The translations under genes and the position numbers were made by a program. A stretch of DNA of 64,000 bases, taken from contig JADFDI010000002.1 in the NCBI GenBank assembly GCA_018262985.1, forward strand, positions 62,001 to 126,000, in the 5' to 3' direction. Source of the stretch: Spirochaetota bacterium. Lineage in GTDB: Bacteria; Spirochaetota; Spirochaetia; Treponematales; UBA12059. The first letter of the stretch is position 1. Every line of letters starts with the position of its first letter. Shown here piece by piece: positions 1 through 64,000 of this stretch. The notes beneath the pieces are model-generated. The model was not told where the DNA came from and ran no database searches. It saw only the letters and a program-made list of their open reading frames with translations.

Positions 1-182
1 TGGCGGCTTCGCTGGGTTTCGCGGCGCTCTTCGCCGCGTCGAACGGCCTCCAGGTTTTCGACGCGCCGCCTGAGCTCGTGCTCGCGCTGCCCTACGTCGC
101 GACCGCCCTGCTCGTGCTCGCCGGCAAGGCCAGGCTCCCCCGCCTCAGGCCCCGGGACGAAGGTCCGGGCCGCGAAGGCTAG
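1..182 (+). CDS. C-terminal fragment of an ABC transporter permease (simple-sugar/nucleoside type), truncated by window edge
   Basis: Frame from nt 3 reads AASLGFAALFAASNGLQVFDAPPELVLALPYVATALLVLAGKARLPRLRP.. to TAG at 180-182; hydrophobic LxLPYVxTxLVL ending typical of these permeases. Confidence 0.5.
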   Translation, partial: AASLGFAALFAASNGLQVFDAPPELVLALPYVATALLVLAGKARLPRLRPRDEGPGREG

Positions 183-232
183 GGCGCGCTTCCCGGTACG
201 CGACGACGAGGCGACGGCGTTTCCTTCCAGTC

Positions 233-261
233 TTGACCGGCGCGGCGGGGAAGGGTATAAT
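233..261 (+). promoter_or_regulatory. sigma70-type promoter upstream of rrf2-nifS-nifU
   Basis: TTGACC (233-238), 17-nt spacer, TATAAT (256-261). Confidence 0.75.
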
Positions 262-264
262 CCT

Positions 265-284
265 AGTATTCAGATAGGAATACT
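265..284. promoter_or_regulatory. Palindromic candidate operator AGTATTC-N6-GAATACT
   Basis: Perfect 7-bp inverted repeat just downstream of the -10 box, covering the expected transcription start of an Rrf2-family gene. Confidence 0.6.
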
Positions 285-295
285 GGAGATTGCCT

Positions 296-700
296 TTGTT
301 CCAGGTCTCGACGCGGATACAGTACGGCCTCAGGGCGCTGGCCTACCTCGCCGGCAAGGACGGTCCCGCCAGCGCGACGGAGATCGCCGGAGCCGAGGGA
401 ATACCGGGCAAGTACCTCGAAGGCATACTCGGCCAGCTGACCGCCTCGGGGCTCCTCCGCTCCGAGCGGGGGAAGAACGGCGGCTACCGGCTTTCGCTGC
501 CCGCGGCCGAGGTTACCGTGCTCAGCATCGTCGAGGCTCTCGAGGGGGAGATACGGCCGACCGAGTGCGCCGCCGGTCCCGGCGCCTGCGACCACGACCT
601 CGCCTGCCTGCCCCGCCGCTTCTGGCTCGGGCTCAAGACCGCGGTGGACGAGTACCTCCGTTCCCGTACCCTGCTCGACGTCATCGATCCCGCTTCCTGA
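296..700 (+). CDS. Rrf2 family (IscR-like) transcriptional regulator
   Basis: FQVSTRIQYGLRALAYLAG wHTH start; three Cys (ECAAGPGACDHDLAC) as in Fe-S Rrf2 regulators; GGAG at 285-288 fits TTG at 296 better than TTG at 290. Confidence 0.88.
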   Translation: MFQVSTRIQYGLRALAYLAGKDGPASATEIAGAEGIPGKYLEGILGQLTASGLLRSERGKNGGYRLSLPAAEVTVLSIVEALEGEIRPTECAAGPGACDHDLACLPRRFWLGLKTAVDEYLRSRTLLDVIDPAS

Positions 701-711
701 AAGGAGCCCCC

Positions 712-1881
712 ATGGAACGCCGCATCGTATACATGGACTACAACGCCACGACGCCCCTCCACCCGCTCGTCCGGGACGCGATGACGGCGGATATGGGCGT
801 CTTCGCCAACGCCTCGAGCATGCACGAGGCCGGGCGCGCCGCGAAGGCGAGGGTCGACTCAGCCCGCGCCGAGGTCGCGAAGCTCGCCGGGGTGCCGAAC
901 CCTGACGAGCTCGTCTTCACCTCGGGCGGTTCGGAATCGAACAACACCGTCTTCGCGACCATGTTCCACGTAGGGCGGAGAGGCGGCCGCCGCAAGATCG
1001 TCACCACTGCCATCGAGCATCCCTGCGTGGTCAACGCCGCCTCCTGGCTCCGCGAAGAGGGCTTCCCCGTGGTCTTCCTTCCCGTGGACGCCTCCGGGCG
1101 CGTGGACATGGAGGCCGCGGAGCGCGAGATCGACGCCGACACCTTGCTCGTCTCGGTCATGTCCGCCAACAACGAGATCGGCACGATCCAGGACGTTCCG
1201 GCCCTCTGCCGCATGGCCAAGGCGAAAGGCGCGCTCTTCCACACCGACGCCACCCAGTCCGCGGGCAAGGTTCCCGTCGAGGCGGCCGCCTGGGGCGTCG
1301 ACTACCTGACCCTCTCGGCCCACAAGATCTACGGCCCCAAGGGAGTCGGCGCCCTCTACGTCCGCAAGGGCGCGCCCATCGAGCCCCTGATCCGCGGCGG
1401 GCACCAGGAGCACGGCCGACGGGCGGGCACCTACAACAACATCGGGATCCTCGGCTTCGGCCTCGCGGCCCGCCTCGCGCTCGAGGACCTCGAGGGAAGG
1501 GCGGCCCGCGTCCGGGTCATGCGGAACCGGCTGCGCGACGGCATCGTGGAACGCGTGCCGGACGTCCGCGTGAACGGACACGCCACCGAGGTGCTGCCGA
1601 ACACGCTCAACGTATCCTTCCCCGGCGCGGAGGGCGAGGCCATCCTCCTCTACCTCGACCTCGAGGGCGTCCAGGTCTCCACGGGTTCCGCCTGCGCCTC
1701 CGGGAGCCTCGAGCCGAGCCACGTGCTGCTGGCCACGGGCGTCGGTCCCGAGCTCGCGCACGGATCGATCCGGTTCAGCCTCGGCTCGCTCACGAGCAAC
1801 GAGGACGTGGACTACGTCCTCGAGGTACTTCCCCCGATCATCAAGCGGCTTCGCCGCATGTCCACGGTCAGCGTGGCCTAG
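712..1881 (+). CDS. nifS: Cysteine desulfurase NifS
   Basis: YMDYNATTPLHP, SAHKIYGPKGVGALY PLP-Lys motif, STGSACASGSLEPSHVL catalytic Cys loop; ATG after AAGGAG. Confidence 0.95.
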   Translation: MERRIVYMDYNATTPLHPLVRDAMTADMGVFANASSMHEAGRAAKARVDSARAEVAKLAGVPNPDELVFTSGGSESNNTVFATMFHVGRRGGRRKIVTTAIEHPCVVNAASWLREEGFPVVFLPVDASGRVDMEAAEREIDADTLLVSVMSANNEIGTIQDVPALCRMAKAKGALFHTDATQSAGKVPVEAAAWGVDYLTLSAHKIYGPKGVGALYVRKGAPIEPLIRGGHQEHGRRAGTYNNIGILGFGLAARLALEDLEGRAARVRVMRNRLRDGIVERVPDVRVNGHATEVLPNTLNVSFPGAEGEAILLYLDLEGVQVSTGSACASGSLEPSHVLLATGVGPELAHGSIRFSLGSLTSNEDVDYVLEVLPPIIKRLRRMSTVSVA

Positions 1882-1899
1882 CAGGACAAGGAGCATCCC

Positions 1900-2505
1900 A
1901 TGGACGCCATGCAGTGGCTGTATTCGGACATCGTCCTCGATCACTTCAAGAATCCCCGCAACGTCTTCGACCCGGACGAGAAGTTCGCCTACGAAGCGGA
2001 GGGGACCGTCGGCAACGTCAAGTGCGGCGACCAGATGATGTTCATGCTCAAGATCGACGAGGGCGACGTCATCCGCGACGTGCGCTGGCGCACCTACGGC
2101 TGCGCGAGCGCCATCGCCAGCACCTCGATGCTGTCCGAGGTGACGAAGGGCCTCCATATCCGCGAGGCGTACAACCTCAGGCCCGAGGACATCGCGACGC
2201 GATTGGGCGGCCTGCCCGACAACAAGATCCACTGTTCCGTGCTCGGCGACAAGGCGCTGCGCGCCGCCATCGACGCCTGGCTCGAGAAGACGGGACGCGC
2301 CGGGCTCTACCGCAACGAAGGCGCCACCGTCATCTGCACCTGCCTCAACATCACGGACCGCGACATCGAGACGGCCGTGCGGGAAGGCGCCCGGAACTGG
2401 GAGCAGCTGCAGGAGCGCACCAAGATCGGCACCGTCTGCGGCGGGTGCAAGGTGAAGGGCGAATCGCTCCTCCACGAGTACGTGCACATCTTCGGCGAAG
2501 AGTAG
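1900..2505 (+). CDS. nifU: NifU-like Fe-S scaffold: IscU domain plus BFD-like [2Fe-2S] domain
   Basis: YSDIVLDHFKNPRNVF, CGDQMMFMLKI, YGCASAIASTSML, then CTCLNITDRDIE...VCGGCK. Confidence 0.9.
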   Translation: MDAMQWLYSDIVLDHFKNPRNVFDPDEKFAYEAEGTVGNVKCGDQMMFMLKIDEGDVIRDVRWRTYGCASAIASTSMLSEVTKGLHIREAYNLRPEDIATRLGGLPDNKIHCSVLGDKALRAAIDAWLEKTGRAGLYRNEGATVICTCLNITDRDIETAVREGARNWEQLQERTKIGTVCGGCKVKGESLLHEYVHIFGEE

Positions 2506-2661
2506 GCGCGGACCCGCGGCGTCCCGAGCGCTTCCAGGCGCGGGACGCCGCGCCGCCCGCGAAGCGGCCCTCGTTCCGCACTTGCGATCCGCGCCCCCGG
2601 CCATTATCCTGACGCATACCTAGTGGCGCCGACGGCGTCCCGCGACGGGAGAGAAAGACGC

Positions 2662-4911
2662 ATGAAAAACGCGGTTCCGATCGTTCCTTCGCTGTTGCTC
2701 CTCCTCTCCGCGCTCGCGCTCGCTTCCTGCGGCGTCCCCGATTCCGCCCTCGTGGAATCCTGGCGGATCGCCCACGGCGATTCCCCGGAGCGGTCCGACC
2801 CTTCCTTCGACGACTCCTCCTGGGAGAGCCTGACGGCCCCGGCGCTCATCCCGGTGCCGGAGGCCGACTCGTGGTTCTGGCTCAGGGCGGATGTGCGCTT
2901 CGAAGGAACGGGACCGTTCTGGCTCATTTCGCAGAAGTTCGGCGCGGCCTGCCAGGTCTTCGTCGACGGCGTCCTCGTAGGCGAGCGCGGTTCCTTGCCG
3001 CCCAGGCCGCTGATCCGCCCCGGCGTCACCGACGCGTGGCTGGTGCCCTCGAACCTCGTCGAGGACGGAAGGGCCGTGGTGGCCGTGCGCTCCTACGCCC
3101 GCGGTACCAGCGCGGACTATCCCGGCTTCAAGGTCGGCGGCCGGGAAGCGGCGGAATTCGAGCTCCACACCGCGCGGCTCCTTAACCTCCAGGTCTACAT
3201 CGTCCTGGCCGTCCTCTGCCTTTTCCTCGGCGCCTACTTCATCTGGCAGTACAAGTCGAGGCCGAAGGACCGCTTCAACCTTTGGTACGCGCTTTCGCTC
3301 GTCCTGATCTCCTTCTATTTCTACGAGCTCGGCGCGGAACGCTTCATACCCGTCACCCTGGCCTTCAAGGCTTTCGCGAAGGTGGCGCTGACCGCCTCGA
3401 TCGGCTTCCTGATGCTCTTCTTCACCGAATTCTTCGACATCCTGTCGGGCCGGGTCTTCAAGGTCCTGGTGGGCGTCCAGATCCTGGCCTTCTCGGCTCT
3501 CTTCTTCGCCAACACGGGCGACGAGACCGAGCTGATGGACATCTTCTCGCTGAGCCTCCTGCCGATCTTCGCGGAGATCATATCCGGCGTGTACATCCTG
3601 GTACGCGCCGCCCTGCTGAAGCGTAGCGACGCGATACCGATCCTGGCGGGACTCGTGCTCGGGGTCGGCTTCGGGGTGCACGACATCGTCTATCAGGTCG
3701 GCGGCACCGAGCCGATGGCCTGGCTCCAGGGCTTCACCTTCTTCGCCCTCGACATGGGCGTGTTCGTCGCGATGAGCGCGCGCGCCGCCCGCGCCGCCAA
3801 CGAGGTCGAGGTCTTCGCGCGCGAGACGGCCGAACGGCGGGACCGGCTCGGGGCGGTGGTGGATGCCGCGGGCCGCGTGGTCGGCGCGGTCGCCGCCATG
3901 GCACGCGACCTCGAGGAGCGCGCGGGAGAGCTGGCGCGCACCGCGGAACTCTCGCGGAACGAGGCGAAGGCCATCGAGGCGGAGGCGGACCGGCAGCGCG
4001 TCGCGGTGGGCGAGGCCGTCGGCTCGGCGAACGACATGGCCCGGTCGAGCGAACGGGTGGATGAGGAGCTCGCGCTAGAGTCGGAACGCCTGGAAGGGGC
4101 GCTCGGCGCGGTCGGCGACATCATCTCCGGCACGGTCGGCGTCTCGAGCGACGTCACCGTGGCCGCGGAGCTTTCCGAGGGCCTCGCCCGGCGCGTGGAG
4201 GACGGCGTCCGCGACGTGGCGTCGCTCGGTTCGTCCATCGCCAAGGTCCGCGAAGCCTCGAAGGAAATCACGGAGGTGGTCGAGTCGGTGAACGATTTCG
4301 CCGAGCGCACCAACCTGCTGGCCATGAACGCCTCCATCGAGGCGGCGCACGCCGGCGCGGCCGGCCGCGGCTTCTCGGTCATCGCCCACGAGATCAAGAA
4401 GCTCGCCCAGGCGAGCGCGGACAGGGCCGCCCGCATCGGCGAGATGGCGTCGTCCATCGACGCCCTCGTCTCGGAGGGCGCCGGCGCGGCCGCGAAGGTC
4501 GAGAACGGTCTCGGCCGGATAGCCGCGGACTCGGGCGACGCGGTCGGACGGATCAAGGGCGTCGCCGAAGCGGCGCTTCGCCAGCGCGAACTTGCCGACG
4601 GCGCCTCCTCGGTCCTCGGCACCTTCTCGGATTCCTCGCGGCGCATGCGCGAGCAGACCGCGGCCCAGGCGGGCTACTCGCGCCTGGTGCGGGACTCGAT
4701 GGGCGCCCTGGAGGAAGGGGCGGCCAGGGTCAAGTCGGCGGGCAGCCGCATCGTCACGGGCGTCGGCGCGCTCGCCGAGCAGGCGATAGGCCTCCGCGAC
4801 CTGGCGACCCGTAGCAGCGCGATCGCGGCCGAGCTCGCGTCCATCGTGGGCAAGCGGACGGACTCCGAAGAGGGGATCGACCTCCTCGAGCCCGAAAGGG
4901 ATCGGGCTTGA
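2662..4911 (+). CDS. Methyl-accepting chemotaxis-type receptor: lipobox, galactose-binding-like N-terminus, 7TM-DISM, MCP signalling domain
   Basis: LALASCG lipobox, extracytoplasmic beta-rich domain, multiple TM helices, ERTNLLAMNASIEAAHAGAAGRGFSVIAHEIKKLAQAS hairpin tip. Confidence 0.88.
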   Translation: MKNAVPIVPSLLLLLSALALASCGVPDSALVESWRIAHGDSPERSDPSFDDSSWESLTAPALIPVPEADSWFWLRADVRFEGTGPFWLISQKFGAACQVFVDGVLVGERGSLPPRPLIRPGVTDAWLVPSNLVEDGRAVVAVRSYARGTSADYPGFKVGGREAAEFELHTARLLNLQVYIVLAVLCLFLGAYFIWQYKSRPKDRFNLWYALSLVLISFYFYELGAERFIPVTLAFKAFAKVALTASIGFLMLFFTEFFDILSGRVFKVLVGVQILAFSALFFANTGDETELMDIFSLSLLPIFAEIISGVYILVRAALLKRSDAIPILAGLVLGVGFGVHDIVYQVGGTEPMAWLQGFTFFALDMGVFVAMSARAARAANEVEVFARETAERRDRLGAVVDAAGRVVGAVAAMARDLEERAGELARTAELSRNEAKAIEAEADRQRVAVGEAVGSANDMARSSERVDEELALESERLEGALGAVGDIISGTVGVSSDVTVAAELSEGLARRVEDGVRDVASLGSSIAKVREASKEITEVVESVNDFAERTNLLAMNASIEAAHAGAAGRGFSVIAHEIKKLAQASADRAARIGEMASSIDALVSEGAGAAAKVENGLGRIAADSGDAVGRIKGVAEAALRQRELADGASSVLGTFSDSSRRMREQTAAQAGYSRLVRDSMGALEEGAARVKSAGSRIVTGVGALAEQAIGLRDLATRSSAIAAELASIVGKRTDSEEGIDLLEPERDRA

Positions 4912-5750
4912 AGCCGATGGATCCGGAGGCGCCGGCGGAAGCGCAAATCCACGCGTTCCGCGAGGCGGTGTACGCCGAATACCGCGAGCGCGGTCGACGC
5001 CTGCCGTGGCGCGAAACGCGCGATCCCTGGGCCATCCTCGTGTCCGAGCTGATGCTGCAGCAGACCCAGGCGGCGCGCGTCGTCCCGAAATACGAGGAGT
5101 GGCTGCGCCGCTGGCCCGATCCGGCCGCGTTGGCCGCGGCTTCCGTGGCCGACGCGCTCGCCGCGTGGAGCGGCCTCGGCTACAATCGGCGCGCGCTCGC
5201 GCTCAAGGCGGCGGCTGCCATCATCGAGTACGAGCACGCGGGCGCGGTGCCCGAGGACTCGGCCGTCCTGCGGGCCCTTCCCGGCGTAGGGGCCTATACG
5301 GCGGGCGCGGTCCGGGCCTTCGCCTTCGGGCGACCCGACGTCTTCCTGGAGACGAACATCCGCGCGGCCCTGCTCCACTGGTTCTTCCCCGGCCGCGAGG
5401 GGGTTCGCGACCGGGAGCTGCTCCCGGCGGCCGCCCTCGTCCTCGACGCTTCCGATCCTCGAACCTGGTACTACGCGCTCATGGATTACGGGGCCGCGCT
5501 GAAGCGCCTCGCGCCGAATCCGTCGCGTCGCTCCGCCCACCACGTCGCGCAGTCCCGCTTCGAAGGCTCGCTCCGGCAGGCCCGCGGCGCCGTCGTGCGG
5601 CTGCTTTCCTCGGAGGGACCGGCGGAAGCGGAGCGCATCCACGAGCTCTGCGGCATGGAGCGCGAACGCGTCGCCGGGGCCCTCGCGGCCTTGGTCGCGG
5701 AGGGCGCGGTCGAATACGCGGGAAGCCTCGCCCGCATCCGGGAGTCCTGA
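4908..5750 (+). CDS. MutY-like HhH-GPD DNA glycosylase lacking the 4Fe-4S cysteine motif
   Basis: SELMLQQTQAARVVPKYEEWLRRWP, LPGVGAYTAGAVRAFAFG, FLETNIR; no Cx6Cx2Cx5C. TTG 4908 or ATG 4917. Confidence 0.85.
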   Translation: MKPMDPEAPAEAQIHAFREAVYAEYRERGRRLPWRETRDPWAILVSELMLQQTQAARVVPKYEEWLRRWPDPAALAAASVADALAAWSGLGYNRRALALKAAAAIIEYEHAGAVPEDSAVLRALPGVGAYTAGAVRAFAFGRPDVFLETNIRAALLHWFFPGREGVRDRELLPAAALVLDASDPRTWYYALMDYGAALKRLAPNPSRRSAHHVAQSRFEGSLRQARGAVVRLLSSEGPAEAERIHELCGMERERVAGALAALVAEGAVEYAGSLARIRES

Positions 5751-5815
5751 GCGCGAACGGGAATCGCCTGAAGCGCCCCGGGCGGCGCCCTCCCGAGGCG
5801 AACGCCAGGCCGCTT

Positions 5816-7054
5816 TCAGGCGGCGGCCGGCAAGAGGGGAGCGGCGCTTCCCCCGAAGGCGCTCCTGAAAAAGAGGATGATCGAATCGAGGAGCCTCCGC
5901 AGCCAGGAGCCCGCGCCGACTTCGCGCGGGGCGACGAGCGCGACTCGCGCGTACACCTGTTCCCCGGCCAACACCTTGACGAGGCCCACCCGGGCGGACG
6001 CGGGAATCGGCGCCAAAAGCTCGGGGTAGGCCTCGACCACGGCGCGCGCGTCACCCGACACGGAACGGGGTACGGTGGCGGCGAGGATGCCCGCGGGGAT
6101 TCCCGCGAGGCTGCGCTCGCTGCCCTTCCAGACGCGGGCCGGCTCGAAGTCCGGCAGGACGGGCCGCACCGTGACCCAATTCTCGAAGGCCCAGTCGAGC
6201 AAGGCCGAGCCGTCTTCCACCCGCCGCGCCTGGGCGTCGGCGGTGCCGGTCGCGGAAGCGCCGAGCAGCACCAGCACGAAGCGAGTGCCCTCGCGCTCGG
6301 CCGACGCGACGAAGTTGAAGCCGCTCTCGCTTATGTAGCCGGTCTTGAGTCCGTCGCAGCCCGGGTAGGCGCCGAGCAGCGGATTGCGGTTCTCGAGGAC
6401 GGGCGGGACGTAGCCGGCGGGAACGCGCCGACCGGGCGGGAAGTTGGCGGGCTTCGGGAATTCGAAAGAGGGAAGGGAGTGGAGGCTTTCGACGAAGTCC
6501 GGTCGTTCTGCGAGGTAGGCGAGGGCGAAGGCCGCCATCTCCCGCGCCGTTGTCAGGTTGCGATCCGAAAGGCCCGAGGGTTCCTCGAAGCGCGTGACCA
6601 CGAGTCCGTAGCGCCGCGCGACCGCGTTCATGCGCGCGGAGAAGCCCGATACTGAACCGGAGACGACGCGCGCGAGCACGAAGGCGGCGTCGTTCGCGCT
6701 CGCCACGGCGAGGCCCCGGGCCAGGTCGCCGACGGTGACGCGCATGCCGCGCTCCAGGTACATCACGCTCGAATTCCAGGGCAGCTCGTTCCACGCCTCG
6801 CCCGCTCGCACCTCGACCGGCGTCGAGAGCGAGAGGCGGCCCGCGTCGAGTTCCTCGCCGAGCACGGCGAGCGTCGCCAGCTTCGCGAGGCTCGCGGGCG
6901 GGATCGGCTCGTCGGCGTTCCGTTCGACGAGGGCCGCGCCGCGGGCCGCCTCGACGAGGATGAGCGATTTGGCCGAGACCGCGGGCGCGGCCTCCATGGC
7001 GAAGGATGAAACGGCCGCGGCCATGAGGGCCGCGGCCAGGCAACGCCTCGTCAC
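5816..7054 (-). CDS. dacA: D-alanyl-D-alanine carboxypeptidase (PBP5/6 family)
   Basis: SLAK, SAN and KTG motifs (ASLAKLAT, ASANDAAF, GLKTGYISESGFNF), N-terminal signal peptide. Confidence 0.9.
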   Translation of the reverse strand: MTRRCLAAALMAAAVSSFAMEAAPAVSAKSLILVEAARGAALVERNADEPIPPASLAKLATLAVLGEELDAGRLSLSTPVEVRAGEAWNELPWNSSVMYLERGMRVTVGDLARGLAVASANDAAFVLARVVSGSVSGFSARMNAVARRYGLVVTRFEEPSGLSDRNLTTAREMAAFALAYLAERPDFVESLHSLPSFEFPKPANFPPGRRVPAGYVPPVLENRNPLLGAYPGCDGLKTGYISESGFNFVASAEREGTRFVLVLLGASATGTADAQARRVEDGSALLDWAFENWVTVRPVLPDFEPARVWKGSERSLAGIPAGILAATVPRSVSGDARAVVEAYPELLAPIPASARVGLVKVLAGEQVYARVALVAPREVGAGSWLRRLLDSIILFFRSAFGGSAAPLLPAAA

Positions 7055-7066
7055 GTCCGCGCCTTC

Positions 7067-8455
7067 CTAGAACTCGGCCTGCTTGACCGCCCGCGGGAAG
7101 GGGATTACGTCGCGGATGTTCTCCATGCCCGTCACCCAGCGCACGAGGCGCTCGAAACCGAGCCCGAATCCGGAGTGCGGCGCCGTGCCGTAGCGGCGGA
7201 GGTCGAGGTACCAGCCGTAGGCGGCCGGGTCGAGGCCTTTCGCCTTCATGGCCGCGACGAGCGCGTCGTAGCGGTACTCCCGCTCGGAGCCGCCGATGAT
7301 CTCGCCGATGCGCGGCACGAGCACGTCCATGGCGCGCACCGTGCGCCCGTCGTCGTTGGCCCGCATGTAGAAGGCCTTGAGCTCCTTCGGGTAGTCCGTG
7401 ACGATGAGCGGCCCCTTCACGACCTGCTCGGTCAGGAAGCGCTCGTGCTCGGTCTGGAGGTCGCAGCCCCAGTAGGGCTTGAACTCGAAGGAATCCTTGC
7501 GCTTCTCGAGCTCGGCCACGGCGTCCGTGTAGCTCATGTGCGCGAATTTGGACGAGCGCACCGCCTCGAGGCTCTCGCGCAAGCCCGGCTGGATCCGCTT
7601 GTCGAAGAATTCGAGGTCTTCGGCGCAGTCGTCGAGCGCGCTCGAGAGCAGGTGCTTGAGGAAGTCCTCGGCCAGCGCCATGTCCTCGGGCAGCTCGGCG
7701 AAGGCGATCTCGGGCTCGATCATCCAGAATTCCGCCAGGTGGCGGGTGGTGTTCGAGTTCTCGGCGCGGAAGGTCGGGCCGAAGGTGTAGACGGAGCCGA
7801 GGGCCATGCAGTAGGCCTCGACGTTGAGCTGGCCCGAGACCGACAGGTACGAGCGTTTCCCGAAGAAGTCCTTCGAGTAATCGACGCTCTTCCCGCCCTT
7901 CGCGATCGCGTCGAGGTCGAGCGTGGTCACCTGGAACATCTCGCCCGCGCCCTCGGCGTCGCTCGCGGTGATGATGGGGGTGTGGATGTACTGGAAGCCG
8001 CGCTCCTGGAAGAAGGAGTGGGCGGCGAAGGCCATGCGGTTGCGGACCCGGGCCACGGCGCCGAAGGTGTTCGTGCGCGGGCGCAGGTGAGCGATCTCGC
8101 GGAGGAATTCGAACGAGTGCTGCTTCTTCTGGAGCGGGTAGGTTTCGGCCGGCGCCTCGCCGATCAGCTCGAGGGAGCTGGCCTGGAGCTCGACGCTCTG
8201 TCCGGCGGCGGGGGAAGGCACGAGGACGCCCGTCGCGGCCACGGCGGCGCCGGTGCCCGCGCGCTCGAGCGCGTTCCGGGAATTCGCGTCGAGGGCGAGC
8301 GCGTCGTAGACGCACTGCACGTTGCGGAAGCAGGAGCCGTCGTTCAGCTCCAGGAAGGCCGTTCCCTTGGTCTCCCGCTTCGTGCGTACCCAACCCTTGA
8401 CGACGACCGAAGCGCCGTCGGGGTCCCGCGAAAGGATTTCCCGGATGCTCGCCAT
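7067..8455 (-). CDS. asnS: Asparaginyl-tRNA synthetase
   Basis: MASIREILSRDPDGASVVVKGWVRTKRETKG..., class II motifs TFGPTFRAENSNTTRHLAEFWMIEPE and GFGLGFERLVRWVTGMENIRDVIPFPR. Confidence 0.96.
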   Translation of the reverse strand: MASIREILSRDPDGASVVVKGWVRTKRETKGTAFLELNDGSCFRNVQCVYDALALDANSRNALERAGTGAAVAATGVLVPSPAAGQSVELQASSLELIGEAPAETYPLQKKQHSFEFLREIAHLRPRTNTFGAVARVRNRMAFAAHSFFQERGFQYIHTPIITASDAEGAGEMFQVTTLDLDAIAKGGKSVDYSKDFFGKRSYLSVSGQLNVEAYCMALGSVYTFGPTFRAENSNTTRHLAEFWMIEPEIAFAELPEDMALAEDFLKHLLSSALDDCAEDLEFFDKRIQPGLRESLEAVRSSKFAHMSYTDAVAELEKRKDSFEFKPYWGCDLQTEHERFLTEQVVKGPLIVTDYPKELKAFYMRANDDGRTVRAMDVLVPRIGEIIGGSEREYRYDALVAAMKAKGLDPAAYGWYLDLRRYGTAPHSGFGLGFERLVRWVTGMENIRDVIPFPRAVKQAEF

Positions 8456-8700
8456 TGTGAGGCTCCTCGCGTGTGTCGACCGGTCCCGGAACGGCCCGGC
8501 CCCCCGATTCCGCTCCTGAAGGATGGCATCGAGGTACCACAATTGGTAGCATGCGTCGCCCCCGGAGGTCAAACCGTGGACGGGAAAGCCCTGGCGGCGG
8601 ACTGGCGGGCGGACGGACTAAAATTATGCGCGCCCCGAGCTTTTCCTACCGCCGACCCGGATGGTATCATGACAGCATCACGATTCCGGAGCGAAACGAA

Positions 8701-9198
8701 GTGCGCTACAACCTCGCCATCGCCTATCTCCTGTGGTTGTTCGGCGGCGTCGGAGTCCTCGGCCTCCAACGCTACTATCTCGGGAAGATCGGGACCGGCG
8801 TCCTCTGGACCGTTACGGGAGGCCTCGGCGGCTTCGGCGCCTTCTACGACTTCTTCACGCTGCCCCGGCAAGTGCGCGAGGCGAACATCCGCGACGCCGC
8901 GCGGCTCATCGCCGAGTCGCGGATGGCCGAAAGCTACGCTCGCCCTGCCGTCCCCCGGTCCGCGCCGCGCGAACCCCTCGAACGCGCCGCGCTCAAGGTG
9001 GCGCGCGCCTCGGGCGGACACGTGACGCCGGGCGAGCTCTCCCTCGAGTCGGACTGTACGCTGGACGAGGCGCGAAAGGTGCTGGACGAGCTCGCGCGCA
9101 AGGGGTACGCCGAGGTGAAGGTGCGTTCGAGCGGCGTCGTGGTCTACGGCTTCCCCGAGTTCTACCGCGAAGGCCGGAACGACTTCGAGATCGGATGA
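8701..9198 (+). CDS. TM2-domain membrane protein with C-terminal winged-helix-like domain
   Basis: AIAYLLWLFGGVGVLGLQRYYLGKIGTGVLWTVTGGLGGFGAFYDFFTLP is a TM2 signature; C-term LERAALKVARASGGHVTPGELSLESDCTLDEARKVLDELARKGYAEVKV; GGAG 9 nt before GTG 8701. Confidence 0.8.
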   Translation: MRYNLAIAYLLWLFGGVGVLGLQRYYLGKIGTGVLWTVTGGLGGFGAFYDFFTLPRQVREANIRDAARLIAESRMAESYARPAVPRSAPREPLERAALKVARASGGHVTPGELSLESDCTLDEARKVLDELARKGYAEVKVRSSGVVVYGFPEFYREGRNDFEIG

Positions 9199-9274
9199 GC
9201 GCCGGTAAGCGCCGGCGGCGCGGACGTTCGGCGCGGTATCCGTCCACCGCCCGCCCGGGCGGATCGGAGGCAGC

Positions 9275-9508
9275 ATGGAAGACAGGGAGATAAAATTCGA
9301 GATCGTCGAGCGCCTCGGCGCGCTCGGGGAAGGATCCCGCGGCTGGACGACGGAGCTCAACCTCGTGTCGTGGAACGAGCGGCCGCCCAAGTTCGACGTG
9401 CGTCCCTGGGATCCGACCCACCAGCGGATGGGGAAGGGCGTGACCCTCTCCGAGGACGAGGCCCGGAAGCTCTCCGAGCTGCTCGCCGCGCGCTTCGCCG
9501 CGCCGTGA
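9275..9508 (+). CDS. YdbC/PC4-like small DNA-binding protein
   Basis: FEIVERLGALGEGSRGWTTELNLVSWNERPPKFDVRPWDPTHQRMGKGVTLSEDEARKL matches YdbC family pattern. Confidence 0.85.
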   Translation: MEDREIKFEIVERLGALGEGSRGWTTELNLVSWNERPPKFDVRPWDPTHQRMGKGVTLSEDEARKLSELLAARFAAP

Positions 9509-9939
9509 ACGAAACGGGCGAAGGACCGATCCGGGCCGACGGCGAGATCTTCGTCGTCGGCGCCGTCGTCGAACGGGACGGGAGCCTCTTCCTGGCCCGT
9601 CGCGCTCCCGGCGAGCGGCACGCGGGCGCCTGGGAGCTTCCCGGGGGCAAGATCGAACGCGGCGAGACGCCGGAGCGCGCCCTGGAGCGAGAGCTCCGCG
9701 AAGAGCTGTCCGTGGAGGCGACCATCTCCGATCCTTTGGTCGAGAGCGAGGTCGTGCTCGAGGGACGGCGTTTCCGCTTCCTCGCGCTGGAGGCCGCCTT
9801 CGACCGCGAACCGGTCGCGGGATCGGCGCACTCCGGGTTCGGATGGTTCGCGCCGGATTCCCTGCCCGCCGGGAAGGACCTGGCTCCCCTCGACGCGCCG
9901 GCCCTCGAGGCCTGGCGCAGGAGGGTGGCGAAATCGTGA
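9505..9939 (+). CDS. Nudix hydrolase (8-oxo-dGTP diphosphatase-like)
   Basis: Nudix box GGKIERGETPERALERELREELSV; GTGA start-stop overlap with preceding gene. Confidence 0.88.
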   Translation: MNETGEGPIRADGEIFVVGAVVERDGSLFLARRAPGERHAGAWELPGGKIERGETPERALERELREELSVEATISDPLVESEVVLEGRRFRFLALEAAFDREPVAGSAHSGFGWFAPDSLPAGKDLAPLDAPALEAWRRRVAKS

Positions 9940-9989
9940 AATCGAGACCAAGCGGCGCCGCCGAACGGCGCCGGGGAGCTGTCTTCAGC

Positions 9990-10373
9990 ATGCGCCGTAT
10001 CTTCGCCGCGCTCGTCATCGTCGTGCCCGTCCTGGCCATCGGCTTCGCTTCCTGCGATCGGCGTGAGCCGGTATCCTTGCCCGCGCTCGAACCGACGCCC
10101 GTGCTGGGCGCCGGGCCCGGCTGGCTCGTCGTCGAGCAAGCCTACGTTCGGGTGAAGTCCTCCCCCGGCTTCGATTCGGGCGACGTTGCCTTCCTGCGCG
10201 CCGGCGACGTCGTCGAGGCGGTCGGGCGGGAGCGGGGCGACGCGGAGCGTTCCGGCGTGGGCGTCTGGTACCTCGTACGGCACCTCGGCGTCGAGGGCTG
10301 GGTGCACGAAAGCTTCGCCTCGCTGTATCCCCACAAGGAACAGGCCGAACGGGCCGCGGGGGAATTCCGATGA
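9990..10373 (+). CDS. SH3-like domain lipoprotein
   Basis: Signal with lipobox IGFASC; VRVKSSPGFDSGDVAFLRAGDVVEAVG...WYLVRHLGVEGWVHESF SH3b-like. Confidence 0.65.
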   Translation: MRRIFAALVIVVPVLAIGFASCDRREPVSLPALEPTPVLGAGPGWLVVEQAYVRVKSSPGFDSGDVAFLRAGDVVEAVGRERGDAERSGVGVWYLVRHLGVEGWVHESFASLYPHKEQAERAAGEFR

Positions 10374-11941
10374 AGGACCTGCTGCCCTGGATTCTCCCGC
10401 CGGCCATCGGCGCCGTGATCGGCTGGTTCACCAACGCGCTGGCCATCAAGATGCTGTTCAGGCCCTACCGCGAATATCGCCTGTTCGGCCTGCGGATTCC
10501 CTTCACGCCGGGCATTTTGCCGCGCGAAAAATCGAGGCTCGCGGCCTCCATCGGCGACTCCGTGGCCAGAGACCTCATCACGCCCGAGGTGCTCCGCGAG
10601 CGCCTGGAATCGCCGGATCTCAGGGCCAAGGTCGCGGCGGCCTCCCGCTCGATCGTCGACTCGGCGCTCGACGCGAAGGCGGCCGCCCTCCTCGACGGCG
10701 AGGGGATGCTCCTCGCTTCGCCCGGCGGCGCTTTGGCGCGCGGCGCCCTCGGCTCCGTCTGGCGGGGCTTCCTTTCGAGCGGCGCCCTCGCCTCGGGCGT
10801 CGAGGCGGCGGCCTTCGATCTGCTCGAGGCGATGGCCGACCGCAAGCTCGGCGAAATAGCGCCGCCCGGACGACTGGCCGAGCTCGCGGCGCGTTTCGCC
10901 GGAAGTCCCGTAGCGGAACGCGCTCGGGAGCTCGCGGCGACGCTCGCCGGCGGAGCGGTCGAGCGGGCGCTCGAAGGCGGGCTCAAGCCTGACGACGTCG
11001 TTCCGCTGGGGAAGGCCCTCGCCGCCTTCGACGCGGCCGCGGGCGCCCTCCTGCCCGCGCTCGAGGCGGCGCTCTCGCGCTACCTGGACGAACCTTCCGT
11101 GCGGGTCATCCTCGAACGCTACGGCGCCGCGATGGTGCGCAAGGAGATCGACCGCCTCGGCACCCTGCAGCGGCTGCTCGTCAACGCCGGCGGCTACGAA
11201 CGATCGATCATCGAGACCATGCCGAAGGCCATCGACGACCTGGTCGACGCCATCCGCAAGTTCGCTTTCGGGCCGGAAGGCGGGAACAAGCTCGCGGCCT
11301 GGCTCCGCGCGCGGCTCGAGGGCTTGTGGCTCGAACCGCTAACCAACCACGCGCTGCTCGGAAACGGGGCGGCCTCGACTTTCGCGGCCTCGCTGGCCGG
11401 CACGGTGGCCGACCGCCTGCTCGCGGCGGCCCGAGACGAGCAGCTCGAAGCGCGGCTCTCGGCGCTCCTCTCGAAGCCGGAAATCGCGACGGTCGGCGCC
11501 TTGCTCGAGACCCTCGGACCGGACACCGCCCGAGTCGCCGCGAGGCTCGCCTCTCGCGCGGCGGTCTCCGCGCTGTCCGGACTGGCCGGCGGAGGAAGCT
11601 CGCGCGCGATCGGCGCCTTCGCGCAAGGAGCCGCGGCCCGCCTCGGCGACGCCACCCTGGGAGAGCTCGGCGCGTTCGATCCCCGATGGCGGGACGAGGC
11701 CTCGGACGTGCTCGCGGGTCTGGTCATCGCGCTGGCCGTCAAGGAGACGCCGAGGGCCCTCGAGGGCATCGACGTGAGTCGCCTCGTGCGCGAACGGATC
11801 GAGGCGCTCGACATGAGGGAGCTCGAGGCGATGGTGCTCCGCGTGGTGGATCGCGAGCTCTTCTGGATCACGGCGCTCGGCGGCATACTCGGCTTCCTGA
11901 TCGGCGCGCTCCAGAGCCTGCTTTCGTTGATCAGGATCTGA
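10370..11941 (+). CDS. DUF445 family membrane protein
   Basis: IGAVIGWFTNALAIKMLFRPYREYRLFGLRIPFTPGILPREKSRLAASIG, C-terminal TM GGILGFLIGALQSLL. Confidence 0.88.
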   Translation: MKDLLPWILPPAIGAVIGWFTNALAIKMLFRPYREYRLFGLRIPFTPGILPREKSRLAASIGDSVARDLITPEVLRERLESPDLRAKVAAASRSIVDSALDAKAAALLDGEGMLLASPGGALARGALGSVWRGFLSSGALASGVEAAAFDLLEAMADRKLGEIAPPGRLAELAARFAGSPVAERARELAATLAGGAVERALEGGLKPDDVVPLGKALAAFDAAAGALLPALEAALSRYLDEPSVRVILERYGAAMVRKEIDRLGTLQRLLVNAGGYERSIIETMPKAIDDLVDAIRKFAFGPEGGNKLAAWLRARLEGLWLEPLTNHALLGNGAASTFAASLAGTVADRLLAAARDEQLEARLSALLSKPEIATVGALLETLGPDTARVAARLASRAAVSALSGLAGGGSSRAIGAFAQGAAARLGDATLGELGAFDPRWRDEASDVLAGLVIALAVKETPRALEGIDVSRLVRERIEALDMRELEAMVLRVVDRELFWITALGGILGFLIGALQSLLSLIRI

Positions 11942-11974
11942 TCGCGAGCGGTTCCCCGAGCGGGGGCCCAGCCC

Positions 11975-13306
11975 TCAGGTCCCGTCGAAAAGCTTCGCGG
12001 CCTCCGCGGCCAGGTAGAAGGAGCCGAGCACGAGTAGGGGCTTCCCGCTCGCGATCGAGCGGCGGCGTCCTTCCCGGAGCGCTTCGGCGGTGTCGCTCAC
12101 GAGTTCGGTCCTGAAGCCCGCGGCCTTGAAGCTCGCCTCCACGGAACCCGGGTCGCTCTGCTTGAAGGTGCCGGGCCTCGTCACGATCGCTTCGCCGAAC
12201 CCGCGCCCGAGCGCGAGCGCCATCTCGGCGTGCCGCTTGTCGTGCGCGCACGCGAACACGAGCACCCCGCCTTCCGGGAATATTGAACGGAAACTCTCAA
12301 GGGCGAAGCCGACGCTCTCCGGCGTGTGCGCGCCGTCGAGCACGATCGCGGGCTCGGTCGGCAGTATCTCGAAGCGCGCCCGGATGCGCGCGGAGGCCAG
12401 CCCTTCGACGACGGCTTCGGGCGCGCAGGCGAACGGCGAGGCGCGCGCGACCAGGGCGGCCAGCGCCGCGTTCCTCGCCTGGATCGCCCCGATGATCGGC
12501 GTGCGCACGCGCACCGGCTCGGGGAAAATGGAACGGTCGCGGAAGGAGAGCAACGCCTCGGTGCCGCGGCGGTCGACGCGGACTTCGGAGATCGAGCACT
12601 CCCCGTCGAGGACGCGCATGGGCGCGTTCCGCTCGGCGGCGACGCGGCGGATGACTTCGAGGGCCTCGGGCCGCGCGGCGCTCGTGAAGGCCGGGACGCC
12701 AGGCTTGATGATGCCCGCCTTCTCGAAGGCTATCTCCGCGATGGTGTCGCCGAGGAATTCGGTGTGCTCGAGTTCGATGGCGGTGATGGCGACGGCTTGC
12801 GGCGAGACCACGTTGGTGGTGTCGAGCCTGCCGCCCATGCCGACCTCGTAGACGGCGGCGTCCATGCCCGCTTCGACGAAGGACAGGAAGCCGAGCACGG
12901 TGGCCAGTTCGAAGAAGGTGGGTTCCATGCCGCCAGGCCACTCGTCGGCCCGCTTTCCGTCCACGAGGGGGCCCAGGCGGTCCCAGGCCGAAAGGAGGAA
13001 GCCGTCGCCGAGCGCGTCTCCCGCCCGGCTGATGCGCTCCGAAAAATCGATCAGGTGCGGACTCGTGTAGAGTCCGGTCTTCCGTCCCGAGGCTTCGAGG
13101 ATGCGCGCGAGCATCGTCGAGACCGAGCCCTTGCCTTTCGAACCCGCGACGTGGAGGCAGGGTGACGCGGCTTCGGGATTCCCGAGCGCGGAAAGCAGCG
13201 ACCTGACGCGGTCGAACTTGAAATCGACGCTCTGGCCCTTCTCGAAATTGACGAATTCGAGCAGGCGGGTGTAGACGGCGTCGACGGTCTCGAGGCGGTG
13301 CGGCAT
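11975..13306 (-). CDS. folC: Bifunctional folylpolyglutamate/dihydrofolate synthase
   Basis: VAGSKGKGSVSTMLARIL, YTSPHLIDFSERI, VGMGGRLDTTNVV, VLDGAHTPES. Confidence 0.93.
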   Translation of the reverse strand: MPHRLETVDAVYTRLLEFVNFEKGQSVDFKFDRVRSLLSALGNPEAASPCLHVAGSKGKGSVSTMLARILEASGRKTGLYTSPHLIDFSERISRAGDALGDGFLLSAWDRLGPLVDGKRADEWPGGMEPTFFELATVLGFLSFVEAGMDAAVYEVGMGGRLDTTNVVSPQAVAITAIELEHTEFLGDTIAEIAFEKAGIIKPGVPAFTSAARPEALEVIRRVAAERNAPMRVLDGECSISEVRVDRRGTEALLSFRDRSIFPEPVRVRTPIIGAIQARNAALAALVARASPFACAPEAVVEGLASARIRARFEILPTEPAIVLDGAHTPESVGFALESFRSIFPEGGVLVFACAHDKRHAEMALALGRGFGEAIVTRPGTFKQSDPGSVEASFKAAGFRTELVSDTAEALREGRRRSIASGKPLLVLGSFYLAAEAAKLFDGT

Positions 13307-13357
13307 GGGTGCGAGTATCCGGAGCGTCCCGAACCCTGTCAATACGAGAGGGAAGGA

Positions 13358-15607
13358 CTATGAGCGCGGCTCCGCGGACGGGAGCGAGAGGAAGGCCAGC
13401 GCGCCCGGCCAGGGTACGGGACCGCGAGCGGCGAGCTTCCTCAAGGCGGCGGCGATCATCTCTAGCTCCGCGGCGTCGAACGCGGCGGCCAAGGCCGAGC
13501 CGTAGGGGCCCTCGGCCGAGAGCCAGGCGTCGAGGCGCGCTGGAGAGATGGCGCGTTCGGCTTCGACGCGGGACGTTTCGACCGTCGCGCCGGGCCTGGA
13601 CGACGCGAGCTCGCGGATCGCGGCCGTTGCCGCGTCGAGGTCTCCGCCGGAAAAGCCATAAAACCCGTCCTCGAAACGGGCGAAGCGCGCGGCGAGCTCT
13701 TCGCCGAGCTCGATTCCGACGCCCGGGATGAGCGAAAGCCGGCCCACGGAACCGGCCAAGGTTTCGGCGAAAACCATCCGGGCTTCCGGAAGGGTTTCGC
13801 GCCAGCGGTCCAGAAGCCCGCCGGCGTCCTTCGCGTCCCTCCGGTAAAGGACGTCCCTGAACAGCGCGACGTCGAACGACCCGAAGCCGAAGGCCGAAGC
13901 CATGGCGTCGCGATCGGGAGCGGCGGGGTCGCCGACCAGAGCGCTCGGGCGCATGAGCTCCTCGAGGCCCGCGGCGAAGGCCTCGAGTATCTCCACGGCA
14001 CGCGCGTCCGGTACCAGTGCGGCGCAGGCGCCCTCCGGCGCCTTCCGGATGGCTTCCCGTAGGGCGAGGCCGTCGCGTTCCCCGACCACCAGCACGCGTT
14101 CGTGGCGCTGAATTCCGGCGCGCGCGTGGAGACCGTCCCTGGCGGCCCGCGCCAGCGCGGTCGAGCCTCCGGCGGCCCGGGCGAGCCACTCGAGCGAGCG
14201 GTCGGCTTCCTTCGAGTAGGTCAGCCGGTCCACGCGCGATTGGGCCTCGTCGAGCGCTGCGACGAGCTGCTCCTCCCTGCGCCCGAGCACCGCGTCGCGC
14301 ACGGCGAGCTCGTGGCCGAGGGCGCCGGGCTTGTAGAAGACCCGGCCGCGAAGGAGCTCCGGGAGGTATTGCTGCGCCGTCCAGTGGTCGCGGTACGCGT
14401 GCGGGTACTTGTAGCCGTCCCCGTGGCCGAAGCCCGGACCGTCCCGGCTACCGTCCTTCAGATGGTTGGGCACCTCGGCGCGGCTCTTCTCCACCTCGGC
14501 GAGCGCGTCGAAGTAGGCGAGCGCGCTGTTGGACTTCGGGGCGGTGGCCAGGTAGAGCGCCGCCTCGGCCATGTGGAACTGGCCCTCGGGCATGCCGATG
14601 CGCTCGAAGGCGCGCGCGCAGGCGTCCACGAGCTCCACCGCCCGCGGATCGGCCAGGCCGACGTCCTCGGCGGCCGAGATCAGCATGCGGCGGAAGATGA
14701 AGGCCGGATCCTCCCCCGCGTAGACCATGCGCGCCAGCCAGTAGAGCGCCGCGTCGGGATCCGAGCCACGGAGGCTCTTGATGAAGGCGCTGATCGAGTC
14801 GTAGTGGTAGTCGCCGTCCTTGTCGTAGAGCACGGCCCGGCGCTGGATGCTCTCCTCGGCCGCCTCCATGGAGACGGAAACCGTCGCGCCCTCGGGCGGG
14901 GGCCAGGGCTCGTGGCTCGTCTCCACGGCGAGCTCGAGCGCGTTGAGCAGGCTCCGGGCGTCGCCGTCGGCCACGTCGACCAGGTGCTCCAGGGCTCCTT
15001 CTACGAACTCGACCTTCCAGCGGCCGTAGCCGCGCTCGCGGTCGGCCAGGGCCCTGCGCGCCACCTCGAGGAGGGCGTCGGCGTCGAGGGCTTTTAGCAG
15101 GAACACGCGCGAGCGGGACACGAGCGCCCGGTTCACCTCGAAGAACGGATTTTCCGTGGTCGCGCCGACGAGCACTATGGTGCCGTTCTCGACCCAGGGC
15201 AGCAGGGCGTCCTGCTGGGCCTTGTTCCAGCGGTGCACCTCGTCGACGAAGAGTATGGTCCTGCGGTCGTAGAGCTCGCGGGCGCGCTTCGCCTCGTCGA
15301 TGGCGTCTCGGATGGCCTGGACACCCGCCAGCACGGCGTTGATGGCGACGAAGCGCGCGCTCGTACCGTTCGCGATGACGCGCGCGAGCGTGGTCTTGCC
15401 GGTGCCCGGCGGGCCTGAAAGGATGAGCGAGGAAAGGCGGTCCTTCTGGATGGCGCGGCGGAGCAGGCGGCCGGGGCCGACGATGTGCTCCTGTCCGACG
15501 AAGTCGTCGAGGACGCGCGGCCGCATGCGCGCGGCCAGCGGCTCGGACGCGGACCGGCCCTCGTCCGCGGGCGCGAGTCCGAAAAGATCGTTGCCGTCCG
15601 CTCCCAC
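13358..15607 (-). CDS. rarA: RarA/MgsA AAA+ ATPase fused to a C-terminal methyltransferase-fold-like domain
   Basis: [53 protein letters not shown], then about 280-aa extension beyond the usual RarA end. Confidence 0.88.
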
Positions 15608-15644
15608 CGCTTCCTCCGTCCGGTAGTCCCGTCATGAATGGAAA

Positions 15645-15682
15645 CGCCGGAACCGGAGACCTCGCGGAGTCCGGTTCCGGCG
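15645..15682 (-). terminator. Intrinsic terminator-like hairpin downstream of 15703-16791(-)
   Basis: 13-bp perfect stem CGCCGGAACCGGA/TCCGGTTCCGGCG, 12-nt loop, TTTCCATT follows on minus strand. Confidence 0.6.
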
Positions 15683-15702
15683 CGTCGAGGCGTGGAAGCG
15701 GT

Positions 15703-16791
15703 CTACTCCCGGTTCCAGCCCGACCAGGCGGTGCCTTTCCACGCGTTGGACCAGAGTCCGTCGCCGCCCGTAAGCGCGAAGAGGCGGGTGCCGACCGAGT
15801 CGTAGTAGAGCTTCGTGATGCTGGTTTCCTCGAGCGTGGTCTGGAAGTTGGTCAGGGTCGAGACGAGGCCGCGGTCGTCGACGACCGTCCAGGTTGAAGG
15901 ATCGACCTCGAAGTAGCCCTTCGCGCCTTTCGCCCCGAAGCTGCGCGTCGCGACGAGCACGACGGTGCCGCCGCCATCCGCCGGCACCTCGACGAGGTCG
16001 GAGAGGTAGGCGGTCGAATCGATCACGTGGGCGGTCCAGGCCGAGCCGTTCCAGACCGCGACGCTGCCCGAGGAGCCGGTCGCGACGACGTCGGCAGCGC
16101 CGCGCGCGAGCAGTCCCGTGACGGTGCCGACTCCGGGGGTGACGCTTGCGGCGAGCCCGCCGCCCGTGGTTGCGTCTCCCGTGTGCACGTCGTCGGCGTG
16201 CGCGGCGTAGAAGGTCGCGCCGTCATGGACCAGGGCCTTGACGCGACCGCCGCTCGGCGCGAGGCCGAAGGCGGCCGTGGCGAAATTGGCGCCTGAATGG
16301 ATGTTAGCGCTCGTCACGTCGGGATCGGCCGCCGTATCGGTGGCGCCTGCCGAAAGGAACACGGTGGAGTTGAGAAAGAATAGTGAATCCGGAGCCATGG
16401 TCGAAATGCCATCGGTGACGACGTCGGACCAGATGCTTCCGTCCCAGAGTTTGACCATGCTGGTGTCGCCGTCGGTAAAGAGTACCCATAGGGAGCTCGT
16501 TCCGTCGGACGCGGCGCTCACGGCGTAGAGACCGGTCGGCGTCCCCGCGACCTTGCTCCAGGTTTCGCCCGTGACCGACCGTCTCCACAGCGCGCCGACT
16601 CCGGCGTAGTAGTCGCTTCCGAAGCGGACGACGAAATTGGGCGTCTGGCTGGCGAAGGCTTCGGTGCCGTTGTCGATGGGGGTCTCGAGCGAGAGGCTTT
16701 CGAAGATGCCGACCGGCCCCTCGGAGCAGGCGCCGAGGATGACCGCGGACAGGAGCGCGAGGGCGAGCGTGGCGCGCGCGAGGTGTTTCAT
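15703..16791 (-). CDS. Predicted lipoprotein with beta-propeller-like repeats
   Basis: Signal and lipobox (SAVILGAC), repeating W/G-rich blade-like segments. Confidence 0.6.
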   Translation of the reverse strand: MKHLARATLALALLSAVILGACSEGPVGIFESLSLETPIDNGTEAFASQTPNFVVRFGSDYYAGVGALWRRSVTGETWSKVAGTPTGLYAVSAASDGTSSLWVLFTDGDTSMVKLWDGSIWSDVVTDGISTMAPDSLFFLNSTVFLSAGATDTAADPDVTSANIHSGANFATAAFGLAPSGGRVKALVHDGATFYAAHADDVHTGDATTGGGLAASVTPGVGTVTGLLARGAADVVATGSSGSVAVWNGSAWTAHVIDSTAYLSDLVEVPADGGGTVVLVATRSFGAKGAKGYFEVDPSTWTVVDDRGLVSTLTNFQTTLEETSITKLYYDSVGTRLFALTGGDGLWSNAWKGTAWSGWNRE

Positions 16792-16804
16792 GGTTGCGCC
16801 CTCC

Positions 16805-17422
16805 TTAGAGATGGTAGGTGGCGGTCAGGGTGGTCTCGAGGAAGCCGCCGAGCCGGTTGCTGTCTGGATAGTCGAGGTACATCTGCGGGATCAGCCAGAA
16901 TTCGGTCCGCAGGCCGAGTCCCCAGTCCGCGGACTGCCGCCAGAGCCAGTCGGCGCCGAAACGGACGACCGGGTCGACGTGGGATAGCTCGCCGAGCCGC
17001 TGCAGTACCGCGCCGGCCGCGACCGTGGGCGCGATCTCGAAGGGGGAAAGGACGAAGTGCCATGAGGCGCGGAATGCCAGCGGCGCGGCGAAGAAGGTCC
17101 GGCCCGCCACGGAGCCCGCCACGAGGCCGCCGAGCTCGCCGCCGATGGCGAAGCCGCGCGCGACGAAGTGCATGTACGAGAGCGAGAAGGCAGCGCCGGG
17201 ACCGAGGTTGAGCGGGTCGAAGCTCCCGTCGGAAAGGTCGAGATTGAGGAGCCCGAAGCCGGCTCCGAGCCGGAAGGAGAGCAGCGCGTCGCCGCTTTCG
17301 TACGGATTGGTGGGGAACTCGCCTGAATCCACGGACGGATCGGCGGCATCCTGGGCGAAGGCCGCGGTGGCGGCGAGCGCGACGGCCAGCAGGGCGATCG
17401 CGCGGATGGAAGGTCGGTTCAT
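16805..17422 (-). CDS. Predicted outer-membrane beta-barrel protein
   Basis: Signal peptide ...AATAAFA|QDA, alternating amphipathic strands, C-terminal LETTLTATYHL. Confidence 0.6.
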   Translation of the reverse strand: MNRPSIRAIALLAVALAATAAFAQDAADPSVDSGEFPTNPYESGDALLSFRLGAGFGLLNLDLSDGSFDPLNLGPGAAFSLSYMHFVARGFAIGGELGGLVAGSVAGRTFFAAPLAFRASWHFVLSPFEIAPTVAAGAVLQRLGELSHVDPVVRFGADWLWRQSADWGLGLRTEFWLIPQMYLDYPDSNRLGGFLETTLTATYHL

Positions 17423-17487
17423 GGGGCCTCCGGGTCGGGACTATAGCACGTAGCGTGCCCGTTGAAAAGGACGCGGGCTTCCGATGG

Positions 17488-18018
17488 TTACGCCCGCCCG
17501 GGGCGGTCGCGCGTCCGTATCCACGCGTCCGAGGCCAGTTCGAGGAGCCATCCGTCGGCGGGCGCCTGGACGCGGGCCGAGCGCCACATCGAGAGCCTGA
17601 AGGCGCGAAAGGCGAGCGTCGCATTTCCGTGTCGGTCCCCGTCCGGTTCCTCCTCCGCGCGCGCCTCTCCGACCTCGAGCCCGCCTGGCCCTTCCGCGTC
17701 GTCATCGGAAGGAAAGCAAGCGCCGAGCCCTCGCAGGAGGCGCGCGGTCGGGGCGTCCGGCTCCAGGACCAGGGTCCTTCCCCTCCAGGCCGGCGGACCG
17801 AAGCGCAGGACTTCGGAATGGGTGCGCGCGAATGCGGCCGCCGCCTCGAACGCCGCCCGCGGAACAGCACCGCTTCCCGAGGCGACGGGCGCGCATCCGA
17901 ACAGCAACAACGGAGGCAGCGTTTTCGCGCGGGGCAGTTTGGCTTGGAGCTCCGCCATCAGGTTGGGGGGCGGTTCGAGGATGGCCAACCACCCGCTGTA
18001 TTCAGGCTCCGCCTTCAT
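17488..18018 (-). CDS. Hypothetical protein
   Basis: ATG 18018 MKAEPEYSGWLAILEPPPNLMAELQAKLP; divergent from next gene; no family recognised. Confidence 0.45.
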   Translation of the reverse strand: MKAEPEYSGWLAILEPPPNLMAELQAKLPRAKTLPPLLLFGCAPVASGSGAVPRAAFEAAAAFARTHSEVLRFGPPAWRGRTLVLEPDAPTARLLRGLGACFPSDDDAEGPGGLEVGEARAEEEPDGDRHGNATLAFRAFRLSMWRSARVQAPADGWLLELASDAWIRTRDRPGRA

Positions 18019-18064
18019 GCCGTCATGGTATACTCGGGGCGAGCGACTTGGAAAGGGAGGCCCC

Positions 18065-18835
18065 ATGCGCCAGAAAGTTGGAGAACTCGCCGATCGTCTC
18101 GCCGCCGCGATCGGGTCGGAGGCGGGAATCGAAGCCATCGTGCTGGGAGAAGCGAGCGCCGCCGACCCGAACGATCCCTACTTCGCCCTCGTGCTCGACG
18201 CGTACTGTCGCGGCGGGGTTCCGGAGCCGGCGACGCGGGCCTTGGCCTACGGAGAGGTAGGGGACCTCGAAAGCTCCCGTTTCCAGGACAAGGACCGTTT
18301 CTTCGTCGGGGGCTTGCCCGTCCGCGTCGAGTACAAGCGGGTCGACCGCGTGGAGGAGCTCCTCGGGAAGGGCAAGGACGCGCTTCCCGTCCTCAAGGGT
18401 TCGGGGACCTATACGCTGTACCGTCTCGAGACCGGGCCGATCCTCTTCGATCGTTCCGGGTGGCTCGCCGGAATCCGTTCGAGCCTCCGCTCCCTTCCGG
18501 CCGATTTCTGGGAAATGCTGCTCGAGGGTTTCCGCTTCAAGATGGAGCATCACCTCTCCGATCTCGGCGCGGCCTCGCTGACCGGAGATCCGTTCTTCTT
18601 CCATGTGTCGATGGCCGGCTTCCTCCGCTACGTCGCCGCGACCCTGTTCATGGCGAATCGTCGCTTCGAGCCCTCGAACCGTCAGGTCGACGGCATGGTC
18701 AGGACCTTGCCGAAGCTGCCGGACCAGTTCGAGGCGCGATGGACGAGCCTGCTCCGCCTCGACGGGGGCATCACCCCGGAGCGCGCGTTCGGCATCGCTC
18801 AATTGCTGGCGCGGAGCGTGCTTTCGATGCGATGA
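18065..18835 (+). CDS. Hypothetical protein, possibly nucleotidyltransferase-related
   Basis: ATG after GGGAGG; IGSEAGIEAIVLGEASAADPNDPYFALVLDAY; compact fold-like composition, family uncertain. Confidence 0.5.
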   Translation: MRQKVGELADRLAAAIGSEAGIEAIVLGEASAADPNDPYFALVLDAYCRGGVPEPATRALAYGEVGDLESSRFQDKDRFFVGGLPVRVEYKRVDRVEELLGKGKDALPVLKGSGTYTLYRLETGPILFDRSGWLAGIRSSLRSLPADFWEMLLEGFRFKMEHHLSDLGAASLTGDPFFFHVSMAGFLRYVAATLFMANRRFEPSNRQVDGMVRTLPKLPDQFEARWTSLLRLDGGITPERAFGIAQLLARSVLSMR

Positions 18836-18852
18836 GGTTCCTGGCCTCCGTT

Positions 18853-20493
18853 TTAGGCCAACTCCTCGTCGAGCAGCTCCATCGCGCGGCGGCGCGCCTC
18901 CTCCAGGGCCACTTCCGGTTCCGCTTCTCCTCCCGCTCCGAGAGCCGCCGCGAGCGGCAGCAGGGTCGTCCAGAGGTCCCGCGAGGCGGCATCCAGACGC
19001 TTCAGATGGACGGCCGCGGGGGCCGCGGGTCCGTCCAGCGCGGCCAATCCGTCGCGGTAGGCGCGAAGGAAGCGCTCCGGCGTCGTCGACGCGGCTCCTG
19101 CGCCGAAGAAGCCGCGACCGCCGTTTCCACGGGGCTCGGGCGAAGCCAGGTCGAGCCTGACGCCGCGACCCCGCGCCGCGATGACGCGCATCCGGGAACG
19201 CGACGCGAACGATTCCAGCCGCGATCGGTAGGCTTCGAGGGGCCTGGAGACGTAGCGGAAGCCCCGTTCGTCCTCCTCGCGCGCGAGAGGGTCGCTGCGG
19301 TACAGGAAGCCGGCGAACGACGACTCCAGCGGACGGACGCGGGAAGCGCGGTCGTCGAAGTAGCGATGTATGTAGGTTCCGCGCGCGTAGCTCGAACCCG
19401 AGGGATAGGAATAGTCGGCGCCGTACAGCGTCGCGGTCTCGGCGCCGAGCGACTCGGCCAGCGAAAGAGCCGCGAAGGCGACGTTTCCGCCGCTCGTGTC
19501 GATGGCCGGGAACGGCCTCCATTTGGCCGATACGTAGCGGCAGAACGGGTGGCCGGAGGAGACGAATCGGAGGTCGGCGAAGCGCCGGGTCACCGTGGGT
19601 GGCGAGGCCAGGTCGAGGACCAGGGGAATCCGGGCTTGCTCTCCGACGAAATGGTAGTAGCTGATGTGCTGGCAATCGATCGAAATCACCGCGTCGGGTT
19701 CGATGCCCGCGCTTGAAAGGGCCGGAAGGCTCGTATCGGCCGCGATGAGGAATGCCTCGCTTCTGCGATTCCGGATTTCCGCGAGCTGATCCTCGAGCGA
19801 GGGACCTGCGCCGCACACCATCGCCTTCCTGACGGGCGGTAGCGGCTTGTAGGGCCCAGCTGCCCGCGGCAGGTTCCGGATGGTGTTCCTGAACCAGGCC
19901 AGACCGAAATGAGCCTGCACGCTGAAATCGTCACGTATGGTCTTCAGGGCCGATTCGACGCCATGGGCGCAGGCATCGAACCAGGGCCGATCGAGTTCCA
20001 CGCGCGCGCGGAGCGAGGCGGTGACGAGGCCGCCCGACAAGGAAGGAAGGTACAACCCGGGCAGTTCCCTGCCGGCCGCCGCCGGCTCCGGTTCCGCGAG
20101 CAGGGTGAAGCGCGGGTCCGCGAACAGGCGGCTCAGATCCGCGACCTCGATGATGGATCTCACGACGCCCAGGTCCGGTTCGACGCAGAGGAGTCCGGTC
20201 AGTCGGGGATTCCCCAGGAAGGGAAGGATATGCCACGCCGCTCCCAGTCCGTACGAGATTGCGAAAAACGGCGTCGGCGCGTCGGGCGCGGCCCTCTCGC
20301 CGTCCGCCTCGGGATCGTAGAGTCCGTGAAGGCGGACGGCGCGCCCTCCCCGCGTCATCACCGGCACGAGGGCTCCGGATTTAGCCTCGAGGAAGGAGAC
20401 GCCGGGATCGGGAGCCATGCCGGCCAGTTTCCCGGCGATACCTTGATGTCGGCCGGATAGGGCGAGCAGGTTGCGCTCGAGCGTAGGATTCAT
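18853..20493 (-). CDS. DUF115/MptE-like protein (motility accessory factor family)
   Basis: AMVCGAGPSLEDQLAEIRNRRSEAFLIAADTSLPALSSAGIEPDAVISIDCQ, ATLYGADYSYPSGSSYARGTYIHRYF; ATGA overlap with upstream gene. Confidence 0.85.
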   Translation of the reverse strand: MNPTLERNLLALSGRHQGIAGKLAGMAPDPGVSFLEAKSGALVPVMTRGGRAVRLHGLYDPEADGERAAPDAPTPFFAISYGLGAAWHILPFLGNPRLTGLLCVEPDLGVVRSIIEVADLSRLFADPRFTLLAEPEPAAAGRELPGLYLPSLSGGLVTASLRARVELDRPWFDACAHGVESALKTIRDDFSVQAHFGLAWFRNTIRNLPRAAGPYKPLPPVRKAMVCGAGPSLEDQLAEIRNRRSEAFLIAADTSLPALSSAGIEPDAVISIDCQHISYYHFVGEQARIPLVLDLASPPTVTRRFADLRFVSSGHPFCRYVSAKWRPFPAIDTSGGNVAFAALSLAESLGAETATLYGADYSYPSGSSYARGTYIHRYFDDRASRVRPLESSFAGFLYRSDPLAREEDERGFRYVSRPLEAYRSRLESFASRSRMRVIAARGRGVRLDLASPEPRGNGGRGFFGAGAASTTPERFLRAYRDGLAALDGPAAPAAVHLKRLDAASRDLWTTLLPLAAALGAGGEAEPEVALEEARRRAMELLDEELA

Positions 20494-22019
20494 CCGAGCA
20501 GCTCCTCGAGGATTTCCGTCATCGATACCGCGAAGCAGGCGACAGTCGCCGCCGTCAGGGCGGGGGTGGCGGTGCCGCGCGCCCTTTCGGCCAGCCATTC
20601 GGAGGCCCGATCGCCGCAGAACGCCTCGAGTCCCTGTCGCAGCGCTTCGGGAAGGTCCCTGCCCGGAGGCAGACCCTCGAGCCCGTCGGCCAGATCGGAG
20701 GCGAGCCGCTCGAGGATCTCGCGAAGCTTCCGTTCCCTCCCTCCTGCCGACGCGGAAGCGCGATAGGGCCCGCGGATCGGCGAGAAGGGCTGAGCCGGGA
20801 AGCCAAGGAGCGTGCGCGCGTTCGCCATGGTCGTCCGGGGAAGCGAGGCGGGCGAAGCGGGGGATTCGCTCAGGGTCAGGGCGACAGGGCAAGGCAGGCC
20901 GACTCCGGCATAGGCCTCGAAAGCCCTCGATGCGCGCCAGCGGCCGTCCATCCGGGTCGGGTATCCGCTCGCGACGCGCATGAAGGCCTTCGAATGGGCC
21001 GGAGCGATCCGGCTTTTCGAGGCATGGTCGAGCGCGTCGAAAGCGTAGGGGCGTGCATGCTCGCGAAGGTCGTCCGCGGCGAAGTCGACGCCGGCGACCA
21101 CGAGCGAGCTTACGCCCAGCGCCGTCGCGAGCGAGGCCGCGCTGCCCGCGGCGGTTCCGTGCGGCGCCGCGCGGACCGGATCGGCTCCCAGGGCAGCGAG
21201 GAACGGCGCGTCATGGAAGATGCCGAGCTCGACCGGCACGAGGCGTCCGGCCTCCACGACCGAAGGGGGAAGCCTGGCATGGAGCGGAGCAGCGATCGGT
21301 ACCCGCTCGGGGATCCTGAAGTGCAGGAGGTTCCAGGCTCCGGGATCGCTGGCGAACGCCAACTCGGGTATGAAGCCGCGCGTCACGCAAGCATCGGCCG
21401 CCGAGGCGAGGGCCCAGACCCTTATCCGTCCGGCCAGGTCCGCTAGTCCGTCGAGCGCCGCTTCGAGCCCGGGACCCGCCGCGGCGAGCAAAAGGGGGCG
21501 CGTATCCGGCGTGATGGATGAATAGGCCTCGATCCGCAGGAAATTCCTGCACGAATTGAGGAGCCAGCGCCGAGCCCAGAATCGCTCGCTGTTACGCGCG
21601 GCCGACAGGAAGCGAAGCGCCTCGGCGAGCTCGGCGCCGGCCAGCCCGGCGAAAGCGGGGTAGCGCGCCAGGGTCGGACGCCATTCCACGACGAGAATGC
21701 CGCCGTCGAGCCGTCCTTCTAGCGTCCGCACCAGGAAGTCGCGGATTCGCGACGGCGTATCGGGATACCACCGTAGGGCCGAAGACGCTTGTTCGAGTCC
21801 CCTGAAGCGGGGGTCCGCCTGGAGCGATGCTATGGTCGTTCCGGGCCAAAGCCTGTCGGCCGCCACGGCGATCCAATCGGACGCCGGCGCCAACGAGACG
21901 AGCGCCGAGGGTCGACGTCCGCCCGAACGCGCCTCGAGGAAGCGAAGCGCCTCGGCCAGCGGATCGCGGGTCGAATGGAAGCGCGAAGGATCCGCGCGAC
22001 CGCCCGGAGGCTCGATCAA
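20490..22019 (-). CDS. Second, divergent DUF115-like protein
   Basis: PLLLAAAGPGLEAALDGLADLAGRIRVWALASAADACVTRGFIPELAFASDPG, LVVAGVDFAADDLREHARPYAFD; TTG 22019 overlaps upstream TGA (TTGA). Confidence 0.72.
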   Translation of the reverse strand: MIEPPGGRADPSRFHSTRDPLAEALRFLEARSGGRRPSALVSLAPASDWIAVAADRLWPGTTIASLQADPRFRGLEQASSALRWYPDTPSRIRDFLVRTLEGRLDGGILVVEWRPTLARYPAFAGLAGAELAEALRFLSAARNSERFWARRWLLNSCRNFLRIEAYSSITPDTRPLLLAAAGPGLEAALDGLADLAGRIRVWALASAADACVTRGFIPELAFASDPGAWNLLHFRIPERVPIAAPLHARLPPSVVEAGRLVPVELGIFHDAPFLAALGADPVRAAPHGTAAGSAASLATALGVSSLVVAGVDFAADDLREHARPYAFDALDHASKSRIAPAHSKAFMRVASGYPTRMDGRWRASRAFEAYAGVGLPCPVALTLSESPASPASLPRTTMANARTLLGFPAQPFSPIRGPYRASASAGGRERKLREILERLASDLADGLEGLPPGRDLPEALRQGLEAFCGDRASEWLAERARGTATPALTAATVACFAVSMTEILEELLG

Positions 22020-23053
22020 GGCCGCGGTTTCATCGAGCCGAGGAAAGTCTCGATGTATCCCTCGAGCCCTTGCTCGTCCGAGCGGACCGAGAGGAAACCG
22101 AGAATCGGCAATTCGCTCCTGTCGAAACCGCCCAGCGCCCGGGAGAGGCTCGTGGCGAATTGCGCGGCGAGCAATTCGGGGTCGGGGGGGCTGCGGGTCA
22201 GCATGTAGACGGCGAGCCTGGAATCCGGCGACACGCACGCTCCTCCCGTTTCGGAGAGGAGCGAGGAGGCGACCCGGTCGACGAGGGACATGAACGCGTC
22301 CGGTTCGGCGTCGAAGTCCCTCTTCATGGCTTTCCTGATTCCGGAGGCGTCGAAAGACGCGAGGACCAAATGGGAAGCGCCCATCATCCGCATCTTGCGT
22401 GAGAGGTCCCGGCCGAGTTCCGCCGCGGAGCAGCGAAGGCGTTCAGGCATTCCGAGGACGCGCCCGAGGCCAGGGTCGAGCCTGGCGCCGAGGGCCGCGA
22501 AGGCGGCTTCGAGAGTGCCGCTGGGACGCGGTTCGATCGGTCTATCGGAAAGGTACAGGGCTCGGTCCCCGAAACGCAGGGCGTCCAGGGACCGGAATCC
22601 GGACGCGGTCGCGGACGCCAGGCCCAGCCTTAGCGCGTCGAGAGAAGAACCTCCGGCGCGATGCGAGATCGGCCATGCATCGATCATGGCCTGGTCGATG
22701 GACATGCCGCCGCTCGGCGGCAACTTGAATCCGGCTCCGGAGGCGTATCGAAACACAGCGTCGTCGCCGAGGCGCAGGAAGAGTCCCCACGCCCTGGGCG
22801 CGAGCGCTTTCGAGATTTCGCTCGCTATCCGGAAGGCTACCGAGAGGGACGAGCCGTGGATGGTTTCCAGGCGCTTGCCGAAGCCCTCGAGGGAAGCGGG
22901 GCGGACCGCGGGATCCTCATACGTCGATGCGGGACTGAGCGGGCGCTCCGCTGCGGCGCGCGTTCCGGATCGCGGAACGCGCCCTTCATCGGTGGAGGGT
23001 TCCCGTGCAACGGGTCGATCCGGCGCGCTTGGCGCCGGACCCGTCACGGGAGC
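22016..23053 (-). CDS. Hypothetical regulatory/GAF-like protein; probably the 3' part of a frameshifted gene starting at 23154
   Basis: Linker then FGKRLETIHGSSLSVAFRIASEISKALAPRAWGLFLRLGDDAVFRYASGAG; only GTG 23047 available as start, no SD; see finding. Confidence 0.6.
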   Translation of the reverse strand, partial: APVTGPAPSAPDRPVAREPSTDEGRVPRSGTRAAAERPLSPASTYEDPAVRPASLEGFGKRLETIHGSSLSVAFRIASEISKALAPRAWGLFLRLGDDAVFRYASGAGFKLPPSGGMSIDQAMIDAWPISHRAGGSSLDALRLGLASATASGFRSLDALRFGDRALYLSDRPIEPRPSGTLEAAFAALGARLDPGLGRVLGMPERLRCSAAELGRDLSRKMRMMGASHLVLASFDASGIRKAMKRDFDAEPDAFMSLVDRVASSLLSETGGACVSPDSRLAVYMLTRSPPDPELLAAQFATSLSRALGGFDRSELPILGFLSVRSDEQGLEGYIETFLGSMKPRP

Positions 23054-23154
23054 TTTTTTTTTTCGTGCCCGGCTTCGAGAGCCCGCCTGAGCAGTCCGTC
23101 TTTGGCCGGTCGGCCGGGCACGCCGCCCGAGAGGGCTCGTTCGAGGAGGCTCAT
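23046..23154 (-). CDS. Short ORF MSLLERALSGGVPGRPAKDGLLRRALEAGHEKKKLP, probable 5' part of the downstream gene before a -1 shift
   Basis: ATG 23154 right after the upstream stop (TGATATG); ends 8 nt past an A10 tract; stop codon is 23046-23044. Confidence 0.55.
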
Positions 23155-23155
23155 A

Positions 23156-25423
23156 TCACGCCAATCCCAATTCCTCGAACAGGCGCTTGTACGTCTCGAA
23201 GTGTTCCGAACGCGCGAACTCCTCGATCTTGTCGTCCGGCAGCGAGTCGAGCAGCTTGTCGAGGTAGGAAAGCACGTTGCGCACTTCGTCGCGGAGTGGA
23301 TCCTTTTCGTCGGTCCCGATGTCAGCGACGGGAAGCTCCGGCCTTTCGCCTCCGGATCGACCGCCGCCGTCGGGCTTGTATCCGGCGTCGCCTTCCGCCG
23401 CCGCGACCTCGCTCTCGTCGATCTCCGGAAGCTCGACCGATCCCGAAAGCGATTCGAGTTCGGAGATGTCCTCCATGCCCTGGACGAACAGCTTGTCGTC
23501 GAGGGAGGCGGGAACCTGCTCAGGATGCGAGAATCCCTCGATGCCTTCGTCGAGCCCCAGATCCGTCGTCGAGGCGTCCGGCATGGAAGACTCAACGTGA
23601 AGGTTGATCTCGGACTGGTCGGACGCTTCCTCCTCGAGGACGAAGTCGTCGAGGGGCAGCTCGAAATCGGCTCCTTCCTCCACCAGGTCGAGCACGGCTT
23701 CGGACTCCTCCCCTTCGATTTCCGGGATGGTCTCGATGGCGTCCAGGTCCTGTCCGAGCGGAGAGGGCGAATCGGCCGCCGGCACGTCGAAGGGAATATC
23801 CTCGAGCGCGATCTCCCCGCCGCCGTCGGCGTCCTCGAGGACCGGAAGATCCTCTCCGGAACCGAGCAGGTCCGCTTCCTCGGAGATATCGAACTCCCCG
23901 AGGTCGGGTTCGGCGAGCGGGGTGTCTTCGAGGGGCTCCGCGTCCAGTTCGAGCGGCACCTCGCCTTCGAGCGCTTCCTCCAGGTAGCCGGTATCCTCGA
24001 GCGCCGGGGTTATCGGATGGATGCCTTCCTCGAGGATGTTCTCGAGCGCTTTGTCCTGGGACGGTTCGGGTTCGAGCCGGATTTCCTCGATGGCGGGAGG
24101 GGAGGAATAGTCCCCGTCCTCCGGCAGGAGCTCGGACTCGCTCCCCGGCTGGCTCGCGGAGTCGGATACAGCGACGCCCTCTGCGGTCTCCTCGGTGAAA
24201 GCGGCCGTGTTGAGGATGTTGTCGAGCTCATCGCCCGTGAGCGCGATGGTTTCGTCCTCCTCCTCGTCGAAGAAGCCCCCGGCGCGCTCCGCGCGTTCCG
24301 TCGAAACGGAGGCGGCGGGAGCTTCACCGGCGCCCTTGAGCTCGTTGAGCTGGCGCTTCAGGGAGACCAGCTCGCCGCGTATCCCCGCGAGATCCTCGGC
24401 GATGCGCTTGAGGAGGTCGGAGGAATCGGCCTGCGCGATCCGCGAGGGAACGGCCGCCAGATCCCGTTCTACGGCGCCGAGATCGTCGAATGAGGAGTCC
24501 CTCGAAGGACTCTCGTCGAGGACGAGCTCGGGAAGATCGTCGGTGAGCGCGGTAGCCGGGGAGTCGGACGCCGCCGAGGGGAAGGGGGAAGGGGCGGAGC
24601 CGCGGTCGGCCCGGTGTGGATGGCTGGATGGGCCGTCGATGCTCTCGAGGTCGATGTCCACGGTTTCCGTTTCGATCTCGGAGCCCCGATCCGCCATCGA
24701 GTCGGTCCGCGACGCTTCGTCCGTTCCCAGGAAGTCGTCGAACTCCGTAACGGTTTCGAATCCCTTCGAGCCGGATTCTACAGGAACGCCGATATCCTCG
24801 AGGTCGAAGGAAACATCCTCGCCCTCGGAGACCATCGGGCTCGGAATGGTGTCGTCGAACTGGAGGTCGATATCGATCGGCTCGAAGGCATCCTCGGCGC
24901 CGGAGGAACCTTCCGGTTCGGAAGTGGCGCCCGGCCCGGATCCGGAAGCGTCCGCGCCCGGTTCCACCCCGAAGTCCTCGGGGGAGAAAACCTCGAGCTC
25001 GGAATCCTGTCGCGGAGGCGCGGCTCGCGGCCGGCCCGCGTCCTGACGCGGGGCTGGCTCCAGGTCATCGAGGTCCAAGTCGATCACGCCTGAGCCGAGC
25101 TCGGAAAGCTCGGCGGATCCGTCCGCGTCCATTACGCCGTCGGGGGACGAGTCGTCCGGCAGATCCAGGCTGTCGAGCATGCGCTCCTCGTCGGCCGAGA
25201 GGAAACGATCGGCATCAGGATCAAGCCCACCAATTTCAGGCAGGGAACCCGCGTCGTCGATATCAGGCAACACCTCGTCAACCGCATCGCGCTCGATTTC
25301 GAGCTCCTCGACGTCTTCGGGTTCGGATTTCACCCAAACGCCGTACTGCTCGAGCTCGCGATCCGGAGGAAGCTCCGCTTCCGATCCGAGGTGCCGGGAA
25401 TCCTTGCGATCCATGCTCGACAT
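23156..25423 (-). CDS. Large acidic, largely disordered protein with conserved-looking N- and C-terminal segments
   Basis: 755-aa ORF, D/E-rich low complexity; ends LSYLDKLLDSLPDDKIEEFARSEHFETYKRLFEELGLA. Confidence 0.75.
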   Translation of the reverse strand: MSSMDRKDSRHLGSEAELPPDRELEQYGVWVKSEPEDVEELEIERDAVDEVLPDIDDAGSLPEIGGLDPDADRFLSADEERMLDSLDLPDDSSPDGVMDADGSAELSELGSGVIDLDLDDLEPAPRQDAGRPRAAPPRQDSELEVFSPEDFGVEPGADASGSGPGATSEPEGSSGAEDAFEPIDIDLQFDDTIPSPMVSEGEDVSFDLEDIGVPVESGSKGFETVTEFDDFLGTDEASRTDSMADRGSEIETETVDIDLESIDGPSSHPHRADRGSAPSPFPSAASDSPATALTDDLPELVLDESPSRDSSFDDLGAVERDLAAVPSRIAQADSSDLLKRIAEDLAGIRGELVSLKRQLNELKGAGEAPAASVSTERAERAGGFFDEEEDETIALTGDELDNILNTAAFTEETAEGVAVSDSASQPGSESELLPEDGDYSSPPAIEEIRLEPEPSQDKALENILEEGIHPITPALEDTGYLEEALEGEVPLELDAEPLEDTPLAEPDLGEFDISEEADLLGSGEDLPVLEDADGGGEIALEDIPFDVPAADSPSPLGQDLDAIETIPEIEGEESEAVLDLVEEGADFELPLDDFVLEEEASDQSEINLHVESSMPDASTTDLGLDEGIEGFSHPEQVPASLDDKLFVQGMEDISELESLSGSVELPEIDESEVAAAEGDAGYKPDGGGRSGGERPELPVADIGTDEKDPLRDEVRNVLSYLDKLLDSLPDDKIEEFARSEHFETYKRLFEELGLA

Positions 25424-25564
25424 GGCTACTCCGTTCGTAGGGTCGTCTCATCAGAGTATCGGATGCCCGACAACCTTATTGTAGTCTACTTCACGCTTTT
25501 TCCCCTTGTCAACTTCGAAGGACCCCCTCAAGGCGAAGCCGACCCAGGCCGAAGTCTTGTATTG

Positions 25565-26050
25565 ATGAAAGCGCGCCTCGTCTACGCACTCTCCGCGGCC
25601 CTCGCGGTCTATTGCCTGCTCGCGGCGACCTCGGGCGCCTCGGGATTCCGCGCCGCACGCGAGGCGCGGGTCCTCGTCGACCGCATGAACGCGAACATGG
25701 TCGAGCTCGAGACGCGGAACCGCGAGCTCCGCGCCAAGGTCGACTGGATGGAAACCGATCCGGAAGCCCTGCGGCTCGCAGCCCGCGATTCCGGCCTGCT
25801 GGAGCGCGGGGCCTTGCTCATCAGGCTACCGGCGGACGCCGAGCGCGGCGATGCTTGCTCGACCGGCGCTCTCGTGCCGTGGGAACCTTCCGGCGGCATG
25901 GCCGACTCGGACCTCAAGCTGACGGGGCTCGTCCTGGGACTCGCGGTTTTCTTCGTGTCGCTGCTCGTCCCGGATGGCGGCGCGCGGCGCCGCGCGCGGA
26001 ACCGCGCGCCGGACGGCGCGGGCTTCAAGCTCGAGGGAAGACCCGCCTGA
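25565..26050 (+). CDS. FtsB/DivIC-like septum formation initiator protein
   Basis: N-terminal TM, coiled coil ARVLVDRMNANMVELETRNRELRAKVDWMETDPEALRLAARDSGLL. Confidence 0.68.
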   Translation: MKARLVYALSAALAVYCLLAATSGASGFRAAREARVLVDRMNANMVELETRNRELRAKVDWMETDPEALRLAARDSGLLERGALLIRLPADAERGDACSTGALVPWEPSGGMADSDLKLTGLVLGLAVFFVSLLVPDGGARRRARNRAPDGAGFKLEGRPA

Positions 26051-26414
26051 AGAAGCGCTCGATCGCCAACCAGAGCCGAGTCAGCAGGCCGGGAGTCCGG
26101 AGCCGCTCGAGCCGGGCGTAGGCGTCCGCGACCTCCTCGACGGGGACCGGAACGCGTTGCGCGTTCTCCTCAAGCTCGAGCTCGAGGCGGGAGACGCGAT
26201 CCGTCGCGTCGATCATGAGGGCTTCGATGGTGGTCCAGCCGAGTTGACGGGCGGCGGCGAGCCTCCTCCGACCGGATACGAGCACCTTCCGCCTGGTTAT
26301 GACGACCGGATGTAGCTGGCCGTAACGCGCGAGGCTCGCCGACAGGTCATCGATACCGGTCAGTTCCTTGCGAACGCGCTTGCCGACCTTGATCTCGGAA
26401 ATGCGAATCCTCAC
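26025..26414 (-). CDS. Stand-alone ParB/Srx N-terminal domain protein
   Basis: MRIRISEIKVGKRVRKELTGIDDLSASLARYGQLHPVVITRRKVLVSGRRRLAAARQLGW. Confidence 0.85.
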   Translation of the reverse strand: MRIRISEIKVGKRVRKELTGIDDLSASLARYGQLHPVVITRRKVLVSGRRRLAAARQLGWTTIEALMIDATDRVSRLELELEENAQRVPVPVEEVADAYARLERLRTPGLLTRLWLAIERFFRRVFPRA

Positions 26415-26487
26415 CTTACCCGGCCTCCCGGTCCTCCATGATATGGGCGCATCTCAAGGCTAGCTCCCGGACGGCCGAACCGCAAGG

Positions 26488-26519
26488 CGCCCCGCGACCC
26501 GCCTGAGGGTCGCGGGGCG
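26488..26519 (-). terminator. Hairpin downstream of PBP1A gene
   Basis: CGCCCCGCGACCC/GGGTCGCGGGGCG 13-bp perfect stem, 6-nt loop; weak T content. Confidence 0.5.
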
Positions 26520-26523
26520 GGAT

Positions 26524-29175
26524 TCATGGCGAGGAGGCGGCCTCGTCCGCGTTCGGCGTCCCGCCCTCCTCGGGGGGAATGGCCTCTTCCGCCGGGGCCG
26601 CGTCGCCATCATCTTCGTCGGGGTTCGGAGATACGACGGGGAGCGCCGCTTGAGGCGAAGGGGCGGGAGCCGATTCACCTTCGCTTCCGGTCGAGGGCAG
26701 TCCCGATCCGAGTCCGCCGAGCAAGGCCTCCAGGTCGAGTCCGAGGTCGATGGTCGAATCGATATCGATGCCCGAAGGGAACAGGGTCGGATCGATGGGA
26801 GGGGAGTTGAATCCGCCGCTCGCGCCGTGCACGTCGCAGAAGCGGTCGGGCTGGGTGCCGGCGAGGAAGCTCAGCGTTATCTGGCCGTCCGTGCAGGCTT
26901 CCGTGGGCAACAGGCCCGAAACGGCGCAGACCGTGGCGCTGACCAGGCCGGTCTGCGGCTTCGCGAAGGCGCGGGGAGGGAGCCCCTCGTGGATTTCCTT
27001 CATGTAGTCCGCCCAGACGTAGCGGGCGATCGTCTCGCCGGTCTGGGCGACGCCGAGGGAGTTGCCTCGGCGGTCGAAGCCGAACCAGGTGGCCGTGGCC
27101 AGGTAGGGCGAGTAGCCGATGACCCAGGCGTCCTCCCAGTTCTGCGTCGTGCCGGTCTTGCCGGCCAGCGGTATCGTGTACTCGCTGCCGTCCGGGTTCC
27201 TGTAGGTCAGGTACTGGCCCTTGTCCGTCGCGCCGCGCAGCGTACCGTACGCCGTGACCATCGAAAGCAGGTCGGTCATGATGGCCGCGTTCTGCGGGCT
27301 GACGACCTGGATGGCGTCGCCGCGACGCTTCTGGTCGGCGCGAAGGTCCTTTTCCGGCTCGAGGATGATCTTGCCGCTCCGGTCCTCGACATAGGTTATG
27401 GCGATCGGGTCGACGGCGCGCCCCTGGTTCCCGAAGACGCTGTAAGCCCGCGTCATCTGCAGCGGCGTGACGCCGATGACCCCGAGCGCGAGCGGATAGT
27501 AACGGGGGAAGGTCTGCCGCTTCTCGGCGGGGTCTGTGATGCCGAGGAGCGCTCCCGCGCGGTCGATGACCGGGTCGAACCCGACCGCGTCGAGCGTGCG
27601 AACGGCCGGTATGTTGAGCGAGAGCGAGAGCGCCTTCCAGAGCAGGATCGGGCCGTAATAGGTGCCGGAGTAGTTGCGCGGAATGTATTCGGTGCCGTCG
27701 GCGTTGTAGAAGACGACGGGCTCGTCGTAGATCAGCGTCGCCATGGTCGACTTGCGCGCGTCTATCGCCGCCGAGTAGAGGAAGGGCTTGAACGACGAAC
27801 CCGGCATCAGCTTGGCCTGGGTCGCCCGTATGTACTGGCTCGCCTGCGTGTACTTGGAGCCGCCCACCAAGGCCTTGATATGGCCCGTATCCAGCTCGAG
27901 CGTCACGAGGGCGCCCTCGACCGTCCCCTTCTCGACCTCCTTGTTGAGTTCGGCGTAGCTGACGTCGGTGGCGCGCTTGAGCTCGGCGAGGCCGAAGAGC
28001 ATCGCGGCGGCGTCGATGACCGGGTTCACGCGGTAGTTGTAGTAGTCGAGCGCGCGGCTGCGGATCTCGGTTTCGCCGGCGAACCACTCCGAGAATCCGA
28101 AGCTCAGGCCCACGAGCTCTACGAGCGGCACGTAGAACGAGTCCGCCTCCCGGAGGCGGAGCGAGCTCGAGGCGAGGAATTCGCGGTTCGCGAGCTCGAT
28201 GCCGCGCTTCATGTAGCGGTCGGCGGCCTTCTGGAAATCGAGGTCGAGGGTCGTGTGGACGGTAAGCCCGTCCTTGTACAGGTCGATCGAACCGTAGAGC
28301 AGGTCGCCGAGGGCCCGGTGCACGTACTCGCTGAACCAGGGCGCCTCGTCGGAGCGGGAGAAGAAGGCGCTCGTCGAGGCGCGGGTGTAGTCGAAATTGT
28401 CCCAGTAGTCGTCGAACGAGGCCTGCGCTTCGGCCTCGGTGGCGTATCCCGCCTCCACCATCGCGCTGAGCACCGCCCTCGACCGGTCCCTGGATCGGTT
28501 GGGGAAGTCGATGGGGTTGTAGGAATAGGGACTCGACAGGGTGACCACGAGGATGGCCGACTCGGCGAGGGTGGCCTCGCGCGCGGAATGGCCGAAGTAG
28601 AATTTGCTGGCGGCCTCGAATCCGTAGACGCCCGGTCCCATGGCCATGCGGTTCAGGTAGAGTTCGAGGATCTCTTCCTTGGAGTAGCGGCGCTCGAGCT
28701 GGAAGGCCCACCAGAGCTCCACGAGCTTGCGCTTGAGGCTGATGTCCGAGCGGTCCGCGTAAAGGGTGCCCGCGAGCTGCTGGGTGATCGTGGAGCCGCC
28801 GCCGAGGTTGCGGCCGATAAGGCGGCCCACCACCGCGCGGACGATGCTCTTGACGGTGAATCCGCGATGCGTCCAGAACCGGTCGTCCTCGCGGGTGATC
28901 AAGGCGTCGACCAGATGCCTGGGCAAGTCCTTTATCGCGATGAGCTCGCGCTTCTCCTCGGAATAGAACTCCGTGATGAGGCGGCCCTTGGAATCCAGTA
29001 TCCGCGAGGGAAGGGCCGGGTCGAGCTCCGTGAAGTTCTCGATGTTGATAGTGTTGACGGTCGCGGCGATCGCGACGCCGGCCCCTATCCCCGCGAGGAG
29101 GAGGATTCCGAGCGAGGCGTAGACGACGACGAGGAAGGCGCTCGGGCGCTTCCCGGCATGCTCCGTGGAGACCAT
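26524..29175 (-). CDS. Penicillin-binding protein 1A (glycosyltransferase/transpeptidase)
   Basis: GT51 EDDRFWTHRGFTVKSIVRA, GGSTITQQLA; transpeptidase PGSSFKPFLYSAA, GKTGTTQNWEDAW. Confidence 0.94.
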   Translation of the reverse strand: MVSTEHAGKRPSAFLVVVYASLGILLLAGIGAGVAIAATVNTINIENFTELDPALPSRILDSKGRLITEFYSEEKRELIAIKDLPRHLVDALITREDDRFWTHRGFTVKSIVRAVVGRLIGRNLGGGSTITQQLAGTLYADRSDISLKRKLVELWWAFQLERRYSKEEILELYLNRMAMGPGVYGFEAASKFYFGHSAREATLAESAILVVTLSSPYSYNPIDFPNRSRDRSRAVLSAMVEAGYATEAEAQASFDDYWDNFDYTRASTSAFFSRSDEAPWFSEYVHRALGDLLYGSIDLYKDGLTVHTTLDLDFQKAADRYMKRGIELANREFLASSSLRLREADSFYVPLVELVGLSFGFSEWFAGETEIRSRALDYYNYRVNPVIDAAAMLFGLAELKRATDVSYAELNKEVEKGTVEGALVTLELDTGHIKALVGGSKYTQASQYIRATQAKLMPGSSFKPFLYSAAIDARKSTMATLIYDEPVVFYNADGTEYIPRNYSGTYYGPILLWKALSLSLNIPAVRTLDAVGFDPVIDRAGALLGITDPAEKRQTFPRYYPLALGVIGVTPLQMTRAYSVFGNQGRAVDPIAITYVEDRSGKIILEPEKDLRADQKRRGDAIQVVSPQNAAIMTDLLSMVTAYGTLRGATDKGQYLTYRNPDGSEYTIPLAGKTGTTQNWEDAWVIGYSPYLATATWFGFDRRGNSLGVAQTGETIARYVWADYMKEIHEGLPPRAFAKPQTGLVSATVCAVSGLLPTEACTDGQITLSFLAGTQPDRFCDVHGASGGFNSPPIDPTLFPSGIDIDSTIDLGLDLEALLGGLGSGLPSTGSEGESAPAPSPQAALPVVSPNPDEDDGDAAPAEEAIPPEEGGTPNADEAASSP

Positions 29176-29227
29176 GCGGCCACACTATGCGTAAAACCGG
29201 TTCCGGGTCAACGGGCGACGCGCGGCG

Positions 29228-29260
29228 ACGAAAAGAAAGGCCGGTCTCTCGACCGGCCTT
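29228..29260 (-). terminator. Intrinsic terminator
   Basis: 10-bp perfect stem 29237-29246/29251-29260, GAGA loop on the minus strand, then TCTTTTC. Confidence 0.75.
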
Positions 29261-29350
29261 GCCCCGAGGGGCGTCGCAGGGGACCATAGCGAACTGGGAG
29301 GGGAGCTATGATTCGTCTCCGACAGCTTGAATATCGGCTCGGGACGAGTT
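29228..29350 (-). ncRNA. Candidate structured small RNA or PBP1A leader ending in an intrinsic terminator
   Basis: Minus strand: three successive hairpins, C-rich loop TCCCCTCCC, then AAGGCCGGTC-GAGA-GACCGGCCTT followed by TCTTTTC. Confidence 0.4.
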
Positions 29351-29409
29351 GAATTTAATCTTTCCCCGAGCATTTTGCCACTTGACGGCGGATCGGGGCT
29401 CGAAATCGT

Positions 29410-29436
29410 TTTCCTTCGTCCAATTGACGAAGGAAA
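29410..29436. promoter_or_regulatory. Palindrome TTTCCTTCGTC-CAATT-GACGAAGGAAA overlapping gap promoter
   Basis: 11-bp perfect inverted repeat containing the -35 hexamer. Confidence 0.6.
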
Positions 29437-29453
29437 GGCGTTTCGGGTATCAT
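29424..29453 (+). promoter_or_regulatory. sigma70-type promoter of gap operon
   Basis: TTGACG (29424-29429), N18, TATCAT (29448-29453). Confidence 0.6.
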
Positions 29454-29464
29454 ACCGGTACTAA

Positions 29465-30574
<1,110 letters not shown>

Positions 30575-30590
30575 GGAAGGATACAGCCGC

Positions 30591-30616
30591 AAGGGCCCGC
30601 CGCGAGGCGGGCCCTT
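30591..30616 (+). terminator. Intercistronic hairpin between gap and pgk
   Basis: AAGGGCCCGC/GCGGGCCCTT 10-bp perfect stem, weak U-tract. Confidence 0.5.
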
Positions 30617-30675
30617 GTTCCATCGGGGCGCGCCGCCGACCGTTCGGGGGGCGTCCAGGCGTATACGGAGGACCC

Positions 30676-31941
30676 ATGCTCAGGACCATCAAGGATATCG
30701 ACCTGAAGGGAAAGCGCGTGCTCATGCGCGTCGACTTCAACGTGCCGATGAAGGCCGGCGTCGTCCAGGACGACACCCGCATCGCGGCCGCCCTTCCCAC
30801 CATCAAGGCCGTGCTGGATTCGGGCGCCGGCTCCCTCGTGCTGATGAGCCACCTCGGCGATCCGAAGAAGGACGGCAAGAAGGCGAGGGAGAAGGCGGAG
30901 AAGGAAGGCAAGCCCTTCGACCTCGAGGCATATCTCGACGGCAAGCACCGCATGAAGCCGGTGGCCGAACGCCTCTCCGCGCTGCTCGGGAAGCCGGTCG
31001 CCGTCGCGCCGGACTGCGTCGGCGACGAGGTCGCGAGGCTCGCGGCGGCGCTTCCCCCGGGCGGCGTCCTCATGCTCGAGAACACCCGCTTCCACGAAGA
31101 GGAGACAAGCGACGACGAGGCCAAGCGCGAGTCGCTCGCCAAGGAGCTCGCGGGACTCGGCGACGTCTTCGTCAACGACGCCTTCGGCACCGCGCACCGG
31201 GCCCACGCCTCCACCGAGACGGTCGCGCGCTTCCTGCCGGCCTACGCCGGCTTCCTCATGGAAAAGGAAGTGAGGTACCTCGAGCCCCTGGTCTCCGACC
31301 CGGCCAAGCCCTTCGTGGCCATCATCGGAGGCGCGAAGGTCAGTTCGAAAATCGCCGTGCTCTCGAAGCTGCTGGACACGGCCGACGTCCTCGTCGTGGG
31401 CGGCGGCATGGCCTACACCTTCCTCAAGGCGCTCGGGCATCCCGTCGGGAAGAGCCTGGTCGAGGACGACCAGCTCGACGTGGCGAAGGATATCCTGGCC
31501 AAGGCCGAGCGCCGCGACGTCGAGATCGTCCTGCCCGTGGACCACGTGGGCGCCGCCGCCTTCGACGCCGGGGCCGCGCCGGTCCCCGTCGACGGGGCTG
31601 ACCTCCCGGCGGACCTCATGGGCATGGACGTGGGGCCGAAGACGGTCGAGCTCTACCGGGAGGCCCTCTCGGGCGCGCGCAGCGTGGTCTGGAACGGCCC
31701 GGTCGGCGTGTTCGAGTTCGACGCCTTCTCGAAAGGCACCGAGGCCGTGGCCCGGCTCGTGGCGGAAGCCACCGCGCGCGGCGCGACCACCGTGGTCGGC
31801 GGCGGTGATTCGGTCGCGGCCGTCAACAAGTTCGGCCTCGCGGACCGCATGAGCCACGTATCGACGGGCGGCGGGGCGAGCCTCGAATACCTCGAGGGCA
31901 AGGTCCTGCCCGGCATCGCCATCCTCGTTTCGAAGCAGTAA
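30676..31941 (+). CDS. pgk: Phosphoglycerate kinase
   Basis: [56 protein letters not shown] 30676 (the ORF-track start at 29788 is an over-extension). Confidence 0.96.
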
Positions 31942-31953
31942 AGGGAGCCATCC

Positions 31954-32703
31954 ATGCGCAGCTATTTCATCGCCGGCAACTGGAAGATGCACAAGACGGT
32001 GGGCGAATCCGTCGCGCTCGCGACCGAGCTGGTCGCCAAGCTGGCCGGAGCGGGCGAGAAGGTCATGATCGCGCCGGCGTTCACCGCGCTTCAGGCTGTG
32101 GCCGCGGTCGTGAAGGGCTCGAACGTGCTGCTCGGCGCCCAGAACATGGGCCCGGAAGAGCAGGGAGCCCACACCGGAGAGGTGTCCGTCCTCATGCTCA
32201 AGGATCTCGGCGTGAGCCATGTCATCCTCGGACACTCCGAGCGCCGCCATGGTTACGGGGAGGACGACGCCCTGGTCAACCGCAAGGTCAGGCTGGCGCT
32301 CAAGCACGGCCTCGAGCCCATCCTTTGCGTCGGCGAGACGCTCGGGGAACGGGAATCCGGCAGGCTCGAAGCGGTGGTCGGCGCCCAGACCCGCGAAGGC
32401 CTCGCGGGCGTGACGGCGGCCGAACTGGCGAAGGTGACCATCGCGTACGAGCCGGTCTGGGCAATCGGCACCGGCAAGACCGCCACCCCGGACGACGCCG
32501 ACGCGGTCCACGCCTTCATCCGCAAGGTGCTCGCGAGCCTCTACGGCGACGCCGCCGCCAAGGGCGTCTGCATCCAGTACGGCGGCTCGGTCAAGAGCGA
32601 GAACGCGGCCGAGCTCATGGCCCGGCCCAACATCGACGGCGCCCTCGTCGGGGGGGCCTCGCTCAAGGCGGAGAGCTTCGTCCCGATAGTCAGGTTCCGG
32701 TAA
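31954..32703 (+). CDS. tpiA: Triosephosphate isomerase
   Basis: [47 protein letters not shown]. Confidence 0.96.
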
Positions 32704-32709
32704 AGAAGG

Positions 32710-32745
32710 GCGACGCCGCGAGCCGCCTCCGCCGCGCGGCGTCGC
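32710..32745 (+). terminator. Hairpin between tpiA and secG
   Basis: GCGACGCCGCG/CGCGGCGTCGC 11-bp stem, 14-nt loop. Confidence 0.4.
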
Positions 32746-32750
32746 GCCTC

Positions 32751-32779
32751 TTGCACTTCGGGCCGGAAACGGGTACTAT
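32751..32779 (+). promoter_or_regulatory. Candidate secG promoter
   Basis: TTGCAC, N17, TACTAT. Confidence 0.5.
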
Positions 32780-32865
32780 TTCCGCCGCCTCCGCATCCCG
32801 CGCGCCGGGTCGGTTCCGGACGGTCCGCCGGGGCGCAGCACAGCAACGAACACGGAGTCATAAGC

Positions 32866-33258
32866 ATGGGTTTCCTGGGTATTCTCCTTCTCGTCGTCTT
32901 CGTCATCGTGGCCATCCTCCTCGTGCTCCTGGTCGTCATCCAGGACGAGGGCGGCGACAGCCTCGGCGGCATCTTCGCCGGCTCCGGCGATACGGCGTTC
33001 GGCGCGCGCGCCAGCAACGTGGTGGTCCGCGTCACGTACATATTGGGCGGCCTCTTTTTCGTCCTGGCCTTCGCCCTCGCGGTGGTCAGCCGCTCCGGCT
33101 CGGCGAACCTGGAGGCCAAGGCTCTCGAGGCCGCCGGCACCCAGGCCGTGGAATGGTGGAACGAGACTCCCTCCGCCGGCGTTCCCGAGCTGAACCTCGA
33201 GGCCGCGCCCGCCGACACGACTCCCCTCGAGGCGCCGGCCGCCGGTTCCGGCCAGTAA
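32866..33258 (+). CDS. secG: Preprotein translocase subunit SecG
   Basis: Two TM helices around VIQDEGGDSLGGIFAGSGDTAFGARASNVVVRVTYILGGLFFVLAFAL. Confidence 0.88.
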   Translation: MGFLGILLLVVFVIVAILLVLLVVIQDEGGDSLGGIFAGSGDTAFGARASNVVVRVTYILGGLFFVLAFALAVVSRSGSANLEAKALEAAGTQAVEWWNETPSAGVPELNLEAAPADTTPLEAPAAGSGQ

Positions 33259-33281
33259 GGCCCGTCCCGCCGCCAGCACAT

Positions 33282-33311
33282 CGAGCCCGCGCACCGAGCG
33301 CGGGCTCGTTT
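33282..33311 (+). terminator. Intrinsic terminator after secG
   Basis: CGAGCCCGCGC/GCGCGGGCTCG 11-bp stem, 5-nt loop, TTT. Confidence 0.6.
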
Positions 33312-33333
33312 CGTCGACCGGGGAGGGTTGCGC

Positions 33334-34152
33334 GTGGCTGACCATTACGAACTTCTCGGAGTCCCGCGCGACGCCGGCACCCGAGAGATCAAAAGCGCCT
33401 TCCGGCTCAAGGCCAAGCGGCTGCATCCCGATCTGGCCCGGGGAGCGGACGGCGAGCCGGCCATGCGCATGCTGCTCGACGCGTACAGGACCCTCCTGGA
33501 TCCCGAGCGACGCCTGGCCTACGACCGGAGCCTCCGCAAGCGCGGATCTGTCGCCGCGGGCGTCCCGAGCTTCGATTACCGGAAATGGCTCAAGGAGCGG
33601 CTCGAGGTTCCGGAGTACCGGGCGAAGCTCCTGGTATACGACCTCCTCCACGATCTCGAGGACGAGGCGCTCGAGCTTTTCGAGAGCCTGGACGGTCTCG
33701 AGGAAGGCCGCCTCGAACGCTTCTTCGAGCGCTCGGAGGCCATGGACGCCGAATTCTGCATCGCCGAGGAATACGAGAAGCGCGGGCGCTTCGTCGACGC
33801 CTATCGCGTGTACCTTTCGATCTTCCGCAAGGAGCGCGAGAAGCCGGCGCTCGGCTATTTCCTCGACGTCGTGGCGTTACGGTTCCGGCGCTTGGCGCTC
33901 GAAGGCTTGCGCGCGGTGCTCGAGGACGGGCCCTACCTCGACATTCTCTCCGAGGCCGCGGAAGCCGTTCCCGACGACTACGACGCCGCCCAGCTGCTCC
34001 GGCGGAAGGCCGAGCTGCTCCTGCGGCTCGGTTCGCGCTCGGACGCGGTCGCGGCGATCGCCGAGGCGCGCCGCCGGTACCCGAGGCTCGCGGGTCTCGG
34101 CGCCCTCGAGAGGAAAGCCGCCTCGCCGCTCGCCCGATCGGCGACAGCTTGA
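33334..34152 (+). CDS. J-domain protein with TPR/helical C-terminus
   Basis: DHYELLGVPRDAGTREIKSAFRLKAKRLHPDLARG (HPD motif); GGAGG 7 nt before GTG 33334. Confidence 0.85.
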   Translation: MADHYELLGVPRDAGTREIKSAFRLKAKRLHPDLARGADGEPAMRMLLDAYRTLLDPERRLAYDRSLRKRGSVAAGVPSFDYRKWLKERLEVPEYRAKLLVYDLLHDLEDEALELFESLDGLEEGRLERFFERSEAMDAEFCIAEEYEKRGRFVDAYRVYLSIFRKEREKPALGYFLDVVALRFRRLALEGLRAVLEDGPYLDILSEAAEAVPDDYDAAQLLRRKAELLLRLGSRSDAVAAIAEARRRYPRLAGLGALERKAASPLARSATA

Positions 34153-34247
34153 AGAAAGAGCGTGCTTCGTATACCTTTGCGCGAATCGATTGTTTGATGA
34201 CGACGGGGCAGACGCCCGTCCATCACGCGCATCCAGGAAGGTCCGCC

Positions 34248-35282
34248 ATGAATCGTTTCCTCCCGGCCGTCGTCGCCGCATTGCTCCTCGCCGGCGCCGC
34301 CGGCGCCCAGTCCACGCTCATCGACGCTCCCGTGGCCACCGTGAAGCTCATCCGCTCGGAGGTTCTCGGACAGCGGCAGTTCTCCCGCGACGTCGAGGTC
34401 ATGGAGAAGGCGCTCGGCCGCAAGCTCGCGCCCGAAGAGAAGCGCCAGTTCCTCGAGACCAAGATCAACGACATGCTCTTCTTCCAGATGTGCGAGCGGG
34501 ACAAGCTGTTCGCGTCCGAGACCGAAATCGATGCATATATACTGAAGATGCGCGAGCAGACCGCCGCCGGCCTTTCCGACGCCCAGTTCGAGGCCGCGCT
34601 GAAGGCGCAGGGCATCGATCTCGCCGAGCTCCGAAAATCCGCCCGACAGCAGATACTGTTCCAGAAATACATCGAGAGCTACCGGAAAGCCGATCTCGAG
34701 AGGCTCAAGGCGCCGACCGCGGACGAGGTCATCGCCGCCTACGAGCTCAACAAGGTCAGCTACGTCAGGCCGGACTACGTCCGCGTCAGCGTCCTCTACG
34801 TCGACACCAGGTCCATGGACGCCGCGGGACGGGCCAAGGCCAAGTCCCTCATGCTCGATCTCGCGGCGAAGGTCCGCGAGAACCCCGCCCGCTTCGACGA
34901 GTTGCTCGTCAAGGCTTCCGACCCGAGCTCGGGGTATCGCGGGACCAGTTCGCTCTACGTCTCGCGCACGCCCCAATCGCTGCAGGGCTGGGGTCAGCAG
35001 TTCATGGACTCCGCGTTCGGCCTCAAGGCGGGCCAGATCGGCGAACTCATCGAAAACGAGGCCGGCTACCAGTTCATCCGCGTCAACGAGGTCCTTCCGC
35101 AGAAGCAGCTGACCCTCACCGACCCCTACCAGCTCGGCCAGGCCGCGACCGTACAGGACGTGATCCGGTACCAGCTCTTCCAGGCCGCCCAGCAGAAGCT
35201 GCTCGCCGACATAATGGAAAGCCTTATCGCCGAGCTTCGCAAGGCGGCAGCCGTCAAGATCTACGAAGAAAACCTGAAGTAG
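34248..35282 (+). CDS. SurA/PpiC-like periplasmic peptidyl-prolyl isomerase/chaperone
   Basis: Signal peptide, SurA-N-like helices, KASDPSSGYRGTSSLYVSRTPQSL...FGLKAGQIGELIENEAGYQFIRVNE. Confidence 0.78.
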   Translation: MNRFLPAVVAALLLAGAAGAQSTLIDAPVATVKLIRSEVLGQRQFSRDVEVMEKALGRKLAPEEKRQFLETKINDMLFFQMCERDKLFASETEIDAYILKMREQTAAGLSDAQFEAALKAQGIDLAELRKSARQQILFQKYIESYRKADLERLKAPTADEVIAAYELNKVSYVRPDYVRVSVLYVDTRSMDAAGRAKAKSLMLDLAAKVRENPARFDELLVKASDPSSGYRGTSSLYVSRTPQSLQGWGQQFMDSAFGLKAGQIGELIENEAGYQFIRVNEVLPQKQLTLTDPYQLGQAATVQDVIRYQLFQAAQQKLLADIMESLIAELRKAAAVKIYEENLK

Positions 35283-35291
35283 GGGGAGCGG

Positions 35292-35717
35292 ATGGCTTCG
35301 CGCCGAAAAGGCAGGATACTCGCGTTCCAGGCGCTTTACGCCTGGGACGTGGCCGGGACGCCGCTGGACGAGCTGCTGGATTTCTCGTGGCTGGACGAGG
35401 ACAAGCGCGAGGCCCTCGACGATGAGGTGCGCGTCTTCGCCGGCCTCATGATCGCCGGCACCATCGGCGCAATCGAACGTATCGACGAGTCGATACGCCG
35501 CAGGCTCGAGCATTGGACCTTCGAGCGCCTGAAGCGGGTGGAGCTCGCCATACTCCGCATCTCGGTCTGGTCCCTGCTGGAGCAGGCGGACATCCCGGCC
35601 CAGATCACCATCGACGAGGCCATCGAGATAGCCAAGGAATTCGGATCCGAGGATTCATACAAGTTCATCAACGGAGTGCTGGATGGGGTCTGGAAGGCGG
35701 AGCGAAAGGCCGACTGA
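35292..35717 (+). CDS. nusB: Transcription antitermination factor NusB
   Basis: RKGRILAFQALYAWD, RVELAILRISVWSLL, TIDEAIEIAKEFGSEDSYKFINGVLDGV. Confidence 0.92.
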   Translation: MASRRKGRILAFQALYAWDVAGTPLDELLDFSWLDEDKREALDDEVRVFAGLMIAGTIGAIERIDESIRRRLEHWTFERLKRVELAILRISVWSLLEQADIPAQITIDEAIEIAKEFGSEDSYKFINGVLDGVWKAERKAD

Positions 35718-37341
35718 AGCCGGCGACGGCGGGCTTCGCCGCGCCGGACCGGGCTTCCCGTCCGGTCTCCTCCCGCCGGCGTTCGCATGCGCGCTCGCGC
35801 TCGCGTCCTGCGCCCCCTCGCTTTCCTTCGACGATCTCCTCTCGCGGATAGACTCGGCCGAGGCGACCGCCCGGGCCGGCCTCTACGAGCAGGCGTCGCG
35901 CAAGGCAGGCTCCGCGCGCGACCAACTCAGGCTCGTGTCGAAGGCGAGGAGCGGACTGGAGCCCGGACTCTACCACGAGGTGGTGGAGCGGGCTTTGGCC
36001 GCCTTCCCGAACCATCCCTCGCTGGCCTACATCGCGGCCTCATCGCGCATCCAAGCCGGCCGGCCTGAAGCCGCCCTCGAGCTGTTCGCCGGCCCCTTGG
36101 TCCCCGCCGAGGCGCCCGAGCTCTATGCCCTCGCCTGGATCGTCCTCGCGAGGGAAGCGCTGAGGGCCGGAGAACTCCCGCCCGATCCGGGCCCCGCTTC
36201 GCTCGGCCTGGTCGCCGAAGCCCTCGGCAGCCCGGAACCGCTCGTCGTCGCCGGGGCATTCTCGCTCGGGCGCGCGGATCCCTTCACGGCCGAACGCCAC
36301 CTGGACGCCGCCGCGAAGCTCGGCGCCTTCGCGCCCGGTCTGGCCTGGGAGCTCGGACGCTTCGACCTCGTGCTCGCGTCGCCGATCCCCGACGATCCCG
36401 AACCGGGCACGCCCGAGGCCGGGCGGAGCGCCAGGGCGACCGAGCTGGCCCGGCGCGCCGACGCGGCGCTGCTTTCCGGACGCATCGAGCTCGCGGAGCG
36501 GTATTACCTCGATCTCATCGCCGAGGCGCCTTCGTCCTCCTGGAAACCCTGGGAAGCCCTGGCCCTGTTGGCAGAAGGGTGGCGGCCGAACCTGGCGGCG
36601 CGCCGGGGCGAGCTGGCGATTCTGGCCGGCCCCTTCAACTCCGGGCAGGCCGGATTCCGCGATGCCCAGCTCGCCTCGCGCTTCTCCGAGATCCCCGAGG
36701 CCACGCTGGCCAGGGCAGCCAGGCTTTCCCGCGCGGGCCGCGCCGCCGACGCCCTCGTCCTCCTCTCCGCCATGGGGGACAGACCCGATGCCTTGCTGAT
36801 CTCGGCCGCGGCCAGGTTGCGCGGTGGCGATCCCTCGCGGGCCGCCCTCGACGCGCTCGCCGCGATCGAATCTTCCCCGGACGATCCGGCCGTGCTGGCG
36901 GCGGCGGTCTCCATGCTCGCGCGATCGGGGGAACCCTGGATGGCGGTTCTCGCCGCGCGGCGGGCTCGAACGCCCGAGGCGACCCAGCCCGGAACCTGGT
37001 TCGCGAAGGCGCTCGAGGCTACCGCCGCGGGTCGGGTCGAGGAAGCGATCGGCATTCTGGAAGCGGAAGGCGCCCTCGAGGAAGGATCGGCCTCGACCGC
37101 TTCCCTCGCGGTCCTCCTGCGGGAGGCGGGCAGGCGACGGGAGGCGGCGGAACGATGGGCGCTCGCCGCCCGGGAAAGCATCGACATCAAGGACAAGGTC
37201 CGGTTCCTGGTCGAGGAGTCGCGCGACCGCATCGCCACGGGCGACGCGACGGGAGCCAGGGCCGCGCTCTCGGTCGCCCTGGATCTCGATCCCGGCTCCA
37301 TCGAGGCCGCGGGCCTGATGGCGGCCGCGATCGGAAAATGA
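35683..37341 (+). CDS. TPR-like repeat lipoprotein
   Basis: Lipobox ALALASC, Ala-rich helical repeats; overlaps nusB 3' end. Confidence 0.65.
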   Translation: MGSGRRSERPTEAGDGGLRRAGPGFPSGLLPPAFACALALASCAPSLSFDDLLSRIDSAEATARAGLYEQASRKAGSARDQLRLVSKARSGLEPGLYHEVVERALAAFPNHPSLAYIAASSRIQAGRPEAALELFAGPLVPAEAPELYALAWIVLAREALRAGELPPDPGPASLGLVAEALGSPEPLVVAGAFSLGRADPFTAERHLDAAAKLGAFAPGLAWELGRFDLVLASPIPDDPEPGTPEAGRSARATELARRADAALLSGRIELAERYYLDLIAEAPSSSWKPWEALALLAEGWRPNLAARRGELAILAGPFNSGQAGFRDAQLASRFSEIPEATLARAARLSRAGRAADALVLLSAMGDRPDALLISAAARLRGGDPSRAALDALAAIESSPDDPAVLAAAVSMLARSGEPWMAVLAARRARTPEATQPGTWFAKALEATAAGRVEEAIGILEAEGALEEGSASTASLAVLLREAGRRREAAERWALAARESIDIKDKVRFLVEESRDRIATGDATGARAALSVALDLDPGSIEAAGLMAAAIGK

Positions 37342-38099
37342 AGGACGAAACCATGCTGAAATTGAAGAACGCCCGTCAGGTCGAGGGCATAGCGCGATCC
37401 TGCGCCCTCCTCTCCGAACTATACGCCGCCCTCAAGCCGCGCGTCGTGCAGGGCGCGAGCACCGGCGAGCTCGACGATTTCGCCCGGGACTTCATCGTCA
37501 GGGCCGGCGGCAAGCCCGCCTTCCTCGGCTACATGGACTACCCGGCAACGCTCTGCGTCTCCGTGAACGAGGAGGTCATCCACGGCATCCCGGGGAAGCG
37601 CCGCCTCGCCGAAGGCGACCTGGTCGGCATCGACTGCGGCATCGAGCTCGACGGCTACTTCTCCGACGCCGCCTTCAGCGTCGGTGTCGGCAAGGTTTCG
37701 TCCGAAGTCCAGCGCCTCATGGACGTGACGAAGGAATGCCTCGCGCTCGCGATCGCCCAGGTGAAGCCCGGCAACCGCGTCCACCACATCGGCAAGGCCG
37801 TCCACGAGCGGGCCGTAGCCGCGGGTTTCGGCGTGGTCCGGCAGTACTGCGGCCACGGCGTGGGCTTCTCCCAGCACGAGGATCCGCAGGTGCCGAACTA
37901 CGTCAGTCCGGGGCCGAATCCGCGCCTGGTGCCCGGCATGATCCTGGCGATCGAACCGATGATCAACCTCGGCACCGGCGACGTTTCGGTGCTCGATGAC
38001 GACTGGACCGTGGTCACGCTGGACGGGAAGCCTTCCGCCCACTTCGAGCATACGGTCGTCGTCACCCAGGATGGCTGCAGGGTGCTCACCTCCTGGTGA
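37338..38099 (+). CDS. map: Type I methionine aminopeptidase
   Basis: VCVSVNEEVIHGIPGKRRLAEGDLVGIDCGIELDGYFSDAAF-type motifs, CGHGVGFSQHEDPQVPNY, MILAIEPMI. Confidence 0.95.
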   Translation: MKDETMLKLKNARQVEGIARSCALLSELYAALKPRVVQGASTGELDDFARDFIVRAGGKPAFLGYMDYPATLCVSVNEEVIHGIPGKRRLAEGDLVGIDCGIELDGYFSDAAFSVGVGKVSSEVQRLMDVTKECLALAIAQVKPGNRVHHIGKAVHERAVAAGFGVVRQYCGHGVGFSQHEDPQVPNYVSPGPNPRLVPGMILAIEPMINLGTGDVSVLDDDWTVVTLDGKPSAHFEHTVVVTQDGCRVLTSW

Positions 38100-38226
38100 G
38101 CCGGCCGATTTCAGGAAACCGTAAGGCGTCGCGTTTGCCGCCGGCGCGCCGGCGCCTGTATCTTTGTTCCGTATCCGTTGTTGACGAACAGGAACCGCAA
38201 TCGAACGTTCCGGAGGAACCCTCGTC

Positions 38227-39738
<1,512 letters not shown>

Positions 39739-39838
39739 GGCTAGAATGACCTGAGGTGTTCGCGGCTCCGCGCCGCGGCCGCGGCGCCGGGGGGCAAGCA
39801 GCCTCCCGGCGTCAGCGCATATACGGAAAGGTGGATGG

Positions 39839-40444
39839 ATGCGCAAGGAATTCCTGCCCTACGACCAGGTTCGAAACAACGCGCTCAGGCTCGCGCACCG
39901 GATCCACGCGGACGGGTTCGTGCCCGACGTGATCTACGTGTCGCTCCGGGGCGGCGCCTACCTCGGCAACGTCATCTCCGAGTATTTCAAGATCGCCCGA
40001 ACCGACGGCCGTCCCGCCTTCTACGCCGCCGTGGTCGCGCGCTCCTATACCGACATCCGCAAGCGCGAGCAGGTCCGGGTCGACGGCTGGACGTACAGCC
40101 CCAACCACCTGCGCGCCGGCGACAAGATACTTCTCGTGGACGACATCTACGACTCGGGACGCACGGTGAACCACCTGGTCAACATCATCCTGCGGAAGGG
40201 CATACCCCGCAAGGACATCAAGGTCGCCGTGCACGACTACAAGATCATCTCGTACCGTGACGAGACCTTGCCCATCCACCCCGACTACTGGTGCCGCAAG
40301 CACGAGATCGCCACGCCGGACGACGAAGTCTGGATCCACTACATGAGCCACGAGCTCGTGGGATTGACCGAAACGGAACTCCGCGAGTTCTACTACCCGG
40401 GAGATCCGGAGCTCCAGGGCATCCTCAAGACGCTCAAGCGCTAG
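39839..40444 (+). CDS. Phosphoribosyltransferase (hypoxanthine PRTase-like)
   Basis: PRPP loop ILLVDDIYDSGRTVNHLV; VIYVSLRGGAYLGNVIS. Confidence 0.85.
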   Translation: MRKEFLPYDQVRNNALRLAHRIHADGFVPDVIYVSLRGGAYLGNVISEYFKIARTDGRPAFYAAVVARSYTDIRKREQVRVDGWTYSPNHLRAGDKILLVDDIYDSGRTVNHLVNIILRKGIPRKDIKVAVHDYKIISYRDETLPIHPDYWCRKHEIATPDDEVWIHYMSHELVGLTETELREFYYPGDPELQGILKTLKR

Positions 40445-40450
40445 GACGCG

Positions 40451-43432
40451 ATGCGACGCAGCGCCGCCCGCCCGTTCGCGATCCTCCTCGCCGCCCTCGT
40501 CCCGGCCGCGCCCGCGATTTCCCAGACGCCCGTCCTGAGTCCCGCGCCCGGAACCTACGGGGGCGCCATCGCGGTCGCCCCGCCCGGGTACGGGGCCGGC
40601 ACGGGGTGGCTCTACCGCTTCGGCGAGGAAGGTGAGTGGCTCGGCTTCGACTTGCCCCTCGTGCTCGACGCCGCGCCGCAGGAAGAACGGACCTACGAGC
40701 TCAAGGCGAGGCCGGCGGACGGGAGCGGCGCCGACATTTCCTGCCGCTACGTCATCGACAGGCGCGCGCCGCCTGAACCGGTCATACTCCCCGCGGACGG
40801 ATCCCTGCTTTCGAGCGCGCGCCTCCAGATCCTCGCGGAGCCCGATACGGTCATACGCTACGCTGTCGCCGGTTCGATACGAGTTCCCGAGTCGACCTGG
40901 GATCCGGCCAAGCCGCCGGTTTTCCAGGCGAGCAAGGATGGCACAACGTCGCTCCTCGTCGTGGCCTGGGCCGTGGACAAGTCGGGCAACGCCGGCCCTC
41001 CCGCCTACGCCGCCTGGCGCTTGGCGCCGGAAGGCGCGCCGCGTCCCGCCGCGCCTTCCGCGGCCGCGCGGAAGGCCGTCGCGATACGCCCCGCGGCGGC
41101 GAACCCCGGCGCGCCGGAGCTCGTCGAACGCGAATCGGGTTCCGCCACGTTCCGCTTCCCCGCGCCGCCCGTTGGCTCCGCGTGGATCTACTCGGTCAAC
41201 CCGCCCGAGCCGGATCGCTCGCTTCTCGGTTTCGTCGTCGCGGCGACGGATTCACGCCCGATTCTGGATATCCCCGCCCCTCTCGGCTGGGACGGCCCCC
41301 TGGTCGTCCGTTACGGCCTCCTTTCGAATGGAATCGCCACGCTGGTTCCCGCGCCCCTCTCGATACCGGCATGGAAGAGCGGGACCTTGCCCGATCCGCC
41401 CGATCCCACGGTCGCGACGGCGCCCGACGGATCGCTCGCCGTCTCCTGGCCCTCCGGTTCGGGAACCCTGCTGGTCGGCGTCGACGGAGGGAAGGAAAGC
41501 GCCTGGGAGGGCGTCCGCGTCGTATCGCCGAAGCCGGGCAGGACGGAGCTCGAGCTCGCGTTCCGTTCCGTCGCCGCCGACGGCTCGTCGTCGGCCGTGC
41601 GAAGGGTCAGGATCGCGTCGGATCCCCATCCTCGCGCACCCGTGGCTGTGGGAGTTTCCGCGGGCGCGGTGCTCGGAATCGGCCCCGAGATCGGAGCCCT
41701 CGGCGAAGGCGTCATCCGCTACCGCGCGAGCGATGACGGCACGATCCCCCGCGAGGTCGAGGCGGACGCCGCCGTGCTCGACGGTTCCGTCAAGGCTCCG
41801 GGCATACCCGGAGCGGTCGTCCGCTACTCGTTCCGTTTCCGGTCCTTCGCGGCGGACGGCAAGGCATCCGACGAGACCTTCCTCTCCTTCGTGGTGGACA
41901 GGGAGCCGCCACCCGTGCCGACCTTGACGGGCGGATCCGCGGCCTGGTTGGCGGATGGCGGCCGCCGCGTCGAATTCAAACCCCTGGACGGAACGGTGAT
42001 GGTCGCGGTCTCCACGGGCTCGTCGGAATCCGCCTCGTACTCGCCGTACGACCTTCCGCTGGAGTTGCGCGGAAGCGCAGAGGGGCCCGTGCGGTACACG
42101 GTGCGCGCCTACGCGGTCGACGCGGCGGGCAACCGTTCCGCGGAAATGGCTCCGTACTCGGTGCTGCTCGACCGTTCGTCCGTCTACGTCGCCGCCTGGG
42201 GTCGCGACGACGCCAGGGGAGATCCCGATTCGCCCCTCAAGACCCTAGGCGCCGGGATTGCCCGCGCCGTCGCGAGCGGCGCGAAATCGGTGAAGGTGTC
42301 CGGGGACGTTTCGTTCGGTCCGCCCGCCACCGCGCGCTCGGCTCTTTCGATCAGCGGCGCCTACGGCAAGGACTGGGAGCCCGGGGCGGGACGTTCGCGC
42401 GTCGATACGGGAAGCCTGTCCGGGTCCGCGCTCGGCTCGGAGGGCGCCCGGCTCAGTCTCTCGCGCCTGGACTTCACGTCCGACTCGTCCGCTTCGTTCG
42501 TGCTGTTGGACCTGCGCGGGGGCTCTCTGGAGCTGGTCGACGCGAGCGCGTCGATACGGGCGGCGGGCGAGGCGACCTTCCTCCGTTCCGTCGGCGCTAC
42601 CGCGCTCGTCGGGAAGGTCGTCGTGGAGTTCCCCGCGGCGATCTCCGCGCGGGCCGTCTCCGCGGTGGACGGCGCCGTGACCATGCGCGACGTGCGCATC
42701 GCCGCTTCCCCGGGCGTCACGGTGTTCGGGGCGGTCACGCTCGCGGGGACGGCATGCGAACTGGACTCCCTGATCGTCGAATCCTTCGCGACCCGAAACT
42801 TCGCCGGAATTTCCTCCGTCGGGGGACGGCTCTCGGTGCGCGCCCTCGACCTCCGGGCGTCGGGCGGATCGGGCACGTGCGCTCCCTTCGACTTCGAGCA
42901 CGCGGACGTGACGATCGAAACGAGTTTCGCGGGCGTGGACTGGAAGGGACCTTTCAGCTTCGTCCGTTCGCTGGCGTCCGGCGCGACGATCGACCACGCG
43001 ACCTTCATCGCCTCGGCTCCCGGCTACCGCGTGACGATGTTCGACGCGATCGGCGAAGGATCGCTCCTCGCGAGGAATTCGATATTGCAGGTCGCCGGCT
43101 CGTCGGGAGTGTTCCTGGCGTCCGATCGTCCCGGCCTCGCGCTCTCTTTCGCTGCGAACTGCCTCTGGGGCTTCACTTCCTTCGGGCAAGGCGCCCTGGC
43201 AATAACGGATCTTGCATCCCTCAATCGCCTCCCCGCGACCATTAAGCCCAGCTTCCTCGAGGCTCCCGGCACGACCTTCTCGGGGTCGGTAAAGGGGCGC
43301 CCGGCGCTCTCGGCGCGCTCGGCCTGCGTCGACGCCGCGTACGCCTCCCCCGCGTCCTCGCGAGCCGACCTCGACGGCGATCCCAGGAGCGATGGCGCGG
43401 CCGACGTAGGGGCGGACGAATTCCGTAAATGA
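40451..43432 (+). CDS. Large secreted multidomain protein (chitobiase-like/Fn3-like modules, C-terminal beta-helix)
   Basis: Signal peptide; repeated IDRRAPPEP/VDREPPPVP/LDRSS modules; C-term DLDGDPRSDGAADVGADEFRK. Confidence 0.65.
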   Translation: MRRSAARPFAILLAALVPAAPAISQTPVLSPAPGTYGGAIAVAPPGYGAGTGWLYRFGEEGEWLGFDLPLVLDAAPQEERTYELKARPADGSGADISCRYVIDRRAPPEPVILPADGSLLSSARLQILAEPDTVIRYAVAGSIRVPESTWDPAKPPVFQASKDGTTSLLVVAWAVDKSGNAGPPAYAAWRLAPEGAPRPAAPSAAARKAVAIRPAAANPGAPELVERESGSATFRFPAPPVGSAWIYSVNPPEPDRSLLGFVVAATDSRPILDIPAPLGWDGPLVVRYGLLSNGIATLVPAPLSIPAWKSGTLPDPPDPTVATAPDGSLAVSWPSGSGTLLVGVDGGKESAWEGVRVVSPKPGRTELELAFRSVAADGSSSAVRRVRIASDPHPRAPVAVGVSAGAVLGIGPEIGALGEGVIRYRASDDGTIPREVEADAAVLDGSVKAPGIPGAVVRYSFRFRSFAADGKASDETFLSFVVDREPPPVPTLTGGSAAWLADGGRRVEFKPLDGTVMVAVSTGSSESASYSPYDLPLELRGSAEGPVRYTVRAYAVDAAGNRSAEMAPYSVLLDRSSVYVAAWGRDDARGDPDSPLKTLGAGIARAVASGAKSVKVSGDVSFGPPATARSALSISGAYGKDWEPGAGRSRVDTGSLSGSALGSEGARLSLSRLDFTSDSSASFVLLDLRGGSLELVDASASIRAAGEATFLRSVGATALVGKVVVEFPAAISARAVSAVDGAVTMRDVRIAASPGVTVFGAVTLAGTACELDSLIVESFATRNFAGISSVGGRLSVRALDLRASGGSGTCAPFDFEHADVTIETSFAGVDWKGPFSFVRSLASGATIDHATFIASAPGYRVTMFDAIGEGSLLARNSILQVAGSSGVFLASDRPGLALSFAANCLWGFTSFGQGALAITDLASLNRLPATIKPSFLEAPGTTFSGSVKGRPALSARSACVDAAYASPASSRADLDGDPRSDGAADVGADEFRK

Positions 43433-45102
43433 GGAAGCATTCGATGAAACCGCGGACCGCGGTCGCGACGGGAGCCCTGTTCCTGTTCGCGGCCCTTCAC
43501 CTTGACGCCCAGGGCTACGCCTGGCTCGACTTCGCGGCGCCCAAGCTGCGCGCTCCGCTGCGTACCGCCGCGAGCGGTCTCGACGATTCCATACGGGCCC
43601 TCGGGACGGCGTTGGGCGCCGCCGCGAGGGCCCGCGATCCCGCCCTCCTCGTCGCGGGAAACGGGGACGAGGAGGAGCGGACCGAGCCGGGCGCGCTCCC
43701 GGTCGCCGATGCGGTGAAGGCCAGGGCCAAGGCGGCGGCCGGCTTCCTCAAGCTGCTCGAACCCCAAATCGCGGGGCTCGCCGGCGCTCCTTGGGAGACC
43801 CTGCGCGCTGCGTTGTCCGTCCGCTCTCCCGTCGGACTCTACGAGCGGTACCCTTACGTAGCGGAGACGCTCGAGGCGCTGAACGCGCTCGGACCGTCCG
43901 GCCGCCTTTCGATCTGCCGCATCCATCTCGCCGCCGACGCCGAGGAAGCCCTCGGACTCCTGGCCGCGCCGGACAGGGCGATGCGCGCGCCCCTCGAGGC
44001 TGCCCTCGGCGTCGCCTCCGCGGCGTCCCTCAAGGAACGGGCGGTCCGGGAGCTTCTTGCCGCGAATGCCTGGCTGGGCGCGGCGGCGGCGCTCGCGTCG
44101 GGTGCCGGTTCGCTCGTGCCCGATTCAGCCGTCCTCGTCGCGGCCCTCGACGCGCTGGACGCCCTCGAGCCGCGGCGAGCCTTCGAACTGGCAGCCGCCC
44201 TCGCTCCGTACGAGGCGTGGACCCTGGCCATAGCCCTGCGCGCCCTCGATGACGAGGGAATGGCGCGGGCCGCCGCAAGGCTCGCGCTGGACTCCTTCCA
44301 CGCGCGGATCGCGCTCCGGGTTTTCGCGTCGGCCCTTCCCATCCATGACCTGGGCCCGCCGTCGCCGGAAGCGAGGACGACGCCCCGCGCGGAGAGCGCG
44401 GCGGCTGTGACGGCCTTCGAGTCGGCCTTCCTCGCCGGGCGCGAGCCCCTCGAAGCGTTCCGCACCGCCTTCGCCGATCCGGCGGCCCGGCGCATCGTCT
44501 TCCTCGCGCCCGATTTCGCCGTCCCCCGCGAGCGCGTGTTCCGCGCCGTCGAGACTTTGGTCGCCGACGCGGACCTTCGCGTCGAGCTCGAGCCTGCCGA
44601 GGGGATGACGACGGCCGCCCTGCCGGTTTCCGCCCGCTGTCTGCCGCTCGAAGCGGAGACGGGCTCCTGGCGCATCGAACTGGGCGTCTTCACGGACGCG
44701 GGCTTCAAACCGCTCGATCCCGCGAGGAGCGCGGCGCTCGCGGCAAGCGCCCTGGACGCCTTCCTCGGCCCCGGAAGCACGGACCGGGAACGCCTGGCCG
44801 CCGCGGGAATCGTCGACGGCGCGGGTCCGCTGGACGACTGGGGAGACGCGGCCTTCGCTGCGGCCTATCTCGACGCGGCGGGGCGGTTCGCGTCCGCTAT
44901 GCGCGCGATCGGCATCCAGGGAACGGTCAAGCTCGGGCCGAGCCTCGACGGGGCCCTTCGATACTTTCGCACGGGCGATCCGGACGCCCTGAGGCGCGCA
45001 CGCGACGCGGATCCGTCGGCGGGCCTTCGGCTCCGCGTCCAGGCTGCGTCCGCCACGGCGGCCGTTGAACTCCTGGCCGTCCTCGGGGAGCTCGGCGGAT
45101 GA
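43429..45102 (+). CDS. Hypothetical secreted protein
   Basis: ATGA overlap with upstream gene; signal peptide GALFLFAALHLDAQG; Ala-rich helical. Confidence 0.6.
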   Translation: MRKHSMKPRTAVATGALFLFAALHLDAQGYAWLDFAAPKLRAPLRTAASGLDDSIRALGTALGAAARARDPALLVAGNGDEEERTEPGALPVADAVKARAKAAAGFLKLLEPQIAGLAGAPWETLRAALSVRSPVGLYERYPYVAETLEALNALGPSGRLSICRIHLAADAEEALGLLAAPDRAMRAPLEAALGVASAASLKERAVRELLAANAWLGAAAALASGAGSLVPDSAVLVAALDALDALEPRRAFELAAALAPYEAWTLAIALRALDDEGMARAAARLALDSFHARIALRVFASALPIHDLGPPSPEARTTPRAESAAAVTAFESAFLAGREPLEAFRTAFADPAARRIVFLAPDFAVPRERVFRAVETLVADADLRVELEPAEGMTTAALPVSARCLPLEAETGSWRIELGVFTDAGFKPLDPARSAALAASALDAFLGPGSTDRERLAAAGIVDGAGPLDDWGDAAFAAAYLDAAGRFASAMRAIGIQGTVKLGPSLDGALRYFRTGDPDALRRARDADPSAGLRLRVQAASATAAVELLAVLGELGG

Positions 45103-46496
45103 GCGCCTCGCGAATCCTCTTCGCCACCCTGGCCTGCGTCCTGCTCGCCGCCTCCTGCGGCGACGCGGACGGCCCGCGCTCCGGCACCGCAGGTCCGGTA
45201 TCCCCGACGCCCGTCGTCGCGGAACCTGAACGTCCCGCGTACGGCGAGCGCTCGGGATGGCTGCCCGCGCTCCGTTCTACGCACCCGGGCGACTTGATCT
45301 ACCTCGACCCGTGGCTCTCCGGGCGCGCGAGCGCGCTCGACGCGCGCGGCGGCCTGCTCGTCGCCGCGTTCGAGGACGGCACCGTTTCCGCGTATCCGTC
45401 ATCGGGCGACGATCCCTATCGCCTGGGCCTGCCGGACGAACCCCTTCCGGAAGCCCTCTGGACCGCGAAGCTTTCCTTCACGGCCGATCGGCTCGAATCG
45501 CTGGACGGCTCGCGCATCCTCGCCCTCGGTTCCGGCAGGCTCGCGCTCCTGTCCGGCGTCGACGGAAGCGCTCTCGCCTCGGTCGAGCTTGGATCGGCGA
45601 CGAGTTTCGCGCCCGCGACTACAGGCGGGACGCTCGCCCTCGCTTCCGACGAAGCGCTCCACCTGTTCGCGGCGGAAGACCTGTCGCCGGCGGCCAGGCT
45701 TCCGCTCCAGGCGCCGCCGGCTTCCTCGCCCGCTTCCGCCCTGGGGCGCTTCGCCGTACTGCTCGGGGACGGCGCCCTGTTCTCGGTCGCGGCGGACGGC
45801 ACCGAGGCATGGACGGCCGCGGGGCTCGATCCGCGCGGCGGCCTCGCCTGCGACGGGGGCGCCTGGTACGCGCTGGACGCGGCCGGCGCCGTCGCGAGCT
45901 TCGCCTTCCGGGACGGGACGAGGCTCGATCCGCTCTCGCCCGGTCCCTGGCGCCGAGTGCTCGGCGTCGACGAAGATTACCTGCGCGTGATCGACGCCGA
46001 CGGCGAGCGGGTTCGCATCGGGCTCTCGACCGGGATCTCCGAGGCCGAGGCTGGGAGCGGAACGGTCAGCGCGGCCGAGGCGACGGACCCCGACCTCCTG
46101 TTCGGACCCGATCCGGAGCTGCGGGCCGCCATCGGGAACGCCCTGTCGAAATACCGCCCCGATCTCGAGCCGGGCGGCGCGGGCTCGATTTCATGGCGCG
46201 TCTGGACCGCGGGCGCGGCCTCGGGCGGCAGCGTCGCGGGACCCTTGTTCTTCGCCTACCGGTACGTGCCGGAAAAGAGCGTACCGGTGCGCTTCTCCCA
46301 TTCCGCCGGAGACGGGCGCGAGGTGCTGCTGGCCGTTTTCGGCGCGCTCGGCGAGGAACTGGTATCCAACGTGGGCGAACACGTCGACCCGGAGACGGCC
46401 CCCGTGCCGCTCCGCGCGGGCGAGACCTACTGGATCGTCGCGGGCGAGCTTGGCGCGACGCGGTCCGAGTCCGCCGCGGTCCTGTCCGCCCGGTAA
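45099..46496 (+). CDS. Predicted lipoprotein with PQQ/WD-like beta-propeller repeats
   Basis: ATGA overlap; lipobox LLAASC; repeated LAxxDGxxL/ASVELG blades. Confidence 0.6.
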   Translation: MSASRILFATLACVLLAASCGDADGPRSGTAGPVSPTPVVAEPERPAYGERSGWLPALRSTHPGDLIYLDPWLSGRASALDARGGLLVAAFEDGTVSAYPSSGDDPYRLGLPDEPLPEALWTAKLSFTADRLESLDGSRILALGSGRLALLSGVDGSALASVELGSATSFAPATTGGTLALASDEALHLFAAEDLSPAARLPLQAPPASSPASALGRFAVLLGDGALFSVAADGTEAWTAAGLDPRGGLACDGGAWYALDAAGAVASFAFRDGTRLDPLSPGPWRRVLGVDEDYLRVIDADGERVRIGLSTGISEAEAGSGTVSAAEATDPDLLFGPDPELRAAIGNALSKYRPDLEPGGAGSISWRVWTAGAASGGSVAGPLFFAYRYVPEKSVPVRFSHSAGDGREVLLAVFGALGEELVSNVGEHVDPETAPVPLRAGETYWIVAGELGATRSESAAVLSAR

Positions 46497-46538
46497 AAAA
46501 ATGCGCCGGCCGGGGCGGGCTTTCCCGCCCCGGCCGGC
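46495..46538 (-). terminator. Intrinsic terminator of glgC
   Basis: 15-bp perfect stem GCCGGCCGGGGCGGG/CCCGCCCCGGCCGGC (46505-46519/46524-46538), 4-nt loop, followed on the minus strand by GCATTTTTTT. Confidence 0.85.
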
Positions 46539-46562
46539 TCCTCGGACCGGCCGGCGTTCAGG

Positions 46563-47837
46563 TCAGATGGCCGTTCCCGAAGGCAGCACCGCGTTCTTCG
46601 GTATGACGATGATGCCGTCCACGACGTGGTGCGAGCCGAAATCGCCGTCGAGCCTTTCCTTGACGTCGATTCCGATTCGGCAGTTGTCGCCGATGCGCGC
46701 GTTCTTGTCGATGATGCAACCCTTGAGTATGCAGCCCTTGCCGATGCCGATGTTCGGCACGCCCTTGGCGGCGTTTGCGGATTTCTCGGCGTCGCTCTCG
46801 TAGTAGTCGGCGCCCACGCAGACCACCCCGTCGAGGCTGGCCCCCGACTCGATGATGGTGCGGATGCCGACGATGGAATTGGCGATGCTCGCGTTGGTGA
46901 TGATGCAGCCGTCCGCGGTCAGCGACTGCGTGATGGTGCAGTGGTTCAGCTTCGAGGCCGGAAGGTTGCGACGATGGGTGAAGATGGGCCGCGACTCCTC
47001 GTAGAAATTGAACTCCGGCGCTATGCGCGTCAGGTCCAGGTTGGCCTCGTAGAAGTTCCGTATGGTGCCGATGTCCTCCCAGTAGCCGCGGAAGACGTAG
47101 GCGTTCACCGGTTTCTCGGCTAGCACCCTCGGTATGACCTCCTTGCCGAAATCCATGAGGTCGTTCGCCAAGGCTTCTTCCATGAGCGCCGCGTCGAAGA
47201 TGTAGATGCCCATGCTGGCGAGGAAGTCCTTCCCGCCGGAGCGCCGGTCGCCGGCCAGCTCGGGCGGGATGCGGAACGCGGAGATGTCCTTCTCCGGCCC
47301 CGGTTTCTCGGTGAACTCGACGATGCGGCTTTTCCTGTCTACGCGGGCGATGCCGAGGGCGCCGGTCGCCTCCTTGGTCACCGTGGTGCAGGCTATGGTC
47401 AGGCCGCAACCCGAGGCGACGTGCTTCTCGAACATGTCCGCCAGGTCCATGCTGTAGAGCTGGTCGCCGGAGACGATGAGGTAATGCGTCGGCTTCTGGG
47501 GGCGGAAGTGGACCAGGTTCTTCCGGACGGCGTCCGCGGTGCCCTCGTACCAGCCCGAATGGGTCAGTGTCTGCTCGGCGGCCAGCACCTCGACGAAGCC
47601 GTTGGTGAAGTCGTCGAAGACGTAGGTGCGCGCAACGTGGATGTGGAGCGAGGCCGAGTTGAACTGGGTGAGGATGTAGATGCGCTTGAACCCGGCGTTG
47701 ATGCAGTTCGAGATGGGGATGTCGACGATGCGGTACTTGCCGCCGAAGGGTACGGCCGGCTTCGCGCGATCCTTGGTGAGGGGGAAGAGCCTCGTGCCCT
47801 TGCCGCCGCCCAGGACTATCGACAGTACGTTCGCCAC
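46563..47837 (-). CDS. glgC: Glucose-1-phosphate adenylyltransferase
   Basis: VLGGGKGTRLFPLTKDRAKPAVPFGGKYRIVDIPISNCINAG, GTADAVRKN. Confidence 0.95.
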   Translation of the reverse strand: MANVLSIVLGGGKGTRLFPLTKDRAKPAVPFGGKYRIVDIPISNCINAGFKRIYILTQFNSASLHIHVARTYVFDDFTNGFVEVLAAEQTLTHSGWYEGTADAVRKNLVHFRPQKPTHYLIVSGDQLYSMDLADMFEKHVASGCGLTIACTTVTKEATGALGIARVDRKSRIVEFTEKPGPEKDISAFRIPPELAGDRRSGGKDFLASMGIYIFDAALMEEALANDLMDFGKEVIPRVLAEKPVNAYVFRGYWEDIGTIRNFYEANLDLTRIAPEFNFYEESRPIFTHRRNLPASKLNHCTITQSLTADGCIITNASIANSIVGIRTIIESGASLDGVVCVGADYYESDAEKSANAAKGVPNIGIGKGCILKGCIIDKNARIGDNCRIGIDVKERLDGDFGSHHVVDGIIVIPKNAVLPSGTAI

Positions 47838-47918
47838 GGGATCCTCCTTCGGAACTTAAAGGAGCGCGCGCGTTCCGCCCTTCACGGAAGCGCGCCGCTA
47901 CCGTACACTAGTATAGAT

Positions 47919-50246
47919 ATGGATACGGATTCCGCCACCGGCTTTTTCGCCAAAACATTCGGCCCCCCGGGCTCGGACCCCCGTTTCGTCCACGTCGAGT
48001 CCATCCCGCCGCGCGAGGGCGTCCACGCCGACTTTCCGCGGGACCTCGACCCGCGCCTCGCCCGCGCGCTCCGGGGACGCGGAATCGAGCGCCTGTACGT
48101 CCACCAGGCGCGGTCCTACGATGCCGCGCGCTCGGGACGGAACGTCTGCGTCGTGACGCCTACTGCCTCCGGCAAGACGCTCTGCTACAACCTTCCCGTC
48201 GCCCAGGCCCTGCTCGAGTCGCCGAGCGCGCGGGCCCTCTACCTCTTCCCGACCAAGGCCCTCTCGCAGGACCAGCAGGCCGAGCTGAACGAGCTCGCGC
48301 TCGGAGGGGAGCTGCCCATCCGCGTCGCCACCTACGACGGCGACACCCCTTCGTCGCTCCGGGCCGCGGCGCGCGATACGGGCCGCATCGTCATCACCAA
48401 TCCCGACATGCTGCATTCGGGCGTGCTCCCGAACCACCCGAAGTGGATCAAGTTCTTCTCCGACCTCCGCTACGTCGTCATCGACGAGATGCACGGCTAC
48501 CGCGGCGTCTTCGGATCGCATGTGGCGAACGTGGTGCGCCGCCTGAAGCGCGTCGCGGCCTTCTACGGCGCGCGGCCCTCGTTCATCCTCTGCTCTGCCA
48601 CCATCGGCAACCCCGAGGAGCTGGCGAAGCGCTTGATCGGGGAGGACGTGGAGCTCGTGGACGTGAACGGGGCGCCCTCCGCGCCGAAGCTGGTCGCGTT
48701 CTGCAATCCCCCGCTCGTCGACCCGGTGCAGGGCATCCGGAAGAGCACCGCCACCGAGAGCGTGGAGCTCGCGCTGCGCCTGCTGCGCTCGGGCGTCAAG
48801 ACCATACTCTTCGCGCGCTCGCGGGTCCGGGTCGAGCTCATCGCGAGCTACCTGAACGACGCGCTGGCCAACGTCTGGACGGAGAACGAGCGGATCCGCG
48901 TCGAGCCCTACCGCTCGGGCCTCCTGCCGAACGAGCGGCGCGCCATCGAGAAGGGTCTCCGCAACGGGGAGATCCAGGGCGTCGTCTCGACCAACGCCCT
49001 CGAGCTCGGCATCGACATCGGCGGCCTCGACGCGGCGGTCATCGCAGGTTTCCCCGGCAGCTTCGCGAGCTTCTGGCAGCAGGCGGGAAGGGCGGGTCGG
49101 CGCTCCGGCGCGAGCCTCGCCGTCTTCGTCGCCTCGTCGAACCCGCTCGACCAGTACATCGTCGCGCACCCGGACTACTTCTTCGGGCGCGATCCGGAAT
49201 CGGCGCGGCTCGACCCGGACAATCCCTACGTCTACGCCGACCACGTCAAGTGCGCCGCCTTCGAGCTGCCCTTCGCCGAGGGCGAGGGCTTCGGCCCCGA
49301 CGTCGAGGGGGCGCTTTCCTTCCTCGAAGAGGACGGGCACGTGCGGAAAACCGGAGGGCGCTGGTTCTGGTCGAGCCAGGGCTACCCGAGCGAGGGCATC
49401 AGCCTGCGCTCCGCGATGGCGGACAACGTCGTCATCGTCGACGCGACCGAGGGCCGCGACGCGGTCATCGGCGAGATGGACCGGCCGAGCGCCAAGGAGC
49501 TGATCTTCGACGACGCGGTCTACATCCACCGGGGCAGGCAGTTCGTCGTGCTCAAGCTGGACATCGAGAACCGGCTCTGCAAGGTCGAGGAGCGGGAGGT
49601 CAACTATTACACCGACGCGGTGGTCAAGACCGACCTCAAGGTCCTGTCCGTCGACGCGGAAGGAAGCTCGCCGGGCTACGCCTGGTCGCTCGGCGACGTC
49701 CTCGTGCGCTCGCAGGCGGAGAAGTTCAAGAAGATCCGCTTCCACACCCACGAGAACGTCGGCTACGGCGAGGTGCACCAGTCGCCGGAGGAGACGCAGA
49801 CCCGCGCCGCGAGCCTGCTCTTTCCGCCCGGAAGCGCGGGCGGCGCCGTGCTGGCGAAGCTCTCCGAGGCGGAGCGGGCCGCCGCCGTCTCGTCGGCGGC
49901 CAACCTGGTCAGGCAGATCGCGCCGGTCTTCCTGATGTGCGACCCTCGCGACCTCGGCGTTTCCGAACGCTCGCGCGACCCGCACTTCGAGGCGCCCTGC
50001 ATCCACCTCTACGACCGCTATCCCGGCGGCACGGGACTCGCCGAAGCGCTGGTGGAACGGCTCCCCGAAATCTTCGCGGCCGCGCTCGAGCGCGGCGGCG
50101 GCTGCGCCTGCGAATCCGGCTGCCCGTCCTGCATCGGCGTGGACTGGCAGGTTCCCTTCGCCCAGGTGCCGGGTCGCGCGGTCAAGGCCTCGACGCGCGC
50201 CTTCCTCGCGGCCTGCGCCGGCGCTGGCGACCGCGCGGGAAGCTAG
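47919..50246 (+). CDS. mrfA: DEAD/DEAH-box helicase with DUF1998/Zn-binding C-terminus (MrfA/YprA family)
   Basis: TPTASGKTLCYNLPVAQ, IDEMHGYRGVFGSHVANV, QQAGRAGRR, CACESGCPSCIG Cys motif. Confidence 0.88.
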   Translation: MDTDSATGFFAKTFGPPGSDPRFVHVESIPPREGVHADFPRDLDPRLARALRGRGIERLYVHQARSYDAARSGRNVCVVTPTASGKTLCYNLPVAQALLESPSARALYLFPTKALSQDQQAELNELALGGELPIRVATYDGDTPSSLRAAARDTGRIVITNPDMLHSGVLPNHPKWIKFFSDLRYVVIDEMHGYRGVFGSHVANVVRRLKRVAAFYGARPSFILCSATIGNPEELAKRLIGEDVELVDVNGAPSAPKLVAFCNPPLVDPVQGIRKSTATESVELALRLLRSGVKTILFARSRVRVELIASYLNDALANVWTENERIRVEPYRSGLLPNERRAIEKGLRNGEIQGVVSTNALELGIDIGGLDAAVIAGFPGSFASFWQQAGRAGRRSGASLAVFVASSNPLDQYIVAHPDYFFGRDPESARLDPDNPYVYADHVKCAAFELPFAEGEGFGPDVEGALSFLEEDGHVRKTGGRWFWSSQGYPSEGISLRSAMADNVVIVDATEGRDAVIGEMDRPSAKELIFDDAVYIHRGRQFVVLKLDIENRLCKVEEREVNYYTDAVVKTDLKVLSVDAEGSSPGYAWSLGDVLVRSQAEKFKKIRFHTHENVGYGEVHQSPEETQTRAASLLFPPGSAGGAVLAKLSEAERAAAVSSAANLVRQIAPVFLMCDPRDLGVSERSRDPHFEAPCIHLYDRYPGGTGLAEALVERLPEIFAAALERGGGCACESGCPSCIGVDWQVPFAQVPGRAVKASTRAFLAACAGAGDRAGS

Positions 50247-50253
50247 CGCTCCG

Positions 50254-51399
50254 ATGGCCTCGCTCAAGGAGCGCCTGAGGCGCGCCCGCGAGATCGCCGG
50301 CGCGCGCGCGGACGCGCCGCGTCCCGAGCCTCGCGCTCATAACGACCGGAACATGCCCGAGGGCTTCGAACGGGCCGCCCCGGGACTCCTCCGCCGCGAG
50401 ACCTTCTTTGCGCTCGAGCTGCCGGAAGCCTGGAACCTCGAGCCCTTCCTGCCCGCCGCGGACCTCGCCTCGATCGGCGAGCCGCGCGCGGTCGAGGGCG
50501 GGCGCCTCCGCTTCTTCGACCTGGAAACCACAGGGCTTTCGGGCGGAGCGGGCACCATCGCCTTCCTCGCCGCCGTCGGGCGCGTGGTCGAGGGCGGCGT
50601 GTCGGTGCGGCAATGGCTGATCGAGGACTGGCCCGGCGAACCCGCCTTGCTCGCGGAACTCGCCCGTGATCTGGATGAGGAAGCGGTGCTGGTGAGCTAC
50701 AACGGCCGGAGCTTCGACGTCCCGCTGGCCCGCGGCCGCTTCGTCATGAACCGCTTGCGCTGGCCGGAGCGGCCGCACGCGGACATACTCCACGCCTGCC
50801 GCAGGCTTTGGCGCCGGACGCTAGGGTCCTGTTCGCTGCAAGCCCTCGAAAGCGCGGTGCTCGGCGCCGAACGCGCGGCCGACATTCCTGGCGCGGAAAT
50901 ACCCGAGGTGTTCATAGCCTTCGCCCGAACGGGAAGGGACGAGCGCATGGACCTCGTGGCGAGGCACAACGCCCGAGACGTCGCGAGCCTGGCCCTGCTC
51001 GCCTTGGAAGCCGCCCGCGTCCACGCGGAACCGTTCCGCCGCGTCGATGTCGATCCCGCCTCGCTGGGCGCCTGGCTTTCTCGGCGCGACCCGGCCCTGG
51101 CGCGGTCCGTCCTGGAAACGGGTTTCGGGCGCGGCGACGAGCGTGCGGGCCTGGCCCTCGCCGCGCTCTGCAGGAGGGAAGGCGACGAAGCCGCCCGCGA
51201 CGCCGTCCTCGCGGGGCTCGAGCCGACGCCCTTCACGCTCGTCGAGCGCGCGAAGCGCGCCGAGCACGCGCTCGGGGATCCGTCCGCCGCCCTCGAGCTC
51301 GCGGAAGCCGCGCTCCCGCTCGAGCGCCGGCAGGCGGCCCGCGCCGCCCTCGAGCGCAGGATCGCCCGCCTTCGCCGGAAAATCCGGGCGCCGGCCTGA
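50254..51399 (+). CDS. mrfB: RNase H-like exonuclease (MrfB/YprB family)
   Basis: RFFDLETTGLSGGAGTIAFLAAVGRV, VSYNGRSFDVPLARGR, RHNARDVASLALL (DEDD-type residues); 7 nt after mrfA. Confidence 0.82.
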   Translation: MASLKERLRRAREIAGARADAPRPEPRAHNDRNMPEGFERAAPGLLRRETFFALELPEAWNLEPFLPAADLASIGEPRAVEGGRLRFFDLETTGLSGGAGTIAFLAAVGRVVEGGVSVRQWLIEDWPGEPALLAELARDLDEEAVLVSYNGRSFDVPLARGRFVMNRLRWPERPHADILHACRRLWRRTLGSCSLQALESAVLGAERAADIPGAEIPEVFIAFARTGRDERMDLVARHNARDVASLALLALEAARVHAEPFRRVDVDPASLGAWLSRRDPALARSVLETGFGRGDERAGLALAALCRREGDEAARDAVLAGLEPTPFTLVERAKRAEHALGDPSAALELAEAALPLERRQAARAALERRIARLRRKIRAPA

Positions 51400-51454
51400 A
51401 TCGCCACGGCCGGAACCTGATCCGCCTCGGCGGACGCGCTCGATGCGGTGCCAG

Positions 51455-51571
51455 GGAAATGGCGAACCGCAGAGGCACGGAGCCGGTCAAGGAGAGATAC
51501 CGGGATCAGGCTTGAACCCTTTCCCGATGATTTCTCCCTCTGTGGCTCCGCGCCTCCGCGGTTTCCTTTCC
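51455..51571. repeat. Imperfect palindromic intergenic repeat (REP/MITE-like)
   Basis: About 44-nt left arm GGAAATGGCGAACCGCAGAGGCACGGAGCC..GAGAGAT is mirrored by ATTTCTCCCTCTGTGGCTCCGCGCCTCCGCGGTTTCCTTTCC. Confidence 0.65.
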
Positions 51572-51602
51572 AGCGGTTCTCTTTTTGTATTGGCTACGCG
51601 GA

Positions 51603-51881
51603 TCAGTACCCGGGCATGTCCCAGAGCCCGCCGGCGTTCATGACGTCGGTGAAGCCGGCCATCTTGAGGAAGCGGGCGGCGAGGGCGCTCCGGGCGCCGG
51701 ACGCGCAGTAGAGCACCACCGGCTTGTCCTTCGGGCCGATGGAATCGGCCTGGGCCTGGATGACGTTGACGGGAATGTTGATGGCGTTCGGGAAGTGCTC
51801 GTCCTCGAACTCCTCGGGGCTGCGCACGTCCACGACGACGGCGCCCGCCTTGATCTTCTCTTCGACGATGTTCATGGCCAT
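51603..51881 (-). CDS. Single-domain rhodanese
   Basis: VVVDVRSPEEFEDEHFPNAINIP, VLYCASGARSALAARFLKMAGF (catalytic Cys intact). Confidence 0.88.
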   Translation of the reverse strand: MAMNIVEEKIKAGAVVVDVRSPEEFEDEHFPNAINIPVNVIQAQADSIGPKDKPVVLYCASGARSALAARFLKMAGFTDVMNAGGLWDMPGY

Positions 51882-52018
51882 GAATGGTTCCTTCGCGGTC
51901 GACTCGCGCCGCTTTCTGGGGTTTTCGCCCGAAGCCGCAAGGGTGATCCCCGCGACGCCCGGGTCGCCGGCGGGCCGCCCTGAAGACGGGCGCCGGACTT
52001 CGGGTATCGTGTCCTGTA

Positions 52019-53692
52019 TCAGTCGTCGCCGAGGACGAGTCCGTCCTCGCGCGAGAGGAAGGTCCAGCCGCCCGTCACGTTGGCGACCTTCGCGAAGCCG
52101 TTCTGGACGAGCTGGCGGAGCGCCACGTGGCTCTCGTACCCGCCCTTCGAGACCAGGTAGAGCGTCCTGTCCTTCGGGAGCTCGGCGTGGCGGTCGCGGA
52201 GCTCGTCGAGGGGCAGGTGGACGGCGCCGGCGGCGTGGCCCTTGGACCACTCGCCGTAGCCGCGCACGTCGACCATGACGCCCTCGCCCTTCGCGACGGC
52301 CTCGAGCGCCTCGCGGGGCAGGGCCAGCTTCGCGAAGCCCGAAAGCTCGTTGGAGGCCGCGAAGGCCGCCATGTTGAGCGGGTCGTTCGCCGAGCCGTAG
52401 GGCGGGGCGTACGAGAGGTCCAGCTCGGAGAGGTCCTCGACCGTGAGGCCGCCGAGCAGGGCCGCGGCGACCACGTCGATCCGCTTCTCGACGTCGTTCC
52501 GGCCGAAGGCCTGGGCGCCGAGCACCTTCGAGGTCTTGCGGTCGAAGACGAGCTTGAGGATGACGTCCGTGGCGCCGGGGAAGTAGGTGACGTGGTTGCC
52601 CTTGACCACGGACGCGACGCCCGCGTCGAAACCCGCGTCCCGGGCGGCCTTCTCGGTGAGGCCGGTCATGGCGAAGGTGTCCTCCATCGCCTTGAAGACG
52701 CTCGTGCCGAGGGCGCCGCGATAGACGACCTTTCCGCCGAGCATGTTGGTGGCGGCGATGCGGCCCTGGCGGTTGGCGGGGCCGGCGAGCGGCACGCGAA
52801 CTTTTTTGCCGGCCACGCGCTGGGTCACTTCGATCATGTCGCCCGCGGCCCAGATGTACGGGTCGGAGCTGCGCAGGGTCTCGTCGACCGCGACGCCGCC
52901 CGAGGCGCCGATCTCGAGGCCGGCGGCCTTGGCGAGCTCGGTGTTCGGACGGACGCCGGCGCTCATGAGGACGATGCCCGCGGGAATCACGCTGCCGTCG
53001 TCGAGGACGACGGTCTTCGAGGCGGCGTCGATTTTCTTCACCGAGCGGCCGGTGCGGACCGAGGCTCCGGCCTCCTCGAAGGCCTCGGCGATCATGCGCC
53101 CGAACTCCGGATCCGCGGGCGGCATGACGCGGGGGGTGAGCTCGACGATGGTGGTCTTGAGGCCGCGCTTCACGAAGGCCTCGGCCGCCTCGAGCCCGAT
53201 GAAGCCGCCGCCGACCACGACGGCGCTCTCGGGCTTCTCCGCGTCGATGTACTTGTGCACGGCGTCCATGTCCGGAATGGTCCAGAGCCGGAAAACGTGC
53301 GGGGCTTCCTTGCCTTCCACGGGGGGAACGAAGGGCGTGCCGCCCTGGGCCAGGATCAGCGCGTCGTAGGGCAGCTCGCGTTCGCCGGAGGCGTCGCGCA
53401 CCTTGAGCGTCCTTCCGACCCGGTCGATGCCGACGGCTTCGGTCTCGAGGAGCACGTCGACGCGGTAGCGGGCGAAGAAGCCCTCGGGGGTCTGGAGTAT
53501 GAGCTGGCTGCGCTTCTGGATGTCGCGCGAGACGAAGTAGGGCAGACCGCAGTTGGCGAAGGAGACGTATCGCCCCTTCTCGACGATGGTGATCTCCGCG
53601 CTCTCGTCGAGGCGGCGGATACGGGCCGCGGCAGTGGCGCCGGCGGCGACGCCCCCGACGACGAGGATCTTCCTGGGGCTGGACTGTGACAT
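52019..53692 (-). CDS. CoA-disulfide reductase-like FAD/NAD(P) oxidoreductase with C-terminal rhodanese-like domain
   Basis: VVGGVAAGATAAARIRRL, YVSFANCGLPYFVS, VVVGGGFIGLEAAEAF, C-term VMVDVRGYGEWSKGHAAGAVHLP. Confidence 0.92.
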   Translation of the reverse strand: MSQSSPRKILVVGGVAAGATAAARIRRLDESAEITIVEKGRYVSFANCGLPYFVSRDIQKRSQLILQTPEGFFARYRVDVLLETEAVGIDRVGRTLKVRDASGERELPYDALILAQGGTPFVPPVEGKEAPHVFRLWTIPDMDAVHKYIDAEKPESAVVVGGGFIGLEAAEAFVKRGLKTTIVELTPRVMPPADPEFGRMIAEAFEEAGASVRTGRSVKKIDAASKTVVLDDGSVIPAGIVLMSAGVRPNTELAKAAGLEIGASGGVAVDETLRSSDPYIWAAGDMIEVTQRVAGKKVRVPLAGPANRQGRIAATNMLGGKVVYRGALGTSVFKAMEDTFAMTGLTEKAARDAGFDAGVASVVKGNHVTYFPGATDVILKLVFDRKTSKVLGAQAFGRNDVEKRIDVVAAALLGGLTVEDLSELDLSYAPPYGSANDPLNMAAFAASNELSGFAKLALPREALEAVAKGEGVMVDVRGYGEWSKGHAAGAVHLPLDELRDRHAELPKDRTLYLVSKGGYESHVALRQLVQNGFAKVANVTGGWTFLSREDGLVLGDD

Positions 53693-53719
53693 GGCATCCT
53701 CCCGGATTGGATGTTGGGT

Positions 53720-53748
53720 AACATATAGAAAACCATATATTCAGTCAA
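53720..53748 (-). promoter_or_regulatory. Candidate promoter of the CoA-disulfide reductase/rhodanese pair
   Basis: Minus strand TTGACT-N17-TATGTT with AT-rich ATATATGGTTTTCTATAT spacer in a GC-rich genome. Confidence 0.5.
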
Positions 53749-55141
53749 GACCGGAACCATCGGTTTTGGATGTTTTGCGCGATATCCCGTCAAATCGCAC
53801 CATTTGCCGTTCAGTACGGGAACGATGCGCGGCGAAGGCCATGAGGTGGCTGTCGAGGCTCTCGGAAACCAGGGTGGGCGGCGCTCCGCCGGAGAGGAAG
53901 CGGGCGAACGCGTCCATCAGGGCACGATCCGCCTCGCCGTGGCCGAGGGGGTCGCCCGTGACGGGGAGGCGCGCCTTCCTCCCGGTCCGGTGGTCGATCA
54001 CCTCGAGCTCGCCGCGGCCGGCGAAGATCCCGCGGATGGTGCCCCGGGTGCCGTCGAGGCGGACGGTCCTGCCTTCCCGGTGCGAATGACCTTGCATGGT
54101 CAGCGAAGCGGTGACGCCGTTCGCGAATTCCACCACCGTTTGCTGGTGGTCGACCTGGTCGGAGCGCGCGCGGTAGACGCAGCGGCCGTACGGGCCGGTC
54201 CCGAGCGCCTCGAGGATGCCCGCGTCGCTCAGGTCGGCCGTGATGGTGGATACCGGCCATCCGCGCGAGGGGGCGTAGGCCTCGAGCCCGGGGACGAGCG
54301 CGGCGAAGCGCGGGTGGCGGAGGATGAAGCGGGCGCCGAAACCGGCCGCGCCGCCGCCCTGCGCCGCGTCGCGGAGGAGCGGTTCGCCGCGCAGGTAGAG
54401 GCGGGTCGCTTCGTAGGGACAGGAGGCGGCGGCGGGGCAGCCGTCGGTGCAGCGTCCGGGCGCGCCGGGAGGAGCCTTCTCCGGGCGGAATTCATGGAGG
54501 CCGCCCACGCTCGCGAGCGTCACGGGCGGGGCGCCCGAGTACCAGCGGAGCAGGTCGAAGTCGTGGCTGCACTTCGCGAGGATCATGGGACTCGAGTCGC
54601 CGGTCCTTCCCCAGTTCCCACGGACATAGGAATGCGCCATGTGCCAGTACGACACGTTCTCGGCGTGCTCGATCGACACGAGTTCGCCGATCAGACCCTC
54701 GTCGAGGGCGCGGCGTATCGCCCGCCAGAACGAGGAGTGGCGGAGGACGTGGCAGACGACGACCTCGTTGCCCGTGCGCTCGGATTCGTCGACGATGGCA
54801 CGGCACGAGGCCTCGTCGAGGGCCATCGGCTTCTCGAGGAGCAGGCGGTAGCCGCGCCCGAGGGCCGCCAGCGCCGGTTCGAGGTGCCCGGAATCCTGCG
54901 TGGCGACGAGGAGGCCGTCCGCGAGAGGCGGCCCGTCGAGGAGCTCGCGCCAGTCGGCGAAGACGGCGGCGGCGGGAATCCGGTGGAGGGCGGCGAAGCG
55001 CTCGCGCCGTACCGGATCGGGTTCGGCGACGGCGGCTATCCGGAGCCGCTCGGGATGTTCGAGCGCGAAGCGGGCGTAGGCGTTTCCCCGGTCGCCCGCG
55101 CCGACGACCGCGAGCGAGGGCGGATTCGATACGGAAGGCAT
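53741..55141 (-). CDS. Gfo/Idh/MocA family oxidoreductase
   Basis: LAVVGAGDRGNAYARFA, LLLEKPMALDEASCRAIVD, APPGAPGRCTDGCPAAASCPYEA insert. Confidence 0.9.
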   Translation of the reverse strand: MPSVSNPPSLAVVGAGDRGNAYARFALEHPERLRIAAVAEPDPVRRERFAALHRIPAAAVFADWRELLDGPPLADGLLVATQDSGHLEPALAALGRGYRLLLEKPMALDEASCRAIVDESERTGNEVVVCHVLRHSSFWRAIRRALDEGLIGELVSIEHAENVSYWHMAHSYVRGNWGRTGDSSPMILAKCSHDFDLLRWYSGAPPVTLASVGGLHEFRPEKAPPGAPGRCTDGCPAAASCPYEATRLYLRGEPLLRDAAQGGGAAGFGARFILRHPRFAALVPGLEAYAPSRGWPVSTITADLSDAGILEALGTGPYGRCVYRARSDQVDHQQTVVEFANGVTASLTMQGHSHREGRTVRLDGTRGTIRGIFAGRGELEVIDHRTGRKARLPVTGDPLGHGEADRALMDAFARFLSGGAPPTLVSESLDSHLMAFAAHRSRTERQMVRFDGISRKTSKTDGSGLD

Positions 55142-55212
55142 GAAACCAGCCTAAGGCGCGAGAGCCCCGAGGGCAAGTGCCAGGGTCGGTCGATCGAAGG
55201 CGGTCGGGGGGC

Positions 55213-56247
55213 TCAGGGCACGGAGCGGAAGAAGGCGGCGTCCCGGTCCAGCACCCGGTTGAAGCTCCGCGAAATGTTGTGGTCCTCTCCCGGGTACTCG
55301 TGGAAGGAGTACGCGACGCCCGCCGCGTCGAGGCGGGCGCGGAAGGGAGCCGCCCAGGCGAAGGGCACCGAGTCGTCGGCCGTGCCGTGGTGGACGATGA
55401 GCGGTTCCTCGACGAGGGCCAGGTTGTCGACCGGGCTGAACGCCGCGAAGGGGACGGAGCCGAGCTCGGCGCGGATGCGCGCGAGAGTCTCCCCGGCCTG
55501 CGCGGGGTTCCGCTTCCGGAGGTAGTGCAGGGTGTTCTCGGGGAAGGGCTCGGTGACCGCGGCCCAGAGGCTCGCGGCCTTCACCGCGTCGGACAGCGCG
55601 AGCACGCGCAACGCCACTTCGCCGCCCATCGAATGCCCGTAGAGGTACACGCGCGCCGGGTCGGCCCCGGGTATGGCCGGAACCTTCGCGAGCAGCTCCA
55701 TGACGTCGATCGTGTACTCGACGGTGCGGAAAGCGCCTTCGGCGACGCCGCCTGACTTCCCGTGGCCGCGGTAGTCGGGCTTGAGGACGAGGAAGCCGCG
55801 GGCCGCGTAGCCGGAGCTCGGGAAGATGTAGGAGCCCTCGGTGCTCCACTCGGCGGGCGGCACGTGGCCGTGGGCCATGAGCACCACCGGGAAGCCGCCG
55901 GGCGGCGGGTCGCGGTCGGGGGTCTGGAGCAGGGCGCGCACTCGGTTCCCGTCGCTTTCGTACTCGATGACGGAGGTCCGCGCCCCGCGCACGAGGCCGA
56001 GGCGCTCGATCACCACAGGATCCGGTCCCGCGCCCCATGCGCGCGCGGCAAGGCCCTCGAGCGAATACGGATGCGGCGCGGGAGTCGCCGTCTCCGTCGC
56101 GAGCGCCGGCCCCGCGTCGTAGCTTCCACCCGCCGCGCCTTCCGCGCCCGCCGGCGCGCACGCGCCGAGGACGAGGGCGACAAGCGACAGGGCTCCGAAT
56201 GACGCTCCCATCAGTCCCGCCCGACCGGGCGATACCTTACTTTTCAT
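55213..56247 (-). CDS. Alpha/beta hydrolase lipoprotein (dienelactone hydrolase/prolyl oligopeptidase-like)
   Basis: Lipobox ALVLGAC; GHSMGGEVALR nucleophile elbow; EYPGEDHNI His motif. Confidence 0.87.
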   Translation of the reverse strand: MKSKVSPGRAGLMGASFGALSLVALVLGACAPAGAEGAAGGSYDAGPALATETATPAPHPYSLEGLAARAWGAGPDPVVIERLGLVRGARTSVIEYESDGNRVRALLQTPDRDPPPGGFPVVLMAHGHVPPAEWSTEGSYIFPSSGYAARGFLVLKPDYRGHGKSGGVAEGAFRTVEYTIDVMELLAKVPAIPGADPARVYLYGHSMGGEVALRVLALSDAVKAASLWAAVTEPFPENTLHYLRKRNPAQAGETLARIRAELGSVPFAAFSPVDNLALVEEPLIVHHGTADDSVPFAWAAPFRARLDAAGVAYSFHEYPGEDHNISRSFNRVLDRDAAFFRSVP

Positions 56248-56307
56248 ATAATCAATATAGCGCCGGGCGGGCGAAGCGGAAACCCGTCCCGTCCGTTTCC
56301 CCCGTCC

Positions 56308-57942
56308 TCAGATTTCCGTGATCACGTGCCCGTGGTAGTACTGGTCGCGGAGCTCGCGCACCTGCTTGTCGGCCAGGTACTCGTCGAAGGGCATGCAACG
56401 GTCGATGACGCCGCCGGGGCAGAACTCGACGACGCGGTTCGCGATGGAGTTGACGAACTCGTGGTCGTGGCTCGTGAAGAGCACGACGCCGTCGAAGTCG
56501 ATGAGGGCGTCGTTGAGGGCGGTGATGGCCTCGAGGTCGAGGTGGTTCGTCGGCTCGTCGAGGATGAGCACGTTGGCGCCCTGGAGCATGAGCTTGGAGA
56601 GGATGCAGCGCACCTTCTCGCCGCCGGAGAGCACGCGCACGGGCTTCAGGGCCTCGTCGCCGGAGAAGAGCATGCGGCCGAGGAAGGAGCGCACGTAGGT
56701 GTCGTCGGACTGGGGGCTGAACTGCCTGAGCCACTCCGTGATCGACATGTCGGAATCGAACCAGGATGCGGTTTCCTTGGGGAAGTAGCCGACCGTGATG
56801 GTCTGTCCCCAGTAGACGTCGCCCGAGTCGGCCTCGGCCGCGCCCGCGAGGATGGCGAAGAATTCGCTCTTGGTCAGGTGCTCGTGACCGACGAAGGCGA
56901 TCTTGTCGCCCCGGTTCACGATGGTCGAAAAGGCGGAGAGGCTCGCGGCGCCCTCGATCGCCTTCGAGAGCTTCTCGACGCGGACGACGTTGTTGCCGAC
57001 CGGCCGCTCGCTCTTGAAGGCGACGTAGGGCACCTTGCGGCTCGAGGGCTGGAGGTCCTCGACCTGCAGCTTCTCGAGCACCTTCTTGCGCGAGGTCGCC
57101 TGGCGGCTCTTCGACGCGTTGGACGAGAAGCGCTGGATGAAGTCCTTGAGGTCCTTCATCTTCTCCTCGCGGCGCTTCTTCTCGTCCTTCTGCTGCTGGT
57201 TGAGCATGCGGCTCATGCGGAACCAGAAGTCGTAGTTGCCGGGATACTGGCGGATGTGGCCGAAGTCGATGTCGCAGACGTGGGTGCAGACCGCGTTGAG
57301 GAAGTGGCGGTCGTGGGAGACGACGATGACCACGTTGGGGAACTCGATGAGGAATTCCTCGAGCCACGAGATGGAGTCGAGGTCGAGGCCGTTGGTGGGC
57401 TCGTCGAGGAGGAGGATCTCGGGATTGCCGAAGAGGGCCTGCGCGAGCAGCACGCGTACCTTGATGCCCTCGTCGACCTCGGACATGAGCCGCTCGTGCC
57501 ACTGGTCGGGGACGCCGAGCCCCGAGAGCAGGGAGCTCGCCTGCGCTTCCGCCTCCCAGCCGCCGAGCTCGGCGAATTCGCCCTCGAGCTCGGAGACGCG
57601 CATGCCGTCGGCCTCGGTGAAGTCTTCCTTGGCGTAGAGGGCTTCGCGTTCCTTGGCGACCGACCAGAGCTTCGGGTAGCCCATGACCACGGTGTCGACG
57701 ACGCGGTGCTCTTCAAAGGCGAAGTGGTCCTGCGAAAGGACCGCCATGCGGTGCTTGGCGGGGTAGCTTACGAGGCCCTTGTCGGGGGCGAGCTCGCCCG
57801 AGAGCACCTTGAGGAAGGTCGACTTGCCGGCGCCGTTGGCTCCGATGATGCCGTAGCAGTTGCCGGGGTTGAAGACGAGGTTGACGTCCTTGAACAGGAT
57901 GCGCTCGCCGAAGCCGAGGGCGAGCTCGTTGACGGTTACCAT
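56308..57942 (-). CDS. ABC-F family ATPase
   Basis: Two NBDs: GANGAGKSTFLKVLSGE, LLDEPTNGLDLDSISWLEEFL; LSGGEKVRCILSKLMLQGANVLILDEPTNHLDLEAI; linker with MSRMLNQQQKDEKKRREEKMKDLKDFI. Confidence 0.93.
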   Translation of the reverse strand: MVTVNELALGFGERILFKDVNLVFNPGNCYGIIGANGAGKSTFLKVLSGELAPDKGLVSYPAKHRMAVLSQDHFAFEEHRVVDTVVMGYPKLWSVAKEREALYAKEDFTEADGMRVSELEGEFAELGGWEAEAQASSLLSGLGVPDQWHERLMSEVDEGIKVRVLLAQALFGNPEILLLDEPTNGLDLDSISWLEEFLIEFPNVVIVVSHDRHFLNAVCTHVCDIDFGHIRQYPGNYDFWFRMSRMLNQQQKDEKKRREEKMKDLKDFIQRFSSNASKSRQATSRKKVLEKLQVEDLQPSSRKVPYVAFKSERPVGNNVVRVEKLSKAIEGAASLSAFSTIVNRGDKIAFVGHEHLTKSEFFAILAGAAEADSGDVYWGQTITVGYFPKETASWFDSDMSITEWLRQFSPQSDDTYVRSFLGRMLFSGDEALKPVRVLSGGEKVRCILSKLMLQGANVLILDEPTNHLDLEAITALNDALIDFDGVVLFTSHDHEFVNSIANRVVEFCPGGVIDRCMPFDEYLADKQVRELRDQYYHGHVITEI

Positions 57943-58103
57943 GGGCGGGGTGTCCTTGTTTCGCGGCTTCGGAGCCCGCGTTCGTTCCGATGGGGGTGTG
58001 TGGTCCAGTATGCCGGAAAGGGGCCGCCCGCTTCAAGGACCGGCGCCGCGCCACTTGCCGGATCGGCCCCGACCTGCGACCATGGACCGGGAGGAGGCAC
58101 GGG

Positions 58104-59360
58104 ATGGGTGAATGGCTGGAGCGCCCCGAGGGACGCGCGGCCCGCTTGCGGGAACTCGCGGAGGCGGTACGTACGGGCGGGGCGGACCGCGCCTTGGTCG
58201 ACTCGTTCCGCGCCGACATCGACGCGGCGGAGCCCGGGGAGGTCGCCGCCCTCGTGGACGCGCTCGCGGCGGAGGGGCTCCCCATGGCGGCGCTCAAGAG
58301 CCTCGTCGCGAAGCTCATGAACCTCTTCCACGACTCCCTCGAAGCGGGAGCAGCCGGGCGGGCCGCGACGACGGCCTTCGTCCGCCTCCTCGACGCCGAG
58401 AACGGGGCGATCCTCGCCGTCCTCGAAACGGGCAAGGTCCACGCGCTCGCCCTCAAGGACTCAGGCGGCCCGGAGGCCAGGGAGTCGGCGCTCGCGGGGC
58501 TCTCGCGGCTCGTCGACGGGCTCGCCGGGCTCGAGGCCCATTACCTCCGCAAGGAGAACGTGGTCTTCCCCCTCTTCGAGCGGCTCTTCCCGCACTGGCG
58601 CTGCGTGCAGGTCATGTGGAGCGTCCACGACGACGCGCGGCGGGAGCTGGCCGCGCTCGCGAACCTGCTCGCTTCCGGGAAGGCAGACGACCGCGAGCTG
58701 CACGCATCCCTCGGCCGGCTCTACTTCGCGGTCAATGCGAACGCCTTCCGCGAGCGCTGCGTGCTCCACCCCGTGCTCGAGCGCGCCGCACCGCCCGGCC
58801 TCCTCGACGGCAAGCTCGGGGAGCTCACGGGCTTCGGCCGCGGCCTCGTGCCCGAGGAGGTCTGGGAGGCGAGCCTCGAGCGCGCGCGGACCGGCGCGGG
58901 AACCGCCGCGGAGACCGCCGGCGCCGCTTCCCCCGGTCACGTGCCGGTCACCGCCGCCGGCCTCATCCCCCTCGACTCGGGCTCCCTGCCCGCCGCGACC
59001 CTGGACCTGATACTCAAGGCGCTTCCCCTCGACTGCACCTTCGTCGACGCGGACGATCGGGTCCGCTGGTTCTCCAACGGAACGCACCGGATTTTCCCGC
59101 GGAGCCCCGCCATCATCGGCCGGGCGGTCCGGAACTGCCATCCCGCGGAGAGCGTCGACCGCGTGCTCGCCATCCTCGAGTCGTTCCGCTCGGGCCGCAA
59201 GGATAGTGAGGATTTCTGGATACGCGTGAAGGGCCGCTTCGTCATGATCCGCTATATCGCCATCCGCGGCCCCTCCGGCGATTACCTCGGCTGCCTCGAG
59301 GCGAGCCAGGACCTCACCGAATCTCGCGCGCTCGAGGGGGAAAAGCGGCTCGCGGAGTAG
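58104..59360 (+). CDS. DUF438 / hemerythrin-like / PAS domain protein
   Basis: HYLRKENVVFPLFERLFPHW...VMWSVHDDARREL, PAS LPLDCTFVDADDRVRWFSNGTHRIFPRSPAIIGRAVRNCHPAESVDRV. Confidence 0.85.
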   Translation: MGEWLERPEGRAARLRELAEAVRTGGADRALVDSFRADIDAAEPGEVAALVDALAAEGLPMAALKSLVAKLMNLFHDSLEAGAAGRAATTAFVRLLDAENGAILAVLETGKVHALALKDSGGPEARESALAGLSRLVDGLAGLEAHYLRKENVVFPLFERLFPHWRCVQVMWSVHDDARRELAALANLLASGKADDRELHASLGRLYFAVNANAFRERCVLHPVLERAAPPGLLDGKLGELTGFGRGLVPEEVWEASLERARTGAGTAAETAGAASPGHVPVTAAGLIPLDSGSLPAATLDLILKALPLDCTFVDADDRVRWFSNGTHRIFPRSPAIIGRAVRNCHPAESVDRVLAILESFRSGRKDSEDFWIRVKGRFVMIRYIAIRGPSGDYLGCLEASQDLTESRALEGEKRLAE

Positions 59361-59396
59361 GCGCCGCCCGGAAAGCCGGGACGGCGAAGCGAGCCG

Positions 59397-60467
59397 TCAG
59401 GGCGCGGCCGCGGCGAGCCGTTCGCGCAGGATGGCTTCCGGGTCGCGCTTCGCGCGTCTGGCCTCCGCCGCCGCCTCGCGCGCGTCCTCCACGAGTCGCC
59501 TGAGCGAGCCGCCCGCGACGCGCTCGAGGTAGCCGGACCAGAAGCCCGAGTCGGGTTCGTAGAGGCGGTAGAGGTCGAGGAGGGCGTTGTCGACCGTGTC
59601 CATCGGGTAGCTCCGGTAGGCTTCGAGCGAATAGCCTTCCGCGCCGGCGCGGAACTCGGCCGCGCGTTCCGCGATCACGCGGGCCTTGCCTGCGCGCTTT
59701 TCGTCGTCTGATGCCCCGGACGCGTACACGGTCTCGAGCCGCCGCGCCGTCTCCGCGAGGAAGGCCGCGAAGCGCCGGCCGTCGGCCTTGGCCGCGAGGT
59801 ACGCCGCGAGCTCGGGCGAGTCCTTACCGTAGCGCGCTGCGAGCCAGGCTTTGGCCCCTTCGGCGCCGACGAAGGTGGCGAGCGCCTCGTTGAAGCCCTC
59901 GCTTCCCTTGACGAAGACGCTCGCGTGGGCGAGCTCGTGCACGAGTATCTCGGCGAGCGAGCCGGGGCCGTACGAGGCCATGAAGGACCAGAGCGGGTCC
60001 TTGAACCAGCCGAGCGTGCTGAAGGCGTCCACCTCGCGCACGAGGACGTCCCAACCCTTGGCGCGGAGCTTCGCGGCCTCGGCCTCCGCCTCCGCGCGCT
60101 TGAAGAAGCCTTTGTAGGGAAGCGCGCCGACCACCGGGTACTTCCAGAGCTTCCTCTCGAAGGAAAGCGGCGCGCAGGCCGACACGACGTCCGCCAGGTA
60201 GTCGCGTTCGAGGCGCACCACGGTGGTGAAGTTGCGGGAATCCGCGAGGCCGATCGCGTCGCGGGCGAAGGCGCGGACTTCGGCAGCCCGGAGGAGCATG
60301 TCGCGGATGGCGGGTTCGGTGGCCGGATCCGCGAGCAGGCGCGCGGCGGGCACGGCCTTCGCCTGCAGGCCGAGGTAGCGCGCCCCCTGGCTCGTGACGT
60401 AGCAGGACGAGAGCAGCGCGAGCGCGAGCGGGGCGAAAAAGGCGAGCGCGAGGCGGGAGGAGCTCAT
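59397..60467 (-). CDS. Predicted aminopeptidase lipoprotein (COG4324-like)
   Basis: Lipobox LLSSCY, ILVHELAHASVFVKGSEGFNEALATFVG zinc protease motif. Confidence 0.82.
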   Translation of the reverse strand: MSSSRLALAFFAPLALALLSSCYVTSQGARYLGLQAKAVPAARLLADPATEPAIRDMLLRAAEVRAFARDAIGLADSRNFTTVVRLERDYLADVVSACAPLSFERKLWKYPVVGALPYKGFFKRAEAEAEAAKLRAKGWDVLVREVDAFSTLGWFKDPLWSFMASYGPGSLAEILVHELAHASVFVKGSEGFNEALATFVGAEGAKAWLAARYGKDSPELAAYLAAKADGRRFAAFLAETARRLETVYASGASDDEKRAGKARVIAERAAEFRAGAEGYSLEAYRSYPMDTVDNALLDLYRLYEPDSGFWSGYLERVAGGSLRRLVEDAREAAAEARRAKRDPEAILRERLAAAAP

Positions 60468-60495
60468 GCGGCGAGGGTAGCACGCGCGCGGCTTC

Positions 60496-60564
60496 GGGGA
60501 CAGAGCATGATGGCGCCCAGGGGACGGAGCCGGTTTGGCGACAGAGCCTGTCAGGGGACGGAGC
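60496..60564 (+). repeat. Four degenerate direct repeats of GGGGACRGAGC
   Basis: 60496-60506, 60520-60530, 60537-60547, 60554-60564; spacing 24, 17, 17. Confidence 0.6.
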
Positions 60565-60642
60565 TCGGGCCCGACGCCGCCACTTGCGCCGGAACCGCCC
60601 TTCGGGCCACGATGCCCGCGACGCACAAGGAGCCACCTTTCC

Positions 60643-61578
60643 ATGGAAGAACGACGCCATCTCGCCTCCGAACTCGCGCTGGTCCTGGTCGCCGCGGTCT
60701 GGGGCATCGCTTTCGTGGCCCAACGCGCGGGCATGGACCATGTCGGGCCGTTCACCTTCAACGGCGTGCGCTTCCTGCTCGGCTTCGCCGCCCTCCTGCC
60801 GCTCATCGGCGCTCGGCGCGCCGCCGCCCGCCGCGAAGCCCGGGCCGCGGGAACGCCAACGCCGCCTGCCTTCGACCGCAGCCTCCTCGTCGCCGTCCCG
60901 GCGGCCGCCCTTGCCCTCTTCTCGGGCGCCACGCTCCAGCAGGTCGGCATGCAATGGACGAGCGCCGGCAAGGCGGGCTTCATCACGGGGCTCTACGTCG
61001 TCTTCGTGCCGATCGCCGCCTTCCTCGGAGGCAGGCGCACCGGCGCGAGGATCTGGATCGGCGCGGCCCTGGCCATCCCCGGCCTCTGGCTCCTCTCCGC
61101 CGGCGCCGATTTCTCCATGGGGAAGGGCGACCTGATCGTCCTCGCTGGCGCCTTCTTCTGGACCGCCCACATCCTCGTGGTGGACCGCTGGGCTTCGCGG
61201 GTCGACCCCATCGAGCTCGCGGCCGGCCAGTTCCTGCTGGTCGGCCTCGCGACCTTGGCGCTCGCCTTCCTCTTCGAGCGCCCGAGCCTCGCGGCGATAC
61301 GCTCCGCGGCCATCCCCATCCTCTACGGCGGGCTCGGCTCGATCGGCGTCGGCTACACGCTCCAGATGGTCGCCCAGAAGCGCGCGCACCCGGCGAGGGC
61401 TTCCCTCATCATGAGCCTCGAGGCGCCCTTCGCCGCGCTCGGCGGCGGCCTCATCCTCGGCGAGCGGCTCGCGGGCCGCGCGCTCGCGGGCGCCGCCCTC
61501 ATGCTCGCCGGCATGGTCCTGGCCCAGCTGCCCGCTCGCAGGCGCCCCGCGGGCGGCCTCGATGGGGCGCCGGTATGA
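60643..61578 (+). CDS. EamA/DMT family transporter
   Basis: Ten-TM pattern, ELALVLVAAVWGIAFVAQRAGMDHVGPFTFNGVRFLLGF, SLEAPFAALGGGLILGERL. Confidence 0.9.
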   Translation: MEERRHLASELALVLVAAVWGIAFVAQRAGMDHVGPFTFNGVRFLLGFAALLPLIGARRAAARREARAAGTPTPPAFDRSLLVAVPAAALALFSGATLQQVGMQWTSAGKAGFITGLYVVFVPIAAFLGGRRTGARIWIGAALAIPGLWLLSAGADFSMGKGDLIVLAGAFFWTAHILVVDRWASRVDPIELAAGQFLLVGLATLALAFLFERPSLAAIRSAAIPILYGGLGSIGVGYTLQMVAQKRAHPARASLIMSLEAPFAALGGGLILGERLAGRALAGAALMLAGMVLAQLPARRRPAGGLDGAPV

Positions 61579-62786
61579 GCGCCGTCCGCCGGGTGGAGAT
61601 CCCGCTCCTCCACGACAACCACACGCACACGAGCCTATACTCGGCCTTCGGGTCCTGCCCCGACCTGGCCGGCCTCGACGCGCTCGGAGCCCTGGCCTTC
61701 CTGCGCTCGCTTCCGGACGACAGGCTCTCCGTGGTCCGCGGCTGGAAGTCGAACGAGCTCGCGCTCGATTCGGCGACGCTCGCGGAGCTGCCGCCCGCGC
61801 TCCTCATCAACCGGAGCCTCCACGGCTTCCTGGTCACCGACGCCGGGTTGCCCTTCGTCGAAGCCGCGGTTCCCGACCTTGCTGAGCACAGAGGCGACGC
61901 GGCCTGGCGCGAGGCCAACGTGCCGCGCCTCTTCGAAGCCTACTGCGGCCTCGCGGGAATCGACGACGCGAAGCTCGCCGCCTTCCTCGAATCGCTCGTC
62001 CCCCAGGGCATCGGTTCGGCCGAGGACCTCGCGGTGGCCAGCGCGCCCGCTTTCCGCGTCCTGAAGGCGAACCCCCGCGCCGCCGCCGCCTTCGCGGGCT
62101 TGAAGCTTTTCGCGTCGATGCCGCCAGAGGATCGCGCCGCCTGCTCTGGGGTCAAGCTCTTCCTCGACGGGGCCATCGGCGCGCGCACAGCGGCCATCGA
62201 ATCGGGCTGGATCGGCGAAGGCGCGCCCCTCATGACCTACGACGACGCGGCCCTGCTCGGCGAACTCGCCGCCGCCGCCTCCTACGGCGCGGGCCTCGCC
62301 GTCCACGCCATCGGCCCACTCGCCATCGAGCAGGCACTCCGCTGCCTCGAGGCCGCGCGGAGGGAAGGGCTTTCCTTCCCCCTCGTCCGGCTCGAGCACG
62401 TCCAGTTCATCTCGAGGGACCAGGCCTTCCGGGCCCGCACCCTCGGAATCGTCCTCTCGATACAGCCCAATTTCACGAGCGACACGGTGGACTACCTCGA
62501 CCGCCTCGACGCGGCTACGCTCGAGCGCAACAACCCCTTCCGCATGCTGATCGACGAGGCGGGCTTCGTGCCCGGAAAGGACCTGCTCTTCGGATCGGAC
62601 GGGATGCCGCACGGCATCGCCCATCCCGCCGCTTGCTCCCTTTTCCCGCCGGTTCCGGGACAGCGGCTTTCGCTCGAAGAGCTCGTCGCTGGCTACGGTC
62701 CGGCGCGCGGCATCGAAGGGACGGTCACGCTCGAAATCGACGAGGCGCGTCGCGAAGTCCGGGTCGCCGGGACGCGCCTCGGGTAG
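61575..62786 (+). CDS. Amidohydrolase family protein
   Basis: HDNHTHTSLYS metal-binding start, VKLFLDGAIGARTAAI, LAVHAIGPLAIEQAL, RLEHVQF, FGSDGMP. Confidence 0.82.
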   Translation: MSAVRRVEIPLLHDNHTHTSLYSAFGSCPDLAGLDALGALAFLRSLPDDRLSVVRGWKSNELALDSATLAELPPALLINRSLHGFLVTDAGLPFVEAAVPDLAEHRGDAAWREANVPRLFEAYCGLAGIDDAKLAAFLESLVPQGIGSAEDLAVASAPAFRVLKANPRAAAAFAGLKLFASMPPEDRAACSGVKLFLDGAIGARTAAIESGWIGEGAPLMTYDDAALLGELAAAASYGAGLAVHAIGPLAIEQALRCLEAARREGLSFPLVRLEHVQFISRDQAFRARTLGIVLSIQPNFTSDTVDYLDRLDAATLERNNPFRMLIDEAGFVPGKDLLFGSDGMPHGIAHPAACSLFPPVPGQRLSLEELVAGYGPARGIEGTVTLEIDEARREVRVAGTRLG

Positions 62787-62814
62787 GCTCCCGCCGCCCT
62801 CTGGCGCGTAAGGC

Positions 62815-62848
62815 CAAAAAAACGGGCCGCCCGTCGTGGGCGGCCCGT
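62815..62848 (-). terminator. Intrinsic terminator of oadA-like gene
   Basis: ACGGGCCGCCC/GGGCGGCCCGT 11-bp stem, 5-nt loop, T7 on the minus strand. Confidence 0.82.
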
Positions 62849-62873
62849 GCATTCCGGGATGCGCGAAGGCGGC

Positions 62874-64000
62874 TCAGGCTTCGATCGCGGCCTGCAGTTC
62901 CTCTTCCCAGAATTTCGGCGGGAAGCGGCGGCCTTCGTCCGGATCGGGCTCGGGCGGCAGGGCCGCGAGCTTCGCCTTCCATTCCTTCTCGCGCTCGGCG
63001 CGCAGGAACTTGTCGGCCACGCTCGGGAAAAGCTCGAGCAGGAGTTCTTCCTTCGCGTCGAGGGCCAGGCGGACCCCGCCGAACTCCGGGATCTCCGGAT
63101 TGGGCTGGACCTTGTACTTCGAGGTGTCGTAGGGCGTCTCCTCGCGCACGCCCGCGATCTTCTCCCGGAAGGCCGGCTCGATCGGCCACGGCGTGCGCCC
63201 GTAGGAGCCCTTCACGAGCTCGATGAAGTTCTTCGAGACGTTGGTGTACCAGGGCTTCCCCTGGGTCTTGTCGATGACGCAGTTGACGGCCTGGACGCCC
63301 ACGATCTGGCTGGTCGGCGTGACGAGCGGCGGGACGCCCGCGTCGAGCCGCACGAGGGGCACCGAGCGGAGCACTTCCTCCATGTGCTGCTCGAGCTTCG
63401 CCTCCTTGAGCTGCGCCAGCATGTTGGTGTACATGCCGCCAGGGATCTGCGCGCGCTTCACGATGGCATCGGGTTCGGGGTAGTTGAACCACTTCTCGAT
63501 GTCCTGGCAGACGCCGAGCACGGCCTCGATCTTCCCGGCCTTCGCCGCGGCTACCGCGTCTTCGACGAGACCCTCGAGGGAAGCCGGAACGACGCCGGAG
63601 GCGATGTCGAAGACCGGCGGAAGGCGCTTCATCTGGTCGAATTTGTCGAGTTCGGCGCGAATCGAGCGTAGCTCGGCGTCGAGCGCCGAGACGGCTTCGA
63701 GGTCGACGCCCGTCTCGAGTCCGAGGCGGGCGGCGAAGAGCTGGACTATCTCGAAGGCCGGGGCCGCGGGGCCGCCCGAGAAGCCGAGCACCACCGAATC
63801 CACGATGTCGACGCCCGAGGCCATGGCCATGAGGACGCTGGCCACACCGAAGCCCGGCGTGCAATGGGTGTGGAAGTCGAGGGGGAGGGGTACCGCGTCC
63901 TTGATGGCCTTGACGAGGTCCGCCGCCGCTGCCGGCTCCACGAGGCCCGCCATGTCCTTGATGGAGATCATGTCGGCGCCGCGTCGCGCGAGCTCCTTCG
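62874..64000 (-). CDS. Oxaloacetate decarboxylase/pyruvate carboxylase subunit B-like carboxyltransferase, 5' end beyond window
   Basis: MISIKDMAGLVEPAAAADLVKAIKDAVPLPLDFHTHCTPGFGVAS, PGGMYTNMLAQLKE, PTSQIVGVQAV; C-terminus lacks a biotinyl domain. Confidence 0.9.
   Translation of the reverse strand, partial: KELARRGADMISIKDMAGLVEPAAAADLVKAIKDAVPLPLDFHTHCTPGFGVASVLMAMASGVDIVDSVVLGFSGGPAAPAFEIVQLFAARLGLETGVDLEAVSALDAELRSIRAELDKFDQMKRLPPVFDIASGVVPASLEGLVEDAVAAAKAGKIEAVLGVCQDIEKWFNYPEPDAIVKRAQIPGGMYTNMLAQLKEAKLEQHMEEVLRSVPLVRLDAGVPPLVTPTSQIVGVQAVNCVIDKTQGKPWYTNVSKNFIELVKGSYGRTPWPIEPAFREKIAGVREETPYDTSKYKVQPNPEIPEFGGVRLALDAKEELLLELFPSVADKFLRAEREKEWKAKLAALPPEPDPDEGRRFPPKFWEEELQAAIEA

Follow-up and report, generated by a model that had tools for sequence, protein, structure and literature searches.

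A conserved frame break at a homopolymeric A tract in a gene of Spirochaetia suggests programmed transcriptional slippage

Introduction

The signal for −1 ribosomal frameshifting in dnaX of Escherichia coli is the heptamer A_AAA_AAG together with a stem-loop. To our knowledge, few non-mobile chromosomal genes carry a homopolymer frameshift that is conserved over a wide taxonomic range. RNA polymerase can also shift the frame. In dnaX of Thermus thermophilus, transcriptional slippage at A9 yields both gamma and tau (PMC1088944, PMC5009743), and A10 in dnaX of other bacteria has been ascribed to the same process by Antonov et al., who also hold that a mixed direction of shift among orthologues points to transcription rather than to the ribosome (PMC3711429). 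In mxiE of Shigella, the run that causes slippage consists of Us (PMC1088944). The closest precedent is tssM1 of Citrobacter rodentium, where added As at an A11 run restore the frame (about 20-25%), as was experimentally proven, and where both protein forms and their ratio are needed (PMC4256274). In tssM3, the orthologue of Yersinia pseudotuberculosis, the template is in frame and slippage produces the short form (PMC4256274).

Here, we analyse a gene in a 64,000-nucleotide stretch of DNA from a Spirochaetota bacterium (the window) that is interrupted by a frame break at an A10 tract. Like tssM, it lies on the chromosome and has a long A tract ahead of a premature stop, where slippage would give the full-length protein. 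Yet, the short form of tssM is a large protein and both of its forms are proven, whereas the short product here would be a peptide of tens of residues, known from sequence; the spirochaete gene is also unrelated and spread over several families of a class. The likeness to dnaX of Thermus lies in the homopolymer and in two proteins per gene, and dnaX of the window's genome also carries A10; but in Thermus the long form is what the template specifies, and slippage shortens it, while the spirochaete gene would need slippage for the long form. As in mxiE, two open reading frames would be joined by an added base into a longer product, although the run in mxiE is of U rather than A and the gene is unrelated. 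We know of no class-wide conservation of mxiE slippage. The heptamer and downstream hairpin of E. coli dnaX are both present at the window site, which differs by its longer run, the lack of an upstream Shine-Dalgarno-like element, a hairpin that is not general and an inconstant direction of shift. The gene appears to be a new one for a known kind of recoding, and no prior report of it was found in the open-access literature searched, whose coverage leaves out most subscription journals. If our reading is right, it works like tssM1 of C. rodentium, in an unrelated gene and over a wider range.

Results

A short head and a long body in different frames

The genes of the locus lie on the minus strand. 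The upstream gene (23156..25423) encodes an acidic protein of 755 aa that matched no family in a Pfam search; its conserved last 50 residues served as the synteny anchor in all comparisons. One base past its stop, ATG 23154 opens a zero-frame head of 36 aa (23044..23154) that reads MSLLERALSGGVPGRPAKDGLLRRALEAGHEKKKLP, contains two LL-x-[KR]-A motifs and ends at the stop codon 23046-23044; re-reading the sequence gave exactly the head described in a first-pass annotation of this DNA. The same is true of the A10 tract (23054..23063), read GAA AAA AAA AAG with A_AAA_AAG in frame. The −1 frame holds the body (22016..23053; 343 aa counted from GTG 23047) and is open past the tract down to 22016, so that one added A suffices to make the 379-aa head-body fusion that had been proposed. 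As also noted then, no Shine-Dalgarno-like sequence accompanies GTG 23047. An Rfam search of the window returned no match.

Directly 3' of the body lies a tandem pair of MptE-like genes (PF01973), one of which weakly resembles the flagellin modification protein PseD. The nearer (20490..22238, minus strand) matches PF01973 below the gathering score and its real start is probably near 22020; the start of the second (18853..20892, minus strand) is uncertain. On the other side, a ParB-like protein of 129 aa (26025-26414) is encoded between the operon and a penicillin-binding-protein-like ORF (26524-29175).

The A10 tract is out of keeping with its surroundings

The first-pass annotation had called the A10 run rare for such GC-rich DNA, and this holds. 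The window has 69% GC, neighbouring genes use 52 AAG and 6 AAA codons for lysine, and given the residues E-K-K this codon use makes GAA AAA AAA an event of probability about 0.004. The assembly (3.44 Mb in 22 contigs; G000) has two A10 runs, one at this junction and the other in dnaX. Counted by hand, runs of 7, 8, 9 and 10 number about 50, 17, 3 and 2 among the first hundred A7 matches listed. Two A10 runs are thus not improbable as a number, and the bare count per genome was set aside as weak evidence; the weight lies on the positions of these runs and on their conservation. Among the family's assemblies, the junction A10 is the sole A10 in four (G005, G007, G018, G019), and the sole other A10 is in dnaX in three (G000, G008, G010); some of these assemblies are incomplete.

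The frame break is conserved in the family

The anchor was present in 20 of the 23 genomes of the window's family, and the next ORF was readable in 19; a relaxed anchor pattern recovers all family loci but one (L027). Every readable genome has A9 or A10 at the junction, namely A10 in 17 and A9 in two (L013, L026). In 18 of the 19, many of them GC-rich, the body does not share the frame of the head. The exception (L014, genome G008), whose A10 is phased differently, reads from head to body without a break; a slip in this genome would cut its protein short, not complete it. Within the window's genus, the A10 and the identical break are kept in all three species while body identity to the window's body falls to 49-62%; outside the genus this identity is 9-20% (about 15%) and the tract is still kept. 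The dN/dS of the body within the genus is 0.31-0.44, showing that the body is translated and under constraint.

Metagenome assemblies, which make up most of the named genomes, can miscount a homopolymer by one base, and the two A9 genomes of the family are many-contig drafts that may each contain such an error. That 17 family genomes share A10 argues against a general miscount. An assembly or indel error, one of the explanations first put forward for the split, is ruled out since the break recurs in 18 of 19 family genomes and in 13 others.

The unsplit gene and the recurrence of the break

Across the rest of the order, the anchor was found in 273 of 296 genomes. Among 40 loci retrieved from other families, 33 show a clear single ORF, head plus body, beside the anchor; an A run of at least 9 is present in just one of the 33 (L126, A11). 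These 33 homologues do encode the fused protein in one frame, as had been asked of them, whereas those inside the family are split in 18 of 19 cases. By its motifs, the head of the split genomes is also the head of the unsplit ones. The gene thus very probably made the full-length fusion originally.

A scan of named genomes and a phylum-wide search found tract and split together in 13 genomes beyond the family (L166-L169, L171, L179, L196, L198, L200, L218, L258, L261, L268). Among them is a complete chromosome, that of Brucepastera parasyntrophica RmG11 (L179), with A9; the body ORF there is short, giving a fusion of 128 aa, and may carry damage farther downstream. Seven genomes retain the tract in frame, at A10-A12 (L014, L126, L161, L188, L260, L262, L270). 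Altogether, the tract is carried by 38 genomes (29 A10, 4 A9, 2 A11, 3 A12). The 31 split ones all have A9-A12 at the junction, and their frame would be restored by one added A in 29 and by one lost A in two, the A9 genomes of the family.

Structure around the tract

A stem-loop on the minus strand (23001..23051) starts 2 nt past the A10 tract. The first-pass annotation had counted 19 pairs; by folding, the hairpin is real and has 7+5+8 = 20 pairs, a stability of −36 kcal/mol and a z of −3.8, with none of 200 shuffles as stable. Compared among relatives, the window's family has an excess of structure immediately 3' of the tract (mean z −1.3 ± 0.3, with values of about 0 elsewhere); the signal is weak in the other split genomes (−0.4 ± 0.3) and near 0 at dnaX sites. 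On the 5' side, where a nascent-RNA hairpin could form, the mean z in the family is about −0.75, a weak signal for which we dropped the idea of a general role. The distance from tract to structure varies among relatives. On the plus strand, the hairpin followed by T10 had been likened to an intrinsic terminator; a consensus scan requiring an uninterrupted stem and a T run called no site, and with the variable spacing a functional terminator is not supported.

Predicted nature of body and head

The body has no Pfam match and only one, meaningless and weak, in NCBIfam, and its profile matched none of the sequences of solved structures. An AlphaFold2 model built from 25 window and locus sequences (mean pLDDT 81, pTM 0.76) predicts a disordered start, a GAF-like alpha/beta domain and a second alpha/beta domain, in that order. 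In Foldseek, diguanylate cyclases that are GAF- or phytochrome-linked lead the PDB matches (best E 1.6e-4); with low global TM-scores (about 0.27-0.35), the resemblance is one of domains only. The predicted fold of the body is hence GAF-like plus GGDEF-like. Read by eye, the aligned body sequences lack the GGDEF signature, which makes a catalytic role unlikely.

Heads in relatives span 25-67 residues. Most read MGLLxKA, part of them have a second motif GL[LF]xxA, and 35 of 112 heads contain both motifs, where shuffles would give 3.4. As a guess, the head might be a docking or amphipathic motif.

Discussion

We consider it likely that the frameshift at this homopolymeric A tract is programmed and conserved, with RNA polymerase most probably the enzyme that slips. 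Polymerase slipping on A10 would produce a mixed mRNA population. Translation of ten-A transcripts would end after the 36-residue head peptide, whereas transcripts of eleven (or eight) As would join head to body in a full-length GAF/GGDEF-like protein, of 379 aa here. The ratio of the products would then be set by the tract and not by a regulator. From the comparison of genomes we infer that both products are made, that RNA polymerase does the slipping and that the ratio matters, which agrees with the first-pass suggestion that slippage controls expression through a 36-aa and a 379-aa product. Features used to recognise programmed transcriptional slippage (PTR) point the same way: the homopolymer expected at the junction (about 8-9 or more A/T) is A9-A12 in the 31 split genomes, the frame transition is conserved across species (18 of 19 in the family and 13 others) and the direction of shift is mixed, the opposite direction resting on two draft assemblies.

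Between polymerase and ribosome, a choice that the first-pass annotation left open, the evidence leans to the polymerase. A −1 ribosomal frameshift at A_AAA_AAG like that of E. coli dnaX, with the hairpin as its stimulator, would also give the 379-aa protein, alone or in addition to slippage. The in-frame heptamer fits the pattern X_XXY_YYZ, the 20-pair hairpin sits 2 nt behind it, exactly where a ribosomal stimulator would be, and structure is enriched at this place in the family. Moreover, 29 of the 31 split genomes have the body in the −1 frame and need the one shift that a −1 ribosomal event can also provide. These points speak against a transcriptional origin. Yet, with ten As where a ribosomal heptamer needs six, the run exceeds what any such site requires, and the tract bases 5' of A_AAA_AAG are kept though no ribosomal site needs them. 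Several orthologues replace AAG by AAC or AAT, we saw by eye no Shine-Dalgarno-like stimulator before the heptamer, and the structure signal is weak outside the family. The restoring shift also differs between orthologues (one added A in 29, one lost A in two A9 genomes, seven in frame), and dnaX of the same genome carries A10 with stops within 5-10 codons in both other frames and no hairpin; both observations favour transcription. A hairpin 3' of the tract would not yet be made while the polymerase sits on the tract, and so could not itself stimulate the slip. On balance, we regard a ribosomal mechanism as unlikely. We give a similarly low probability to slippage that is real but merely tolerated, an account that would be transcriptional too, so that the alternatives are not mutually exclusive. 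A-tract slippage could be a defect: long A runs would appear in a linker rich in lysine, indels in them would be masked by the slipping polymerase, the frame would drift and the short product would have no role. That relatives are in frame, need an added A or need a lost A, and that the body evolves fast (its low identity outside the genus), is what one would expect of it. But lysine nearby is AAG about nine times in ten, so that an unselected tract should decay, and A10 is instead kept in 17 of 19 family genomes, in four as the sole A10.

Two further explanations, both raised in the first-pass annotation, fare worse. Independent translation of the body could start by reinitiation at GTG 23047, since this codon and the stop of the head overlap (GTGA); the sister species offers a parallel with ATGA. 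Such an overlap is found only in these two among the split family genomes and is absent in the third species of the genus, the GTG lacks a Shine-Dalgarno-like sequence, and in 7 of the 28 tabulated split genomes (L012, L017, L024, L025, L166, L168, L198) the body frame lacks any ATG, GTG or TTG over the first 180 nt past the tract, so that independent initiation would cost them much of the first domain. Start-stop coupling as the source of the body protein is therefore very improbable, though some other split genomes have possible internal body-frame starts where extra initiation may occur. Phase variation, in which replication slippage would turn the tract into an ON/OFF switch (A8 or A11), might be suspected from a homopolymer at a frame junction that occurs as both A9 and A10. 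Yet, 17 of 19 family tracts are exactly A10, and no family genome with the usual phase has an in-frame length, L014 being in frame through its flanking sequence. All 18 of the others are out of frame, with a chance of (2/3)^18, about 0.0007, if frames are equally likely and genomes are treated as independent. Pfam and NCBIfam searches of the gene also found no surface-protein feature. We take a switch of this kind to be extremely unlikely.

If programmed slippage at the tract is the right reading, standard annotation is likely to call the gene broken, or to mis-start it, in every split genome. The orthologues form a natural series (in frame, needing an added A, needing a lost A, without tract) for asking what sets selected slippage apart from slippage that is only tolerated.

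One might speculate further that Spirochaetia use RNA polymerase slippage at A10 as a standing expression device, in the GAF/GGDEF-like gene of several families, in dnaX of several genera and in ftsK of some, with the head as a regulatory peptide competing with the full-length protein for a partner; this broader proposal is tentative and in our view doubtful. Some A10 runs look like dispersed repeats rather than genes, such as those near translations of the type SLTNIHHGGTERRG or HRVTETQRATG (L084, L081). In dnaX, exactly A10 is found in four genera of the window's family (L031, L032, L033 (window's genus), L034-L036, L038, L044, L048), and at a different place in L043. At the sites of the four genera, stops follow 4-5 codons after an added A and 5-10 codons after a lost A, and the spirochaete dnaX A10 is a probable tau/gamma slippage site. 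Three family genomes (L288, L289, L297; also L097, L106) carry A10 or A11 in the linker of ftsK, about 90-110 residues ahead of the motor; both other frames stop within 4-9 codons, and slippage there could yield FtsK without its motor.
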